From positions 1 through 64,000 of the forward strand of contig CALYAA010000006.1 in the NCBI GenBank assembly GCA_944393385.1: 64,000 nt of DNA, read 5' to 3'. The stretch is from an uncultured Clostridia bacterium (GTDB lineage: Bacteria; Bacillota; Clostridia; TANB77; CAG-508). Position 1 is the stretch's first letter. Every line of letters begins with the position of its first letter. The translations under genes were made by a program, and so were the position numbers. Below are positions 1 to 64,000 of this stretch, piece by piece. The notes under the pieces are model-generated. The model saw only the letters and a list, made by a program, of their open reading frames with translations. It was not told the DNA's origin and did not search any database.

Positions 1-2
1 AA

Positions 3-3000
3 AATCTGTATATAGAGAATTTCAATTTTGAAAAAACAACATCAGACAACAGAATGGGATTAATAAGATATGCACAAGATGCCACAATAAATAATGTACA
101 TGTAAAAGGAGCAAAACTAGAAAGTAAAGTAAATGTACCAATAACAGCAGGAGTAATAGTAGCAGATGCAAATGGAGGAAATGTAATTATAACAAACAGT
201 TCAGCAGTAGATGTAGAAATAGTACAAAATGTAAATGAAATAGTGTCAACCAATCGTATAGGAGGACTAGTAGGATATTTTAATGGTTCAAGAATAGAAA
301 ACTGTTATGTAAGAGATATAAATTTAGATATAGGAAATGCAATAGAAACAGCAATAGGAGGAGTAGTAGGATATTTATATAAAGGAGATATAACCAATTG
401 TTATGCAGAAGGAAAAATAGAAGCAGTAGGACCAAGAGTAGGAGGAATAGTAGGAAATATTGACAATATAGAAAGAACAACAGTAACAAATTGTTATAGC
501 TATGTAGAAATTGTAAATACAGAAGAATATGTAGGAGGAATAATAGGAAAAGATCCAGAAGGGACAAATAATAGTACAAATACACATAACAATTTAAGTA
601 TAGGAAATATATACACAGGAAAACAAACAGAAAATATAGGAAGAATTGTGTCAAACTATACAGATAGAGCAAATAACTATGCATATGAAAACCAAAAAAT
701 AAATGGATATATAACAGAAGAAGAACTAGGAGCAACACTTTTAACATATGAAGATTTATGTAAAGAACCAACTTACACCAACACAATACAATTAGGAGAA
801 AGCTATGATTATAGCCAAGTAGGACAAGGAATATTACCAAAACTATATAATACACAAGGAACAGAGATATTGCCAAACCAAGAAGATATAAAAATAGAAC
901 AAACAGAAGAAATGGTAATAGAAAGTGTAACATCAGAAAAAACAGATGCAAATACAATAGAAGCATTAATAGAAATAAGTAATCCACAAGAAAAAGAAAT
1001 AATAGATATAGAAGTAGAAGATATGGAAGTAACAACAACTAAGAATAACACAGAAAATAGAAAAACATATATAGAAATAAAAGCAACACCAACTAGATTC
1101 TATGACAGTTATAAAGTATCAAAAATAATATATAAAGAAAATGGAGAAGAAAAAGAGCAAGAAACAAGTGCAAGAATAGAAGAACAATTTTATAAAGAAC
1201 TATATAGCTATGAAGATTGGCAAGGAATAGAAGAAGGAACATACCAAAACTATAAACTAATGAATGACATAGATTTTTCTGGAAGGGACAACATAAAAAG
1301 CAATGTAACAATGTCAAGATTAGAATCAAATGGAAGTACACTAAAAAATATAGAAATAGAAGTAAGTGGAGATTACTCAGGGCTAATAAGAGAGATAAGA
1401 ACAAATTTATATGGAGTAAACTTTGAAAATATAAAAGTAACAGGTAAAAACAACTATGTAGGAGTAATAGGAAAGAATACAGCAGAAGCAAAGAACATAA
1501 AATTCAAAGAGATAGCAGTAATAGGAAACTATGATTATGTGGGATGTATAGGAAGGCAAGAAATAGGAAAAGTAGAAAACATAGAATTAGAAAATGTAAC
1601 AATAACAGGAAGAAACTACGTAGGAGGTTTGATAGGATATAATATATCAAATATAACTAATATTCAGGCAAAAGAAATAGTAATACAAGGAAATTCGCGT
1701 ATAGGAGGAATAGTGGGACTCAATGAAAACTCAGGAACAATAAACAATACAGAAATACAAGATTCAAGTATAACAGGAATGTCAATCTGTGTAGGAGGAG
1801 TAGTTGGAAGTTATTATAATATAAATACAAGTTCGGGGAATTTAAAATCTATAAATAATATAATAAAATCACAGGGAGATTATGTAGGAGGAATCTCAGG
1901 ATATTATATTGGATATGGTAATATAGAAGTAGAAGTAGAAGGTTGTCAAATAAGTGGAAAATCTAGAGTAGGAGGAATTCTAGGACATCAACAAAATGTT
2001 TGGATTCAATATAGTACAGTAAAAAATACTTTAGTAGAAGGAATAAGTATAAATAGTGAAAATGTAGGAGGAATAACAGGATATCAATCTCATCAAAGTA
2101 TTAGATATTGTTCAGTAGAAGATAGTGAAATAAAATCAAAAGGAGAAAATGTAGGAGGAATAGTAGGATGGTCTTCTAGCTATGTGCAAGATTCATTTGT
2201 GAGTGACACAAAAGTGGAAGGTGCAAAAAAAGTAGGAGGAATAATAGGAGAAAAGGTAGCTAACTCTATCTACAATACATACACAAATGCAGAAGTAAAA
2301 GCAATAGAAAAAAATGCAGGAGGAATAATAGGATATTATACAAATGCAAATACAACAGCAGCAAACATCATGCAAGTATATAATAACTCAGTAGAAGGCT
2401 CAAAAATAGAAGCACCAGAAAATGTAGGAGGAATAATAGGATATATAGAAAAAGACTTATATACACAATCAGGACAAAATTATTATAGAAACAATTATGT
2501 ACATGCATATCTAACAAGTGAAGCCCCAATAACAACATCATTAGGAATAGGAAGTTCAAAAGTAGAGAATGAAAAATTAACAAATTTCCATGTATATAAA
2601 TACAGTAAAATAAATGACCAATACATAAATGAAGATATAGACAATATAAAAGAAAATCAATATGTAACAGCTAACCAATTAAAACAAGAAAATACATATA
2701 AAAATACATTTGGATGGGGAACAACTTATTTATACACAACATTATCAGAAAATAAATATCCAATATTAAATTCAATGAAAACTGAGCAAGAAGGAATAGA
2801 CTTACCAGAAGACCCAATAGATGTAGAAACAATGCAAGCTAATATACAACAAATAGCCGAAAACATGGAAAACAAAATACCACTAAGCATAAATACAATT
2901 ACAACAGAAAACGAAGAAACAGAGCAAACTAATTCAGAACAAAATAACAACAAAGCAGTAACACCAACATATGAAATATATCCAATATCAGCAAATGAAA

Positions 3001-4436
3001 TAAACATAGACTTGAGCGACATACCAGAAGAAACATATTTAAGAATAGGACAAGGAGAAAATGCAGTAGACATAGAAATAGACTCAAGAACATATACATT
3101 CAAATATGACTATAAAACAACACAAACATTGCAGTTAATCCAAAAAGCAAAGAGTAATGCAAGTATAAATACAACAAGTACTCAAACAGAAAGTACTACA
3201 GAACAAACAACAAGTACAGATGTAACAGATATTAATACCGAAACAATCCTAACAGAAATAAAAATAGACCCAGAAGAAATAAGAAATTATGCAAGCTTAG
3301 AAGGAGAAACAAACGCAATACTAAAAGGAACAGAAATGTACATAAATGGAGAAAAAGTAGAAGGAAGCTTTGTAAACATATACAAAGGAAAAGCTTTAAC
3401 AGAAAAAGGAGAAGTATATGATATAGAAAGCCAAGAAAAAGACCCAGCAGAAAACAAAGTAGAAGGACTAATACTAGAAGGCAAAGTAAAGCCAATAGAA
3501 GAATACGAATACTCAGGAAATACAATAAAAGTATATGGAAAATACAGCACAATAAATGGACAAGCAAAAAATCAAATATACACAGTAAAAAACGGAAAAC
3601 TATCAATCATATCAGGAAAAACAGAACTAAAAATAGGCAATCAAGTAATAGACATGATAAATGAAAGAGAATATGAAACAATACTACTAGAAAATGGAAC
3701 CATACAAGACCTAAAACAAAGTCTAAAATATCCAGAAAACTTCGAAAACAGCAACATAAAAGAAATAGCTCAAAACACAGATACAGAAAGAACAGAAGTA
3801 TTAGTATATTACAATGATGGAACAGTAATAGTATTTAACTACTTAACAGGAGATATAATATACAAACAAGAAGAAAAACAAAATCCAGGACTAATAGACT
3901 ACATAAAACAAAGCTTAGCAAACATAATCCCAAGTAGCACAAACAATACAAGTAAAGAATATGAAGAAAGCAAAGAGCTAGTAGAAAAACTAGAAGAAGT
4001 GCCAGTAGAAGAAGCAATACAAGAAGTAAGTCCAAATAATGGTACAAATACACAAAATACTGAAACAAACAACAGCAAAGAAGAAACAACACAAGAAACA
4101 AACAGCAGTAGCAATACAGAAAGTATTCAAAACAATGGAACAAGCAACAATGGAAACAGTTTAACATCAAGCAAAAACTATGTAACATCATATAACCCAG
4201 AAACAGGAACATATGAAGTATATAGCATAGAAGAAATAATAAATAACAGCGAAGAAGAACCAGAATCAGAAACAGAAAAAATCCAGGCAAACGGACTACA
4301 ACAATTCTATGAAAGTTATAATACATCAGGAAAGAAAACAAAAATAGAACCAGGGTTAAGTTTAATAATAACAACAATTACAGCAATAGGAATCTTAAGC
4401 ATAGCCATAATAAGAAGAGCAAAATACGCAAAATAA
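3..4436 (+). CDS. Giant GLUG-repeat surface protein, 3' part
   Basis: The reading frame is open from the left edge, so the gene is partial at its 5' end; the ATG at 54 is internal. About sixteen glycine-rich GLUG-type motifs (pattern V/I-GG-I/L/V-x-G) occur in two arrays, roughly 255-560 and 1440-2460, each followed by a short N/T-rich strand, as in beta-helical surface proteins. The arrays are followed by a long Glu/Thr/Asn-rich region and, at the end, a single hydrophobic segment (about 4350-4415) and a short RRAKYAK tail, so the protein is probably held in the membrane with most of it outside. No LPXTG motif is present. The gene sits directly before the glycan-export operon, separated by a terminator. 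The substrate or ligand is unknown; an adhesin or cell-surface role is inference from the repeats and the anchor. Confidence 0.8.
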   Translation, partial: NLYIENFNFEKTTSDNRMGLIRYAQDATINNVHVKGAKLESKVNVPITAGVIVADANGGNVIITNSSAVDVEIVQNVNEIVSTNRIGGLVGYFNGSRIENCYVRDINLDIGNAIETAIGGVVGYLYKGDITNCYAEGKIEAVGPRVGGIVGNIDNIERTTVTNCYSYVEIVNTEEYVGGIIGKDPEGTNNSTNTHNNLSIGNIYTGKQTENIGRIVSNYTDRANNYAYENQKINGYITEEELGATLLTYEDLCKEPTYTNTIQLGESYDYSQVGQGILPKLYNTQGTEILPNQEDIKIEQTEEMVIESVTSEKTDANTIEALIEISNPQEKEIIDIEVEDMEVTTTKNNTENRKTYIEIKATPTRFYDSYKVSKIIYKENGEEKEQETSARIEEQFYKELYSYEDWQGIEEGTYQNYKLMNDIDFSGRDNIKSNVTMSRLESNGSTLKNIEIEVSGDYSGLIREIRTNLYGVNFENIKVTGKNNYVGVIGKNTAEAKNIKFKEIAVIGNYDYVGCIGRQEIGKVENIELENVTITGRNYVGGLIGYNISNITNIQAKEIVIQGNSRIGGIVGLNENSGTINNTEIQDSSITGMSICVGGVVGSYYNINTSSGNLKSINNIIKSQGDYVGGISGYYIGYGNIEVEVEGCQISGKSRVGGILGHQQNVWIQYSTVKNTLVEGISINSENVGGITGYQSHQSIRYCSVEDSEIKSKGENVGGIVGWSSSYVQDSFVSDTKVEGAKKVGGIIGEKVANSIYNTYTNAEVKAIEKNAGGIIGYYTNANTTAANIMQVYNNSVEGSKIEAPENVGGIIGYIEKDLYTQSGQNYYRNNYVHAYLTSEAPITTSLGIGSSKVENEKLTNFHVYKYSKINDQYINEDIDNIKENQYVTANQLKQENTYKNTFGWGTTYLYTTLSENKYPILNSMKTEQEGIDLPEDPIDVETMQANIQQIAENMENKIPLSINTITTENEETEQTNSEQNNNKAVTPTYEIYPISANEINIDLSDIPEETYLRIGQGENAVDIEIDSRTYTFKYDYKTTQTLQLIQKAKSNASINTTSTQTESTTEQTTSTDVTDINTETILTEIKIDPEEIRNYASLEGETNAILKGTEMYINGEKVEGSFVNIYKGKALTEKGEVYDIESQEKDPAENKVEGLILEGKVKPIEEYEYSGNTIKVYGKYSTINGQAKNQIYTVKNGKLSIISGKTELKIGNQVIDMINEREYETILLENGTIQDLKQSLKYPENFENSNIKEIAQNTDTERTEVLVYYNDGTVIVFNYLTGDIIYKQEEKQNPGLIDYIKQSLANIIPSSTNNTSKEYEESKELVEKLEEVPVEEAIQEVSPNNGTNTQNTETNNSKEETTQETNSSSNTESIQNNGTSNNGNSLTSSKNYVTSYNPETGTYEVYSIEEIINNSEEEPESETEKIQANGLQQFYESYNTSGKKTKIEPGLSLIITTITAIGILSIAIIRRAKYAK

Positions 4437-4442
4437 AAATAC

Positions 4443-4485
4443 GAGAGCAAAGAATCTAAAAAATTCTATGCTCTCATATTTTTTT
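4443..4485 (+). terminator. Rho-independent terminator after the GLUG protein
   Basis: GAGAGCA (4443-4449) pairs with TGCTCTC (4469-4475) and AGAAT with ATTCT inside it; a T-rich run follows. It separates the GLUG gene from the exporter operon. Confidence 0.85.
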
Positions 4486-4519
4486 CAAAAAGGTACTGTT
4501 TCAAATTATCTTATATATA

Positions 4520-4548
4520 TTGACAAATAGGCAATTTAAATATAGAAT
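4520..4548 (+). promoter_or_regulatory. Sigma-A promoter of the glycan operon
   Basis: TTGACA, a 17-nt spacer and TAGAAT lie about 60 nt upstream of the ABC permease start. No other strong promoter or terminator was noticed until after the flippase gene at 23017. Confidence 0.7.
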
Positions 4549-4608
4549 GTAATACGAAAAAGGCACAAAAGAGAACCGGCACCAAATTACCCAACGAAAG
4601 GATAAAAT

Positions 4609-5400
4609 ATGGAATTAATAAAAGATATAATAAAAAACAGAAAACTAATATGTCAACTAGGAAAAAACGATTTTAAAAATAGATTTGCAAGTACAAGTTT
4701 AGGAACAATATGGGGATTTTTGCAACCATTCATATTTATGATAACATATGCAATAGTTTTCCAATTCATATTAAAAACTGGAAGTAGTGGAGAATACCCA
4801 TATGCAGTATGGTTTTTCCCTGGAATGACAATGTGGCAATGGTTAAATGATAGTATAATGTCAGCAAGTAATTCAATAAGGCAATATAGTTATTTAGTAA
4901 AAAAAGTTGTATTTCCAGTTAATATAATCCCAATAATATCAATAGTTGCATCAAGTTTTGTGGGATTATTTTTAGTAGCTATTGCAGTAGGAATATGTGT
5001 AGTTTATGGATATATTCCAAATATATTAACATTAATATATGTAATATTTGCATTTTATTGTTTTGTAACCGCATTTACAAGATTTACATCAGCAGTTACA
5101 ACAGTTGTACCAGACTTTTCTAACCTATTAGGAATAGCAATGCAACTATTTTTCTGGTTTACACCAGTAGTTTGGAATTTAGGAATGCTTGCAGAACATC
5201 AAACAATATTAAAATTAATGCAATGTGTACCATTTACATATTTAGTAACAGCATTTAGACAAGCTTTTATTGGTGAAAATATAATATTTGCAAACCATGG
5301 ACTATTCACAATAGTATTTTGGGCAATAACAATAATATTATTTATATGGGGAAATGCCATATTTAAAAGAACAAAGAAAGACTTTGCAGATGTTCTATAG
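4609..5400 (+). CDS. wzm: Polysaccharide ABC exporter, permease (Wzm/TagG type)
   Basis: The 263-residue protein has about six hydrophobic segments and the layout of ABC-2 type permeases that export lipid-linked polysaccharide or teichoic acid. Length matches Wzm/TagG (about 260). It begins with a short cytoplasmic amphipathic stretch (NRFASTSLGTIWGFLQP is typical of the family). AAAGGA lies 8-13 nt before the ATG. The ATPase gene starts 12 nt downstream, so the pair forms one exporter. It is the first gene of the long glycan operon. Whether the cargo is a teichoic acid or a heteropolysaccharide cannot be told from this subunit, but the neighbours point to a heptose-containing glycan. Confidence 0.92.
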   Translation: MELIKDIIKNRKLICQLGKNDFKNRFASTSLGTIWGFLQPFIFMITYAIVFQFILKTGSSGEYPYAVWFFPGMTMWQWLNDSIMSASNSIRQYSYLVKKVVFPVNIIPIISIVASSFVGLFLVAIAVGICVVYGYIPNILTLIYVIFAFYCFVTAFTRFTSAVTTVVPDFSNLLGIAMQLFFWFTPVVWNLGMLAEHQTILKLMQCVPFTYLVTAFRQAFIGENIIFANHGLFTIVFWAITIILFIWGNAIFKRTKKDFADVL

Positions 5401-5412
5401 TGGAGGAATTTA

Positions 5413-6705
5413 ATGGAAGAAAATGTTATTGAGATAAAGAACTTAGTAAAAAAATATAAAATGTATAATAAAAAAAAGGATAGATTACTAGAAATCTTAT
5501 TTCCAAAGGTACAAAGACATACAGACTTTACAGCCATGAATAATTTAAATTTATCTGTAAAAAAGGGAGAAGTAGTTGGAATACTTGGAAGAAATGGAGC
5601 AGGAAAATCCACACTACTTAAAATGATAACAGGAGTAGTAGTACCAACTTCAGGAACTATAGAAGTAAAAGGAAAAATAAGTTCACTATTGGAACTAGGA
5701 ACAGCATTTAATATGGACTTAACAGGAGAAGAAAATATATATCAACATGGGCAAGTAATGGGGCTAACAAGAGAAGAAATAGAAAACAGCAAACAAAAAA
5801 TTATAGACTTTGCAGACATAGGAGATCATCTTTATCAACCTGTAAAAACATATTCATCAGGAATGTTTGCAAGACTTGCATTTTCATGTGCAATAAATGT
5901 AAATCCAGAAATATTAATAGTAGATGAAGTATTATCAGTTGGAGACATGGCATTCCAATTAAAATGCTTTAAAAAATTCGAAGAATTCAAATCACAAGGA
6001 AAAACTATCCTTTTTGTAACACACAATGTATCTGACATATTAAAAAATTGTACTAGAACAATAATATTAACTGATGGTTCAAAAATTTTTGATGGAGATG
6101 TAAAAGAAGGGGTAGAATTATACAAAAAGATTATAACAGGAAATATGCCAAAAGCAGAAACAAAAGAAGACAAAAAAGAAAAAACAAATAAAGAATACTC
6201 AAAAGCCAAAACTAAAGAAAAAAACACATGGAAATCACACTTTAATGAAAACCCAAATTTAATAGAATATGGTAATCTAGATGCAGAAGTAATAGATTAT
6301 GGTATTTTTGACGAAAATGACAATTACTTAAATGCAATAGATAATGACAAAATAATCAAATTAAAATCCAAAGTAAAATTTAACAAAGACGTAGATAATC
6401 CAATATTTACAATGACAATAAAAAACTTTAATGGAATAGAAATAGTAGGAACAAACACAATGCTAGAAAAAATATATCCAGGCAAGTTCAAAAAAGGTGA
6501 CATTGTTACAATAGAATTTATACAAAAACTACCAATTGCACCAAACAAATACACTTTATCATTTAGTTGTACACATATAAATGGAGATGGAGAATTAGAA
6601 GTATTAAACAGAAAATATGAAGCACTATTAATAGAAATACTTTCAAGTAAAGATTGTGTTGGATTACTAAGAATAGACCCTAAAATAAATATAATAAAGG
6701 AATAA
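5413..6705 (+). CDS. wzt: Polysaccharide ABC exporter, ATPase with C-terminal glycan-binding domain (Wzt type)
   Basis: The 430-residue protein has a complete ABC ATPase: Walker A GRNGAGKST, signature YSSGMFARL, Walker B ILIVDE and the H-loop His in FVTHN. After a Lys/Glu-rich linker (about residues 240-275) comes a beta-rich domain of about 150 residues of the Wzt C-terminal type, absent from plain TagH-like ATPases of this length class. In Wzt of O9a-type systems this domain recognises the modified non-reducing end of the finished glycan and so licenses export. The gene follows wzm by 12 nt with a GGAGG site. The WbdD-like gene two genes downstream is a good candidate for making the recognised end group. 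The recognition role here is inference. Confidence 0.9.
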   Translation: MEENVIEIKNLVKKYKMYNKKKDRLLEILFPKVQRHTDFTAMNNLNLSVKKGEVVGILGRNGAGKSTLLKMITGVVVPTSGTIEVKGKISSLLELGTAFNMDLTGEENIYQHGQVMGLTREEIENSKQKIIDFADIGDHLYQPVKTYSSGMFARLAFSCAINVNPEILIVDEVLSVGDMAFQLKCFKKFEEFKSQGKTILFVTHNVSDILKNCTRTIILTDGSKIFDGDVKEGVELYKKIITGNMPKAETKEDKKEKTNKEYSKAKTKEKNTWKSHFNENPNLIEYGNLDAEVIDYGIFDENDNYLNAIDNDKIIKLKSKVKFNKDVDNPIFTMTIKNFNGIEIVGTNTMLEKIYPGKFKKGDIVTIEFIQKLPIAPNKYTLSFSCTHINGDGELEVLNRKYEALLIEILSSKDCVGLLRIDPKINIIKE

Positions 6706-6709
6706 TCAA

Positions 6710-7603
6710 ATGAAAAACAAGAAAATTTATATTTCAATTACTTTTATAATTATATTTTGTGTTTTCTCAATAGGAATTATACAAACAAAAAATAAAACAG
6801 TAGAACTAATTCAACTAGCACAAATAGAATCAAGACAATCAATGGGATATTTAATAAAAACCAAAAACAATAAATTAATAGCCATTGACGGAGGACTTAA
6901 AGAAAACACCCAAAATCTAATTGAAAATATCAATGAAAATGGAGGAAAAGTTGATTACTGGTTTTTAACACATGTACATGATGACCACTTAGGAGCATTT
7001 GTTGAAATTGTAAAAAATACAGACATTCAAATAGATAATATTTTTGTCTCATTAAACGACTTATCATGGTATGAACAATATGAAAGTTCGAGAATAGATT
7101 TTACAAAAGAATTTTTCCAAACACTTGAAAATGAAAAAATAAGAGACAAAATACACAATCCTCAATTAAATGAAATAATAAATATAGATGGAATAAAAGC
7201 AGAAATATTAGGGATAAGAAATCCTGAGTTTACTGAAAATGCAGGAAATGAACAAAGTATGGTAATTAAATTTGACACAGGAAAAACAACAATTCTAATA
7301 CTTGGAGACACAGGAGTTCAAAGTAGCGAAAAACTAATAGAAACACAAAAAGACAAACTAAAAAGTGACATAGTACAAGTTGCGCACCATGGACAAGCAG
7401 GAGCAACAGAAGAATTATACAAACTAATAAATCCTAAAATATGTTTATGGCCAACACCTACATGGCTTTGGAACAATGATGCAGGAAGTGGAGAAAATAC
7501 AGGAAACTGGAAAACATTTGAAACAAGACAATGGTTAGAAAATTTAAATGTACAACAAAACTATATAGGAAAAGACGGAAATGTTACAATTGAAATAAAA
7601 TAA
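6710..7603 (+). CDS. Membrane-anchored metallo-beta-lactamase-fold hydrolase
   Basis: An N-terminal hydrophobic segment (about residues 6-24) is followed by a metallo-hydrolase domain: THVHDDHLGA supplies the HxHxDH metal motif, ILGDTG the bridging Asp and VAHHGQAG a further His. This arrangement resembles the C-terminal domain of ComEC and related secreted or membrane-tethered enzymes. The gene starts 4 nt after wzt, so it is translated with the exporter. Substrate is unknown; a role in processing the exported glycan, a phosphodiester or a lipid carrier would fit the position but is not shown by the sequence. Confidence 0.8.
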   Translation: MKNKKIYISITFIIIFCVFSIGIIQTKNKTVELIQLAQIESRQSMGYLIKTKNNKLIAIDGGLKENTQNLIENINENGGKVDYWFLTHVHDDHLGAFVEIVKNTDIQIDNIFVSLNDLSWYEQYESSRIDFTKEFFQTLENEKIRDKIHNPQLNEIINIDGIKAEILGIRNPEFTENAGNEQSMVIKFDTGKTTILILGDTGVQSSEKLIETQKDKLKSDIVQVAHHGQAGATEELYKLINPKICLWPTPTWLWNNDAGSGENTGNWKTFETRQWLENLNVQQNYIGKDGNVTIEIK

Positions 7604-7665
7604 AGAAAAATGGTTGAAAAAAATTATTTTTTCAATCAAATATGTGCCTTTAGGAAGGGAAAAAT

Positions 7666-8631
7666 ATGGAACAAATAGATATATTAATGGCAACATATAA
7701 TGGAGAAAAATATTTAAGAGAACAAATAGAAAGCATTTTAAACCAAACATATAAAAACATAAGACTAATAATTTCAGATGATTGCTCAACAGACAAAACA
7801 AGAGAAATAATTAAAGAATATGAAAAAAAAGATAAAAGAATAATATCATATTTTCAAGAAAAAAACTTAGGATATGTAAAAAACTTTAACTTTTTATTAA
7901 CCAAAGTTGAAAATCCAATTTATATGTTATCAGATCAAGATGATATATGGTTACCAATTAAAGTTGAACATACTTATAACTTTATGCGAAAAACTAATGC
8001 AGATTTAGTATTTACAGATTTAACTGTTGTTGATGAAAATGAAAACATCATAAATGATTCATTTAATAATTTAATGAAATTAACCAAAAAAATAAATAAA
8101 ACAATAGAAACATATAAATTAGCATATTTATATAATTGTGTAACAGGATGCACAATAATGTCAAAAAAAGAAAAGCTAAAAGATATACTTGATATTCCAA
8201 CAAATTCTAAACACATATTTCATGACCATTGGATAGCACTAGCAATATCTATAAATGGCAATGTAAAATATTTGCCAGAGTCATTGATAAAATATAGACA
8301 ACATGGAGATAATCAAGTAGGGGCAAAACATACAATACAAAAATTTAAAACAATAGAAGAAATAAGGAATCACTTTATAAATGTAAAATTAGGAATATTT
8401 GAAACATATGTACAAAATCCTAAGATTTTTACAGAAAAATTAAGAAAGCAAAATGAAAAAGCATATAATTACTATAAAATGTTAAGCAAAAAGAAAAATA
8501 TCAATTTCAAAAACTGGCTAATATTTTATAAATTATACAAAAATGAAAGTTTTAAATATTTTATTGAAAACTTTTTAATACTAAATATGCCTTGCTTTGT
8601 AAAAATAATAATGAGAGTAAAGAAAAAGTAG
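7666..8631 (+). CDS. Family 2 glycosyltransferase (rhamnosyltransferase-like)
   Basis: The 321-residue protein opens with the GT-A strand and loop IDILMATYNGEKYL, followed by SDDCSTDKT (nucleotide-binding Asp) and SDQDDIW (metal-binding DxD region). The C-terminal part HDHWIALAI plus YRQHGDNQVG is characteristic of the subfamily often annotated as alpha-1,3-rhamnosyltransferase. It should transfer a sugar from a nucleotide donor to the growing lipid-linked glycan on the cytoplasmic face. AGGAAGGG lies upstream of the ATG. Donor and linkage cannot be fixed from sequence. Confidence 0.88.
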   Translation: MEQIDILMATYNGEKYLREQIESILNQTYKNIRLIISDDCSTDKTREIIKEYEKKDKRIISYFQEKNLGYVKNFNFLLTKVENPIYMLSDQDDIWLPIKVEHTYNFMRKTNADLVFTDLTVVDENENIINDSFNNLMKLTKKINKTIETYKLAYLYNCVTGCTIMSKKEKLKDILDIPTNSKHIFHDHWIALAISINGNVKYLPESLIKYRQHGDNQVGAKHTIQKFKTIEEIRNHFINVKLGIFETYVQNPKIFTEKLRKQNEKAYNYYKMLSKKKNINFKNWLIFYKLYKNESFKYFIENFLILNMPCFVKIIMRVKKK

Positions 8632-8641
8632 TGGAGGGGAA

Positions 8642-10318
8642 ATGGACTTAATAACTGAAAAACAATTAAAAAGAAACATCATACATTGGTATCCAGAACA
8701 AAAAAATAAAGAAATATTGCAAATTGGAATTGTTGATAAAGATATTATAGAAGAACTATGCACTAAATTCCAAAAAGTAATAATAGTAGTAAAAAATGAA
8801 AAACAAAAACAAAAAATACTAGAAGAGAACAATTTTGAAAATTTAGAAGTAATTATAAATTTTTCAGAGCTAGGAAACAAAAAAATTGATTATATATCAT
8901 TAATAGGAACTATGGAAAACTATGAAATAAACAATGAAACAAAAGCTTATAAAAAATTGCAAAAAATACTTGATATTGCAAGTAACTATATAAATGATGA
9001 AAGCAAAATTATTTTAGTAGTAGATAATAAATATGGCATGAAATTTTGGACAACCTTACAAGCACAAAAAAATATATTGTGTAATCAAACATTTGCCCTA
9101 AGCAAAACTATGATTGAAAAAATCTTAAAAGAAAAAGGATTTGAATATTTTAAATATTATTATGTTTTACCAGATTATAAAGTACCTAATGCAATATTTA
9201 CAGACAAATACTTACCAAATATGGAAAGCATTCACAGAAACTTTTTATATGGGGAAGAAGATTACGTAAGTTTTAATCAAACAGATGCATATATAGAGAT
9301 ATTAAAAGAAGACCCAGAAAAATTCAAATTTTTTGCAAACTCATTTTTTATAGAGATAGGAAAAAAGCAATTTGAAGACAATAATATAAAATTTGTATCA
9401 TATACTAATATCAGAAAAAAAGAATATATGATCCAAACAATTATATATGAAAATACAGTTGAAAAAACAAATATGCCAGAAGAAGCAAAAACGCATATAG
9501 AAAGTATAAAAAACAACATAGAAATAATGAAACAAAGAAACATAAAAACAGTAGATAAATATGAAAACGGAAAAATAGTAAGTAAGTTTATTGAAAATGG
9601 AAAAAGTTATGAAAAAGTACTTTTAGATTTATTAATAGCAGAAAAATTTGATGAATTTTTCGAATGTATTAATAAATACAAAATTGGCTTATTGACAAAA
9701 CTTGAAGAAGTAGAATATTCAAACATAAAGGAAGAAAATATATTCACCAAATATAACATAGACTGTAAAGATGAAATACAATCATTAAAATTTGTAAAAT
9801 ATGGCTTATGGGACTTAATTTTTCAAAATGCATTTTATATAGATAATGAACTATATTTCTATGACCAAGAATGGTTTGCCTATAACATACCAGTAGAATT
9901 TATTATTTATAGAGCAATTGCATATTTTCCAAGTGCACATGCATTTATAAAAACAGAAGAATTATATAGGAGATTAGGCTTAGAAAATTATTTAGATATA
10001 TTTCAAAAATTAGACAACATACTACAACAAAATATCAGAGATGAAAATATATGGAAAATGCATAATAGTACAAAAACAGGACAAACGCTAATTAATATGT
10101 ATAACAATAAAGAAAAAGAATTAGAAAAAGAAGTAGAAAAATATATTCAGGTTACAAATGAAGAAAAATCAAAACAGGAAAAACTTATAGAAGAAAATAA
10201 AGAATTAAATAGAATAATTAATGACTTACTTAAAGAAAGAGAAACAATTTGTAATTCTAAATCATGGAAAATAACTAAACCAATGAGATGGATTAGTGAA
10301 AAACTAAACAAAAACTAA
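8642..10318 (+). CDS. WbdD-like methyltransferase/kinase-like protein with C-terminal coiled coil
   Basis: Three parts are visible in 558 residues. Residues 1-200 match the layout of a class I methyltransferase of glycan clusters (ILQIG at the motif I position, IDYISLIGTMENY, then VDNKYGMKFW and YYVLPDYKVPNAIFTDKYLP), but motif I lacks the usual Gly-rich loop, so activity is uncertain. Residues 240-420 look kinase-like: VEK (K274), then D391 and N396 in WDLIFQN, and D408 with E410 in YDQEW, matching the catalytic loop and metal-binding Asp. Residues about 475-540 are a Glu/Lys-rich coiled coil ending in SKSWKITKPMRWI. The same order (methyltransferase, kinase, coiled coil) is found in WbdD, the chain terminator of O9a-type polysaccharide. 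A capping or chain-length role is inference from architecture and the Wzt neighbour. Confidence 0.6.
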   Translation: MDLITEKQLKRNIIHWYPEQKNKEILQIGIVDKDIIEELCTKFQKVIIVVKNEKQKQKILEENNFENLEVIINFSELGNKKIDYISLIGTMENYEINNETKAYKKLQKILDIASNYINDESKIILVVDNKYGMKFWTTLQAQKNILCNQTFALSKTMIEKILKEKGFEYFKYYYVLPDYKVPNAIFTDKYLPNMESIHRNFLYGEEDYVSFNQTDAYIEILKEDPEKFKFFANSFFIEIGKKQFEDNNIKFVSYTNIRKKEYMIQTIIYENTVEKTNMPEEAKTHIESIKNNIEIMKQRNIKTVDKYENGKIVSKFIENGKSYEKVLLDLLIAEKFDEFFECINKYKIGLLTKLEEVEYSNIKEENIFTKYNIDCKDEIQSLKFVKYGLWDLIFQNAFYIDNELYFYDQEWFAYNIPVEFIIYRAIAYFPSAHAFIKTEELYRRLGLENYLDIFQKLDNILQQNIRDENIWKMHNSTKTGQTLINMYNNKEKELEKEVEKYIQVTNEEKSKQEKLIEENKELNRIINDLLKERETICNSKSWKITKPMRWISEKLNKN

Positions 10319-10359
10319 AGTGCAAGTAGTTAATATCAAAGGAAAGGAATAGATTAGTT

Positions 10360-12219
10360 GTGAAAGTATTAATTGCAAGAATTAAAAATGTAATAAATCA
10401 AGTTAGATATTATAGGAAAAAATATGGTGTTAAAAAAACAATAAAGAAAATTTTATCAAAAATATATGCAAAAATTTTTAGAAAGCAAGAAATTGCAAAA
10501 GCACAAAACGAAAGAGAAAAATATCAAATTTGGATACAAAATAATGAGCCAAATGCTGAGCAATTAGAAGAACAAAGAAAAACAAAATTTAAAATAATGC
10601 CAAAATTTAGTATTGTTGTACCAATGTATAATACACCTGTAAATTTCTTCACAGAACTTGTAGACTGTTTAAAAGAACAAACTTATACAAATTGGGAATT
10701 ATGTTTAGCAGATGGAAGTCCAACACAAAATGAAGAATTAAAGAAAATAATAGATAGTGATAAAAGAATAAAATATCATTTTATAAATGAAAATAAAGGA
10801 ATATCAGGAAATTCCAATGAAGCATTAAAATTAGTAACAGGAGATTATATTTTATTAGTTGACCATGATGATTTATTACCAATATTTTGTTTATATGAAT
10901 TAGCAAAAACAATTAATAATCATCCAGAAGTAGAATTTATTTATACAGATGAAGATAAAATAGAAGGAACTAAAGATAAAAGATGTGATCCACACTTTAA
11001 ACCAGATTTTGCAATAGATACACTAAGATCAAATAATTATATCACACATTTATCTGTATTCAAAAAAGAATTAATGGATAAATTAGGAGGATTTAGAGAC
11101 AAATATAATGGAGCACAAGATTTTGATATAATTATAAGAGCAACAGAAAATACTAAAAACATAATTCACATACCAAAAGTATTATATCATTGGAGAGTAC
11201 ATGCAAATTCAACAGCAATGGTAGCAGATGCAAAACCATATGCATATGAAGCTGGGATAAAAGTAATAGAAGACCATTTATCAAGATGCAATTTAAAAGC
11301 AAAAGTAACCCATGGAGGAGATATTCCAGGTGTATATGAAGTAGAATATGAAGTTAAAGGAAATCCAAAAGTATCAATTTTAATACCAAATAAAGACAGT
11401 ATAAAATTATTAAGAAATTGTGTAAATTCTATATTAAAACTTTCTACATATGATAATTATGAAATTGTTATTATAGAAAACAATAGTGAAGAACAAAAAA
11501 CATTTGATTATTATGAAAATATACAAAAGTTAGAAAAGGTAAGAGTAATAAAATATGAAGAAAAAGGATTCAATTATTCAAAAATAATAAATTTTGGTGT
11601 AAAGAATTGTAAAGACAGTGAATATGTAGTTCAATTAAATAGTGATACAGAAGTGTTGACAAATAATTGGATAGAAAAATTTTTAGGATATGCACAAAGA
11701 AAAGATGTAGGTGCAGTTGGAGCAAGATTATATTATGAAGATAAATCAATACAACATGCAGGAATTGGTGTTGGAATATGTAATTTAGCAGCAAATTTGC
11801 TAACAAATACACCAAAAAACTTTCACGCATATTTTGGAAGAGAATGTTTAACTCAAGATTTATCAGCAGTTACAGGAGCATGTTTATTTTCTAGAAGAAG
11901 TATATATGAAGAAGTAGGATATATGGATGAAGAAAAATTTAAAGTAGCATTTAATGATGTTGACTTTTGCTTAAAAATTAGACAAGCTGGATATCTAATA
12001 GTTTATAATCCATATGTAGAGTTTATGCATTATGAGTCAAAAACAAGGGGATATGAAGACACTTCAGAAAAACAAGCAAGATTTGAAAGAGAAGCAACAA
12101 ATTTTAGAGAAAAATGGAAAGAAGTTATTGAAAAAGGAGATCCATATTCTAACATAAACTTTGATAAAAATACTGCACAGTACAATATAAGTACAGAGAA
12201 AATTGAATATAAAGATTGA
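10360..12219 (+). CDS. Two-domain family 2 glycosyltransferase
   Basis: The 619-residue protein carries two GT-A domains in tandem. The first runs from FSIVVPMYNTPVNFF with LADGSPT and LVDHDDL (DxD); the second begins KVSILIPNKDSIKLL with IIENNSEE and QLNSDTE, and ends with NDVDFCLKIRQAGY, typical of O-antigen and rhamnan synthases. The N-terminal 80 residues are basic. The start is GTG at 10360 with GGAAAGGA about 12 nt upstream, a spacing common in this operon. Such proteins may add two different residues or build a repeating unit. Acceptor and donor are unknown. Confidence 0.88.
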   Translation: MKVLIARIKNVINQVRYYRKKYGVKKTIKKILSKIYAKIFRKQEIAKAQNEREKYQIWIQNNEPNAEQLEEQRKTKFKIMPKFSIVVPMYNTPVNFFTELVDCLKEQTYTNWELCLADGSPTQNEELKKIIDSDKRIKYHFINENKGISGNSNEALKLVTGDYILLVDHDDLLPIFCLYELAKTINNHPEVEFIYTDEDKIEGTKDKRCDPHFKPDFAIDTLRSNNYITHLSVFKKELMDKLGGFRDKYNGAQDFDIIIRATENTKNIIHIPKVLYHWRVHANSTAMVADAKPYAYEAGIKVIEDHLSRCNLKAKVTHGGDIPGVYEVEYEVKGNPKVSILIPNKDSIKLLRNCVNSILKLSTYDNYEIVIIENNSEEQKTFDYYENIQKLEKVRVIKYEEKGFNYSKIINFGVKNCKDSEYVVQLNSDTEVLTNNWIEKFLGYAQRKDVGAVGARLYYEDKSIQHAGIGVGICNLAANLLTNTPKNFHAYFGRECLTQDLSAVTGACLFSRRSIYEEVGYMDEEKFKVAFNDVDFCLKIRQAGYLIVYNPYVEFMHYESKTRGYEDTSEKQARFEREATNFREKWKEVIEKGDPYSNINFDKNTAQYNISTEKIEYKD

Positions 12220-12256
12220 GAAATAATTTGTGCATTGAGGAAGGAATAATATAAAA

Positions 12257-14518
12257 ATGTTAGATATATTGAATAGAAAATTAATAGAAAATGCAAGTGA
12301 ATTTAGATACATGTATTTTGGAATTGTACTGACAATATTAGTCTTTTCTGGATTTCAGTTTATTAAAGATTTATATAAAGAAATAAAAAATAAAAGAACT
12401 ATAAAAGAAAAAATAATTAGATTACTAAAAAATCAATACTTAATTGGAATAATTGCAACAATTACTCCGATTTTACTTGAAATTATTTTATATAAAAACT
12501 ATGTAATAACATTTTCAAAAGATACATATATAAGATTGGCTTATGCATATTCAGTTATCATATTAATATACATATATTTTTGGGGAACCAAAAGAACTGA
12601 AAAATTAGAAAAGATTTTGAATTTTATAGTAAAACATAGATATAAAATTGCAGTTATTGTATTTATAATATTAGTTTCATGTAGAATACATTTCTCATCT
12701 ATAGGAAATTGGAATGCTTATATACATGAAGGAGTCGATTCTACAATAATAGGAAAAAGTAGAGCAATTAGATCAGATGAATGGCTAGTTACAACACCAT
12801 TTATATTATCTCAAAAATATGATGGATTTAAGTTAGTAAATGAAAACTTAGATATAGGAAATAATGACATGAATGTATTTCATGCACCTGTATTAGACGC
12901 AACCATAGTAGTTAAGATATTTCATTGGGGATATTTCTTGTTTGGAAATGAAATTGGTCTTTCTTGGTCATGGGTTTTAAAAATAATTGTAATGTTTATG
13001 GTTTATTTTGAATTTGGAATGATGTTGACTAAAAAAGACAAATGGTTGTCACTGGTATTTGCAGTATGGTTATCATTCTCACCAGCTGTGGTATGGTGGT
13101 CAATATTAGATACAATATCATTTGCAATGGCAATAGTAGTGCTATTTAATGCTTTTGTATCTAATAAAGAACTGGATATTAAAAAGAAAATTCTAATTGC
13201 ATATGCAATGATTGTAGCATTATTTTATTTTGCATGTCAATTGTATCCAGCTTGGCAAGTACCTTTAGCTTATTTGATAGTAGTATTTATTATAATTGAC
13301 TTTATTAGGTATAGAAAAAACTTGAATAAAAAAGACTATATAATAATGGCAGTAACTATTCTTATAACAATTTTACTATTTGGATATTTTATAATTTCAT
13401 CATGGGATGGAATTACAGATATAATGAGCACTAAATATCCTGGAGGAAGAGAAGAAGTTGGAGGAGATTATGATTTTTCTGGATTTGTTAACTATTATGT
13501 AAATTTCTTTACACCATATTATGATGAATATTCAAATCCCTGTGAAATAGCATCTTTTATATATCCAAGCTTAGCAGTTTTGATTGTATTAATATGTGCA
13601 ATCATTAAAACTATAAAAAATAAAAATATAAAGGAAAAACTTAAAGACAAAGATAATTGGTATATATATGGAGTATCAATTATAATAATGATATTTTTAT
13701 TATGGATGTCTTTTGCTTGGCCAAAAATATTAAGAAAAATAACATTATTATATTTTTCACCAACCAAAAGAACTGAAACAATTTTCCAATTTGCTTGTGT
13801 AATATTAACAATTCTTATAGCTAAAAAAATATTTGATAAAAAAGAAAAAATAATGAAACCACAAATAGCACTTATAATATCAATTTTAATATCAATATTA
13901 ACATATTTTGTAGCTAAAAAAAGCCCATTTGCGGAAACATTTACTGTATTTAAATTTAGTATTCTAATTCCAATTATATTTTTTATGAACTATACATTCT
14001 TATCAAGCAATAAAAAAGCTTTTGGATATGTAATGATAATTGTAAGTATACTGGCAGGAGGATTTGTAAATCCTATAGCTATTGGAACAGCTCCAATAAA
14101 TGATACAGAAATAGCAAAAGCAGCAGTAAGTATAGCAAATGAAAATCCACAAGGAATATGGATTGGTGGAACTCAAATAAATTCACAATATTTAATAGCA
14201 AATGGAATAAAAGTATTAAATGGGATAAATGAATATCCAAACTACGACTGGATAGATTTATTAGATCCAGAACATAAATATGAAGAAGTATGGAATAGAT
14301 ATGCACATATTTTCATAACATTAGATGATAGAACATATTTTGAATTAATAGCAACAGATTCATATTGTGTACATTTAACATATCAAAATTTAAAAGATAT
14401 GAAGGTTGAATATTACTATACAAATGAAAAAGCAAATGAAGAAAAAATGGAAAAATTCTCATTAGAACTACTTTATGAGAATGATAATACAGGTCAATAT
14501 ATTTATAAAATAAATTAA
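12257..14518 (+). CDS. Large polytopic membrane protein of a glycan cluster (possible GT-C type)
   Basis: The 753-residue protein has a dozen or more hydrophobic segments and a long soluble C-terminal tail. A conserved-looking loop after the third or fourth segment reads RAIRSDEWLVTTP; acidic motifs in the first large extracytoplasmic loop are a hallmark of GT-C enzymes that use polyprenyl-phosphate sugars. The next gene encodes a polyprenyl-phosphate sugar synthase and the one after it a DUF2304 protein, a set often seen together. A transferase acting outside the membrane is therefore plausible. The alternative is a polysaccharide polymerase or an accessory protein. Function is inferred only from topology and context. 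Confidence 0.65.
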   Translation: MLDILNRKLIENASEFRYMYFGIVLTILVFSGFQFIKDLYKEIKNKRTIKEKIIRLLKNQYLIGIIATITPILLEIILYKNYVITFSKDTYIRLAYAYSVIILIYIYFWGTKRTEKLEKILNFIVKHRYKIAVIVFIILVSCRIHFSSIGNWNAYIHEGVDSTIIGKSRAIRSDEWLVTTPFILSQKYDGFKLVNENLDIGNNDMNVFHAPVLDATIVVKIFHWGYFLFGNEIGLSWSWVLKIIVMFMVYFEFGMMLTKKDKWLSLVFAVWLSFSPAVVWWSILDTISFAMAIVVLFNAFVSNKELDIKKKILIAYAMIVALFYFACQLYPAWQVPLAYLIVVFIIIDFIRYRKNLNKKDYIIMAVTILITILLFGYFIISSWDGITDIMSTKYPGGREEVGGDYDFSGFVNYYVNFFTPYYDEYSNPCEIASFIYPSLAVLIVLICAIIKTIKNKNIKEKLKDKDNWYIYGVSIIIMIFLLWMSFAWPKILRKITLLYFSPTKRTETIFQFACVILTILIAKKIFDKKEKIMKPQIALIISILISILTYFVAKKSPFAETFTVFKFSILIPIIFFMNYTFLSSNKKAFGYVMIIVSILAGGFVNPIAIGTAPINDTEIAKAAVSIANENPQGIWIGGTQINSQYLIANGIKVLNGINEYPNYDWIDLLDPEHKYEEVWNRYAHIFITLDDRTYFELIATDSYCVHLTYQNLKDMKVEYYYTNEKANEEKMEKFSLELLYENDNTGQYIYKIN

Positions 14519-14543
14519 ATTTAAAAGAAAGGAAAATTTAAAA

Positions 14544-15257
14544 TTGAAAGTTCTAATAATAATACCAGCATATAACGAGCAAGAGAATATATTAGGCACT
14601 GTAAATAAAATAAAAGAATATAGTGAAGAATTAGACTATATTGTTATAAATGATGGTTCGACAGATAATACAGAAAAAATATTAATAGAAAATAATATAA
14701 ACCACATAAAATTAATAAATAATCTAGGAATAGGAGGAGCAGTACAAACAGGATATAAATATGCATATGAAAATGGATTTGATATAGCAATCCAATTTGA
14801 TGGAGATGGTCAACATGATATAAACTATGTACCAAATATATGTGAGCCAATATTAAATGGACAAGCAGACATGGTAATAGGAACAAGATATTTAGATAAA
14901 AGTTCTAGCAAATTTCAATCAACATTTATGAGAAGATTAGGCTCAAATATAATATCGATTTTTATAAAAGTTTTTGCTGGAAAAAAGATAACAGATCCAA
15001 CATCTGGATTTAGAGCAGTAAATAAAAAGGTAATTGAAGAATTTGCAAAAGAATATCCAAAAGAATATCCAGAACCAGAATCAACAGTTTCATTACTTGT
15101 AAATGGATATAAAGTAGAAGAAACACCAGTAAACATGAATGAAAGAACAGGTGGAACATCTTCAATTAGATTATGGAAATCTGTAGACTATATGGTAAAA
15201 GTTGTTTTAGCCATAATAATAGATAGTATAAGCTTAAAAAGAAGGAGGAAAAAATAA
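14544..15257 (+). CDS. Polyprenyl-phosphate glycosyltransferase (DPM1-like GT2)
   Basis: The 237-residue protein is a compact GT-A enzyme: VLIIIPAYNEQENI, VINDGSTDNT, QFDGDGQHD (DxD) and a TDPTSGFRA motif seen in dolichyl/undecaprenyl-phosphate mannose and glucose synthases. It has no long C-terminal membrane domain; the adjacent DUF2304 gene overlaps its stop (TAATG) and probably supplies the membrane partner. The start is TTG at 14544 with GAAAGGA upstream. It should load a sugar from a nucleotide donor onto polyprenyl phosphate for use by a GT-C enzyme such as the preceding membrane protein. Confidence 0.88.
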   Translation: MKVLIIIPAYNEQENILGTVNKIKEYSEELDYIVINDGSTDNTEKILIENNINHIKLINNLGIGGAVQTGYKYAYENGFDIAIQFDGDGQHDINYVPNICEPILNGQADMVIGTRYLDKSSSKFQSTFMRRLGSNIISIFIKVFAGKKITDPTSGFRAVNKKVIEEFAKEYPKEYPEPESTVSLLVNGYKVEETPVNMNERTGGTSSIRLWKSVDYMVKVVLAIIIDSISLKRRRKK

Positions 15258-15613
15258 TGCAATTATCATTAAGAATATCTTTAATAATTATAATGCTAAT
15301 ATATTTATTCTGTATTGCAAAATCAGTTAAACGTAAAAATATGAGAATTGGATATTTAGTATTTTGGTCAATTATTGGGCTATTATTAATAATTGCATTA
15401 ATAGTTCCAAACCTAGTAAATAATATATCGAGAATTGTTGGATTTGAAATTCCATTAAATATGATATTAAGTGTAGCAATTTTTATTATATTATACTTAA
15501 TATTTCATCTTATGACATTAATATCAAAAGAAGAAAAGAAAAATACATTACTAATTCAAGAAGTATCAATGCTAAAAAAACGAGTAGAAGATTTAGAAAA
15601 AAAAGAGGAATAA
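15257..15613 (+). CDS. DUF2304 small membrane protein
   Basis: The 118-residue protein has three hydrophobic segments followed by a charged coiled-coil tail (KKRVEDLEKKEE), the form of the DUF2304 family. Its ATG overlaps the stop of the preceding polyprenyl-phosphate glycosyltransferase by one base, with GAAGGAGG as ribosome binding site, so the two are translationally coupled. Family members routinely accompany such transferases; the molecular role is not established. It may anchor the enzyme or move the lipid-linked sugar. Confidence 0.8.
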   Translation: MQLSLRISLIIIMLIYLFCIAKSVKRKNMRIGYLVFWSIIGLLLIIALIVPNLVNNISRIVGFEIPLNMILSVAIFIILYLIFHLMTLISKEEKKNTLLIQEVSMLKKRVEDLEKKEE

Positions 15614-15617
15614 ATTA

Positions 15618-16403
15618 ATGAAAGAATACAAAAACCACACATTTGCAATATGTGCATATAAAGAATCTCAATATTTAGAAGAATGTATAAAATCATTGAA
15701 AAATCAAACCGTCAAAAGTAATATAATAATGGCAACCTCTACTCCAAATGACTATATAAAAAGCCTAGCAGAAAAACATAATATAGAATTATTCATAAAT
15801 AATGGAGAAAAAGGAATAGGACAAGACTGGAACTTTGCAGTAAGTCAAGCAAAAACAGACTATGTTACAGTTGCACATCAAGATGATATATATTGTGAAA
15901 ACTATCTAGAAGAAATAGTAAAAAAGCTAGAAAAAGGAAAAGATTTTTTAATTGCCTTTTCAGATTATAATGAAATAAAAAATGGCGAAACAATACCATT
16001 AACAACAAACCTAAAAATAAAAAAATTACTACTTTTTCCACTAAGATTGAACAATAGGTGGAAAATTAATAAAAAATTTTCAATTGCATTTGGTTCAAGT
16101 ATATGTTGCCCTGCAGTTACAGTTAATACAAAAATTTTAGGTAAGAGACCATATAAAACAGAATTAAAATGTGATTTAGACTGGGATACTTGGTATGAAT
16201 TTTCAAAAAGAAAAGGAAGATTTTTATATATTCCTAAACCATTAATGAAGCATAGAATACATGAAGAATCTGAAACAAGTAATTTAATACATAACAATGT
16301 AAGGCTAGAAGAAGATTTTCTTATGTTTAAAAAATTTTGGCCAGAATGGATAGCAAAATTACTAATGAAAAAATATAAAGATGCAATAAAAACTAATGGA
16401 TAA
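15618..16403 (+). CDS. Family 2 glycosyltransferase
   Basis: The 261-residue protein has the GT-A start FAICAYKESQYLEECI, a loop GIGQDWNFAV and the metal-binding AHQDDIY. The C-terminal part holds DLDWDTWYEF and a KHRIHEES segment, so the catalytic domain is complete without a membrane segment. It lies 4 nt after the DUF2304 gene and directly before the heptose genes, and is likely to act on the same glycan. The donor is unknown. Confidence 0.85.
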   Translation: MKEYKNHTFAICAYKESQYLEECIKSLKNQTVKSNIIMATSTPNDYIKSLAEKHNIELFINNGEKGIGQDWNFAVSQAKTDYVTVAHQDDIYCENYLEEIVKKLEKGKDFLIAFSDYNEIKNGETIPLTTNLKIKKLLLFPLRLNNRWKINKKFSIAFGSSICCPAVTVNTKILGKRPYKTELKCDLDWDTWYEFSKRKGRFLYIPKPLMKHRIHEESETSNLIHNNVRLEEDFLMFKKFWPEWIAKLLMKKYKDAIKTNG

Positions 16404-16419
16404 TAAAGGAGCTGTAAAA

Positions 16420-17913
16420 ATGAATATAGAAACACAATTAAATAATATCAAAACAAAAAAAGTGTTAGTAGTTGGAGACATCATGTTAGACAAATACTTT
16501 TTTGGAGAAGCAACAAGATTATCACCAGAAGCACCAATACCAATATTACACAAAACAAGAGAAACAGTAGTGCTAGGTGGAGCTGCAAATGTAGCAAGAA
16601 ATTTAGTAAGAGCAAACCAAAATGTATGGACAATGAGTGTTATAGGAAATGATGATGAAGGAAAACAACTTAAATCAATACTAGAAGAAAACAAAATAAA
16701 TACAGAATTATTAATTTCTGATAAAACAAGAGTAACAACTGTAAAAACAAGAATGATTGGACCTGGTAATGCTCAAATGTTAAGATTAGATGTTGAAGAT
16801 ACAACACCAATATCAGAAGAATTATCTAATAAAATGATAAAACAATTTGAAAACAAAGTAAAAGATTTTGACATTATAGTAATTTCTGATTACAAAAAAG
16901 GTGTTTTAAGTGTAGAAAATACATCAAAACTTATTGAAATAGCAAACAAATACAATAAAAAAACATTAATAGACACAAAAGAACCATCTTATGCAAAATA
17001 TAGAAATGCATTTTTAATAAAACCAAATAAAAATGAATTACAAAATTTAACCAAAATGAGTGTAAACAATGATGAAGAAATTGTTAAAGCAGCACAAGAA
17101 CTTAGAAAACAGACAAACGCCAAATATGTATTAGCAACAAGAGGAAAAGAAGGAATGACACTTGTTGGAGAAAATAGTTTTCAACATATTAGAGGCGTTT
17201 CAAAAGAAGTATATGATGTATCAGGAGCAGGAGACACTGTAATTTCATATTTAGCTGTAGGACTTGCAAATAATTTTGACATAACAGATACAGCAAGATT
17301 ATCAAATATTGCATCAAGCATAGAAGTTTCTAAGATGGGAACATATGCAGTTTCTGTGGAAGAAATAAAACAACATATTAGTAAAGAAAATGAAGTATCT
17401 TATGATAATAAAATTGTAGAAGTAGATGAACTAGTAAAAATATTGCAAGATGAAAGAGAAAAAGGTAAAAAAGTAGTATTTACTAATGGATGTTTTGACA
17501 TTTTCCATGTAGGCCATGCAAGATATTTAAAACAAGCATCTACATATGGAGATATTTTAATTGTAGGAGTTAATTCAGATGAATCTGTAAAAAGATTAAA
17601 AGGACCAGAAAGACCAATTATATCAGAAAAAGAAAGAATGGAATTATTAGCAGATTTGCAATGTGTTAGTTATGTTGTAAAATTTAGTGAAGATACACCA
17701 TATGAATTAATAAAAAAGATACAACCAGATATTATTACAAAAGGTGGAGATTATAAGCCAGAAGATGTTGTTGGAAAAGATATTGTTGAACAAAAAGGCG
17801 GAAAAGTAGTTATATGTAATTTAATTGAAGGAAAATCTACAACTAATATAATAACCAAAATTAAAAAGTTAATTCTTTTCCAAAATGGTTTGGATTATAA
17901 GAAAGGATTTTAA
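16420..17913 (+). CDS. hldE: Bifunctional heptose-7-phosphate kinase / heptose-1-phosphate adenylyltransferase
   Basis: The protein joins a PfkB-family kinase (residues about 1-310; VLGGAANVARNL, LIKPNKNE, and the anion-hole motif SGAGDT with catalytic Asp) to a nucleotidyltransferase (residues about 345-480; FTNGCFDIFHVGHARYL with the HxGH motif). It phosphorylates D-glycero-D-manno-heptose 7-phosphate at C1 and later adenylates the 1-phosphate to ADP-D-glycero-beta-D-manno-heptose. The frame is open from an ATG at 16396, but the ATG at 16420 has AAAGGAG 8 nt upstream and is preferred. The full fused form is typical of proteobacteria and less usual in this kind of genome. gmhA and gmhB follow immediately. 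Confidence 0.95.
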   Translation: MNIETQLNNIKTKKVLVVGDIMLDKYFFGEATRLSPEAPIPILHKTRETVVLGGAANVARNLVRANQNVWTMSVIGNDDEGKQLKSILEENKINTELLISDKTRVTTVKTRMIGPGNAQMLRLDVEDTTPISEELSNKMIKQFENKVKDFDIIVISDYKKGVLSVENTSKLIEIANKYNKKTLIDTKEPSYAKYRNAFLIKPNKNELQNLTKMSVNNDEEIVKAAQELRKQTNAKYVLATRGKEGMTLVGENSFQHIRGVSKEVYDVSGAGDTVISYLAVGLANNFDITDTARLSNIASSIEVSKMGTYAVSVEEIKQHISKENEVSYDNKIVEVDELVKILQDEREKGKKVVFTNGCFDIFHVGHARYLKQASTYGDILIVGVNSDESVKRLKGPERPIISEKERMELLADLQCVSYVVKFSEDTPYELIKKIQPDIITKGGDYKPEDVVGKDIVEQKGGKVVICNLIEGKSTTNIITKIKKLILFQNGLDYKKGF

Positions 17914-17917
17914 AATT

Positions 17918-18493
17918 ATGAAAGAAGAAATTAAAGAAAAATTTATGTATAGCATAGAATGTAAAACAAAAGTAATTAATGATGACAAAATAATATCACA
18001 AGTTGAAGAAGTATGTAATAAATTAATAGAATGCTACAAAAATGGACATAGAGTATATATAATGGGAAATGGTGGATCAGCAGCAGATGCACAACATTTT
18101 TCAGCAGAACTAGTAGGAAGATATATGATGGAAAGAAAAGGATTACCTGCAGTAGCATTTACAACAGACACAAGTATATTAACAGCTGTAGGAAATGACT
18201 ATGGATATGATGACGTATTTAGAAGACAAACAGAAGCATTAGTTGAAAAAGGTGATGTTGTATTTGGAATATCTACAAGTGGAAATTCTAAAAATATATA
18301 TAATGCCCTAAATTTTGCAAAAGAAAAAGGAGCAACAACAATTGGCTTTTTAGGAAAAACAGGAGGAATGTGTAAAGATTTATGTGATATACCAATTGTA
18401 ATAGAATATCCTAGAACTCCAAATATTCAAGAAGCTCATGAAATGATTATGCACACAATATGTGAGATTGTTGAGAAAAAGTTATATGAATAA
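17918..18493 (+). CDS. gmhA: Sedoheptulose 7-phosphate isomerase
   Basis: The 191-residue SIS-domain protein has MGNGGSAADAQHFSAELVGR, an active-site and phosphate-binding segment diagnostic of GmhA, and STSGNSKN as the second phosphate loop. It converts sedoheptulose 7-phosphate to D-glycero-D-manno-heptose 7-phosphate, the first committed step of the heptose pathway. An open frame extends upstream to 17885 inside hldE, but the ATG at 17918 has GAAAGGA 10 nt before it and gives the normal family length. It is 4 nt from hldE and overlaps gmhB. Confidence 0.95.
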   Translation: MKEEIKEKFMYSIECKTKVINDDKIISQVEEVCNKLIECYKNGHRVYIMGNGGSAADAQHFSAELVGRYMMERKGLPAVAFTTDTSILTAVGNDYGYDDVFRRQTEALVEKGDVVFGISTSGNSKNIYNALNFAKEKGATTIGFLGKTGGMCKDLCDIPIVIEYPRTPNIQEAHEMIMHTICEIVEKKLYE

Positions 18494-18998
18494 AGCTGTT
18501 TTTTTAGATAGAGATGGAACTATAAATGTAGATAAAAATTATTTATACAAAATAGATGATTGGGAATTTATAGATGGAGTTGTTGAAGGATTGCAAATAT
18601 TACAAAATTTAGGTTATAAATTAATTGTAATATCAAACCAATCTGGAATTGCAAGAGGGTATTATACAGAAAAAGATGCAAATAAAGTTTTTGAATATAT
18701 GACAAATGAATTAAAGAAAAATGGGGTAATAATAGAAAAAAGCTATTATTGCCCACATATTGGTGATAAATGTAATTGTAGAAAACCAAAACTTGGGCTA
18801 TTTTACCAAGCACAAAAAGAATTTGATATAGATTTTTCTAAAAGTTTTGCAATTGGTGACAAATTACGAGATGTATTAATTTGTAAAAAAGAGCCTGTAA
18901 AAGGATTTTTATTAGACACCAATATAGAAGTTGATAATAAAAACATTCAAAAATGTAAAAATTTATATGAAGCTGCTAATTTAATAGAAAAAGGATGA
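18486..18998 (+). CDS. gmhB: D-glycero-D-manno-heptose 1,7-bisphosphate 7-phosphatase
   Basis: This is a HAD-family phosphatase of 170 residues: catalytic FLDRDGTIN, then SNQSGIARG, and the Zn-binding set CPHIGDKCNC (Cys-x-His and Cys-x-Cys) that marks GmhB/HisB-type phosphatases, and GDKLRD near the end. The ATG at 18486 overlaps the gmhA stop (ATGAATAA); a GTG at 18462 would add eight residues and lies inside gmhA. It removes the 7-phosphate between the two HldE reactions. Confidence 0.93.
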   Translation: MNKAVFLDRDGTINVDKNYLYKIDDWEFIDGVVEGLQILQNLGYKLIVISNQSGIARGYYTEKDANKVFEYMTNELKKNGVIIEKSYYCPHIGDKCNCRKPKLGLFYQAQKEFDIDFSKSFAIGDKLRDVLICKKEPVKGFLLDTNIEVDNKNIQKCKNLYEAANLIEKG

Positions 18999-19004
18999 AA
19001 TAAT

Positions 19005-20228
19005 ATGGCTAAAAAAGGTTATTTTTCAACATTATTTACAAAGGTAAATGATGCAGTACTAAAAAATGAGAAATTAAGAAATATAAAATCAATATATTAT
19101 TATATTGATGGAGTTAGCTTAAAATTCATAAAAAAACCAAAAAAACAAGAAAATAAAAAGAAAAAAGTAATTATAATATATAATCTATCACTTGGAGATG
19201 GAGCAATGTTTTGCCAAGCTCTACCAAATATAAGAGAAATATATCCAAAAGACAAATATGAGATAACAATTGCATGTCAAAATGGATTAAATAAAATATA
19301 TGAGGCAACAAACTTATTTGATAATGTATTACATTTTAGTTTTACAAAAGCAGCAGTAAGTTTAGGAGAAAGAAGAAAAATTTTTAAAAGCCTAAGAAAA
19401 GAAAAATATGATATTGCAATAGATCCAATTGGAATAGAAGAATGTTCAACAAATGTATTAATAACAAGAGCAGTTTGTGCTGAAGAAAAAATAGGAATTA
19501 TAAATTATGGAAGAACAATAACATGTCCAGAAAAGATATATAAAAAAGTATATACAAAAATATTAGAAGTAAACTCACCTAAAATGCATTTAATAGACCA
19601 TTATTTTGAATTTTTCAATCTATTAGGAAATCTCAAAAAAGAGCCAGAATTTACTGATTTACCAAGCCAGCCACTAAAAGTAGAATTACCAAAAGAATAT
19701 TTTATTGTATATCCAAGTGCAAGTACAGAATATAAAAGATGGCCAATAGAAAGATTTGCAGAAGTTACAAAAAGAATATTTAAAAGAACAGGAATAAAAT
19801 TAGTTGTATGTGGAACAAATGTTGATAAAATAGTAAATGAACAATTAATTTCTTTAGTAAAAGATGAAGTAGATTTTATAGATTTAACAGAAAAAACATC
19901 TATATTAGAATATATAGATTTAATAAAAAAAGCCAAATTTGTAATAACAAATGATACAGGAATATATCATGTTTCAGTTGTTTCGGAAGTTCCTGTATGT
20001 ATTACAGCAGGGGCATATACATATGATAGATACTTAACATATAATTTTAAAGGAAAAGAAAAATACAAAAGACCATATGTAGTTTGCAAAAGAATGGAAT
20101 GTGCAAATTGTGATAACAGATGTGTTAAATCAAATGAATTAAGTAAAACCTGGCCTTGCTTAGATGATGTTACAATAGAAGACGCATGGAAACAAATAGA
20201 AAAAATGCTAGATGATTTAAAAATTTAA
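19005..20228 (+). CDS. GT9 heptosyltransferase-like glycosyltransferase
   Basis: The 407-residue protein has the GT-B layout of ADP-heptose:LPS heptosyltransferases: NLSLGDGAMFCQALPNI near the N-terminus, YIVYPSAS-type start of the second domain (FIVYPSASTEYKRW) and NDTGIYHVS for donor phosphate binding. The C-terminal region carries a Cys cluster (CKRMECANCDNRC, then WPCL). A basic N-terminal extension of about 55 residues precedes the catalytic domain. With hldE, gmhA and gmhB just upstream, ADP-heptose is the likely donor. It is a paralogue of the next gene. Confidence 0.87.
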   Translation: MAKKGYFSTLFTKVNDAVLKNEKLRNIKSIYYYIDGVSLKFIKKPKKQENKKKKVIIIYNLSLGDGAMFCQALPNIREIYPKDKYEITIACQNGLNKIYEATNLFDNVLHFSFTKAAVSLGERRKIFKSLRKEKYDIAIDPIGIEECSTNVLITRAVCAEEKIGIINYGRTITCPEKIYKKVYTKILEVNSPKMHLIDHYFEFFNLLGNLKKEPEFTDLPSQPLKVELPKEYFIVYPSASTEYKRWPIERFAEVTKRIFKRTGIKLVVCGTNVDKIVNEQLISLVKDEVDFIDLTEKTSILEYIDLIKKAKFVITNDTGIYHVSVVSEVPVCITAGAYTYDRYLTYNFKGKEKYKRPYVVCKRMECANCDNRCVKSNELSKTWPCLDDVTIEDAWKQIEKMLDDLKI

Positions 20229-20276
20229 TAGTAGAGTCTTACTTTTATAAAGGTATTGGAAGGAACGAAGTTTGTA

Positions 20277-21497
20277 ATGGAAAAAGAAAAGCACGAAAAC
20301 CAAAGCTTATCAGATAAAACAAAAATATTAACAAAGCTAAAATTAATTAATATATTCAAATACTTAGTATACTATTTTGATAGAATAATATGTATATTTA
20401 TAAAAAAGCCAAAAAAGAAAGAAAATGAGAAAAAACAAGTCTTAATCTTAGCTAATTTAGGGCTTGGAGATGCAATGAATTTTTTATCTGTAGCAGAAAA
20501 ATATAGAAAACTATATCCAAAAAAAGAATATGAAATAACATTATATGTATCAAATCATCTAGACGAATTAATGAAAAAAGAAACTGAATTTGACAATGTA
20601 GAATTAGTTCCATTTAATCAAATTGTTACAGATATAAAAAAACGAATAGCACTTATAAAGAAAATAAGACAAAAACATTATGATGCAATTATAGATATAA
20701 TGGGAGTAACAGGTTGTACACCAAGTATGTATTTAATGGAATCAGCAGTTGCAGATGAAAAAATAAGTATTATAAATAAAGCATATTCAATATGTCCAAA
20801 ATTTTTCCAGAAAAAAATTTATACAAAATTAATTGAAATAAATGATAAAAAAATTACAAATATAGAATATTATCATCACTTAGCAAATGAATTATTAAAT
20901 ATAAAAGATGATAATATAAAATTCCATAAAATAAAAGAAATTAAATTAAATATAGAATTACCAAAAGAATATTACATTGTTTACCCAAGTGCAAGTTTAG
21001 ACAAAAAGAAATGGGAATATGAAAAATATGCAGAATTAATAGAAAAAATTTATGCAAAAACAAAATTACCTGTTGTATTTTGTGGTACAAACTCAGACGT
21101 AAAAGATGTAGAAGAAGTTACTAAAAATATAAAAACAGCAAAATACATAAATATTTTAGGAAAAACTTCTGTATTAGAATTTATTGAAGTTATAAGAAGA
21201 GCCAAATTTGTTATAACAAATGACACAGGAGCATATCATATTGCATTAGGATTAGAAGTACCAGTTAGTATTATAACAGGTGGATATACTTATGATGGAT
21301 TTGTTACATATAATTTTAAAAATAATCCATATAAAAAACCATATATTATTACAGATAAAAGAGAATGTTTTAACTGTAACAGTAATTGCAAATATATAGA
21401 AAAAGGACAAGAAAAATGGCCTTGTTTACATGCAGTAACAGTTGATTATGCATGGAAAATTGTAGAGCAAATGATAGATGACATAAACAAAAGCTAA
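20277..21497 (+). CDS. GT9 heptosyltransferase-like glycosyltransferase, second copy
   Basis: This is a paralogue of the preceding gene with the same order of motifs: LANLGLGDAMNFLS, YYIVYPSASLDKKKW, NDTGAYHIALGL and a C-terminal Cys cluster (KRECFNCNSNC, WPCL). An open frame begins at a TTG (20256), but the ATG at 20277 has GGAAGGA about 12 nt upstream, the spacing seen for several genes here. Having two divergent copies suggests two successive heptose transfers or two linkages. The sequence does not show which. Confidence 0.86.
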   Translation: MEKEKHENQSLSDKTKILTKLKLINIFKYLVYYFDRIICIFIKKPKKKENEKKQVLILANLGLGDAMNFLSVAEKYRKLYPKKEYEITLYVSNHLDELMKKETEFDNVELVPFNQIVTDIKKRIALIKKIRQKHYDAIIDIMGVTGCTPSMYLMESAVADEKISIINKAYSICPKFFQKKIYTKLIEINDKKITNIEYYHHLANELLNIKDDNIKFHKIKEIKLNIELPKEYYIVYPSASLDKKKWEYEKYAELIEKIYAKTKLPVVFCGTNSDVKDVEEVTKNIKTAKYINILGKTSVLEFIEVIRRAKFVITNDTGAYHIALGLEVPVSIITGGYTYDGFVTYNFKNNPYKKPYIITDKRECFNCNSNCKYIEKGQEKWPCLHAVTVDYAWKIVEQMIDDINKS

Positions 21498-21586
21498 AAG
21501 AAAGATAGTTTCTAATAACTATGTATTTGCCTAAGAAAGACCAACTATAAAAAGTCAATAGTTTTTTGAAAGGAATGAAATTTATA

Positions 21587-23017
21587 TTGGAAGAAAATAG
21601 ACAAATAGATGGAAAAAAGACAGTAATATCAATGATTACATATTTAATTGCAAATATGATAGGAATGGTAGTATCATTAGTTGCATTACCAATATTAACA
21701 AATCTTCTTTCTACATCAGACATGGGGATTGCAACAAGTTTTATAACATTAAAAAATATTGTAACACTTATTTTATTACTCTCAATGTATATTTCTATTG
21801 ATAAAATATTTGTTACTTTAAAAGAAGAAGAAGATAGATATAAATTTCTATCTTCAATTTACATATTTTCTACTATATCAGCAATAGTAATTTATGCAAT
21901 ATATTTTATTTTCAGAGATTTGTTAAATCCAATACTTGGATTTGATACCAAATTTATGACATTAATGTTTGTTATGTGTTTATTAATAAATGGATGTACA
22001 CTAATGAACTCTTACTGGAATTTTTGTAATAAAGCAAAAAATACATTTATATACAATTTATTAGTATCACCAGTATCACAAATACTATCTATTATTTTAG
22101 TATATGTATTAGCAACAAATAAATACTTAGGAAGAATAATAGGAGTTGACTTTTTTAATATTGTATTAGGGTTTGGTTGTGGAATATTGATATTAGTTAG
22201 AGGCAAATTTACTATAAAAAAAGAATATGTAAAAGAAAGTTTGCAAATAAGTTTGCCAATGATACCACATTTATTAGCACAAGTATTTTTATCAAGTTGT
22301 GATTTACTAATGATAAAAAACATAGTGGGAGAATCTGAAGCTGGAATATACAGTGTTGCATATACAATTGCAAATATTTTATACACAATATCATTACAAA
22401 TATTTAAGCCTTGGTCTCCTTGGGTATATAGAAGAATAGAAAATAAAGAAACAGATTCTATAAAAGAAAATTCAAAAATTGTAATGCATGTTGTATGGAT
22501 TTTATGTATAGGTCTATTTACACTAGCTCCAGAACTAATTAAACTATTTATTAATGCAGAATATGTAGAAGCATCTGTTATAGTAGCTCCAATATGTTTG
22601 GGAATATTTTTCCAAATGATGTATATATTCTTTTATGATGTTGAATATTTTCATAAGAAAAACATTCAGATTGCAGTATTTTCAATTGTTACAGCAGTAA
22701 TAAATATTATATTAAATGCAATAGCAATAAAAATTTGGGGATATCAAGCAGCAGCTTATACAACAATAATTAGTTACTTTATACTATGTATTTTACATTA
22801 TTTTGGAATGAGAAAAGTAGACAAAACTAAATATTATGACATAAAAACTTTAATAATATTAAGCTTAAGTTTAACTATTATTACAATAGTAAATGTAGTA
22901 TTTAATAAAATATTTATTCTAAGATATGCAATACTTGTTGTTTGTGGTATTTATATATTAATTAAATATAGAGAAATGATATTTTCAATTTTGAAAAAGA
23001 TTTTTAAGAAGAAATAA
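21587..23017 (+). CDS. wzx: Wzx-type polysaccharide flippase (MOP superfamily)
   Basis: About 477 residues with some twelve to fourteen hydrophobic segments; the start ISMITYLIANMIGMVVSLVA and the later KPWSPWVYRR are typical of polysaccharide-transport proteins of the MATE/MOP superfamily. It would move a lipid-linked oligosaccharide across the membrane. Start choice: GAAAGGA at 21568-21574 with TTG at 21587 gives 12-nt spacing, like the previous gene; ATG at 21575 lies too close to the site. It is the last gene of the operon. Its presence next to a complete Wzm/Wzt pair is unusual. Confidence 0.88.
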   Translation: MEENRQIDGKKTVISMITYLIANMIGMVVSLVALPILTNLLSTSDMGIATSFITLKNIVTLILLLSMYISIDKIFVTLKEEEDRYKFLSSIYIFSTISAIVIYAIYFIFRDLLNPILGFDTKFMTLMFVMCLLINGCTLMNSYWNFCNKAKNTFIYNLLVSPVSQILSIILVYVLATNKYLGRIIGVDFFNIVLGFGCGILILVRGKFTIKKEYVKESLQISLPMIPHLLAQVFLSSCDLLMIKNIVGESEAGIYSVAYTIANILYTISLQIFKPWSPWVYRRIENKETDSIKENSKIVMHVVWILCIGLFTLAPELIKLFINAEYVEASVIVAPICLGIFFQMMYIFFYDVEYFHKKNIQIAVFSIVTAVINIILNAIAIKIWGYQAAAYTTIISYFILCILHYFGMRKVDKTKYYDIKTLIILSLSLTIITIVNVVFNKIFILRYAILVVCGIYILIKYREMIFSILKKIFKKK

Positions 23018-23120
23018 TTAATACTTCTTCATAACTAGATTTTAAAGAATAGTTCAATAGCAAAAGAATTAGGAGTTTTTTAACAAAAAATATAAAAATT
23101 GACAAATTTTTTGGAAGATG

Positions 23121-23149
23121 TTGACAAAATATTTTTGGTGTGATAGTAT
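23121..23149 (+). promoter_or_regulatory. Sigma-A promoter of the small secreted protein
   Basis: TTGACA, a 17-nt spacer and TAGTAT lie about 80 nt upstream of the ATG at 23231. The leader holds a short repeated AAGCTTTG. Confidence 0.75.
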
Positions 23150-23230
23150 TACAAATGATAAAGCTTTGTAAGCTTTGTTGCATATAGAGGATTTATTTTT
23201 TCAACCGTATTACAACAAGGAGGTATCTTT

Positions 23231-23662
23231 ATGAATTTCAAAAAAATTATACGGAAATTGGGTTCCATTATTGTAGCAATTATGTTAGTATTTACTACAA
23301 GTAATCAGGCATTTGCTCTTGACAGTTCTGAAAATTACTATTCTACTAAAGATGCTGAAGTAGTATCAGACCTTATAGATACTAATAGTTACGTTGATTT
23401 ATATCCCAAACTGGGATTTCACCTTAGTTCTTCGAAAGAAATTGTAATTTTTTCGACATCAGAAAGTAGATCAGGAGGGTTATTCTTATATTTATATGCT
23501 CCAAATGGAGAAGAAGATAAATTGGTATCACATGACTGGTCAATGGGAGTAAATGAAATAGCTGTATGGGAAGTTAATAACCCACCATGGGGAACATGGC
23601 GTTTGCGAATTGTTGCAATGGGAAATTCTGAACCAGTGACGGTATTTGTTAATTGGAGATAA
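23231..23662 (+). CDS. Small secreted protein
   Basis: I do not recognise the family. The 143-residue protein has a clear signal peptide (basic start, hydrophobic core, cleavage after NQAFA near residue 29). The mature part of about 110 residues is probably all-beta; PPWGTWRLRIVAM near the end recalls the closing strands of P-domain or jelly-roll folds, but this is only a resemblance. It has its own consensus promoter, a strong AAGGAGG site and its own terminator. Base and codon use (more G and C, for instance CGG and TGGGGA) differs from the surrounding very A-rich genes and resembles the VanW-like gene at 37145. Confidence 0.7.
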   Translation: MNFKKIIRKLGSIIVAIMLVFTTSNQAFALDSSENYYSTKDAEVVSDLIDTNSYVDLYPKLGFHLSSSKEIVIFSTSESRSGGLFLYLYAPNGEEDKLVSHDWSMGVNEIAVWEVNNPPWGTWRLRIVAMGNSEPVTVFVNWR

Positions 23663-23694
23663 ATGTTTTTAATCAAAAATAAATCCTTTATAGG

Positions 23695-23724
23695 TGGGGG
23701 AGCTTTTGTGGTTCTCCCATTTTA
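23695..23724 (+). terminator. Terminator of the small secreted protein
   Basis: TGGGGGAGC (23695-23703) pairs with GTTCTCCCA (23711-23719), including two G-U pairs, and is followed by TTTTAT. Confidence 0.7.
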
Positions 23725-23752
23725 TAATAATATTGAAAGGGGATAGTTGAAT

Positions 23753-24169
23753 ATGAAAAAAAGAAAGATATTATTAGTAATATTAATTATTATATTGTTA
23801 ATTATTTTTAGTGCATTAGCTTTTATCAGATTTATGTTTTTTATAGAATATCAATATGAAGAATATACAATGACTATAATAGAAATAAAAGATGATAGAA
23901 TAGTTGGAGAAGGAAAAATAAATTATGGTGGAACACGAAGTATAGAAGAAATTGAAAAATATTTTGAAAAACCTCAATATACTTTTTCAACTCAAAATGC
24001 CAAAATTAAGGATGCTAATGGAAAAAAAATAGAAGCATCAGAATTAAAAGTAGGAGATCAAATAAAAATAATAAATATAAAAAAAATAGAATTTTCTAAA
24101 GTTGATTTTGCAATTTCACCACAAAAATTAGATGATGTAAAATCAATTAAAGTATTAAACAATGAATAA
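23753..24169 (+). CDS. Small membrane-anchored protein, possible OB fold, copy A
   Basis: The 138-residue protein has one N-terminal membrane helix after a KKRK start, then about 100 residues of predicted beta structure: IIEIKDDRIVGE, YTFSTQNAKIKDANGKKIE, LKVGDQIKIIN. The GD(Q)I(K)I pattern near the end is typical of small OB-like domains of extracytoplasmic proteins. GAAAGGGG lies 10 nt before the ATG at 23753. A near-identical 5' half occurs again at 25711. Between the copies lies a secreted protease. Function is unknown. Confidence 0.7.
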   Translation: MKKRKILLVILIIILLIIFSALAFIRFMFFIEYQYEEYTMTIIEIKDDRIVGEGKINYGGTRSIEEIEKYFEKPQYTFSTQNAKIKDANGKKIEASELKVGDQIKIINIKKIEFSKVDFAISPQKLDDVKSIKVLNNE

Positions 24170-24196
24170 TGTAGAATAAAGTCGAATATTGTCGAT

Positions 24197-24221
24197 AAAA
24201 AGTCGAATTATTTGACTTTTT
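24197..24221 (+). terminator. Hairpin after copy A
   Basis: AAAAAGTC (24197-24204) pairs with GACTTTTT (24214-24221), ending in T5. A degenerate version follows copy B at about 26150-26185, so the duplicated unit extends beyond the gene. Confidence 0.6.
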
Positions 24222-24317
24222 CAATTGAAACTAGATTATTTATATGATATAAAAAAATTAACTTGATTAATCAAAGTAAAAAAATATGTAATTACATAAT
24301 AAAAAGGAGTAAATTTT

Positions 24318-25316
24318 ATGATAAAAAAATCTTTTTTTAAACATTTAATTTTTACTGTAATTAGTTTATTTATAATGATATTTTGCAACTTTTTAATAGT
24401 AGAAGCAACAGGAAATGAGGAAAATAATAATTTATTGAATGAAGAAGAAATAGTTGAAGAAAAAATAATGAAATATGATCGACTAACTAATGAAATCACA
24501 GAAGTAAATATGGAAGAATTAAAAGGAGTATTAAAAACGAAATCTAAAGGAAGTGAAATTTATAAAACAGAATCATATAATCCCCAAACATCACATAAAT
24601 ATAATATTTTTTATAGATTAGAAAATATAAATCCTTTTTCAGCAACATCGGCAGAAAGAATATATGATACAAGTAAATTTCCTAATAACGTAACTTGTAG
24701 GATATATGTAAATGATAGTTCAGGAGAAAAAGGAATTGGGACGGCTGCGATTGTAGGAAGGGATATTGCAATAACATCTGCTCATTGTGTATTTGATGAA
24801 GATGATGGAAATGCTCAGTTTCAAAATTGGACATTATATCCTGGATATAATGGTGGAGAGTGCCAAGGTTCTACAGCTACTTGGACAACTGCATATTATT
24901 CTAGTGTATGGATGGATAATCATAGCTATGATTATGATTGGGCTGTTTGTGTACTTGATAAAGATGTTGGAGACGAAGTTGGATGGAATGGAGTTATGTC
25001 TTATGGTTCTAGTACAGCATTAAATGGAACAGATGTTACTGTATTAGGATATCCAGCAGATTATAAATATGGTTTTGATTCTAATGGAATATATCAATAT
25101 AAAACTGGTGATAAAATAATATCAGTAAATGATAGACGTTTTGAATATACTGGTTTAACATTTGAAGGTTTTAGTGGAGGACCAATAAGGCGTAATGTTG
25201 ATAATTTAATTGTAGGAATTCACTATGGTTTTGTTGGAGCATTTTCTACAACTCCAGTAGGAACAAGAATAACGTCAGATATTGTTAATATAATTCTTGA
25301 TCTTCAAGCACAGTAA
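24318..25316 (+). CDS. Secreted V8-like (trypsin-fold) serine protease
   Basis: The 332-residue protein has an N-terminal signal or anchor segment (about residues 8-32), a propeptide-like acidic region to about residue 115 and a trypsin-fold domain. The catalytic triad is visible: His156 in ITSAHCV, Asp207 in YDYDWAV and Ser286 in GFSGGPI. The order, size and NVTCRIYV start of the domain fit the glutamyl endopeptidase/V8-like group of bacteria. AAAAAGGAG precedes the ATG. It lies between two copies of a small membrane protein. Likely substrates are extracellular or surface proteins. Specificity is not shown. Confidence 0.88.
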   Translation: MIKKSFFKHLIFTVISLFIMIFCNFLIVEATGNEENNNLLNEEEIVEEKIMKYDRLTNEITEVNMEELKGVLKTKSKGSEIYKTESYNPQTSHKYNIFYRLENINPFSATSAERIYDTSKFPNNVTCRIYVNDSSGEKGIGTAAIVGRDIAITSAHCVFDEDDGNAQFQNWTLYPGYNGGECQGSTATWTTAYYSSVWMDNHSYDYDWAVCVLDKDVGDEVGWNGVMSYGSSTALNGTDVTVLGYPADYKYGFDSNGIYQYKTGDKIISVNDRRFEYTGLTFEGFSGGPIRRNVDNLIVGIHYGFVGAFSTTPVGTRITSDIVNIILDLQAQ

Positions 25317-25710
25317 ATTAACTAATTATTAAAGTTTGAAGTTTATAATATTATTGTAGAATAATTGTTGAAATATAAAAATTAGAAAATTTAAAGTCAT
25401 AAGGGGTTAAAATATCACTCTTATGACTTCTATGAAAATTTATTATTTTCTCAAAATAATAAAAAATCCATCTTATAGCTATATATAAGATGGATGTTTT
25501 TTTTTGATGAAAAAATAAAGCTTAACATAAAAAAATATCAAGTTAAAAAGTGTATAACATGTCAATTTATTTAATAAGTTAATATTAAAAGTTTTTAATT
25601 GATAAATTATTTATTGTATGATAATATTATTGTATAGTAAGTATTTGGATAAACAATCAATAAATGAAAAAAATATATTGGTAGTATTTAAAATTGAAAA
25701 AGGAGAATGT
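25317..25710. other. Intergenic region with two hairpins
   Basis: No gene is visible in these 394 bases. An inverted repeat AAGTCATAAG / CTTATGACTT spans 25394-25429, and a strong terminator lies at 25466-25505. The remainder is AT-rich with no clear promoter; AAAAGGAG at 25697-25704 serves the following gene. Confidence 0.6.
25466..25505 (+). terminator. Terminator after the protease
   Basis: A perfect 12-bp stem, ATCCATCTTATA (25466-25477) with TATAAGATGGAT (25484-25495), is followed by G and a run of nine T. Confidence 0.9.
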
Positions 25711-26140
25711 TTGAAAATAAAAAAAAGGAAGATATTATTAGTAATATTAATTATTATATTGTTAATTATTTTGAGTGCATTAGCTTTTATCAGATTTATG
25801 TTTTTTATAGAATATCAATATGAAGAATATACAATGACTATAATAGAAATAAAAGATGATAGAATAGTTGGTGAAAAAATAATACATACAAATTATAATG
25901 GAACACGAAGCATAGAAGATATTGAAAAATATGATATAATACTTCAATATACTTTTTCAACTCAAAATGCCAAAATTAAAGATGCAGACGGAAGGCGAAT
26001 AGAAGTAACAGATTTAAAACTTGGAGATAAAATAAAAGTAATAAATATATTAGAAGATGATCGGTGATCCAATTGATATGGGAAGTTATCCAGAAGAATT
26101 AGATAATGTAAAATCAATTAAAGTTTTAAATAATGAATAA
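25711..26140 (+). pseudogene. Small membrane-anchored protein, copy B, frameshifted
   Basis: The first 180 bases are almost identical to copy A (23753), and the encoded membrane helix is the same apart from one residue. The start is TTG at 25711 with AAAAGGAG 6 nt upstream. The frame closes at 26067 after INILEDDR. Removing the C at 26062 restores the frame and gives DDGDPIDMGSYPEELDNVKSIKVLNNE in two pieces, ending at 26140 with the same last residues as copy A. The region after residue 60 is more diverged than the 5' half. It is either a recently broken gene or a sequencing error; if translated as read, it yields a version short by about 24 residues. Confidence 0.75.
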
Positions 26141-26246
26141 TGTAGAAAAAAGTCGAATATTGTCAATAAAAGATGAAATATTCGATTTTCTTTTATATAA
26201 AAATATTCACTAAATGAAATTTCATAAAATTTTAAAAATTATAAGA

Positions 26247-26275
26247 TTGAAATATATATAAAAATATGATAAAAT
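26247..26275 (+). promoter_or_regulatory. Promoter of galE
   Basis: TTGAAA, a 17-nt spacer and TAAAAT lie 40 nt upstream of the galE ATG. Confidence 0.65.
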
Positions 26276-26314
26276 ACTGACGAAAAATATCATATAGAAA
26301 GAAAGGTGCAAAAA

Positions 26315-27322
26315 ATGTCAATATTAGTAACAGGTGGAGCAGGATATATAGGAAGCCACACTGTAGTAGAATTATTAAATTCAGGAAGAGAAGTTGTTGT
26401 AATAGATAATTTTTCAAACAGTAAACCAGAAGTATTAGAAAACATAAAAAAAATAACAGGAAAAGATTTTAAATTTTATAAAATAAACTATTTAGACCAA
26501 AAAGAATTGGAAAAAGTATTTGAAGAAAACAAAATAGAAGCAGTTATGAATTTCGCAGGATATAAAGCAGTAGGAGAATCAACAAAAAAGCCATTAGAAT
26601 ATTACGAAAATAATATATCAGGAGCTATTGTATTATTAAAAACGATGCAAAAATACAATGTTAAAAAATTCATATTTAGCTCATCAGCAACAGTATATGG
26701 AGAACCAGAGCAAATACCAATAACAGAAGAATGTAAAACAGGAGGAACAACAAATCCATATGGAACAACAAAACTATTTATAGAACAAATATTACAAGAT
26801 TTATATAAATCAGACAATAGTTGGGATATAGCAATTTTAAGATATTTTAATCCAGTTGGAGCACATGAAAGTGGATTAATAGGAGAAGAGCCACAAGGAA
26901 TACCAAATAATCTAATGCCATATATTGTAAGAGTTGCATCAGGGGAATTAGAACAATTATCAGTATTTGGAAATGATTACAATACACCAGATGGAACAGG
27001 TGTAAGAGATTATATACATGTTGTAGATTTAGCAAAAGGACATATCAAAGCACTAGAAAAACTTGAAAAAGAAGGTAAAGGAATTTTTGCTTACAACTTA
27101 GGAACTGGAACAGGATATAGTGTATTAGATATGGTAAAAGCATTTGAAGAATCAACAGGAAAAAAAGTAAATTATAAAATAGCAGAACGTAGACCAGGAG
27201 ATATTGCAACCTGTTATTCTAATCCAACAAAAGCAAAAGAAGAATTAGGATGGGAAGCAAGTAAGACATTAAAAGATATGTGTAAAGATTCTTGGAGATA
27301 TATACAAAACAGAAAAAAATAA
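26315..27322 (+). CDS. galE: UDP-glucose 4-epimerase
   Basis: The 335-residue extended short-chain dehydrogenase has the NAD motif GGAGYIGSH, the SSSATVYG serine region and the catalytic YGTTK (Tyr-x-x-x-Lys). Segments [13 protein letters not shown] and [18 protein letters not shown]-like sequence are specific for GalE. It interconverts UDP-Glc and UDP-Gal (possibly also the N-acetyl forms). An upstream GTG (26306) overlaps the GAAAGG site, so ATG 26315 is preferred. It lies before a polyprenyl-phosphate glycosyltransferase, suggesting supply of a galactose-type donor for envelope decoration. Confidence 0.95.
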
Positions 27323-27375
27323 ATATGAAAAAAACATATAAACAAAAAGTTTTGACACATAGAATTATAAAAATA

Positions 27376-27420
27376 GGTTTATAGGCAACCTTTAAAAGTC
27401 TAAATAAATATGTAAGGAGA
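27376..27420 (+). promoter_or_regulatory. Leader element shared with secA
   Basis: GGTTTATAGGC followed within about 20 nt by AAAAGTCTAAATAA and then the AAGGAG site closely matches the sequence just upstream of secA (44983-45030). AGGC can pair with GTCT here and with GCCT at secA, so the small stem is kept. It is not one of the common riboswitch classes I can recognise. Confidence 0.4.
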
Positions 27421-27443
27421 AATCTTTGGAAAAAGTCCAATAG

Positions 27444-28400
27444 ATGTATCAAAAAATGGAGAAAATATCTGTAGTAGTATCATGTTACAATGAGGAAAAA
27501 GCTTTACCATTATTTTATGAAGAAATGGAAAGAGTTAGAAAACAAGATTTTGAAGGGATTGTTGATTTTGAATATATTTTTGTAGATGATGGTTCAAAAG
27601 ACAACACATTAAAAATAATGAAAGAACTTCATTCAAAAGACAGTAAAGTAAGATATGTATCTTTTTCAAGAAATTTTGGAAAAGAAGCGGCAATGTATGC
27701 AGGATTAGAAGCAGCAAAAGGAGATTATGTAACACTCATGGATGCTGATTTACAAGATCCACCAGCATTATTAAAACAAATGTATGATGCAATCCAAAAT
27801 GAAGGATATGATTCTGTAGGAACACGTAGAGTCACAAGAAAAGGTGAACCACCAATAAGAAGTTTCTTTGCTAGAATGTTTTATAAAATAATAAATAAAA
27901 TGTCATCAATAGAAATGGTAGATGGAGCAAGAGACTATAGATTAATGAAAAGAAAAGTTGTAGATGCAATAATTTCTTTAAAAGAATATAATAGATATTC
28001 AAAAGGACTTTTCAGTTTTGTAGGATTTAAGACAAAATGGATTGAATATGAAAATGTAGAAAGAGTTGCAGGAGAAACCAAATGGTCATTTTGGAAATTA
28101 TTTAAATATGCAATAGAAGGAATAACAGCATTTTCAACTACACCATTGATATTTTCATCATTATTAGGGTTAATTTTCTGTTTAGTGGCATTTATCGCAA
28201 TTGTATTTATTATAGTTAGAACTTTAGCATTTGGAGACCCAACTCCAGGTTGGCCATCAACAATATGTATAATAGTATTTGTTAGTGGAATACAATTATT
28301 TACTATAGGAATAATTGGACAATATTTATCAAAAACATATTTAGAGGTAAAAAAACGTCCAATATATATAGTAAGAGAAACAGAAAATGATGAACCATAG
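27444..28400 (+). CDS. Polyprenyl-phosphate glycosyltransferase with two membrane helices (GtrB/CsbB-like GT2)
   Basis: The 318-residue protein has a GT-A domain (SVVVSCYNEEKAL, VDDGSKDNT, LMDADLQDPP with the DxD, then RDYRLMKRKV) and two hydrophobic helices near the C-terminus, the form of undecaprenyl-phosphate glucosyl- and aminosugar transferases. It should make an undecaprenyl-phosphate sugar. The ribosome binding site AAGGAG (27414-27419) is about 24 nt from the ATG, and a small TTGG/CCAA hairpin lies between. An ATG at 27456 is a possible alternative. The galE upstream and the EamA-like gene downstream suggest one decoration module. Confidence 0.88.
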   Translation: MYQKMEKISVVVSCYNEEKALPLFYEEMERVRKQDFEGIVDFEYIFVDDGSKDNTLKIMKELHSKDSKVRYVSFSRNFGKEAAMYAGLEAAKGDYVTLMDADLQDPPALLKQMYDAIQNEGYDSVGTRRVTRKGEPPIRSFFARMFYKIINKMSSIEMVDGARDYRLMKRKVVDAIISLKEYNRYSKGLFSFVGFKTKWIEYENVERVAGETKWSFWKLFKYAIEGITAFSTTPLIFSSLLGLIFCLVAFIAIVFIIVRTLAFGDPTPGWPSTICIIVFVSGIQLFTIGIIGQYLSKTYLEVKKRPIYIVRETENDEP

Positions 28401-28417
28401 AAGGGAATGAAAGAATC

Positions 28418-28798
28418 ATGAAGATAAGGAGCAAAGATATCATGAAATATTTAATGATTGTAATATATATAGCATTTACAGTATCAGGTTTAATTTTAAT
28501 GAAAAAAGGTGGAAATGCCGGAAAAATTGGAATAGGTTCTGGAGAATTTAGTTTTAGTATAAGTTGGATAAGTGCTCTTGGATTTATTTGTTATATAATA
28601 AGTTTTCTACTTTTCACAAGAATAATAATGATGTTTGAAAATGTAAGTTATATTTCGCCAATTTGTAATGGAATTGCACAAGCATGTATTGTTATAGCAT
28701 CAATCATCTTTTTAAAAGAAGAATACTCAATTACAACACTAGGAGGAGCATTATTAATTATTGCCGGAGTTATTATAATGAATTTAAAATTAAAATAA
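28418..28798 (+). CDS. Small four-helix EamA/DMT-type membrane protein
   Basis: The 126-residue protein has four hydrophobic helices and ends LLIIAGVIIMNLKLK, the half-size form of the drug/metabolite transporter superfamily. It follows the glycosyltransferase by 17 nt. In several lipid-sugar modification systems, half-size members (ArnE/ArnF type) flip the polyprenyl-phosphate sugar, and that role would fit here. The sequence alone cannot distinguish it from a small multidrug transporter. Confidence 0.75.
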   Translation: MKIRSKDIMKYLMIVIYIAFTVSGLILMKKGGNAGKIGIGSGEFSFSISWISALGFICYIISFLLFTRIIMMFENVSYISPICNGIAQACIVIASIIFLKEEYSITTLGGALLIIAGVIIMNLKLK

Positions 28799-28862
28799 AA
28801 ATGATTAAAAGTGAATATAATTAATAAAAAATGTACATAAATTAAATATAAGAATACATAAG

Positions 28863-28891
28863 TTCAAAATTTAGTAATAAACTAAATTTGA
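28863..28891 (+). other. Hairpin in the mreB leader
   Basis: TTCAAAATTTAGT can pair with ACTAAATTTGAA across a five-base loop, with one bulged A. There is no T-run, so it is a leader structure more than a terminator. Confidence 0.45.
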
Positions 28892-28938
28892 ATTACAAAA
28901 GTCAAAAAAATAAGAAAAGTGGAAGGATTGAATTAGTT

Positions 28939-29934
28939 ATGTTTAATTTTGGTCAGGATATTGGAATTGATTTAGGTACAGCAACAATTATTGCATATGT
29001 AAAAGGAAAGGGTGTTGTATTAAGAGAACCATCTGTTGTTGCAGTAGATAGTAATACAAAAGAAGTTTTAGCAGTTGGACAAGAAGCAAGAAGAATGTTA
29101 GGAAGAACACCAGGAAATATTGTAGCAACAAGACCATTAAGAGAAGGTGTAATATCAGATTATACAGTAACAGAGAAAATGCTAAAATATTTTATAAACA
29201 AAGTAAACGGAAAAACTATTTTCTCTCCAAGAACAATGATTTGCATACCATCTAGAGTAACAGAAGTAGAGAAAAAAGCAGTAATAGATGCAGCAACACA
29301 AGCTGGAGCAAGAAAAGTGTTTCTAATTGAGGAACCAATAGCTGCAGCAATAGGTGCAGGAATAGATATAGCAAAACCTTGTGGAAATATGGTTGTAGAT
29401 ATTGGTGGAGGAACAACAGATATAGCTGTTATATCTCTAGGAGGCTCTGTTGAAAGTACATCTTTAAAGGTTGCTGGAGATAAATTTGATGAAGCAATTG
29501 TTAAATATATTAAAAAGAAACATAATATAATGATTGGAGAAAGAACTGCAGAAGATTTAAAAATTAATATAGGATGTGTATATCCAAAAGTACAAGATCT
29601 AGAAATGGAAATAAGAGGAAGAGACTTGACAACAGGATTACCAAAAAATATTGTAGTTTATTCTAGTGAGATGTTAGAAGCTCTTATAGAACCAGCTATG
29701 CAAATTGTTGATGCGGTACATTCTGTTTTAGAAAAAACACCTCCAGAACTCTCAGCAGATATAAGTGATAGAGGAATTTACATGACTGGTGGGGGATGTC
29801 TAATTGATGGATTAGATAGACTTTTACAAGAAAAAACAGGAATAAATGTAATGATAGCAAATGATGCAGTTTCTTGTGTTGCACTAGGTACAGGTAAAGC
29901 TCTAGACAATTTAGATAATTTGGATAGAAGATAA
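28939..29934 (+). CDS. mreB: Rod-shape protein MreB/Mbl (actin-like)
   Basis: The 331-residue protein has the actin-fold phosphate loops DIGIDLGTATI and DIGGGTTDIAV, and the adenosine-binding TGGGCLI. It polymerises under the membrane and guides side-wall peptidoglycan synthesis. The frame is open from a TTG at 28888, but ATG 28939 has GGAAGGA about 12 nt before it and fits the family start (MFNFGQDIGIDLG). mreC/mreD are not adjacent, so it may be the stand-alone Mbl/MreBH-type paralogue. Confidence 0.93.
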   Translation: MFNFGQDIGIDLGTATIIAYVKGKGVVLREPSVVAVDSNTKEVLAVGQEARRMLGRTPGNIVATRPLREGVISDYTVTEKMLKYFINKVNGKTIFSPRTMICIPSRVTEVEKKAVIDAATQAGARKVFLIEEPIAAAIGAGIDIAKPCGNMVVDIGGGTTDIAVISLGGSVESTSLKVAGDKFDEAIVKYIKKKHNIMIGERTAEDLKINIGCVYPKVQDLEMEIRGRDLTTGLPKNIVVYSSEMLEALIEPAMQIVDAVHSVLEKTPPELSADISDRGIYMTGGGCLIDGLDRLLQEKTGINVMIANDAVSCVALGTGKALDNLDNLDRR

Positions 29935-29941
29935 AAATAAA

Positions 29942-29968
29942 AAGGTGGAAATTAAATTATTCCACCTT
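29942..29968. terminator. Bidirectional terminator between mreB and rpsT
   Basis: AAGGTGGAA (29942-29950) pairs with TTCCACCTT (29960-29968); a T-run follows on the plus strand (ATTTTTTTA) and on the minus strand (TTTTTATTTTTA). A second hairpin at 29979-29998 overlaps the rpsT stop. Confidence 0.85.
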
Positions 29969-29996
29969 ATTTTTTTACAGGAAAAATTGTTTTTTC

Positions 29997-30260
29997 CTAT
30001 GCCATTGCATTTAATTTTTTTGATAAACTAGATTTTTTTCTAGAAGCTGTATTTTTTACAATAACTCCTTTTGAACAAGCTTGATCAATTTTCTTTGTTG
30101 CTTCAGACATTAAAGTTGTGGCTTCTGCTTTATTACCAGCAGCAACAGCTTCTTCAAATTTCTTTACAGCTGATTTATATGCACTTTTAATCATATTATT
30201 TGTTAATGTTTTCTTTTCAATAATTTTAACTCTCTTTTTTGCTGATTTGATATTTGGCAT
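29997..30260 (-). CDS. rpsT: 30S ribosomal protein S20
   Basis: The 87-residue basic protein begins [17 protein letters not shown] and ends with the Lys-rich [14 protein letters not shown], diagnostic of S20, which binds 16S rRNA during small-subunit assembly. It is read convergently with mreB from its own promoter, with an AGGAGG ribosome binding site. Confidence 0.97.
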
Positions 30261-30304
30261 TTAAAATGCACCTCCTCTTAGTAAAATAAACTATAACGCA
30301 TAAC

Positions 30305-30333
30305 ATTATAACACACAAAATACCATTTGGCAA
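30305..30333 (-). promoter_or_regulatory. Promoter of rpsT
   Basis: On the minus strand, TTGCCA (30333-30328), a 17-nt spacer and TATAAT (30310-30305) lie about 45 nt before the rpsT start. Confidence 0.75.
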
Positions 30334-30431
30334 GAGCAAAAATAAAATTTCCATGGTAAAATTTATATAAAATGATGTTATAATTTATTTTTTATATAAT
30401 AAGAAAATAAATTATAACAAGCGGAAAATTG

Positions 30432-30460
30432 TTGCACTTTAGCCAATAATGTGATATAGT
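30432..30460 (+). promoter_or_regulatory. Promoter of the rpiB-tagO operon
   Basis: TTGCAC, a 17-nt spacer and TATAGT lie 54 nt upstream of rpiB. Confidence 0.65.
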
Positions 30461-30514
30461 GTTATGGAATGTAATAGCAGTAAACATCAATAGAAAGAAA
30501 GGTGAGTGGTTAAT

Positions 30515-30961
30515 ATGGTAGCAATAGGAAGTGACCATGGAGGTTATAAATTAAAAGAAGAAATAAAAAAATATTTAGAAGAAAAAGAAATAGAATGTGA
30601 AGACTGTGGAACATTTTCAGAAGAAAGAGCAGACTATCCAGAAATAGCTAAAGCTGTAGCATTAGAAATACAAAACAAACAATGTGATAAAGGAATACTA
30701 ATATGTCGTTCAGGAATAGGAATGAGCATAGTAGCAAACAAATTTAAAGGAATAAGATGTGCAAAATGTGATAATGAAGAAGAAGCAAAATTTTCAAGAA
30801 TGCACAATGATAGTAATGTTCTAGCAATAGGAGCTGATTATATTGATACAAATGAAGCAATAAGAATCGTAAGAATGTGGCTTGCAACACAATTTGAAGG
30901 TGGAAGACATGCTGAAAGGATTGATATAATAAATAAAATTGAAAATGAAAATATGAAATAA
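30515..30961 (+). CDS. rpiB: Ribose 5-phosphate isomerase B / RpiB-LacAB family
   Basis: The 148-residue protein begins VAIGSDHGGYKLKEEI, the family signature, and contains ICRSGIGMSIVANK (catalytic Cys and anion loop) and MHNDSNVLAIG. It isomerises ribose 5-phosphate and ribulose 5-phosphate; related members act on other phospho-sugars. The open frame includes a GTG at 30506, but ATG 30515 has GAAAGGTGA 9 nt upstream. It is 17 nt before tagO. Confidence 0.93.
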   Translation: MVAIGSDHGGYKLKEEIKKYLEEKEIECEDCGTFSEERADYPEIAKAVALEIQNKQCDKGILICRSGIGMSIVANKFKGIRCAKCDNEEEAKFSRMHNDSNVLAIGADYIDTNEAIRIVRMWLATQFEGGRHAERIDIINKIENENMK

Positions 30962-30978
30962 TAGGAGGTTGCACATAA

Positions 30979-32091
30979 ATGTGGGGAAATATAGCAATTG
31001 CTTTTTTATTAGCATTTATAGTTTCATTTATGGCAACACCATATACTATAAAAATTGCTAACAAAATAGGAGCAGTAGATATACCAAAAGACAAAAGAAG
31101 AATGCATACAAAAAAAATGCCAAAGTATGGTGGTTTAGCAGTTATTCTTGGATTTTTAGTATCAATGTTATATTTAATTGCTGTAATGTCTATTGAAGGA
31201 AGTCTAGACTTATTTACAACACAAGAATATGGAAAAAAATTGTTTGGAATACTGTTAGGCATAGGTGTGATTATTATAACAGGAACACTTGATGATATAA
31301 AAACTCTAAAACCGTGGCAAGAATTAATAGGACAAACTTTAGCAGCAATTATTGTTGTATTATTTGGAATTCAAATAGAGCATTTAGATATACCTTTTTT
31401 ATACAGAATAGGCTTTAATGAAACATTTTCAATTATTATAACAGTATTGTGGATAGTAGGAGTAACAAATGCAATCAATTTAATAGATGGATTAGATGGA
31501 TTATCATCAGGAATTTCTCTTATTTCATGTATATCATTATTAATAATCTTTATATTAAATGATTCTCCAATAATAGCAACAGTTATTGTAACAGCTATGG
31601 CTGGAGCAATAGTAGGATTTTTACCATTTAATTTTTCACCAGCTAAAACATTTATAGGAGATGTAGGTTCTAATTTTTTGGGATTTATGTTAGCCATAGT
31701 ATCAATACTAGGAGTAGCTAAAACGTATACTGCAGCGGTAATCGTTTTGCCAGTAATTGTTTTAGGACTTCCAATATTTGACGTAATATTTGCAATTATA
31801 AGAAGAATAATAAAAGGAAAATCTATAAAAGCTGTATTCAAACCAGATAAAGGACATTTACATCATAAACTTGTAGAAAAAGGTTTTACTCCAAAACAAG
31901 CAGTATTAATTTTATATGGTCTAAGTGCTTCACTTGGAATGTTTGCAATTATACTTTTAGATAGTGGAATTTGGAAAGCTTTATCATTTTTATTATTAAT
32001 AATTGCAACACTATCAGTAGGTTATAAAAACTTTATTAAAGAACAAGAAAATAGACCTAAACTAGAAGAAAAAAACGTAGAAGAAAAGTAA
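30979..32091 (+). CDS. tagO: Undecaprenyl-phosphate GlcNAc-1-phosphate transferase (TagO/WecA family)
   Basis: The 370-residue protein has about eleven hydrophobic segments and the family motifs DIPKDKRRMHTKKMPKYGG, DDIKTL, NLIDGLDGLSSG, FIGDVGSNFLGF and GHLHHKLVEKG (the His cluster). It moves GlcNAc-1-phosphate from UDP-GlcNAc to undecaprenyl phosphate, starting wall teichoic acid or another lipid-linked glycan; the polymer of region 2 could be a downstream product. ATAGGAGG precedes the ATG. Confidence 0.93.
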   Translation: MWGNIAIAFLLAFIVSFMATPYTIKIANKIGAVDIPKDKRRMHTKKMPKYGGLAVILGFLVSMLYLIAVMSIEGSLDLFTTQEYGKKLFGILLGIGVIIITGTLDDIKTLKPWQELIGQTLAAIIVVLFGIQIEHLDIPFLYRIGFNETFSIIITVLWIVGVTNAINLIDGLDGLSSGISLISCISLLIIFILNDSPIIATVIVTAMAGAIVGFLPFNFSPAKTFIGDVGSNFLGFMLAIVSILGVAKTYTAAVIVLPVIVLGLPIFDVIFAIIRRIIKGKSIKAVFKPDKGHLHHKLVEKGFTPKQAVLILYGLSASLGMFAIILLDSGIWKALSFLLLIIATLSVGYKNFIKEQENRPKLEEKNVEEK

Positions 32092-32142
32092 TATTAGAAA
32101 AATTGTTTAAAGACAACTACATTAGGAAGGAAACAATTAAAA

Positions 32143-33030
32143 ATGAAAGATCAAATAATAAAATTTTTAGCACACAATGGAAAGATATCAGTAGTTTGTT
32201 GTTCATCAACAAATTTAGTAGAAGAAGCAAGGAAAATACATGATTTAAGTCCACTTGCAACGGCTGCAATGGGTAGAGTATTAACAATCACAGCACTAAT
32301 AGGATCAGAAATGAAAAATGAAACAGACAAACTAACAATTCAAATAAAAGGAAATGGACCTATAGGAAAAATTGTAGCTGTTTCAGATAATGCACCACAT
32401 GTTAAAGCATGTATAACAAATCCACATGTAGACTTACCACTAAATGAATTTCAAAAATTAGATGTGGGTGGAGCTATAGGAAACCAAGGATTTATAAATG
32501 TAATAAAAGATATAGGACTAAAAGAACCATATATAGGTATAAGCCCATTAACATCTGGAGAAATAGCAGAAGATTTTGCAAATTACTTTCAAACCTCAGA
32601 GCAAAAACAAACAGCAGTAGCATTAGGAGTACTAGTTGACAAAAACGGAGTTCGCTCAAGTGGAGGATATATAATTTCACCTATGCCTGATGCAACAGAT
32701 GAAGAAATATCTATAGTTGAAAAATCAATTTTCGAAGCAGGAGCTATATCTAAAATGTTAGACCAAAATTTAACATTAAAAGAAATAGCACAAAAAATTA
32801 CAGGAGATAAAGATGTACAAGTTTTAGATGCATCTATTGAACCTAAATATGAATGTGGATGTAGTAAAGAAAAATTTGCAGATAGTCTTGTAACATTAGG
32901 AAAGCAACAACTTAAAGAATTAATAGAAGAAGATGGAAAAGCAGAAATTCAATGTCAATTTTGCAATCAAAAATATAAATTTAATAAAGAAGAATTAGAA
33001 GAAATATTAAAAAATGCTCAAAAAGAGTAA
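32143..33030 (+). CDS. hslO: Redox-regulated chaperone Hsp33
   Basis: The 295-residue protein has the Hsp33 start (LSPLATAAMGRVLTITALIG) and the C-terminal redox switch: CGC followed about 31 residues later by CQFC, four Cys that hold zinc when reduced and form disulfides on oxidative stress, activating holdase function. It sits 51 nt after tagO and 31 nt before ppaC and may be co-transcribed with both. Confidence 0.95.
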   Translation: MKDQIIKFLAHNGKISVVCCSSTNLVEEARKIHDLSPLATAAMGRVLTITALIGSEMKNETDKLTIQIKGNGPIGKIVAVSDNAPHVKACITNPHVDLPLNEFQKLDVGGAIGNQGFINVIKDIGLKEPYIGISPLTSGEIAEDFANYFQTSEQKQTAVALGVLVDKNGVRSSGGYIISPMPDATDEEISIVEKSIFEAGAISKMLDQNLTLKEIAQKITGDKDVQVLDASIEPKYECGCSKEKFADSLVTLGKQQLKELIEEDGKAEIQCQFCNQKYKFNKEELEEILKNAQKE

Positions 33031-33061
33031 AATATTATAAAAAAAGAAAGGAAACAAAAAA

Positions 33062-33979
33062 ATGGAAAAAATTTTAGTAATTGGACACAAAAATCCAGAC
33101 ACAGATTCAATATGCTCAAGTTTAGCAATGGCAAATTTACAAACAAAATTAAGAGGAGAAGAAGTAATATCTTGTAGATTAGGAGAAATAAATGAAGAAA
33201 CAAAATATGCATTAAATTACTTCAAAGTAGAAGCTCCAAAACTTATAGAAAAAGTTGATGAAGGACAAGAAGTAATATTAGTTGACCACAACGAATTTAC
33301 ACAATCAGTAGAAGGAATAGAAAAAACAAAAATTTTAGCAGTAGTAGATCATCACAGAATTAATAATTTCCAAACATCAGAACCATTATTTTATTATGCA
33401 CAACCAGTAGGATGTACAGCAACAGTATTATTTGAATTATATAAATCAAATAATGTTGAAATAGAACAACAAATAGCAGGTTTAATGCTAAGTGCTATAA
33501 TATCTGACACACTATTATTAAAATCTCCAACAACTACAGATAAAGATAAAAAAGCTGTTGAAGAATTAGCTAAAATAGCAAATGTAGATATTAGTAAATA
33601 TGGATTAGAAATGTTAAAAGCAGGAACTAATTTAGATAAATATACAGAAGAAGAATTAATAAATTTAGATGCAAAAACAATGGAAAAAGAAAATATAAAA
33701 TATGTAATTGCACAGGTTAATACAGTAAGCATTCCAGATGTATTAAAAAGAAAAGAAAAAATAGAACATGAAATAAATAAAGTAATTGAAGCAAAAGGAC
33801 TAAGTTTATTTGTATTTGTTATTACAGACATTGTAAACAGCAACTCAACAGCAATTGTTTTAGGTGAAAGAACAGATGCAATATCTAAAACTTATGAAAT
33901 TAGAGACAACTTAGCAGAAATGCCAGGTGTTGTTTCTAGAAAAAAACAAGTTTTACCATTAGTGGAAAAAAACATCTAA
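33062..33979 (+). CDS. ppaC: Manganese-dependent inorganic pyrophosphatase (family II)
   Basis: The 305-residue DHH-superfamily protein has GHKNPDTDSICSSLA (metal ligands), VDHNEF and VDHHRI, plus SRKKQVLPL near the end, all typical of family II pyrophosphatases. It hydrolyses pyrophosphate and pulls biosynthetic reactions forward. AGAAAGGA lies before the ATG. No CBS or DRTGG insertion is present. Confidence 0.95.
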   Translation: MEKILVIGHKNPDTDSICSSLAMANLQTKLRGEEVISCRLGEINEETKYALNYFKVEAPKLIEKVDEGQEVILVDHNEFTQSVEGIEKTKILAVVDHHRINNFQTSEPLFYYAQPVGCTATVLFELYKSNNVEIEQQIAGLMLSAIISDTLLLKSPTTTDKDKKAVEELAKIANVDISKYGLEMLKAGTNLDKYTEEELINLDAKTMEKENIKYVIAQVNTVSIPDVLKRKEKIEHEINKVIEAKGLSLFVFVITDIVNSNSTAIVLGERTDAISKTYEIRDNLAEMPGVVSRKKQVLPLVEKNI

Positions 33980-33994
33980 TTTATGAAATAAAAA

Positions 33995-34026
33995 AACCTT
34001 CTATTTTTACAATAAAAATTGAGGGT
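33995..34026 (+). terminator. Hairpin after ppaC
   Basis: AACC...ATTTTT (33995-34007) can pair with AAAAAT...GGTT (34013-34026) with small internal loops. There is no T-run after it, so termination is uncertain. Confidence 0.4.
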
Positions 34027-34063
34027 TATGTAAAATCAAGACTTTATATTGAAAAAAGAAAAT

Positions 34064-34114
34064 GTCAAATTTTAATATTTAAAATTTGACGATTCCCTCA
34101 AATAGTGATATAAT
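34064..34114 (+). promoter_or_regulatory. Promoter with overlapping palindromic operator
   Basis: TTGACG (34086-34091), a 17-nt spacer and TATAAT (34109-34114) form a near-consensus promoter for the two glycosyltransferases downstream. A perfect inverted repeat GTCAAATTTT (34064-34073) / AAAATTTGAC (34081-34090) covers the -35 box, the expected place for a repressor site. Confidence 0.65.
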
Positions 34115-34193
34115 AGACACGGATATGTTTATAAAACTAGCATTTCCAAAAATATTGAAAGGAGATATGTCGTTTTTAGCGATGTAAAAATGT

Positions 34194-35066
34194 ATGAATA
34201 ATAAATGTAGATTTTCAGTAATAATTAGTGCATATAATGTTGAACCATATATCGAAAGAGCAATTAATAGTGTATTAAATCAAAATTTCGAAGATTACGA
34301 ATTAATTGTTGTAGAAGATAAATCAACAGATAATACATTAGAAAAAATCATGAAATATGATGGAAAAATTAGAATAATAAAAAATCCAGTAAATAAAGGA
34401 CTAGGAGCAGTAAGAAATATTGGAATAGAAAATGCAGTTGGAGAATATATTGTTCATCTAGACGGTGATGATACATTATACAATGAATCGACATTAACAG
34501 ACATAGATAAAGTAATTGGAAATAAAAAACCAGATATTGTATTTTTTGGATTCCAAGAAATTAACGGAAATAATAGACTAAGAGTTGCAACAAAGGAAAA
34601 TTCAACAAAAGAAGCACGTTTGATGTGTGATGCAACTTTCTCAATACCTAGTAAATGCTGGAAAAGAGAATTTTTACTAGAAAAGAACATAAAATTTAAA
34701 GAAGATGTATATTACGAAGATATGATATATTCTATGAAAGCAATTACATTAGCCGGTGAAACAACATATGGAGATTTTCCTATTTTTAATTACTACAAAA
34801 ATAGAGGAGGAAGTATAATGACAACTCCATCTATACGTAGATGTACAGATATGTATAAAATGTTAGCATATTTAATGGAAATATATGATGAAGCACCAGA
34901 AAACTTAAAACCTTATGTACTAAGCTTTATAATAAATGAAACAGAAAGTATTCCATTTAAACTAAAAGGAATATTAAATGCAATTAAAAATAAAGAAAAT
35001 TCACCTATTTTCCCTAAACGTGAATATAATTTTAGAGATATTAATGATATTAAGGGAGGATTCTAA
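34194..35066 (+). CDS. Family 2 glycosyltransferase
   Basis: The 290-residue protein has FSVIISAYNVEPYIERAI, VVEDKSTDNT and HLDGDDTLYN (DxD), a complete GT-A core. The ATG at 34194 is the first possible start after an in-frame stop at 34185. The strong GAAAGGAG site lies about 29 nt upstream, with a six-codon frame (MSFLAM, stop) between. It overlaps the next gene by one base (TAATG). Donor and acceptor are unknown. Confidence 0.87.
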   Translation: MNNKCRFSVIISAYNVEPYIERAINSVLNQNFEDYELIVVEDKSTDNTLEKIMKYDGKIRIIKNPVNKGLGAVRNIGIENAVGEYIVHLDGDDTLYNESTLTDIDKVIGNKKPDIVFFGFQEINGNNRLRVATKENSTKEARLMCDATFSIPSKCWKREFLLEKNIKFKEDVYYEDMIYSMKAITLAGETTYGDFPIFNYYKNRGGSIMTTPSIRRCTDMYKMLAYLMEIYDEAPENLKPYVLSFIINETESIPFKLKGILNAIKNKENSPIFPKREYNFRDINDIKGGF

Positions 35067-36124
35067 TGAAAAAAATAGCTTTAGTGGCAGATGTAAAAGA
35101 TTGGGCATTTGATATTGCTGCACAAATAATTAAAAGAGCATTATCTGATAAATACCAAATTGATATCTATTACACAAAAGCAGAAGAATTTAAAAAAGAT
35201 TTATTTAAAATATTAGAAACTTTAAAAGATTATGATTTAATACATTTCTTTTGGAGATACATATTACTAGACTTTGAAGAAAATGAAGATTTCAAGCAAA
35301 AAGTAATTAAAAAATATGGTAATTATGAAGAATATACTAAAAGAATGGTTAACAAAATATCAACAGGAATTTATGATCATTTATATGAAGATGATATAAA
35401 ATTTAACCAAACATTTACAAAATATTGTAAAAAATATATTGTAAGTTCTCAAAAACTGTTTGATATATATTATAATATAGAAGGAATAAAAAAACCTACA
35501 GCAATTATAGGAGATACATTTGAAAAGGAAAAGTTTCATCCATTAAATATGGAAAGATTCAATTTTAAAGATAATAAATCTTTAATAATTGGGTGGGTAG
35601 GAAATTCAAAATGGAATGAAAAACAGAAAGATGAGAACGGAAATTTTATAGATTTTAAAGGATTTCATACAGTATTAAAACCAGTAATTGAAGAATTGCA
35701 AAATGAAGGATATGATATAAAGCTTCAAACTGCAGACAAAGCAGTTAAACAAATCTCGAATGATGATATGTGTGATTATTTCTCGAATATACATATATAT
35801 GTATGTGTGTCATATAAAGAAGGTACACCAAAACCCTTATTAGAAGCAATGGGATGTGGAGTTCCAGTAATTACAACAGATGTTGGAGTTGTAAATGAAG
35901 CTTTAGGTTCAGAACAAAAAAATTATATTATAGGAAAAAGAATAATCGGACAAAATGAAAGTCAAATAAAAGAAAAATTAAAAGAAAAAATTATATATTT
36001 ATATAATAATAAGGATTTACTAAAAATATTGTCAAATGAAAATTATAAATGTTCAAATAAATTTGAAATAGGAGAAATGAAAGAAAGATTTATTTCATAT
36101 TTTGAAAGTTTTATGAATAAATAA
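35066..36124 (+). CDS. GT-B glycosyltransferase (GT4-like)
   Basis: The 352-residue protein has the C-terminal Rossmann half of group 1 glycosyltransferases: IIGWVGNSKWNEKQK, FSNIHIYVCVSYKEGTPKP and LEAMGCGVPVITTDVGVVNEAL, where the Glu and Gly-rich loop bind the nucleotide sugar. The N-terminal half is divergent. Its ATG overlaps the preceding stop, with AAGGGAGG as ribosome binding site, so the two enzymes are made together and probably act on one acceptor. Confidence 0.85.
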   Translation: MKKIALVADVKDWAFDIAAQIIKRALSDKYQIDIYYTKAEEFKKDLFKILETLKDYDLIHFFWRYILLDFEENEDFKQKVIKKYGNYEEYTKRMVNKISTGIYDHLYEDDIKFNQTFTKYCKKYIVSSQKLFDIYYNIEGIKKPTAIIGDTFEKEKFHPLNMERFNFKDNKSLIIGWVGNSKWNEKQKDENGNFIDFKGFHTVLKPVIEELQNEGYDIKLQTADKAVKQISNDDMCDYFSNIHIYVCVSYKEGTPKPLLEAMGCGVPVITTDVGVVNEALGSEQKNYIIGKRIIGQNESQIKEKLKEKIIYLYNNKDLLKILSNENYKCSNKFEIGEMKERFISYFESFMNK

Positions 36125-36200
36125 TAAAAAATATTTAAAATTTTTATAGATTTATAAAAATTAAAGTTTCTCAATGAATAAGAAAGGAATGGTTTTTTAG

Positions 36201-36851
36201 ATGACAGATGTATACCTGATTAGGCATGCTCAATGTACAGGAAATATTGAAAATAGACTAACAGGAAAAGGCGATTATGATTTAACAGAAGAAGGAAAAA
36301 TGCAAGTACAATTACTAACAAATTACTTAAAAAATATAAAATTTGATAAAGTTTACTCAAGTCCATTAAAAAGAACAATAAAAACAATAGCACCAATATC
36401 CAAAATAGAAAATATCAATATTCAACTAAGTCAAGAACTAGAAGAAATGGATTTTGGAATTTATGATGGATATACTTGGAAAGAAGTTGATAAACTAGAC
36501 AATAAAATAATGCATAATTCAAAAAAAGAGATTATTGGAATTCCAAAACAAGAAACTACAAAACAAGTTCAAAAAAGAATGAAAAAGATTATGAAAAAAA
36601 TAGTAAAAGAAAACCCAAATAAAACAATACTTGTTTGTTCACATGGAATTGCGATAGAAGCATTTTTAAGAGAAATAGCAAAAGTTCCATTTAATGTTGA
36701 GAGTAAAAAATTTAGTCAAGGGAACACAAGTGTAAATATTATTTCTTATGACGAAAAAAAGAAAAAATTTTATATAAAAGATATATGCCAAACAAAACAT
36801 TTACAACAAGTACAACCAAAGAAATTGGTAATAAAAAAGAAAACAGCCTAA
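36201..36851 (+). CDS. Histidine phosphatase (phosphoglycerate mutase-like)
   Basis: The 216-residue protein has YLIRHAQCTGNIENRLTG at the N-terminus (catalytic His of the RH(G/A) motif), YSSPLKRTIKT, a conserved EEMDFGIYDG and CSHGIAIEA with the second His. The C-terminus is Lys-rich. It belongs to the broad CobC/GpmB group, whose substrates include phospho-sugars and small phosphoesters. Specificity cannot be assigned. Confidence 0.85.
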   Translation: MTDVYLIRHAQCTGNIENRLTGKGDYDLTEEGKMQVQLLTNYLKNIKFDKVYSSPLKRTIKTIAPISKIENINIQLSQELEEMDFGIYDGYTWKEVDKLDNKIMHNSKKEIIGIPKQETTKQVQKRMKKIMKKIVKENPNKTILVCSHGIAIEAFLREIAKVPFNVESKKFSQGNTSVNIISYDEKKKKFYIKDICQTKHLQQVQPKKLVIKKKTA

Positions 36852-36855
36852 AAAT

Positions 36856-36905
36856 AAAGAAATTAAATACACAATTAAAATATGTGTATTTAATTTCTTT
36901 TATGT
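36856..36905 (+). terminator. Long perfect terminator stem after the phosphatase
   Basis: An 18-bp perfect stem (36856-36873 with 36883-36900), starting AAAGAAATT and ending AATTTCTTT, is followed by TTAT. Confidence 0.85.
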
Positions 36906-36933
36906 AATAGGAAAAATCACTTTTCCTATTACA
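36903..36933. other. Second perfect hairpin
   Basis: TGTAATAGGAAAA (36903-36915) pairs perfectly with TTTTCCTATTACA (36921-36933) over a five-base loop. No T-run follows on either strand. The core AGGAAAAA...TTTTTCCT recurs at 29979-29998. The rest of the gap to 37144 holds only the next promoter. Confidence 0.55.
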
Positions 36934-37080
36934 TAAAAAAGCTTCACCATAATAGATGAACTTGTGTAAAATTGGCACATGGACAATGACTTGGGCTTAA
37001 AAATATTATAAACAGAGAAAATGTTAAAGAAGTCCACTATTGTTCTTATATTAAAAGTCAGTTAGATTTGAAATACATAT

Positions 37081-37109
37081 TTGACATAAAATATATTGAG
37101 TGATATAAT
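37081..37109 (+). promoter_or_regulatory. Consensus sigma-A promoter of the VanW-like gene
   Basis: TTGACA, a 17-nt spacer and TATAAT: both hexamers match consensus exactly. Confidence 0.85.
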
Positions 37110-37144
37110 ATAATTCATTAAAAACCTAAAGGAGGGTTTTGCAA

Positions 37145-37957
37145 ATGAAACGGTTATTCAAAATCATGTCCGTATTCATCATGGGGTGTTTGCTTGCAGT
37201 AAATGTCTATGCTGCAAACCCTATTGATGGAGAAACTCCCAAAGAAGCTCCGACAGAAGTAACAACAGAAGAAAAAATCTATGGTAAGATTAATGCCACA
37301 AACGTTATCATGCGTGTTGGCACTACCAGAGAAACAGAAAAAATATGTAGTCTTTCGAGAGGAGCAATGGTTGAGATTGTACCAAATTCCGAAGTAGAAA
37401 ACACAGATGAATTTGGCAATCGAATCAAAATCATTTATCAAGAAAAGGAGGGCTATATCGCCAAAAAGTACGTAACTCCAATCGAAACAATTGATGGAGA
37501 ATGGTACTTGCTTAGTACTGCAACAACTCAAGCCAGTGCTAATAGCAATAGAGATGTCAATATTAGTATAGCATCAAACTATATTAATGAAACAATCTTG
37601 AACCCTGGTGAGAAATTTTCGTTTTGGAATACAGTAGGCAAATGTACCTATGACAAAGGATATAAAGATGCTACTGTATACAGTAACGGAAAAGTATCCA
37701 CAGGAATTGGCGGTGGTGTATGTCAAGTCAGTACTACACTTAATATTTCTGCAAAAAATGCAGGAATAAGCACAAATGCACGGCAGCATTCGTTACCTGT
37801 AAGTTATGCTGAAAGAGAAGATGAAGCAACAGTCAGTTTTGGCAATGTAGACTTTTCTTTCACTAACACCACAGGCAAGACTTTGAAGTTAGTCATGTAT
37901 TCTGGAGAAGGCACATGTACCTGCGAAATCTGGGCAACAGATTTTGTAAAAGAATAA
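37145..37957 (+). CDS. Secreted SH3-VanW domain protein
   Basis: The 270-residue protein has a signal peptide (cleavage near AVNVYA), a bacterial SH3-like domain (about residues 45-120; NVIMRVGTTRETEK...EGYIAKKYV) and a VanW domain: PGEKFSFWNTVGKCTYDKGY, GIGGGVCQVSTTLN and ARQHSLPVSYAEREDEATV. VanW-type proteins occur in glycopeptide-resistance clusters and as cell-wall proteins; the biochemical role is not settled. ATG 37145 has AAAGGAGGG 8 nt upstream. Base and codon use (CGG, TCC, GGC) is clearly less AT-biased than its neighbours, suggesting acquisition or high expression. Confidence 0.88.
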   Translation: MKRLFKIMSVFIMGCLLAVNVYAANPIDGETPKEAPTEVTTEEKIYGKINATNVIMRVGTTRETEKICSLSRGAMVEIVPNSEVENTDEFGNRIKIIYQEKEGYIAKKYVTPIETIDGEWYLLSTATTQASANSNRDVNISIASNYINETILNPGEKFSFWNTVGKCTYDKGYKDATVYSNGKVSTGIGGGVCQVSTTLNISAKNAGISTNARQHSLPVSYAEREDEATVSFGNVDFSFTNTTGKTLKLVMYSGEGTCTCEIWATDFVKE

Positions 37958-37969
37958 TCAAATGTTTCG

Positions 37970-38000
37970 TCAGGAGGAGTCATTGACTCCTCCTGATTGA
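37970..38000 (+). terminator. Terminator of the VanW-like gene
   Basis: TCAGGAGGAGT (37970-37980) and ACTCCTCCTGA (37986-37996) form a perfect 11-bp GC-rich stem with a five-base loop. Only a weak T-stretch follows. Confidence 0.7.
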
Positions 38001-38150
38001 TTTATATAATAGGAAAGCCATACTTTTATATTAAAAAAAGCAATAATCGTTATTTCTTTGAAATTTTCTCATTACAGTCAAAAACTCAAATTGGGAGAGT
38101 ACAAATTAAAGAAAATTATATTACACTATAACGAAAAAAGAACAAAAATA

Positions 38151-38179
38151 TTGACAATTAATATAATAAAGTGTATACT
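38151..38179 (+). promoter_or_regulatory. Promoter of the NlpC/P60-comEC operon
   Basis: TTGACA, a 17-nt spacer and TATACT lie 74 nt upstream of the ATG at 38254. Confidence 0.75.
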
Positions 38180-38253
38180 AGAATTCGTAAAATAAATTAA
38201 GAATAAAAAAGAAAGGGGGATATTAGCTATAAAAAGCTAACATCTACTATAAA

Positions 38254-39399
38254 ATGGGAATAAAAAAGCTATCAATAATTGTACTAATGATTACGCTTAT
38301 TCTAATATTAACAAACAAATGTAAAGCAGTAAAAAATATTGAAGAAGAAAAACAATATAATTTAAACCAAGAAATAAAAACAAGAATATTACCACTCATG
38401 TATTCTAAAGAGAAATCAGAATCAATAAATGGAAATGTAACTGTAACAGAAATCTTAAATGATTGGTGCAAAATAGAAAATGCAGAAGATAGTGGATGGG
38501 TAAGATTAAGCAAATTAAAAGAAATAACAACAGAAAATAATACAGAAAACCCAGTAACACCAGAAACACCAAATGAAACAGAACCAACAAATCAAGAAGA
38601 CAATAATGAAAATGAGGAACAACCAATTAATCAAGAAGATAATAATGAAGAAGGCTCAACAAATCAAGAAGATGTAAAAGAATTAAATAAAACAGGATAT
38701 GTTAGTTCAGATGGATTAAATATAAGAACAGAGCCAAATACATCAAGTGAAATAATACATAGTTTTAGCTATAATGCGAGAGTAACAATAACAGGAGAGA
38801 TAGGTGATTGGTATAGAATAGATTATGAAGATCAAGTTGGATATGTATCAAAAAAATATATATCAGATACTAGACTTCCAGAGACTACATCAAGAGGTGG
38901 AATAGATAGAACAAAAAAAAACAATTCAAACGAGACAGTTGAAACTAAAACAGAATCTTCAAATAATGAAAATAATAAAGAAGAACAAACAGCAAAACAA
39001 GAAAATAGTAGTTCAAATTCAAAAGTTACAGGGGCACAAGTTGTAGAATATGCAAAACAATACATTGGCTATAAATATAAATCAGGAGGAGCAACACCAA
39101 CAACTGGTTTTGACTGTTCTGGCTTCACATCATATGTATTCAAACAGTTTGGAATATCATTAAACAGATCTTCTAGTGGTCAAATAAAAAATGGAATTGC
39201 AGTAAATAAAAATGATTGGCAACAAGGAGACATCTTAGTATATAAAAATGAAAGCAAAACAGCAATAGGTCATGTTGGAATATACATTGGAAATGGTAAC
39301 TTTATACACTCGGCTAATAAAAAAGAAGGAGTAAAAATTACATCAACATCATCAAGTTATTATTCACAAAGATATGTTGGAGCAAGGAGAGTAATTTAA
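38254..39399 (+). CDS. Secreted SH3-NlpC/P60 peptidoglycan endopeptidase
   Basis: The 381-residue protein has a signal peptide, a divergent SH3-like domain (about 30-90), a Glu/Asn/Gln-rich linker with three NQED repeats (about 95-145), a clear SH3_3 domain (GYVSSDGLNIRTEPNTSSEI...VGYVSKKYI), a second linker and a C-terminal NlpC/P60 domain with the triad Cys in FDCSGFT, His in GHVGIYIG and His/polar in FIHSAN. It cleaves within stem peptides of peptidoglycan. The ribosome binding site GAAAGGGGG (38211-38219) is 34 nt from the ATG, with a TTAGCT/AGCTAA hairpin between them. comEC starts on the next base after its stop. Confidence 0.9.
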   Translation: MGIKKLSIIVLMITLILILTNKCKAVKNIEEEKQYNLNQEIKTRILPLMYSKEKSESINGNVTVTEILNDWCKIENAEDSGWVRLSKLKEITTENNTENPVTPETPNETEPTNQEDNNENEEQPINQEDNNEEGSTNQEDVKELNKTGYVSSDGLNIRTEPNTSSEIIHSFSYNARVTITGEIGDWYRIDYEDQVGYVSKKYISDTRLPETTSRGGIDRTKKNNSNETVETKTESSNNENNKEEQTAKQENSSSNSKVTGAQVVEYAKQYIGYKYKSGGATPTTGFDCSGFTSYVFKQFGISLNRSSSGQIKNGIAVNKNDWQQGDILVYKNESKTAIGHVGIYIGNGNFIHSANKKEGVKITSTSSSYYSQRYVGARRVI

Positions 39400-41831
39400 T
39401 TGAATAGACCAATTTTTGTAATAACAATTGGATATATAATAGGTATATTATGGGGGCTATACTTTAAAATAAGTATAGTCTTTTTATATCTGATTTTTTT
39501 CATAATATATATTTTTTCAAGAAAATTTAAACATACTTTTTTTAGATACTTAAAATTAATTATAAAGCTTAATATTTTCATTACAATAATCATATCATCA
39601 TTTATATCATTTATAGTTGTAAAAAAAATGAATAACAAATTTGAAACTTTATATCAAAATATGACTGATATAAAATTAGAAGTTCAGGTAATAGGAAATA
39701 AGAAAGAAAAACAATATTATAATAGATATAAAGTAAAAGTATTAACAAAAAAATATAAAAACACATATTTATATATAAATACAAAAGAAGAATTACAATA
39801 TGGGGAAATATTAAATATAGAAGGAGAATATGTAAAACCTTCAGAGGCAAGAAATTATAAAGGATTTAATTATAAAGAATATTTAAAGGGAAGTAAAATA
39901 TATGGAACAATAAAAGTAAGTAAAATAGAAAAAATTACAATAAAAAAAGATATATTTTTTTGGTTAAATGAATTATCACTTAAAATAAAAGAAAATATTG
40001 AAAAAACTTATAATTCTAAAATAACACCACTGATATTAGGAGTAATGTTAGGAGATATAAGTTTAATTGATGAAGAAACTATTCAAAACTTTTCTGAAAG
40101 TAGTATAATACATGTATTATCTGTTTCAGGATTACATGTTACATATATTATTTACTTAATAGAAATTTGCACTCAAAATCTATTTGGACAAAAGAAAAGT
40201 AGAATAATTGAAATAATAATGTTATTAATATATTTAGCTGTTACAGGATTTACATTATGCGTTGTAAGAGCCTGTATAATGGGAATATTAATGTGTTCAT
40301 CTTTTTTATTTTATAGAAAAAGCGACACATTGAATAATATTTCAATTTCATGTTTAATATTATTAATTCAAAATCCATTTAACTTATTAGGGACAAGTTT
40401 TATATTCACGTATTTAGGTACATTAGGTGTAGTATATTTTAGACCATTTATTCAAGAGATAATTACAAATATAAAATTTAAATCTATAAAAATACAAGAA
40501 AAATATACAATTTTTTGTCAGAAACATAAATCTTTTGTGGAATCAATTGCTGTAACAATTGGAGCACAATTAGTGACATTACCAGTCATTATCATCAAAT
40601 ATAATTTTTTCAGTTTCAATTTTATAATAACAAATTTCTTAATAGAAATTGTAACAGGACCAATAGTAATAGTGGGTTTTATTCAAATAATTATAACATT
40701 TATATCAGTTAATGCAGGAATTGCAATAGGCAAAATTGTACAATTTCCTGTACTAGGACTTTCATTAACATCAAAAATAGGAAAAAAATTTCCTTTCATG
40801 AATTTTAAAATATCAACACCAGAAACATATCAAGTTATTATTTACTATATCATTATACTTTTTGTATATAAATTATATAAAATAAAAGTAAGCAAAAATA
40901 AAAGCTTTATAGAAAAAAAGCTATTGGCAATTTATCAAAAGATAAAATCAAAAATTATTTTAAATCAAAAAAAAATATTTGTTTTTTTCATTATAATATT
41001 TTTCTCTTTAAAGGTCATTAATAATATTCCACATGATTTAGAGATATATTTTTTAGATGTTGGGCAAGGAGATAGTACATTAATAATAACACCACAAAAT
41101 AAAACAATATTAATAGATGGTGGTGGGCAAGAAACATTTGATGTTGGAAAAAACACACTAGTTCCATATTTATTAGATAGAAAAATAAAACATATAGATT
41201 ATTGCATAATAAGTCACTTTGACCAAGATCATGTACGGAGGAGTTTTAACAGTTTTAGAAGAATTAAAAGTAAAAAATGTAATAATATCAAAACAATTTG
41301 AACAATCAGAAAATTATGAAAAATTTAAAAAAGTCACAAAAAATAAAAAAATATCAGTTAATGAAGTAAAAAAAGGAGACATTATAAAAATAGAAAAAGA
41401 TTTAAAATTAAGAATTTTATTTCCAACCGAAGACATAATAACAGAAAATATTTTAAACAATAATGCAATTGTAGCAAGATTAGAATACAAAAGTTTTAAA
41501 ATGCTTTTTACAGGAGACATTGAAAAAAAAGCAGAAGAAAAAATATTAAATTTATATGAAAAAACGAATTATTTAAAAGCAGATATATTAAAAGTAGCAC
41601 ATCATCGGAGCTAAAAACTCATCATGTATAGAGTTTTTAGAAAAAGTACAGCCTAAAATCTCTCTAATAGGAGTTGGTCAAAACAATAATTTTGGACATC
41701 CAAATCCGCAAACATTAGAAAGACTGCAATCTATATCCACAAAAATATATAGAACAGATAAAAATGGAGAAATAATAATTAAAATTAATAAAAAAGGACT
41801 AATAGATAAAATAGATTTAACTTTTTCATAA
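39400..41831 (+). pseudogene. comEC: ComEC/Rec2 DNA channel, interrupted by two frameshifts
   Basis: The start is TTG with AAGGAG about 10 nt upstream. The first frame holds the N-terminal membrane and OB region and the competence domain (SVSGLHVTYI) and the start of the metallo-hydrolase domain (FLDVGQGDSTLII, ISHFDQDHV). It shifts at 41236: deleting one C gives the expected DHVGGVL. The second piece runs through FTGDIEKKAEE to VAHH and shifts at 41606: deleting one C gives HHGAKNSS, GVGQNNNFGHPNP and a stop at 41831. With both corrections the protein is about 810 residues, normal for ComEC, and all domains are present. As read, the channel would lack a working hydrolase domain. Whether this is a real double mutation or a sequence error cannot be decided here. 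Confidence 0.9.
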
Positions 41832-41991
41832 AAAATAGATAATTTTAAATTTCATAAAAAAACAATTCTAAAATTATGGCAAATATATTTTTTATAAAAT
41901 GTATAAATAATTACAAATAATGGAATAATAAGAATAAAAAATAATTATTACATAAAATTAGAAATTAGTAAATGAAAGGAAAATTTAAAAT

Positions 41992-42597
41992 ATGAAGAAA
42001 ATATTTTTAATATCAATACTTTTTGTTAGTATATTTATAATATCACTTATTTTTATTATACAACAAATAAACCAACATAATGAAAGCAATCAGCAACAAA
42101 AAGTAGAAAGTACAAAAATAGCAGAAATAATAGAAGATGAATGCACAGATGAATATGCACAAGAACAAGAATTAAAGCCAGTTATATCAAAAGAAGATAG
42201 AATTGCAGTAAATGCCCAATTAATATTAAAAAAATATTTTATTCAATGTGACCATACAATAAATGAATACACGGAAATACCTGAAGAATGTGTAAATATG
42301 ACAAAAGAAGAATTACAACAACACTATCCAGAATGGGAAGTAATTGGATTTAATTCAAACCAAGTAATATTATATAAAGAGTTTAATGATGTATGTGGAG
42401 AACACTTTAAACTAAAAATAGAAGACGAAAAAATAAATATTTATTTAATCAACAAAGATGGAACAGAAACTTTATATGAAAAAACCAACATATCAAGTGA
42501 ATATTTAACAGAAACAGACTTAATAAATATAAATAATGGAAGTTTGGAAATATATGGAAAAGAAGAACTAAACAAAACTATAGAAGATTTTGAATGA
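41992..42597 (+). CDS. BofC-like membrane-anchored protein
   Basis: The 201-residue protein has an N-terminal hydrophobic anchor (about residues 4-24), an acidic linker and a C-terminal region CDHTINEYTEIPEECVNMT, EEWEVIGF-like strand, CGEHFKL, TNISSEYLTETDL and a final KTIEDFE. This pattern is that of clostridial proteins annotated as BofC C-terminal-domain proteins. BofC in Bacillus damps sigma-K checkpoint signalling during sporulation. A sporulation role here is inferred from the family only. AAAGGA lies about 10 nt before the ATG. Confidence 0.65.
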   Translation: MKKIFLISILFVSIFIISLIFIIQQINQHNESNQQQKVESTKIAEIIEDECTDEYAQEQELKPVISKEDRIAVNAQLILKKYFIQCDHTINEYTEIPEECVNMTKEELQQHYPEWEVIGFNSNQVILYKEFNDVCGEHFKLKIEDEKINIYLINKDGTETLYEKTNISSEYLTETDLININNGSLEIYGKEELNKTIEDFE

Positions 42598-42602
42598 TAA
42601 TT

Positions 42603-42664
42603 TAGTATCTGTACTATTTTTTATACTGATAATTTTGTGATAATTTAGTACAGGTGCTATTTTT
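42603..42664 (+). terminator. Two tandem near-identical mini-terminators
   Basis: TAGTA-TCTG-TACTA followed by six T (42603-42622) and TAGTA-CAGG-TGCTA followed by five T (42646-42664) are copies of one unit that includes the upstream GATAATT. They follow the BofC-like gene. Confidence 0.55.
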
Positions 42665-42760
42665 GAAATTATTAAATTGATATGTAAAAAAGAGTATATA
42701 AAGAGTTAGAAAAATAATTTTAGATAGGAAAATAATATTAAATTTTTATAATAAGATAAA

Positions 42761-42800
42761 TAAAAAATAGCATATTTCATAAGAAAAATGCTATTTTTTA
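42761..42800. terminator. Bidirectional terminator, end of the tRNA operon
   Basis: TAAAAAATAGCAT (42761-42773) and ATGCTATTTTTTA (42788-42800) are perfectly complementary; the A/T-rich outer part gives a T-run on both strands. It lies just past the 3' end of tRNA-Met on the minus strand. Confidence 0.8.
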
Positions 42801-42805
42801 GAAAT

Positions 42806-42882
42806 TGGTAGCGAAGGGTGGATTCGAACCGCCGACCTGTCGGGTATGAACCGAATGCTCTAGCCAACTGAGCTACTTCGCC
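42806..42882 (-). tRNA. tRNA-Met (CAT)
   Basis: The minus strand reads a 77-nt cloverleaf with acceptor GGCGAAG/CTTCGCT, anticodon loop TTCATAC (anticodon CAT), T-loop TTCGAAT and encoded CCA. The acceptor starts with a G-U pair and the general sequence fits elongator tRNA-Met, not initiator. Pairs 27-43 (U-C) and 51-63 (C-A) are mismatched. Confidence 0.92.
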
Positions 42883-42953
42883 ATAAACATAAATATTATA
42901 ATTATTTTTTCAATAATTGTCAATAGTTATACAATCTTTTTGAAAAAATTTTT

Positions 42954-43028
42954 TGGAGGCGAGTATCGGAATCGAACCGATGAATCAGAGTTTTGCAGAC
43001 TCGTGCCTTACCGCTTGGCTAACTCGCC
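42954..43028 (-). tRNA. tRNA-Cys (GCA)
   Basis: The minus strand reads a 75-nt cloverleaf with acceptor GGCGAGT/ACTCGCC, discriminator U, encoded CCA, anticodon loop CTGCAAA (anticodon GCA) and T-loop TTCGATT. Confidence 0.95.
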
Positions 43029-43073
43029 AAAAATAATATATATAAATTAATAATGATTAAACTTTTAAAAATT

Positions 43074-43147
43074 TGGAGCAGGTAACGAGAATCGGACTCG
43101 TGACTAAACCTTGGCAAGGTCTCGTTTTACCACTAAACTATACCTGC
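43074..43147 (-). tRNA. tRNA-Gly (GCC)
   Basis: The minus strand reads a 74-nt cloverleaf with acceptor GCAGGTA/TACCTGC, discriminator U, encoded CCA and anticodon loop TTGCCAA (anticodon GCC). The D-loop keeps the GG pair. The T-loop reads TCCGATT, so position 55 is C where nearly all tRNAs have U. Confidence 0.93.
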
Positions 43148-43309
43148 AATTTTTAAAATAAAAAATTTTTATTTAAATAAATCAATAGGCAATGAACAAA
43201 ACTATTAATTTATCAACTAAGCTATTTAATAATAACAAAATATTTTTAATTTGTCAATACCTGTTAAAATTTTTTATTTTAAAAAATATAATTAATGGTT
43301 TAAGTTTTT

Positions 43310-44563
43310 TTAGTGAAAATAAAAAACAGACTCTAAGTAATAAACATAATCTTTTAATAAATCACTAAAAAAAGTTAGATAATCTTTTTTACTTATAAAA
43401 TTTGAATTATAAATATTTAATGTAAGAATATTTTTAGCATTGATATAAACAGTCAAATATCCTAAAATATGATTCCTTTCCAAAGGAGCCTCAAAAATAT
43501 AATCACAATATATATATATGTTCAAATTTTGAATTTGATTACTATTAAGAGGTAAAAAATCATAATTTAATTCTTCCAAACATAAATCAATATCATTTGT
43601 TATACCCTTAGAAATTTTAAAACTATTAATATTACATAATTTCCAATTTTCGAATTCAGTAATTATTTTTTCTTTTAAATTAAAAGGAGAAAAATTTGCA
43701 AAAACATACTCAATTAATTTAATACTATCTTGAGTTCTATCTTTTTTAGTATCAGCACCTAATACTATACAAATAATATCCATATTATCTCTTTTAACAG
43801 CTGTAACTAAACAACGATTAGCACCATTAGTAAAACCAGTTTTAACACCATAAACTCCATTTAAATTACCTAATAATTCATTGGTATTTGTCAAAGTTTT
43901 AGAGTAGTTATTAATTGTAATTGTTTGAGATTTTGTACCAACTATATTTTTAAAAATTTCATTTTTTAAAGCATAATTGGTAATAACAGCAAGTTCATAA
44001 GCAGTAGTATAATGTTCATCATTATCTAAACCATGAGGAGTAACAAAATGAGTAGAGGAAAGCCCCAATTCTAATGCTTTAGTATTCATTAAATCAGCAA
44101 AGTTCTGAATATTACCACCAACATGTTCTGCAAGAGCTACAGCAGCATCATTGCCTGAACAAAGCATTAATCCATAAAGTAAATTACGAACAGAAATTTT
44201 ATCATTTGTATGTAAGCCAAGCCTTGAGCCACCAGTACCTGCTGCTTTTGAAGAAACAGTTGCAATATCATCTAAATTAGCATTTTCCAAAACGATTAAA
44301 CAGGTCATAATTTTTGTTGTAGAAGCCATTTTACGTTTTTCATTTTCATTTTTACCAAACAAAACTGTTCCAGAATTTCTATCATAGACAATTGCAGATC
44401 TTGAATTAATTGTAGGAATATTTTCCTCATCAATAGAAGAAGATGCTTCTAAAATTAAAGAAGAATTATCAAAACCTTCAAAATCTATATCATCTGCCAA
44501 TAATTGATTAGATAAAATAAACAAAATAACAAAAAAAATAATAAATATTTTAAATTTTTTCAC
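43310..44563 (-). CDS. D-alanyl-D-alanine carboxypeptidase (penicillin-binding protein, DacF type)
   Basis: The 417-residue protein has a signal peptide and the serine beta-lactamase-fold motifs of low-molecular-weight PBPs: MASTTKIMT (SxxK), CSGNDAAVAL (SxN) and YGVKTGFTNGA (KTG). A C-terminal domain of about 130 residues follows, less conserved. It trims the terminal D-Ala from peptidoglycan stem peptides outside the cell. It is divergent from secA and ends about 160 nt from tRNA-Gly. Confidence 0.92.
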   Translation of the reverse strand: MKKFKIFIIFFVILFILSNQLLADDIDFEGFDNSSLILEASSSIDEENIPTINSRSAIVYDRNSGTVLFGKNENEKRKMASTTKIMTCLIVLENANLDDIATVSSKAAGTGGSRLGLHTNDKISVRNLLYGLMLCSGNDAAVALAEHVGGNIQNFADLMNTKALELGLSSTHFVTPHGLDNDEHYTTAYELAVITNYALKNEIFKNIVGTKSQTITINNYSKTLTNTNELLGNLNGVYGVKTGFTNGANRCLVTAVKRDNMDIICIVLGADTKKDRTQDSIKLIEYVFANFSPFNLKEKIITEFENWKLCNINSFKISKGITNDIDLCLEELNYDFLPLNSNQIQNLNIYIYCDYIFEAPLERNHILGYLTVYINAKNILTLNIYNSNFISKKDYLTFFSDLLKDYVYYLESVFYFH

Positions 44564-44730
44564 AATTCAATTCATTCCTTAAACATTTAATAATTATATT
44601 TAATACTAAAAAGTAAAACAACAAACTTTATATAATAATACAGTTTACTTTAAATTAAAAAAGTATCTTTTAAAGAATATGAAATAATTTAAATAAATAT
44701 AACTAGTACATTATAAAAAACAAATATGGT

Positions 44731-44759
44731 TTGACATTATATAATTTAACATATATATT
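44731..44759 (+). promoter_or_regulatory. Likely secA promoter
   Basis: TTGACA, a 17-nt spacer and TATATT. If used, the secA transcript would carry a leader of about 275 nt. Confidence 0.55.
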
Positions 44760-44810
44760 ATAATATAGATTAAATGACTTTAACAAAAACAATAAAATTA
44801 TTGAGAATTT

Positions 44811-44841
44811 TTGAGTTTTTTATGTAATATAAAAAACTCAA
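44811..44841 (+). promoter_or_regulatory. Hairpin in the secA leader
   Basis: TTGAGTTTTTTAT pairs perfectly with ATAAAAAACTCAA over a five-base loop. TTGAGAATTTTT (just upstream) and ATCTCAAAAATAA (about 44860) could extend or compete with it. Confidence 0.5.
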
Positions 44842-44982
44842 GTGATATAAATATCAAAATCTCAAAAATAACTTGAAAAATATAGTAATTCGTGATATAT
44901 TTGTACAAGATTAAAAAATAATATTATTTAGAAATAAAAATAGTAAACAATTGAACTTAAATTTATATATGTTTAAATATAA

Positions 44983-45030
44983 GGTTTATAGGCAAATCCG
45001 TTTTAAAAGCCTAAATAATTTATACAAGGA
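44983..45030 (+). promoter_or_regulatory. Leader element upstream of secA
   Basis: GGTTTATAGGC, about 15 nt, then AAAAGCCTAAATAA and the AAGGA site. AGGC pairs with GCCT. The same sequence order occurs at 27376-27420. Confidence 0.4.
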
Positions 45031-45042
45031 AATGATAAGACA

Positions 45043-47799
45043 ATGAGTATATTTGGAAAAATATTTAAAAGTTATAGTGAAAAAGAAGTAAAAAGAATAA
45101 TGCCAATAGTAGAAAAAATAAATTCATTAGAATCAGAAATACAAAAACTAACTGATGAAGAACTAAAAAACAAAACTACAGAATTTAAAGAACAATTAAA
45201 ACAAGGAAAAACATTAGATGATATATTACCAGAAGCATTTGCTGTTGTAAGAGAAGCATCAAAAAGAGTATTAGGAATGAGACACTTTGATGTACAATTA
45301 ATAGGAGGAATCATTCTACACCAAGGAAGAATAGCAGAAATGAAAACAGGTGAAGGAAAAACACTTGTAGCAACACTACCAGTATATCTAAATGCACTAA
45401 CAGGAAAAGGAGTACATGTAATTACTGTAAATGACTATCTAGCAAAAAGAGACAGTGAATGGATGGGAAAACTATACAAATTCATGGGACTATCAGTTGG
45501 ACTAGTAATAGCAGGAATGTCTCCAAAAGACAAGCAACAAGCTTATAATTGTGATATAACATATGGAACCAATAACGAATTTGGATTTGACTATTTAAGA
45601 GACAACATGGTAATTTACAAAGAGCAATTAGTACAAAGAGGATTAGAATATGCCATAGTAGACGAAATTGATAGTATATTAATAGATGAAGCAAGAACAC
45701 CACTTATAATATCAGGAAGAGCAAACCAATCATCAGAATTATACAAAAAAGCAAATGACTTTGTAAAAAGACTAACACCAAAAATAATAGTTGAAGAAGA
45801 CATTAAAGATGAAGCCCAAGCAGAAGACAACGAAAACTATGACTATATAGTAGACCTAAAAGCAAAATCAGCTTCACTAACACAAAAGGGAATCAAAAAA
45901 GCAGAACAAGCATTTAATCTAGAAAACTTTAATGATATAGAAAACTCTACAATAGTACACCATGTAAATCAAGCACTAAGAGCACATGGAATAATGAAAA
46001 AAGACATAGACTATATCGTAAAAGATGGAGAAGTATTAATAGTAGACGAATTTACAGGACGTATAATGTATGGAAGAAGATACAACAATGGTTTACACCA
46101 AGCAATAGAAGCAAAAGAAGGAGTAAAAATAGCAGACGAATCAAAAACACTAGCAACAATAACCTTCCAAAACTACTTTAGAATGTATAACAAACTAGCA
46201 GGTATGACAGGTACAGCCATGACAGAAGAAGCAGAATTCGAAGAAATATACAACTTAGATGTAATATCAATACCAACAAACAAGCCAATGATTAGAAAAG
46301 ACCAAAATGACGCAATATACAAAAATGAAAAAGCAAAATTCAATGCCATTGTACAAAGCATAAAAGAAAGCCATGAAAAAGGACAACCAGTTCTAGTAGG
46401 TACAGTATCAATAGAAAAATCAGAAAAATTAAGTAACATACTAAAAAAAGAAGGAATAAAACACGAAGTATTAAATGCTAAATATCACGAAAAAGAAGCG
46501 GAAATAATAGCACAAGCAGGAAAATTCGGAGCAGTAACAATAGCAACAAACATGGCAGGACGTGGTACAGACATAATGCTAGGAGGAAACAGTGAATATT
46601 TAGCAAAACAAGAAATGAGAAAAATGAAAATTTCAGACAACTTAATAGAAGAAGCAAACACATTTTATGACACAGAAGACGAAGAAATACTAAATGCTAG
46701 AAAAACATTTAAAGAACTAGAAGAAAAATATGACAAAGAAATAAAAAAAGAAAAAGAAAAAGTAATTACTGTAGGTGGGCTAAAAATAATAGGAACAGAA
46801 AGACATGAATCAAGAAGAATAGACAACCAGTTAAGAGGACGTAGTGGACGTCAAGGAGACCCAGGAGAATCAAAATTCTATATAGGTCTAGATGACGACC
46901 TAATGAAAATCTTTGGCGGAGAAATGATTACAAAAGTATATAACACAATAGGAATGGACGAAAATGTACCTATAGAAAACAAAATAATAAGTAATGCAGT
47001 AGAATCAGCTCAAAAAAGAGTTGAAGGAAGAAACTTCAGCATCAGAAAAAATGTATTAAAATATGATGATGTAATGAATGCACAAAGAGAAATAATATAC
47101 AAACAAAGAAGACAAGTACTAGATGGAGAAAACATAAATGAAAATATTTTAAACATGATAAAATCACTTGCAGAAGAAGTAGTAATGCAACAATTTGCAG
47201 GAGAAAACGAAGTAAATGTAGAATCACTAAATACAAACATAAAAAATATCTTTGGACTTGATATAAGTGATTTTGTAAAAGAAAATTCAGAAAACGCTAA
47301 TGCCATAATAGAAAAATTAGAAGAAACAGCACTTGCAGAATATGCAAAAAAAGAAGAAGAAGTTGGAAGTGCACAATTAAGAGAATTAGAAAGAGTTGTA
47401 ATGCTAAAAGTTGTTGACCAAAAATGGATGGACCACATAGACGCAATGGATGAACTAAAAGACGGAATAGGACTAAGAGCATATGGACAACAAGATCCAG
47501 TTGTAAAATACAGAATTGAAGGAATGGACATGTTTGACGAAATGATATTAGACATTAAACATGATGTGGTACAATTGTTAATGAATCTACGTAAAAACGA
47601 AGAAGTAAAACGTCAAGAAACAGCAAAAATAACAGGTGTAGCATTACAAAACTTAAAAAATCTAGATGCAGACCAAAGCAAAGTACAAACTCAAATAAAT
47701 AAAACAGTTGTAAATCAAGGCCCAAAAGTTGGAAGAAACGACCCTTGCCCATGTGGAAGTGGCAAAAAGTATAAGAACTGTTGTGGTAGAAATGCTTAA
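45043..47799 (+). CDS. secA: Preprotein translocase ATPase SecA
   Basis: The 918-residue protein has the complete SecA set: Walker [24 protein letters not shown], the preprotein cross-linking region, the [10 protein letters not shown] and [11 protein letters not shown] motifs of the second nucleotide-binding fold, and the helical scaffold. A C-terminal SEC-C zinc motif ([16 protein letters not shown]) follows, which binds SecB or ribosomes in other bacteria. It drives protein export through SecYEG. AAGGA is 12 nt before the ATG. An integrative element begins directly downstream. Confidence 0.98.
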
Positions 47800-47845
47800 A
47801 ACTCTTGAAAAATAAGAATTTTAAAAAAGCAAAAAATTGAAAATT

Positions 47846-47904
47846 TTGTCCACGGTGGACAAATGTCCACGATTTGTCCACATAAATTAAATCTTGTGGA
47901 CAAA
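47846..47904. repeat. Cluster of GTCCAC repeats, candidate att/integrase-binding region
   Basis: Five copies of (T)TGTCCAC lie in 59 bases: plus orientation at 47846, 47864 and 47873, minus orientation (GTGGACAA) at 47855 and 47896. The first two form the palindrome GTCCACGGTGGAC. It sits between secA and the integrase. Confidence 0.65.
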
Positions 47905-47969
47905 TAAGAAGAAAAGCTTTATATATCAATAAAAACTGTGTGAACAAATTAATGGATAGATAATTATTA

Positions 47970-48000
47970 GATGTCAGCATTTGATATGCTGGCATCTTTC
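47970..48000 (+). terminator. Terminator between secA and the integrase
   Basis: GATGTCAGCA (47970-47979) and TGCTGGCATC (47987-47996) pair with one T-G wobble, followed by TTTC. Confidence 0.7.
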
Positions 48001-48038
48001 CGTTTACTAATAAATTTAGTAAAAGGAGAGATTAATTT

Positions 48039-49349
48039 ATGGTAAGTGTAAGAAAAAGAGGAAAAGTTTATGAATACCGATTTGAAACAGGAATGGTTGA
48101 TGGAAAAAGAAAATGGATTACGAAGTCTGGATATTCATCAAAATCAGAAGCTTTTAAAGAGGGAGCAAAAGCATACAACGAATTTTATTATAGTGGAACT
48201 AAAATGCAACTTAAAGAAAATATGTCTTATGCTGATTTTTTAGATTATTGGATTGACAATTACGCTAACTTAAATTTACATTATTCAACAACAGTATCGT
48301 ATATAAACATTATTAAAAATCATGTCAAACCGAAAATAGGATTTTATAAATTATGGCAATTAGACACTAGAATATTACAAGAGTTTATAAATAAAATATA
48401 TGTCGAATATGCTTTTTCTAAAAATTATATGGCAAGTATTTTGAAAGTTGTTAAAGGGTCTTTAAAATATGCTTGTTATACATTGAATTATATTAATACT
48501 AACCCAGCAGAAAATGTGCATGCACCAAGAATAGATAAAATTAACAAAGATCCTGCACATATATTTACTCAAGAGGAAATAGAAAGAATATTAGACAGAT
48601 TTAAGGGAACACACTCGATTTATTACTCTTTTTTAACTGCCTACTATACAGGTTTAAGAGTATCTGAAGTATATGGCTTAACTTGGGATTGTGTAGATTT
48701 TGAGAAAAAAACAATAACTATCAATAAAAATATCATAAAGAAGAATCAGTATGGTTTACCAAAAAGAAAAAATATAACTAAAGGTAACTCTGTTTGTGTT
48801 TGGTATTACGGAGAGTGTAAGAATCCACAAAGTAGAAGAACTATATCTATTGGTGATACATTAGTAAATGCATTAAAAGAATATAAAAAAGAACAAGAAG
48901 AAAATCAAAAATTTTATGGAGATTCATATCTTTATTATTATGAGAAAAGAGTACTAAATGATATTACCAAAAAAGAAGAAATAAAGTTAGTTGAAGCAAA
49001 AGGAGAACTAGAAGTGGCTTTACCGAAAGCAGAATTAGTCTTTGTTAAAGGAAATGGACAATTTTTAGGAACTGATTCACCTAAATATGCTTTTAAAGTA
49101 ATACATTATGAATTAGGAATTAACAGTAGATTTCATGATTTTAGAGACACACATGCAACTAGATTAATTGAAAGTGGTGCTGACATTAAAGCAGTGTCGA
49201 AAAGGTTAGGACATTCAAGCATACAAACGACATATAATATTTATGTTAAAGTTACAAATAAAATGGAAACTGATACCGTAAACAAATTTGAAGAATATAC
49301 TAATAGTTTAAATATTCCTCAAACATTAGAAATTCCATATCAAGTATAA
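48039..49349 (+). CDS. int: Tyrosine recombinase/integrase of the element
   Basis: The 436-residue protein has an N-terminal arm-binding domain (SVRKRGKVYEYRFETG), a SAM-like core-binding domain and a catalytic domain with Arg in TGLRVSEVYGLTW, HDFRDTHATR (HxxR), LGHSSIQTTYNIY (His and nucleophile Tyr). A long insertion of about 60 residues lies between the Arg and HxxR boxes. AAAAGGAG precedes the ATG. It should integrate and excise the element; no excisionase gene is visible beside it. A terminator follows. Confidence 0.95.
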   Translation: MVSVRKRGKVYEYRFETGMVDGKRKWITKSGYSSKSEAFKEGAKAYNEFYYSGTKMQLKENMSYADFLDYWIDNYANLNLHYSTTVSYINIIKNHVKPKIGFYKLWQLDTRILQEFINKIYVEYAFSKNYMASILKVVKGSLKYACYTLNYINTNPAENVHAPRIDKINKDPAHIFTQEEIERILDRFKGTHSIYYSFLTAYYTGLRVSEVYGLTWDCVDFEKKTITINKNIIKKNQYGLPKRKNITKGNSVCVWYYGECKNPQSRRTISIGDTLVNALKEYKKEQEENQKFYGDSYLYYYEKRVLNDITKKEEIKLVEAKGELEVALPKAELVFVKGNGQFLGTDSPKYAFKVIHYELGINSRFHDFRDTHATRLIESGADIKAVSKRLGHSSIQTTYNIYVKVTNKMETDTVNKFEEYTNSLNIPQTLEIPYQV

Positions 49350-49415
49350 TTTATATATTACATTATTATATAAAATTGTAGAAAATGTAGTTATTGAAAT
49401 AATATCTAACATATA

Positions 49416-49450
49416 GAAGTTAATTTAGAAATAAGTTAGCTTCTTTTTTT
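49416..49450 (+). terminator. Terminator of the integrase
   Basis: GAAGTTAA (49416-49423) pairs with TTAGCTTC (49436-49443), followed by seven T. Confidence 0.8.
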
Positions 49451-49487
49451 ATTGCCTCAAAAAATAATTTTAAGGAGGTAAAATTAG

Positions 49488-50105
49488 ATGAAAAAAACAA
49501 TTTATGATTTTGAAAAGAAATATGATGTTCAAGATGAACTTTTAAATGAGGGAGCTTTAAAAGGACTGGATGAAAGAACATTGCATGAAACAATAAAGGC
49601 AATGTTAATAAATACAATTAAAGATTGTATTAAATATGAAAATTATATGGATCCAGATATGACAGAGATAACTAATTTGCTAATTAAAGAAAATAAAACA
49701 GAAGAAGAATTAAGAAAAATTAGAAATGCACAAGATAGATTAAGGAATTCTTTACATTTTGCACAAATTTCTGAAGATAGTTTGTATATATTATTACGCA
49801 AAATGCTATCATCAGAAGAAATAAAACATTGTTTCAAACAAGAGATACCAGAGATGTATAGAAATTTATATTATATGGTAGACTTAGAAGAAGAGATAGC
49901 AGAAACTTTGACATTCATTTTTGAAGAACTTTATGAAGCACCTAGCTATAAAGATATTTGCATTACTATAAATGAAAATATTAAGGATTTTGTAGAAAAT
50001 GCAGAGGAGTATGTAGAAGATATACAAAATCACGAGTTATATGAACAGTTTGTTAGCTTTAGAAATAGTATAAAAAATGAAGAAAAGGAGAATATCAATG
50101 AGTGA
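49488..50105 (+). CDS. Unknown acidic protein of the ParAB operon
   Basis: I do not recognise the family. The 205-residue protein is acidic, predicted mostly alpha-helical, with no signal or membrane segment. It has a strong AAGGAGG site and overlaps parA by eight bases (ATGAGTGA), so the three genes are translationally coupled. Position suggests a regulator or partner of the partition or replication module. No DNA-binding motif is evident. Confidence 0.75.
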   Translation: MKKTIYDFEKKYDVQDELLNEGALKGLDERTLHETIKAMLINTIKDCIKYENYMDPDMTEITNLLIKENKTEEELRKIRNAQDRLRNSLHFAQISEDSLYILLRKMLSSEEIKHCFKQEIPEMYRNLYYMVDLEEEIAETLTFIFEELYEAPSYKDICITINENIKDFVENAEEYVEDIQNHELYEQFVSFRNSIKNEEKENINE

Positions 50106-50916
50106 GATAATTGCAATAGCAAATCAAAAAGGTGGTGTAGGAAAAACTACAACCACTTTTTCTTTAGGTGTTGCTTTAAGAAAGCAAGGCAATAAAGTTC
50201 TACTCATAGATGCAGATCCTCAGGGAGATTTAACTACTTGTATGGGATACTATGACCAAGATAAATTACAAAATACCATTGCTACTTTGATGTCTGATAC
50301 AATATATGATAATGAAGTAGATGCAAAAAAAGCTATTCTTCATCATAAAGAGGGAATAGATTTAATTCCTGCAAATTTAGATTTATCAGCAATAGAGTTT
50401 TCACTTGTAAATGCAATGAGTAGAGAGTTCACACTTAAAAACTCAATAAGAGATATAAAAGATAATTATGATTATATTTTAATTGATTGTATGCCGAGCT
50501 TAGGAATGATAACAATAAATGCCTTAGCTTGTAGTGATAAAATTATAATTCCAGTTCAAGGAGAATATTTAGCAGCAAAAGGAATGGGACATTTATTAAA
50601 AACTGTAAGTAGAATTCATAAACAAATAAATCCTAATTTAAAGATAGGTGGAGTATTACTAACTCTTGTAGATAAAAGGACAAATTTATCTAAAGAAGTT
50701 AGAAATACCATAAATGAAAACTATGGACAGTTTGTAAAAATATATAATACAGAAATCCCAAAAGCTATCAATACGGCAAAGTCAACTTCTACTGGCAAAA
50801 GTATTTTTGAGTTTGATAAAAACAGTCCAGTAGCTTTAAGTTATAAAGAATTAGCAAAGGAGGTTTTAGATGATGAAAGAGCAAGAACAAAAAATGAAAC
50901 TTCCAAAGTTAGATGA
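50098..50916 (+). CDS. parA: ParA/Soj-type partition ATPase
   Basis: The 272-residue protein has the deviant Walker A KGGVGKTTTT with the signature Lys, DADPQGDLT, and LIDCMPSLG as Walker B. ParA binds DNA nonspecifically with ATP and moves ParB-bound parS sites. In integrative elements such pairs stabilise the excised circle. The frame is open from 50077, but ATG 50098 has AAAAGGAG 7 nt upstream and leads directly into SEIIAIANQKGG. It overlaps the upstream gene by 8 bases and parB by 47. Confidence 0.95.
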   Translation: MSEIIAIANQKGGVGKTTTTFSLGVALRKQGNKVLLIDADPQGDLTTCMGYYDQDKLQNTIATLMSDTIYDNEVDAKKAILHHKEGIDLIPANLDLSAIEFSLVNAMSREFTLKNSIRDIKDNYDYILIDCMPSLGMITINALACSDKIIIPVQGEYLAAKGMGHLLKTVSRIHKQINPNLKIGGVLLTLVDKRTNLSKEVRNTINENYGQFVKIYNTEIPKAINTAKSTSTGKSIFEFDKNSPVALSYKELAKEVLDDERARTKNETSKVR

Positions 50917-51823
50917 TTTATTTACAAGTCAAGCTCAAAGAGATTATGAAAAAGCAGAAAAGGTAGAAGAAATTGATATTAGTAAAATATCAGATTTTCC
51001 AAATCATCCTTTTAAAGTTAAAGATGATGATAAAATGAAAGAAATGGTAAAAAGTATAAAACAATATGGAGTTATATTGCCTGTAATAGTTAGACCAAAA
51101 GATGATGGAACTTATGAAATGATTTCTGGACATCGAAGAAAAAGAGCTTGTGAGTTAGCAGGAGTAAAACAGATAAGATCTATTGTAAAAGATTTATCAG
51201 ATGATGAAGCTACAATCCTTATGGTAGATAGTAATATTCAAAGAGAAGAAATACTGCCTAGTGAAAAGGCATTTGCATATAAAATGAAACTTGAAGCAAT
51301 GAAACATCAAGGAAAGAGAATTGATTTATTGGAGGAAGAAACTTCCGACCCAATGGGTTGGAAGTTAGAAAGTGCTAATAAGTTAGGAAAAGAAGTAGGC
51401 GAAAGTATGACTAATATTAGAAGATATATTCGTCTAACACATCTTATTCCAGAACTTTTAGAACAAGTAGATTTAAAAAGAATTGCTTTTAGACCAGCAG
51501 TAGAACTTTCATATTTAAGTGAAGATAATCAATATGTAGTACAAAATATATTTGAGTTTGATGAAGTTACACCTTCTTTAAGTCAAGCAATAAGATTAAA
51601 GAAACTTGAACAAGAGGGAAAATTAACAGAAGAAAAAATAGAAGAAATTTTAGGTCAAGAAAAGCCTAATCAGAAAGAATTTATAAAAATACACAATGAA
51701 AGAATAGATAAATATATACCACAAAAAATAAAGGAATCTGGAAAAATAGAAGATTTTATTATTCAATGTGTGGAAGAACATAACAAAAGAGAAAGACTAA
51801 AACAAGAAAGAAATGCCAGATAA
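50870..51823 (+). CDS. parB: ParB/Spo0J-type centromere-binding protein
   Basis: The 317-residue protein has the ParB N-terminal CTPase domain: ISDFPNHPFKV, IKQYGVILPVIVRP, ISGHRRKRACELAG (GHRR nucleotide motif) and DSNIQREEILPSEKAFA. A helix-turn-helix region follows (GESMTNIRRYIRLTHL) and a charged C-terminus. It starts within parA behind AAAGGAGG. The likely binding site is the repeat pair just after its stop. Confidence 0.93.
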   Translation: MMKEQEQKMKLPKLDDLFTSQAQRDYEKAEKVEEIDISKISDFPNHPFKVKDDDKMKEMVKSIKQYGVILPVIVRPKDDGTYEMISGHRRKRACELAGVKQIRSIVKDLSDDEATILMVDSNIQREEILPSEKAFAYKMKLEAMKHQGKRIDLLEEETSDPMGWKLESANKLGKEVGESMTNIRRYIRLTHLIPELLEQVDLKRIAFRPAVELSYLSEDNQYVVQNIFEFDEVTPSLSQAIRLKKLEQEGKLTEEKIEEILGQEKPNQKEFIKIHNERIDKYIPQKIKESGKIEDFIIQCVEEHNKRERLKQERNAR

Positions 51824-51825
51824 TG

Positions 51826-51874
51826 TGTGTGAACATATTTAACAATGACACAACTTTTTATGTGTGAACACATT
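51826..51874. repeat. Direct repeat TGTGTGAACA, candidate parS or operator
   Basis: TGTGTGAACATATT (51826-51839) and TGTGTGAACACATT (51861-51874) are 35 nt apart. Each has inverted arms TGTGT...ACA(C/T)A. They lie immediately after parB. Confidence 0.55.
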
Positions 51875-51974
51875 ACAAAGTTTTCCCTTACAAACCTTTT
51901 CAAATACATACTATATTACAGACTAAAAGAATAATAATTTATTTAATTAATTTTATTTATATTTATTTATACAC

Positions 51975-52002
51975 TTGAACTTAGCTTTTTAAGCAGTATA
52001 AT
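51975..52002 (+). promoter_or_regulatory. Promoter of the adhesin region
   Basis: TTGAAC, a 16-nt spacer and TATAAT lie 24 nt before the ATG at 52026. Confidence 0.65.
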
Positions 52003-52025
52003 TAAGGCATAAGGAGATGATGATT

Positions 52026-52715
52026 ATGAAGAAAAGAAAGATAATAATTATAATTTTAGCTCTAGTAATAGCATTAATTATAACAGCTTTAATAGTTAAT
52101 CAAGTTATAGATAATCAAAAAAGAAATAGTATTGAATTTGAAAATGAGGTTGTAAATGAAATAAATTCGACTAATGAAATTCAAAATACAAAAGCAAATG
52201 TTGTAGAAAATACAAGCATAAATCAAGATAACAAAGAAGAATTGGTACAAAAAAATACTAATGGAAATACAAAGATAGAAACTCAAGAAAATAAAAATGA
52301 GGAACAAAAAGAAAATAATAAAAGCACACAGAAAAAAGTAGTTGAAAGTCCAAAACAAACAGAAACAAAAAAGCCAGCTCAAGTTAATAGTAAAGTAGAT
52401 ACACCTAAAAATAATACACAGAAAGAAGAAAAGTCTAAAAATGACATTCAGGAAAACAAGAGTGATGATAAAGTACAAGAAAAACCTAAATGTACTGACA
52501 CGAAACATGGAGTTAGTGCAGGTAATTCTAATTTGTGGTTCAATAGTTATGATGAAGCAGTTGCTTATTATGATAATTTAATAAATACTTACAGTGATCA
52601 AGTACATAATGGAGAAATATCGTCAGAGGAATATTACAAATTATGTCCTTATGGCCACGAAGTTTGGAATTGTCCATATTGTGGAAAATGGACTTTAAAC
52701 TATTATAAAAGATAA
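52026..52715 (+). CDS. Membrane-anchored protein with disordered stalk and Cys-rich end
   Basis: The 229-residue protein has one N-terminal membrane helix after KKRK, about 120 residues of Asn/Lys/Glu/Thr-rich stalk with no predicted fold, and a C-terminal domain of about 65 residues ending CPYGHEVWNCPYCGKW, where CPYGH and CPYC look like zinc ligands. Three ATGs (52017, 52020, 52026) are in frame; the last has AAGGAG 9 nt upstream. It has its own promoter and terminator. Function is unknown; the domain should face outside given the basic N-terminus. Confidence 0.7.
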   Translation: MKKRKIIIIILALVIALIITALIVNQVIDNQKRNSIEFENEVVNEINSTNEIQNTKANVVENTSINQDNKEELVQKNTNGNTKIETQENKNEEQKENNKSTQKKVVESPKQTETKKPAQVNSKVDTPKNNTQKEEKSKNDIQENKSDDKVQEKPKCTDTKHGVSAGNSNLWFNSYDEAVAYYDNLINTYSDQVHNGEISSEEYYKLCPYGHEVWNCPYCGKWTLNYYKR

Positions 52716-52732
52716 TAAATAATAATTTTTTA

Positions 52733-52762
52733 AAGAGCAAGTATTACACTTGTTCTTTTTTT
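52733..52762 (+). terminator. Terminator before the adhesin gene
   Basis: AGAGCAAGT pairs with ACTTGTTCT (one G-U), loop ATTAC, followed by seven T. Confidence 0.8.
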
Positions 52763-52784
52763 ATGAAAAAGGAGGAAATTTTAT

Positions 52785-55700
52785 ATGATAAAAAAGTCAA
52801 AATATAAAAGAATTTTAGCTATTATTTTATTATTAGTTACAATGCTAAGTGTAGCACAACCTATATTTGCAGCGTCTGGAACAGGCAAATGGGTTGGTGG
52901 ACAATATGCTTCATATATTAGAACAACAGATAATGCTGATTCTGAATATGGAATTTTAATAAGAAAATTAATAAATTATAATACAGGAGAAAAAAGAACT
53001 GTATTTTGTGCAGAACATGGAGTAGATTTTAAAACTGATGTAGTATATAACGGAAGTTACTATACACCAGTTAAAGCAGATGTGAGAAAAGCTTGTAAAA
53101 TAGCATATCTAGGATGGTATAAAGATAAAGGCAATTATGTTGTAGATGGTGGAATTTCAAATGCAGACAAAAAGCAATATGTTCTAGTTCAACAATATAT
53201 ATGGGAAGTATTAGGACAAACTAATGCTAGATTTTTAGATAGTGGAATTCAAGCTGAATATGAGGCTTTTAAATCTGAAATAGATAGAGAAATGGCTAAA
53301 ATAGAAACTAGACCAAGCTTTGATGGAACAACAATAAATGTTCAAGCAGGTGAAAGTAAAACAATAACTGACGCTAATGGTGTTTTAGCAAGTTACCCTA
53401 GCATAGATAAAACTACTAATGGAATTAGAATTACACACTCAAAAGGAAGTAATTCAATGACTATATTAGTAGATGAAAATACTACTTTAGAGAACTATAC
53501 AATAACAGATGCTCAATTTAAATCATGGGGTATGATTAAAAATGGAACAGAAGATAAAGACACAATGGTATTTTTTGAGTTCCAAGATGGAGTTCAAAAT
53601 CAATTATATTCATTATCTTATAATGATCCAATAACTTTAAGTGTAAGTTTAAATATAGAAAGCTTTGGAAAATTAGAACTTTCAAAATTAAACAAAGAAG
53701 GAGATTTAGTTCCAGGAGCTGTGTTCAAAGTTACAGGTCCAAATAATTATAGCAAAGAAGTAACTGTAACAGATGGAAAAATAACTTTAGACAAACTAAA
53801 AAAAGGCACTTATACAATAAAAGAAATATCTGCCCCTTATGGCTATCTTTTAGATACTAAAGCATATAATGTGGAAGTTAGAGTAAATCAAACAGCTACA
53901 CAAGCAGTTGTAAATTTTGAGCCAACAGGAACATTCACATTAGTTAAGAAAAATGCAGATAAATCAGAAAATTTAAAAGGTGCAGAATATAGAATATGGA
54001 ATGATAGTTATGATAAAACTTTTGTTACAAACGATGAAGGAGAAATAGTAGTAGAAGGACTAAAATTAGGAAAATATAATTACCAAGAAACAAAAGCACC
54101 AGAAGGTTACTTATTAGATGATACTGTATATTCATTTGAGCTAAAATATAAAGACCAAAATACAGCAGTTGTATTTGCATCAGTAGAAAGAACTGATAAT
54201 GAGCCAACAGGAAAAATATCTATAATTAAAAAAGATATAAAAACAGGCTCTACAACACAGGGAGATGCAGTTTTTGAAGGTGCAGTATATAAAGTATATG
54301 CTAATGAAGATATATACAATAAAGCTAAAACTAAAAAGTTTTATTCTAAAGGAGATTTAGTAGCAACTAGAACTATGAATGACAAAGGAACAACAGAAGA
54401 TATAACGAATCTTCCTTTAGGTAAATATATAGTAAAAGAGGAAGTTGCACCTAAAGGCTATATGTTAGACACAAAAGAATATGAAGTTAATTTAACATAT
54501 AAAGACCAACACGAAGAAATAATCTCAAATACAACAACAAGTTTAGAAGATGTAAAGAAAATGGGACTTCATATTTTTAAATCTGGAATAAAAGAAAATT
54601 CTGGAGTAACTCCTGGATTAGCAGGAGCAGAATTTACGATAAAATTAAATGCAGATGTAGAAAAGGCTTATGAACAAGGCTATACTTATGAAGAAGTATG
54701 GAATGGAATTGATGAAGATGGAAATAAAGTAACAGTAAATGAAAAAAGAGTTGCAGAGGCTCAAAAAATAGCTCCAACCTATGAGATAATAACAACAGAT
54801 GAAAATGGAGATGCATATACTCAAAATAAATTACCTTTTGGAAAGTATATTGTAAAAGAAACAAAGACTCCAGAAGATTATGAGACATCAGTTGATTTTA
54901 CTTTTTCTATTACAGAAGATGAATCTGAAGTCGTGGAAATAGCAAAGAAAACAAAGCATATAGTAGTAAATAATGAACAATTAGAAACCTATATCAAACT
55001 TATAAAGAAAGACTTAAAAACCAATAAACCAGTAACATTAAATTCTACAACATTTGAAATTAAAGCAACAGAGAATATTTATGACAGAGCTACAAACAAA
55101 ATATTATTCAAAAAGGGAGAAAAAATTTCTCAAAAAGTTGGAAATACAACATACACATCATTTACAACTAATGCAGATAATATTGTAGTTCTAGATAATT
55201 CATATAATTCTGAAAATGACAATAAAGCTGAGGTTACAACACCATTAAAATTGCCAGTTGGAAGTTATGAAATAACTGAAATAAAAATTCCTGAGGGCTT
55301 TTTACAATTAGATAAACCTGTTACATTTGAAATAAAAAACATTAAAGATTATGACACCGATAAAGATGGAGATTTCATAAAAGAAATAGTCATCAAAAAT
55401 GAGCAACCAACAGGAACAATTAAATTAGATAAAAGTATTGCCATAAGAGAAAATGTAGATACATCATTAGTAGATATATCGGATTTATCTGGTTTAGAAT
55501 TTAAACTAACTGCAAAAGAAGATATAATTGATAAAGCAGACGGTAGTATTATATATAAGCAAGGACAAGAAATAAAAACATATAATCTAACTAAAGATGG
55601 CAAACTTACAATTAGTGATTTGCCAATGGGAATTTATGAAATTGAAGAAACAAAAACTTTAGATGGATTAGTTTTAAATACAACAAAATATGAAGTTAAA

Positions 55701-56984
55701 TTTGAACAAAAAGATACAATAACAAAAATTTATGAGCAAAAACTAGATGTAGAAAATGATACAACATTAGTGGAATTTTCTAAAACTGATATAACTGGAG
55801 ATAAAGAATTGTCAGGTGCAAAACTAACTGTTTTAGATAGTGAAGGAAATATTATAGATACATGGACTTCTACTGAAGAAACTCATAAAATTGAGGGCTT
55901 AGCAGTAGGAAAAGAATACACGCTAAAAGAAGAAATTGCACCAGATGGTTATGTTATAGCTACAGAAATAAAATTCAAAGTAGAAGATACAAGTGAAATT
56001 CAAAAAGTTACTATGAAAGATAAAATAGTAGAAGTTTCAAAAGAAGATATTTCAGGTAAAGAAATAGAAGGAGCTAAATTACAAGTATTAGACAAAGATG
56101 GAAATATAATAGATGAGTGGATTTCAGAAAAGGAAGCACACAAAGTAAAAGGATTAAAAGAAAATGAAACTTATATATTGCATGAAGAATTAGCAGTTGG
56201 AAACTATGTAAAGGCAACAGATATTGAATTTCTAGTTTCAACAGATAAAGAAACCCAAAAAATTACAATGATAGATAAATTAGTAGAAGTAACAAAAACA
56301 GATTTAACAACAGGAGAAGAACTTGAAGGAGCAGAATTAGAAGTTACAGATGAAGAAGGTAATGTAATAGACAAATGGACTTCTACAAAAGAGCCACATC
56401 AAGTAAAAGGTCTTGAAGAAGGTAAAACATACATACTAAAAGAAACAACAGCACCTTATGGCTACGAAATCACTGAAGAAATAAAATTTACTGTTACAAC
56501 AGATAAAGATACTCAAAAAGTAGAAATGAAAGATATGCCTATCTTAAAAAATGTAAAAGTAATTAAAGTAGATTCTGAAACAAAAGAAACAATTAAAGAT
56601 AAATTTACTTTTGTAATTTATGAAGATTCAGAATGTACTAAATTAATCAAAGAAGTCCAATCTGATAAAGAAAATGGAACAGCTATATTTGAAGATTTGA
56701 GATATGGTACTTATTACATAAAAGAAACAAAAGCTCCAACAGGTTATGAGTTGTCTAATAGAGTTGTAAAAGTTGAAATAAACGACAAAGGAATATTTGT
56801 AGACGATAAACAAATAGAAGAAAAAGAAGATACAATAGAATTTACATTTGAAAACAAAAAAATAGAAGTACCTAAAACTGGAGATGATAGTAATTTAAAA
56901 CTATTTGCAGGATTAGGATTACTTTCTTTATTAGGTATTACATATATCATAATACATAATCATAAGAAAAATAAGGATGAGTAA
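52785..56984 (+). CDS. Thioester-domain, SpaA/Cna-B repeat adhesin with sortase signal
   Basis: The 1399-residue protein has a signal peptide (cleavage near AQPIFA), an N-terminal thioester domain (Cys in TVFCAEHG and Gln in VLVQQYIWEVL, which form an internal bond in such adhesins) to about residue 280, and then about ten SpaA/Cna-B-type beta-sandwich repeats, each with a G-x-Y-x-(I/L)-x-E strand such as GTYTIKEISAP. Repeats 7-9 are close copies of each other. The C-terminus has VPKTGDD, a hydrophobic helix and a KKNKDE tail, a variant sortase signal. It can bind covalently to a surface and be linked to the wall. In a mobile element it may hold donor and recipient cells together, which is inference. 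AAAGGAGG precedes the ATG. Confidence 0.92.
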   Translation: MIKKSKYKRILAIILLLVTMLSVAQPIFAASGTGKWVGGQYASYIRTTDNADSEYGILIRKLINYNTGEKRTVFCAEHGVDFKTDVVYNGSYYTPVKADVRKACKIAYLGWYKDKGNYVVDGGISNADKKQYVLVQQYIWEVLGQTNARFLDSGIQAEYEAFKSEIDREMAKIETRPSFDGTTINVQAGESKTITDANGVLASYPSIDKTTNGIRITHSKGSNSMTILVDENTTLENYTITDAQFKSWGMIKNGTEDKDTMVFFEFQDGVQNQLYSLSYNDPITLSVSLNIESFGKLELSKLNKEGDLVPGAVFKVTGPNNYSKEVTVTDGKITLDKLKKGTYTIKEISAPYGYLLDTKAYNVEVRVNQTATQAVVNFEPTGTFTLVKKNADKSENLKGAEYRIWNDSYDKTFVTNDEGEIVVEGLKLGKYNYQETKAPEGYLLDDTVYSFELKYKDQNTAVVFASVERTDNEPTGKISIIKKDIKTGSTTQGDAVFEGAVYKVYANEDIYNKAKTKKFYSKGDLVATRTMNDKGTTEDITNLPLGKYIVKEEVAPKGYMLDTKEYEVNLTYKDQHEEIISNTTTSLEDVKKMGLHIFKSGIKENSGVTPGLAGAEFTIKLNADVEKAYEQGYTYEEVWNGIDEDGNKVTVNEKRVAEAQKIAPTYEIITTDENGDAYTQNKLPFGKYIVKETKTPEDYETSVDFTFSITEDESEVVEIAKKTKHIVVNNEQLETYIKLIKKDLKTNKPVTLNSTTFEIKATENIYDRATNKILFKKGEKISQKVGNTTYTSFTTNADNIVVLDNSYNSENDNKAEVTTPLKLPVGSYEITEIKIPEGFLQLDKPVTFEIKNIKDYDTDKDGDFIKEIVIKNEQPTGTIKLDKSIAIRENVDTSLVDISDLSGLEFKLTAKEDIIDKADGSIIYKQGQEIKTYNLTKDGKLTISDLPMGIYEIEETKTLDGLVLNTTKYEVKFEQKDTITKIYEQKLDVENDTTLVEFSKTDITGDKELSGAKLTVLDSEGNIIDTWTSTEETHKIEGLAVGKEYTLKEEIAPDGYVIATEIKFKVEDTSEIQKVTMKDKIVEVSKEDISGKEIEGAKLQVLDKDGNIIDEWISEKEAHKVKGLKENETYILHEELAVGNYVKATDIEFLVSTDKETQKITMIDKLVEVTKTDLTTGEELEGAELEVTDEEGNVIDKWTSTKEPHQVKGLEEGKTYILKETTAPYGYEITEEIKFTVTTDKDTQKVEMKDMPILKNVKVIKVDSETKETIKDKFTFVIYEDSECTKLIKEVQSDKENGTAIFEDLRYGTYYIKETKAPTGYELSNRVVKVEINDKGIFVDDKQIEEKEDTIEFTFENKKIEVPKTGDDSNLKLFAGLGLLSLLGITYIIIHNHKKNKDE

Positions 56985-56992
56985 TTAAACTT

Positions 56993-57036
56993 AGAGGGAT
57001 TAGCTTATTATTAAAAGTTAATCTCTCTTTATTTTT
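56993..57036 (+). terminator. Terminator of the adhesin gene
   Basis: A 14-bp stem, AGAGGGATTAGCTT (56993-57006) with AAGTTAATCTCTCT (57015-57028), contains two G-U pairs and is followed by TTATTTTTA. Confidence 0.85.
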
Positions 57037-57056
57037 ACTTAAAGTGAGGTGGTAAA

Positions 57057-57284
57057 GTGCCAAGAAAAAAAGAAATAACAAGAAATACAACATACGATAA
57101 GTTAATAAATATAGGTAAAGCAAGTGAAAAAGCTATTTCAAATTTAAAAATTGAAGATTTAAAAGACATAACAAATGATCCACATGTTTTAAACATAATA
57201 GCACTTCGAGAATGCATAAAAAATCATAATACCTTAGAGTATTTTAATTATAAACCAAAAGTAGATAGAAAGGAGGAAAACTAA
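57057..57284 (+). CDS. Small unknown protein coupled to the methylase-helicase
   Basis: The 75-residue basic protein starts at GTG with GAGGTGG upstream and overlaps the next gene by one base (TAATG). It is predicted helical with no membrane segment. I do not recognise the family. The position suggests an accessory of the large element protein. Confidence 0.65.
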   Translation: MPRKKEITRNTTYDKLINIGKASEKAISNLKIEDLKDITNDPHVLNIIALRECIKNHNTLEYFNYKPKVDRKEEN

Positions 57285-60200
57285 TGCCTAATAAATATCA
57301 ATTAGTTAATGAAATGGCAAATGAAACATTAAAAGAGATAACTCAAAGTGGAGAAAATTGGGTAAATTTTTTAAAAACAGCAAGTAATAATTACAAGTAT
57401 TCTTTTAATGAACAAGTGCTAATATATGCTCAAAAACCAAATGCAACTGCTTGTGCTGATATTGAAACATGGAATAATAGACTGAAAAGATGGGTTAATA
57501 AAGGTGCTAAAGGTATAGCTTTAATTTCTATTGAAAATGGTAGAAGTGTGTTAAGACATGTTTTTGATATTTCCGATACTCATAGTGGTATAAATAGAAA
57601 CTTAAAATTATGGGAAGTCAAACCATCTTATGAGAATGGACTTATAGAAACATTAGAAAATAGTTTTGGTAAATTAGATATAAAAAACAATTTAGCTGAA
57701 GCAATATATTCAAGTTCTGTAAATCTAGTAGAAGATAATTATCAAGATTATTTAGTAGATTTACGAGAAGTAATAGAAAATAGTTCACTTCAAAACTTAA
57801 CTGAAGATGAATTAGAGTCCTATTTTAAAGGAATATTAGTGAATTCAATAACATATATGGCATTAAATAGATGTGGTATTGATCCTGGAAATTTTTTTAA
57901 ATATAATGACTTTGAAATTATAACGAACTTTGATACAAAAAGTGTAATATCAAGATTAGGTGTAGCAACAAGTGATATATCAGAACAAATTATAAGAGAA
58001 ATTGCCTCAAGTGTTAGAAATTTTGAAAAAAATATAAATCGTACATTTGTAAATAATCAAAAAATTAATTATCATAATAATGAAAATAAAAATAATGAAG
58101 GGAGAAATGATTATGATGAAGATAGAATACAAACAAATGGGAGATTATCAGATACCACAGGTAGCACTACCAAAAACAAAGAAAATGCCACAAGGCAGAT
58201 TCTCAAGGATGAGAGAGAAATATCTGAAAGAACACAAAAGAGGACTATACGAGGAATTAATGCTAGATTGCAAAATGGAGAAACATTTAGGAGAAATAGA
58301 ACTGACAGCACAGAAAATGTTGAAAGAGATAATCAAGAGTCTAGCAGAGAAGAACAAGATAGACGAGAATTTGAAAGCACAAAATCAAATGCTTTGGGTA
58401 CAGGAAATGAACTCAATAAAAAATCAAGCAGAGGAGATAGTGATACAGGAATTGATTTACAATTAAATTTATTTACAGATTCATATATTCCACCAATAAA
58501 AGATTTGCCTAGTGTAGATGTGCAAAAAAATATTATACAAACACAAGCAGAAGTAGAAAATACTCCTGCTTTTACTTTTACACAAGGAATGATAGATATA
58601 GCTTTAAAAAGTGGAACAGGACACGAAAATGGAAAATATAGAGTGTATAGGTTATACCAAGAAACATTTTCTTCTAAAGAAAGAATAGTCTTTTTAAAAT
58701 CAGAATTTAATTATTATGGAACAAATGGAGTAAAAGGGCTTGATGGAATATGGGTAGAATATACACCAGGAAAAGGCTTAAAACTTTCTAAAATCGATTT
58801 TAAAAGTAATATACAAGTAAATTGGAATACAATAGAAAAAAGAATTGGAGAAATTATATTATCAGATCAATATTTTACCAAAGAAGAAAAAGAAGATTAT
58901 CAAAACTGGCTACAAAATGAATATGAAAATGAAAAATGGATGTTTGATAAAGTCTTAAATAAAGAAGCTATTGATAATTTAGAGAATTCTGAAAAAACAA
59001 AAGATGAAATAAAAGAAAGTTACATTGAGCAAGCACAAAATGTATTAAATTTATTTAAAGCAAGAGAAGAAAATGGAAAACCATTAGATAGAGAAGAATA
59101 TTATAAAAAGCAAGGGAAACTAAATTACCATATTGTTGATAATTCTTTAGGGGAAGGTACTCCAAAAGAAAAGGTAGCAAGAAATATAGAAGCTATAAGA
59201 TTACTAAAGCAGTTAGAAGAAGAAAACAGACTTGCAAATAAAGATGAACAAAAAATATTGTCAAATTATGTGGGGTGGGGGGGACTACCAGATGTTTTTG
59301 ATGAAAAGAAAACTAATTGGAGTGAAGAATATAACCAACTAAAAGAATTGCTTACAACAGAAGAATATGAATCAGCAAGAGCATCTACACTAACAGCTTT
59401 CTATACTCCACCAGTAGTTATTAGTGCAATATATAAAACATTACAAAATATGGGACTAGAACAAGCAAATATTTTAGAGCCAAGTTGTGGTACAGGAAAT
59501 TTTTTAGGTATGTTATCAAAAGAATTAGAAAATTCTAACTTATATGGTATAGAACTAGATTCTGTAAGTGGAAGAATTGCAAAACAGTTATATCAAAAAG
59601 CAGATATAAGAGTAGAAGGTTATGAAAAAACAGATTTGCCAGACTCATTTTTTGATATAGCAATAGGTAATGTGCCTTTTGGAGATTTTAAAATAAATGA
59701 TAGTAGATATGATAAAAACAATTTTTTAATCCACGATTATTTTTTCGCTAAAACTCTTGATAAAGTTAGACCTGGAGGAATTATTGCATTTATAACTTCA
59801 AAAGGTACAATGGATAAAGAAAATCCAGAGGTAAGAAAATATATCGCACAAAGAGCAGATTTATTAGGAGCTATAAGATTGCCAGACAATACATTTACAA
59901 AAAATGCAGGAACTAAAGTAACATCAGATATTATATTCCTACAAAAAAGGGAAAGTCTAACAGATATAATGCCAGATTGGGTATATCTTGATAAAAATGA
60001 AAATGACATTACAATGAATAAGTATTTTGTGGATAATCCAGAAATGATATTAGGAAATATGGAAATTGTTTCTACTGCTTATGGATATGATTCAACTTGC
60101 AAAGCTGATAATACTATAGCTTTAGAAGAACAATTAAATTATGCTATTACTAATATTCATGGAGAGTTACAAGATTATATTATTGAAAATGAAGTAGAAC

Positions 60201-63200
60201 AGGAAGATACTTCAATTCCTGCAAGACCAAATGTAAAAAATTTCTCATATACAGTTATTGATGATAAGATTTACTTTAGAGAAAACTCGAGAATGTATTT
60301 GCAAGATAATTTACCATTAACTAATCAAAATAGAATAAAAGGATTAATTGCTTTAAGAGAACAAGTTAGAGAATTAATAGATTTTCAATTAGAAGATAGA
60401 TCAGATGAATATATACATATTGCTCAAAACAAGTTAAATGAACTATATGATAGATTTACTAAAGAGTATGGACTAATTAATTCACGAGCTAATGAAAATG
60501 CTTTTTCAAATGATAGTAGTTTCTTTTTATTATGTTCTCTTGAAAAATTAGACGGAGAAGGTAAATTTGTTGGAAAAGCAGATATGTTCAGTAAAAGAAC
60601 AATAAAAGCTAAAAGACAAATAACAAAGGTAGATACAGCAGATGAAGCACTTATTATATCTATAAAAGAAAAAGCAAAAGTTGATTTAGATTATATGCAT
60701 AATCTATGTGGAATAGATATAGACAAAATTGTAGAAAATTTACAAGGAGTTATATTTAGAGTTCCAGATAGAGGTAATCCTAATAATTGGGTAACAGCTG
60801 ATGAATATTTGTCTGGTAATGTTAGAGAAAAGCTAAAAATAGCAGAAGAATTTGCAAAAGAAGATTCTAGTTTCAATATAAATGTAGAAAAACTAAAAGA
60901 AGTTATTCCTAAAGATTTAGGGGCAAGTGAAATAGGTGTAAAATTAGGTTCTACATGGATTCCACCAGAGATAATTAGACAATTTATCTTTGAATTACTT
61001 GAAACACCAAGATATAATAGATGGGACATTCATGTTAAATATTCAAATATAACTTCTGAATGGTACATAGAAGGAAAAAGTGAAGATAGAGATAATGTAA
61101 AAGCATATTCTACTTATGGTACAACAAGAATAAATGCTTACAAAATTATAGAACAAACTCTTAATTTAAAAGATGTCAAAATATTTGACACTATTATAGA
61201 CGATAGGGGAAGAAAGCAAAGGGTATTAAATAAAAAAGAAACTGCTATCGCCTCAAGTAAGCAAGATGCAATAAAAGAGGCTTTTCTAAATTGGATATGG
61301 GAAGATCCAGATAGAAGAAATAAATTAGTAAGACTTTATAATGATAAATTTAATTCAATAAGACCTCGTGAATACGATGGATCACATATAGACTTTGTAG
61401 GAATGAATCCAGAAAAAAAATTAAGACCTCACCAGTTAAATGCTGTTGCTCATGTACTTTATGGAAAAAATGTCTTATTAGCTCATGAAGTTGGAGCTGG
61501 TAAAACTTATGAGATGGTAGCAAGTGCAATGGAGTCAAAAAGATTAGGCTTATGTAATAAATCTCTTTTTGTAGTTCCAAACCACATAATAGAGCAATTT
61601 GCATCAGAATTTTTAGATTTATACCCAAGTGCAAATATTTTAGTTGCTACTAAAAAAGACTTTGAAACAAAGAATAGAAAGAAATTTTGTAGTAGAATAG
61701 CAACAGGAGAATTTGACGCAATTATCATTGGACATAGTCAGTTTGAAAAAATATCAATGTCAGTAGAAAGACAAAAGGCTATATTACAAGAACAAATAAA
61801 TGATATAACTAGTGGAATAGCTGAAGAAAAAGCTAATAAAGGAGAATATTATACAATTAAGCAATTAGAAAAAACGAAAAGATCTTTAGAAACAAGACTT
61901 GAAAAGCTGAATAAACAAGAGAGAAAAGATGATGTAGTAACTTTTGAAGAATTAGGAGTTGACAAGCTATTTGTAGATGAGGCTCATAACTACAAAAACT
62001 TATTTTTATATACTAAAATGCGTAATGTAGGCGGTATTGCTCAAACGGAGGCTCAAAAATCTACAGATTTATTTATGAAATGTAGATATTTAGACGAGAT
62101 TACAAATGGAAAAGGGACAGTATTTGCGACAGGAACACCAGTTTCAAACAGTATGGCAGAATTATATACAATGCAAAGATATTTGCAATATGACGAGCTA
62201 AAGAGAAATGGACTTGACCATTTTGATAATTGGGCTTCAACTTTTGGAGAAACTGTAACTGCAATAGAACTTGCACCAGAGGGAACAGGTTATAGAGCAA
62301 AAACTAGATTTGCAAAATTTCATAATTTGCCAGAGCTAATGTCAATGTTTAAAGAAATTGCAGATATTCAAACAGCTGAAACATTGAAATTACCTACACC
62401 AGATTTTGAAAATATAAATGTAGTAGTAAAACCAAGTGAAATACAACAAGAGATGGTGCAACAATTAGGAGAAAGAGCAGAAAATATAAGAAGTGGAGCA
62501 GTAGATGCAACACAAGATAATATGCTTAAAATTACTAATGAAGGAAGAAAATTAGCATTAGACCAAAGACTTATAAATCCATTATTACCAGACACAGAGA
62601 ATAGTAAAGTCAATTCATGTGCAGATAATATTTATAAAATATGGTATGAAAATGCAGATAAAAAATTCACGCAATTAGTATTTTGTGATTTATCTACTCC
62701 AAAAGATTTAAAGGGTTATGAAAAAGAAGAGTTTACAGATGTATATAATGAATTAAAGAAAAAGCTAATTCAGAAAGGAATACCACCTAATGAAATAGCT
62801 TTTATTCATGAGGCAGATACAGAGGTAAAAAAGAAAGAACTATTTAGCAAAGTTAGGCAAGGACAAGTAAGAATTTTAATGGGATCAACTCAAAAGATGG
62901 GTGCAGGTACTAATGTTCAAAATAAACTAATTGCAACCCATCATTTAGATTGTGCATGGAAACCATCAGACTTAACCCAACGAAATGGTAGAATGATAAG
63001 GCAAGGTAATGAAAACGAGAAAGTATTTGTATATTCCTATGTTACAGAAAAAACTTTTGACAGTTATATGTATCAATTAGTAGAGCAAAAGCAAAAATTC
63101 ATTACTCAAATAATGACATCAAAGACTCCAGCAAGAACAATGGAAGATATTGATGATAAAGCACTTACTTATGGAGAAATAAAAGCACTTGCAACTGGAA

Positions 63201-63904
63201 ATCCTTTAATACTAGAAAAGACAACTTTAGACACTGAAGTATCAAAACTAAAGTTATTAAAACAAGATTTTATGAATCAAAGATACTCACTACAAGATAA
63301 AGTAATAAAATATTTTCCAGAAAAAATAGCAAGATTAAACAACAAAATTAGTGCTATGGAAGAAGATACAGTTAATCTAAATGAATATACTAAATCTAAT
63401 AAAGATGGTTTTTCACCAATGAAGATATATGGTATATTATATACAGAAAAACAAGATGCAGGAAAAAAACTGTTAGAATGTGTGCAAAATTTAAATAGTA
63501 TGGAAGAAAAAAGTATTGGAGAGTATAGAGGATTTAATATGCAAGTTAGTTTTGATTCATTTTCCCAAAACATAAAATTAAAACTAAAAAATAAATTTAG
63601 TTATTCAATAGATTTAGGAACAGATGTAAATGGAAATATAACTAGAATTAATAATTGCCTTGAAAATATTGCTAAAGATATACCAACAGAAAGAGAAAAG
63701 CTTGATAATATAATGTTTCAACTAGAAAATGCAAAGCAGGAAATACAAAGAGAATTTCCAAAAGAACAAGAATTAAAAGAAAAATTAGAAAAGCTAGATA
63801 AAATAAATGCAGAATTAAAAATTAATGATAATGATTACGAAGTGCTAGAAGATGAACAAGAAAAGAAAAAAATTTCCAGAAAAAAAACGCTAGAGCGTTG
63901 CTAA
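57284..63904 (+). CDS. Giant N6-DNA-methylase/SNF2-type helicase of integrative elements
   Basis: The 2206-residue protein has an N-terminal ArdC-like region (NFLKTASNNYKYSFNEQVLIYAQ, W-NKGAKGI), a disordered Asp/Glu/Arg-rich linker (about 265-400), a methylase-like domain with EPSCGTGNF (about 731) and NVPFG (about 794) in place of the usual NPPY, then a superfamily 2 helicase with EVGAGKT (about 1402), VDEAH (about 1564) and QRNGRMIRQG (about 1899), followed by a coiled coil. NVPFG is the usual form in this family and may mean altered or absent methyl transfer. Such proteins are conserved in Tn1549-like elements and are thought to protect or process element DNA. GGAGG precedes the ATG. The linker also encodes tnpV in another frame. 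Confidence 0.9.
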   Translation: MPNKYQLVNEMANETLKEITQSGENWVNFLKTASNNYKYSFNEQVLIYAQKPNATACADIETWNNRLKRWVNKGAKGIALISIENGRSVLRHVFDISDTHSGINRNLKLWEVKPSYENGLIETLENSFGKLDIKNNLAEAIYSSSVNLVEDNYQDYLVDLREVIENSSLQNLTEDELESYFKGILVNSITYMALNRCGIDPGNFFKYNDFEIITNFDTKSVISRLGVATSDISEQIIREIASSVRNFEKNINRTFVNNQKINYHNNENKNNEGRNDYDEDRIQTNGRLSDTTGSTTKNKENATRQILKDEREISERTQKRTIRGINARLQNGETFRRNRTDSTENVERDNQESSREEQDRREFESTKSNALGTGNELNKKSSRGDSDTGIDLQLNLFTDSYIPPIKDLPSVDVQKNIIQTQAEVENTPAFTFTQGMIDIALKSGTGHENGKYRVYRLYQETFSSKERIVFLKSEFNYYGTNGVKGLDGIWVEYTPGKGLKLSKIDFKSNIQVNWNTIEKRIGEIILSDQYFTKEEKEDYQNWLQNEYENEKWMFDKVLNKEAIDNLENSEKTKDEIKESYIEQAQNVLNLFKAREENGKPLDREEYYKKQGKLNYHIVDNSLGEGTPKEKVARNIEAIRLLKQLEEENRLANKDEQKILSNYVGWGGLPDVFDEKKTNWSEEYNQLKELLTTEEYESARASTLTAFYTPPVVISAIYKTLQNMGLEQANILEPSCGTGNFLGMLSKELENSNLYGIELDSVSGRIAKQLYQKADIRVEGYEKTDLPDSFFDIAIGNVPFGDFKINDSRYDKNNFLIHDYFFAKTLDKVRPGGIIAFITSKGTMDKENPEVRKYIAQRADLLGAIRLPDNTFTKNAGTKVTSDIIFLQKRESLTDIMPDWVYLDKNENDITMNKYFVDNPEMILGNMEIVSTAYGYDSTCKADNTIALEEQLNYAITNIHGELQDYIIENEVEQEDTSIPARPNVKNFSYTVIDDKIYFRENSRMYLQDNLPLTNQNRIKGLIALREQVRELIDFQLEDRSDEYIHIAQNKLNELYDRFTKEYGLINSRANENAFSNDSSFFLLCSLEKLDGEGKFVGKADMFSKRTIKAKRQITKVDTADEALIISIKEKAKVDLDYMHNLCGIDIDKIVENLQGVIFRVPDRGNPNNWVTADEYLSGNVREKLKIAEEFAKEDSSFNINVEKLKEVIPKDLGASEIGVKLGSTWIPPEIIRQFIFELLETPRYNRWDIHVKYSNITSEWYIEGKSEDRDNVKAYSTYGTTRINAYKIIEQTLNLKDVKIFDTIIDDRGRKQRVLNKKETAIASSKQDAIKEAFLNWIWEDPDRRNKLVRLYNDKFNSIRPREYDGSHIDFVGMNPEKKLRPHQLNAVAHVLYGKNVLLAHEVGAGKTYEMVASAMESKRLGLCNKSLFVVPNHIIEQFASEFLDLYPSANILVATKKDFETKNRKKFCSRIATGEFDAIIIGHSQFEKISMSVERQKAILQEQINDITSGIAEEKANKGEYYTIKQLEKTKRSLETRLEKLNKQERKDDVVTFEELGVDKLFVDEAHNYKNLFLYTKMRNVGGIAQTEAQKSTDLFMKCRYLDEITNGKGTVFATGTPVSNSMAELYTMQRYLQYDELKRNGLDHFDNWASTFGETVTAIELAPEGTGYRAKTRFAKFHNLPELMSMFKEIADIQTAETLKLPTPDFENINVVVKPSEIQQEMVQQLGERAENIRSGAVDATQDNMLKITNEGRKLALDQRLINPLLPDTENSKVNSCADNIYKIWYENADKKFTQLVFCDLSTPKDLKGYEKEEFTDVYNELKKKLIQKGIPPNEIAFIHEADTEVKKKELFSKVRQGQVRILMGSTQKMGAGTNVQNKLIATHHLDCAWKPSDLTQRNGRMIRQGNENEKVFVYSYVTEKTFDSYMYQLVEQKQKFITQIMTSKTPARTMEDIDDKALTYGEIKALATGNPLILEKTTLDTEVSKLKLLKQDFMNQRYSLQDKVIKYFPEKIARLNNKISAMEEDTVNLNEYTKSNKDGFSPMKIYGILYTEKQDAGKKLLECVQNLNSMEEKSIGEYRGFNMQVSFDSFSQNIKLKLKNKFSYSIDLGTDVNGNITRINNCLENIAKDIPTEREKLDNIMFQLENAKQEIQREFPKEQELKEKLEKLDKINAELKINDNDYEVLEDEQEKKKISRKKTLERC
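58116..58466 (+). CDS. tnpV: TnpV-like protein nested in the +1 frame of the methylase-helicase gene
   Basis: A 116-residue protein starts at ATG 58116 (or the ATG just before it at 58113), with AAGGGAG 8-11 nt upstream, and lies wholly within the larger gene in the +1 frame. It reads MKIEYKQMGDYQIPQVALP, GRFSRMREKYLKEHKRGLYE, LGEIELTAQKMLKEI, LKAQNQMLWVQEMNSI and AEEIVIQELIY, which matches my memory of the transposon-encoded TnpV family over its whole length, including the closing Asn-Gln-Met-x-Trp-Val motif and AEEI(V/I)..EL(I/V)Y end. The larger frame is low-complexity here. The role of TnpV is not established. Confidence 0.8.
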   Translation: MKIEYKQMGDYQIPQVALPKTKKMPQGRFSRMREKYLKEHKRGLYEELMLDCKMEKHLGEIELTAQKMLKEIIKSLAEKNKIDENLKAQNQMLWVQEMNSIKNQAEEIVIQELIYN

Positions 63905-63926
63905 ATAGAAATATTTATGATATAAT
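63886..63926 (+). promoter_or_regulatory. Promoter with overlapping palindrome at the end of the helicase gene
   Basis: TTGCTA (63898-63903), a 17-nt spacer and TATAAT (63921-63926) form a promoter for the next gene. The palindrome AACGCT-AG-AGCGTT (63886-63899) covers the last helicase codons and touches the -35 box. Confidence 0.6.
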
Positions 63927-63972
63927 CTTTTAGAATAATAATAATTTTTTGTTTAAATTGGAGGAAAAATTT

Positions 63973-64000
63973 ATGAAAAAAATATTAATAGGAGTGATAA
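63973..64000 (+). CDS. Start of a further gene, cut by the window edge
   Basis: ATG at 63973 with TTGGAGGA about 10 nt upstream; the first residues MKKILIGVI look like the start of a signal peptide or membrane anchor. Only nine codons are visible. Confidence 0.6.

Follow-up and report, generated by a model that had tools for sequence, protein, structure and literature searches.

What is the function of the cluster of short repeats that separates secA from a tyrosine integrase gene in this uncultured Clostridia bacterium? Within the window, i.e. the whole 64 000-nucleotide stretch that was analysed, the heptamer TGTCCAC occurs in five exact copies, three on the plus and two on the minus strand, spanning positions 47847–47902 between the secA stop (47799) and the integrase gene int (encoding Int1; 48039–49349, plus strand), whose product carries the Pfam domains PF00589 and PF14659. 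The initial annotation had described a single heptamer repeated five times in both orientations within 59 bases, and all five copies were recovered, starting at 47847, 47855, 47864, 47875 and 47896. It had offered arm-type integrase sites and a transfer or replication origin as explanations.

The repeat cluster and the secA junction

Copy 1 (47847–47853, plus strand) and the inverted copy 2 (47855–47861, minus strand) together form an odd palindrome reading TTTGTCCAC-G-GTGGACAAA. The palindrome noted earlier was thus confirmed as such, but its length was revised from 13 bp to 19 nt (47845–47863). Copies 3 (47864–47870) and 4 (47875–47881), both on the plus strand, lie 11 bp apart and constitute a direct pair present in most relatives, and copy 5 (47896–47902) is again inverted, on the minus strand. 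A degenerate distal copy, GTGAACA (47940–47946, minus strand), is intact as GTGGACA in three related loci (L234, L236 and L238). As read from the sequence, a terminator-like hairpin followed by a T run (47970–47999) lies between these arms and the integrase gene, and similar hairpins were found in L199 and L201.

The hexamer GTCCAC occurs nine times in the window compared with 4.8 expected from shuffled sequences (at least nine in 4 of 100 shuffles), five of the nine being located in the cluster. Across 60 sequences of 64 kb simulated with a Markov model, no heptamer with at least three G/C residues ever exceeded three copies per 59 nt, whereas the real window reaches five copies of one heptamer in 59 nt, and does so at the cluster only. 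The pattern TGTCCACNNTTTGTCCAC gave eight matches in 6 of the 210 genomes of the genus, and its reversed control gave none.

The secA gene (45043–47799, plus strand, taken from the open reading frame list), the 3′ end of which is the integration target, encodes a protein that was matched in 53 of 55 relatives' genomes. Its SEC-C coding tail, CATGTGG..TGTTGTGG (47750–47786, plus strand), represents the core in the attL region and is duplicated at other element ends; these last ∼37 nt of secA are found in three further copies in the same genome, two on contig C28 and one on C34. On sequence grounds, the integrated element is placed as beginning within the last ∼37 nt of secA. The final SecA codons (47787–47799 in the window, and the equivalent positions in relatives) vary with the inserted element, with either a direct TAA or short tails such as KNA; because the last few codons differ in this way, the SecA C-terminus is apparently rewritten by the insertion. 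Within the open-access literature that was searched, no description was found of an element integrating at the 3′ end of secA.

Downstream of the integrase gene, the same contig encodes ParA and ParB (50077–51823, plus strand, assigned by Pfam), a SpaA-repeat surface protein, a 2206-aa helicase/methyltransferase-like protein, a relaxase (L031:3400–4797) and a T4SS coupling protein (T4SS-DNA_transf, L031:5767–7620), the last two 19–24 kb downstream. The surface protein (52785–56984) comprises 1399 aa with ten SpaA-type repeats. Relaxase and T4SS coupling protein thus occur together in one element, as in an ICE, in the portion that the contig holds. As the contig stops at 71733, in a sequence (L031 7660–7733) that resembles the 5′ end of a group II intron, it carries the left end of the element alone and the right end is absent from it.

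Among the examined loci, 97 of 146 tail sites had secA directly upstream and 49 did not, the 146 including repeat views of single sites in overlapping loci. Downstream sequence of 450 nt or more was available for 85 secA junctions, of which 19 combined an integrase N-terminus with the 11-bp TG pair and 51 lacked both; the integrase alone was present in 12, which have a single-site architecture, and the TG pair alone in three. In four genomes in which secA is followed by prfB, with release-factor domains confirmed by Pfam in one of the four, no GTCCAC was present in the next 330 nt. Genome G055 has the cluster behind secA with no integrase adjacent. The initial annotation had regarded a cluster in relatives lacking the element as counting against its reading, and G055 is the one genome that comes close to this case. 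The G055 sequence aligns to the left end of the window through the arms and the hairpin up to the ribosome-binding region of int, where the alignment stops; beyond this point there is a short reading fragment and then a putative hisS gene. Other integrase relatives in G055 were weak (best E 1e-8). Because its homology to the left end of the window halts at the int ribosome-binding region, the G055 cluster looks like a deletion remnant of an element. In another locus (L196, G026:C86), TGTCCAC-type arms lie beside an integrase broken at its N-terminus, within a 1955-nt stretch that holds no secA.

Arm repeats at the far ends of related elements

The initial annotation had proposed that matching repeats be sought at the far end of the element. 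The window's own right end lies off the contig, and such repeats were found in four relatives contained on single contigs (L400, L401, L402 and L403), in which either end carries a pair of TGTCCAC, the two pairs being separated by 6.7 to 12.3 kb (6.7 kb in L400). Each end of these four elements is flanked by a secA-tail core, intact or degenerate, and the far-end arms have no int start beside them. Repeats in both element arms near cores were thus seen in L400–L403, and also at right ends in the window's own genome. Right arms consist of an inverted-direct-direct triple with 8/11 spacing, which was detected at 37 of 52 tail copies (four of the 37 being low-complexity TATAT calls) as compared with 6.6% in shuffles, and these triples are mostly centred 151–154 or 142–143 nt before the core.

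In the window's own genome, one stretch is present in identical form at the ends of both contigs, C28 and C34. Read in the secA orientation, the two contigs together start with Int2, a second integrase preceded by an HTH_17 gene (L040:12549–12827), TGTCCAC arms and a core, continue with a unit that begins with TGTCGCC and is followed by a core, and close with a unit that begins with TGTCACC and ends in TGTCCAC-type arms, followed by a core and the chromosome. TGTCCAC right-end arms adjoin two of the three extra secA-tail copies, and the C28 end bearing Int2 and TGTCCAC arms (near 10.98–11.13 kb) is likely to be the right end of the window's element.

Some stacked units carry unlike motifs at their two ends, i.e. 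TGTCGCC/TGTTTGC in t26–t24 and t59–t60, TGTCACC/TGTCCAC in t24–t25, TGTCACC/TGTTGCC in t60–t61, TGTCAAC/TGTCCAC in t77–t78 and TGTCAAC/TGTCCAC-like in L213–L226. Some of these units have no integrase and others have one of the split class described below. The left arm of t77 has a further site, GTGGACA, which agrees with the right end, and unlike-ended elements may therefore carry two arm types. A unit of ∼250 nt between two cores (L221/L228, G227:C26) has its left arm fused to its right arm at a common TGTTTGC, apparently as the result of an internal deletion between the arms.

Arm motif and integrase N-terminus

Int1 is composed of an N-terminal arm domain (residues ∼1–52), a SAM-like core-binding domain and a catalytic domain, the last two assigned by Pfam. 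In the AlphaFold model, the arm domain comprises strands at residues 3–7, 10–20 and 23–32 and a helix at 35–52 (block pLDDT 87–96 over residues 1–50 of the domain model), with residues 14 and 26 in strands 2 and 3, respectively. This predicted topology of three strands and a helix agrees with the arm domain of Tn916-type integrases and the domain plan of the IntTn916 subgroup as given in PMC8138268. Pfam Arm-DNA-bind_4 was matched by 20 of 25 family members, with the window integrase below the cut-off. The best solved matches of the full model were Tn1549 Int, XerA and lambda Int. For the isolated arm domain, Foldseek/VIA listed no integrase and no significant solved relative, and a sequence-profile search against solved structures returned chance matches only. 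A scan of viral contigs revealed distant integrases only.

A scan of GTDB contigs provided 80 named integrase relatives, nearly all titled as metagenome-assembled genomes, of uncultured Clostridium, Clostridia, Bacilli, Erysipelotrichaceae and others. In 77 of the 80, a SEC-C tail lies no more than 330 nt upstream of the integrase, and the secA body was found upstream in 61 of the 70 relatives with at least 1 kb of upstream sequence. A fixed-rule caller assigned an arm motif in 77 of the 80; besides TGTCCAC, the motifs at the same secA site included TGTTTGC, TGTTCGC, TGTCGCC, TGACATC and more. Together with 24 full-length integrases from the genus, the covariation table contained 101 rows, corresponding to 64 unique combinations of N-terminus and motif and 16 motifs.

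Motif distance and N-terminal distance were correlated (Mantel r = 0.519, reached in 0 of 5000 permutations), and remained so once the effect of the catalytic domain had been removed (partial Mantel 0.484, 0 of 5000), whereas the converse test, of the catalytic domain beyond the N-terminus, gave 0.057 (1002 of 5000). Label permutation leaves some shared descent in these values, the catalytic-domain control being the main guard against it. The best single positions were 26 (partial 0.586) and 14 (0.450). Tryptophan at position 26, the residue of the window integrase, was accompanied by TGTCCAC (21) or TGACCAC (1) in all 22 unique W combinations, and phenylalanine by TGTTTGC (9) or TGTGTGC (2) in all 11 unique F combinations. 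R26 occurred with TGTTGCC (4) or TGTCGCC (1), Q26 with TGACATC (3), TGACAGC, TGTCAGC and TGTCATC, S26 with TGTCTAC (2) and C26 with TGTTTGT (1). Since Y26 goes with several motifs (five), residue 26 alone is not the full code; moreover, in unit t44–t45 (L090) an R26-type integrase is flanked by TGTTCGC-type arms. Of seven further integrases from genus loci outside the table, the genomes of which may overlap the named set, six fitted the classes and one had a new residue (P). Judged by covariation, the arm motif tracks the N-terminal arm-binding domain of the integrase, above all residue 26, also after correction for the catalytic domain, and it is by covariation only that site sequence was matched to arm-domain specificity. 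This joint variation of the repeat and a putative DNA-binding residue in the integrase points to a lock-and-key code that could be read.

Six elements, each on one contig and one of them spanning 92 kb, carry two divergent tyrosine integrases (L146, L158, L084/L085, L401, L402 and L403); in L400, the arm-domain search detected Int1 only. The HxxR box of Int1 reads HDFRDTH in all six, and that of Int2 reads YDLRG, with Tyr in place of His, in five of the six (for L158, the N-terminus of Int2 alone is in view). Residue 26 agrees between Int1 and Int2 in 6 of 6 elements (W, W, W, R, F and Y), which was equalled in 6 of 720 permutations, and the N-terminal identity of the two integrases was 0.679 within elements versus 0.587 between elements (3 of 720 permutations).

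Nine integrases near secA-tail cores are split into two overlapping frames (L010, L019, L095, L107, L116, L117, L149, L190 and L192). All nine share the sequence A AAA AAA AC, a −1 shift would be needed to join the frames, and in eight of the nine a 0-frame stop lies 13 nt past the start of the A run. These are candidates for a programmed −1 frameshift or transcript slippage between the core-binding and catalytic domains; the literature searched gave no obvious precedent.

Function of the cluster and relation to known systems

As the far-end repeats match in the relatives, the secA–prfB sites have no cluster and the motif covaries with the arm domain, the evidence favours the arm-type alternative of the initial annotation, and we consider it highly probable that the cluster consists of arm-type integrase sites. 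With equally high confidence, it can be assigned to a conjugative element inserted at the 3′ end of secA, of which it would form the left arm region, on the attL side.

A different role in replication or partition, as iterons, DnaA boxes or a parS site for the element's ParB, could be suggested by the ParA and ParB genes 2 kb downstream of the cluster and by two copies that read TTGTCCACA, a single mismatch from the DnaA box TTATCCACA. L400–L403, however, have the same arms at both ends, and no ParA/ParB relative was found in them; no TGTCCAC lies within parAB, the nearest being at 52897, so that the motif is neither confined to elements with ParB nor placed near parAB as a parS site or origin should be. 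Furthermore, the motif shifts to TGTTTGC, TGACATC and others with the integrase N-terminus, which is not expected of a host DnaA box. Because the motif is present at both ends, occurs in elements with no ParA/ParB found and changes with the integrase, the proposal of a transfer or replication origin was not sustained, and we regard such a site as extremely unlikely. The position of the cluster 140–190 nt upstream of int, where sites near the int start could serve both roles, would suit an operator through which a regulator or the integrase represses the int promoter. As a sole explanation this is very unlikely, given that in L400–L403 the same motif stands at the far end with no int start adjoining, and that the motif covaries with the arm domain of the integrase itself, but autoregulation may be a second function. 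Finally, the G055 cluster behind secA could be taken to indicate a native downstream feature of secA rather than a part of a mobile element. Its match to the left end of the window up to the int ribosome-binding region, the absence of the cluster in the four secA–prfB genomes, and the 51 of 85 junctions with neither TG pair nor integrase N-terminus against 19 with both leave this explanation barely credible.

With arm-type sites as the preferred reading, the three-stranded-sheet domain at the N-terminus of the integrase would bind TGTCCAC in the left arm and the corresponding copies within the right end. On the model of the lambda and Tn916 integrases, the same protein would bridge from the arms to the secA-tail core, and this bridging would control integration and excision. 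Since the arm motifs differ with a matching residue 26, each element would have its own key and share one chromosomal target. We tentatively propose, as a possibility short of an even chance, that the secA 3′ end is a common dock for a large family of elements, each of which uses a private arm key made up of a hypervariable 7-bp motif at its two ends and an arm domain to match, with one integrase or two cooperating divergent integrases (HxxR and YxxR) acting on the same arms.

The family resembles Tn916/Tn1549-type integrases in its domain plan, with a SAM-like core-binding domain, a catalytic domain and an arm domain for which three strands and a single helix are predicted, and Tn1549 Int was the best full-length fold match of the window integrase. 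Tn916-like transposons have low target specificity; unlike these, the present family is site-specific for the secA 3′ end, duplicates the coding tail and often has a second integrase. The arm-type P/P′ sites of lambda are short repeats in both arms that flank the core with fixed spacing, some of them inverted, and the secA-family repeats share all of these properties, but the site and arm-domain sequences are different and the motif varies between elements at one target. ICEs and CIMEs undergo tandem accretion at one attachment site, and several secA-site elements are likewise stacked between repeated cores; here the target is secA, and the stacked units have different arm motifs. In the Oenococcus prophages, the arm direct repeats and the N-terminus of the integrases IntF and IntB change together, according to PMC8074189; that case, as described there, involves a few phage types, compared with the 64 unique combinations, 16 motifs and single best residue of the secA family. 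Arm-type integrase sites are known as a kind, and what is new is the proposed family at secA, with its private keys and its paired integrases.

Should the covariation be due to contacts, the family would amount to a natural collection of arm domains paired with DNA motifs at a single target, in which the specificity code of such domains is directly testable. Private keys, if true, would allow elements to be stacked at one essential gene with none of them excising another, and could explain how many elements use a single essential gene as target without cross-talk.
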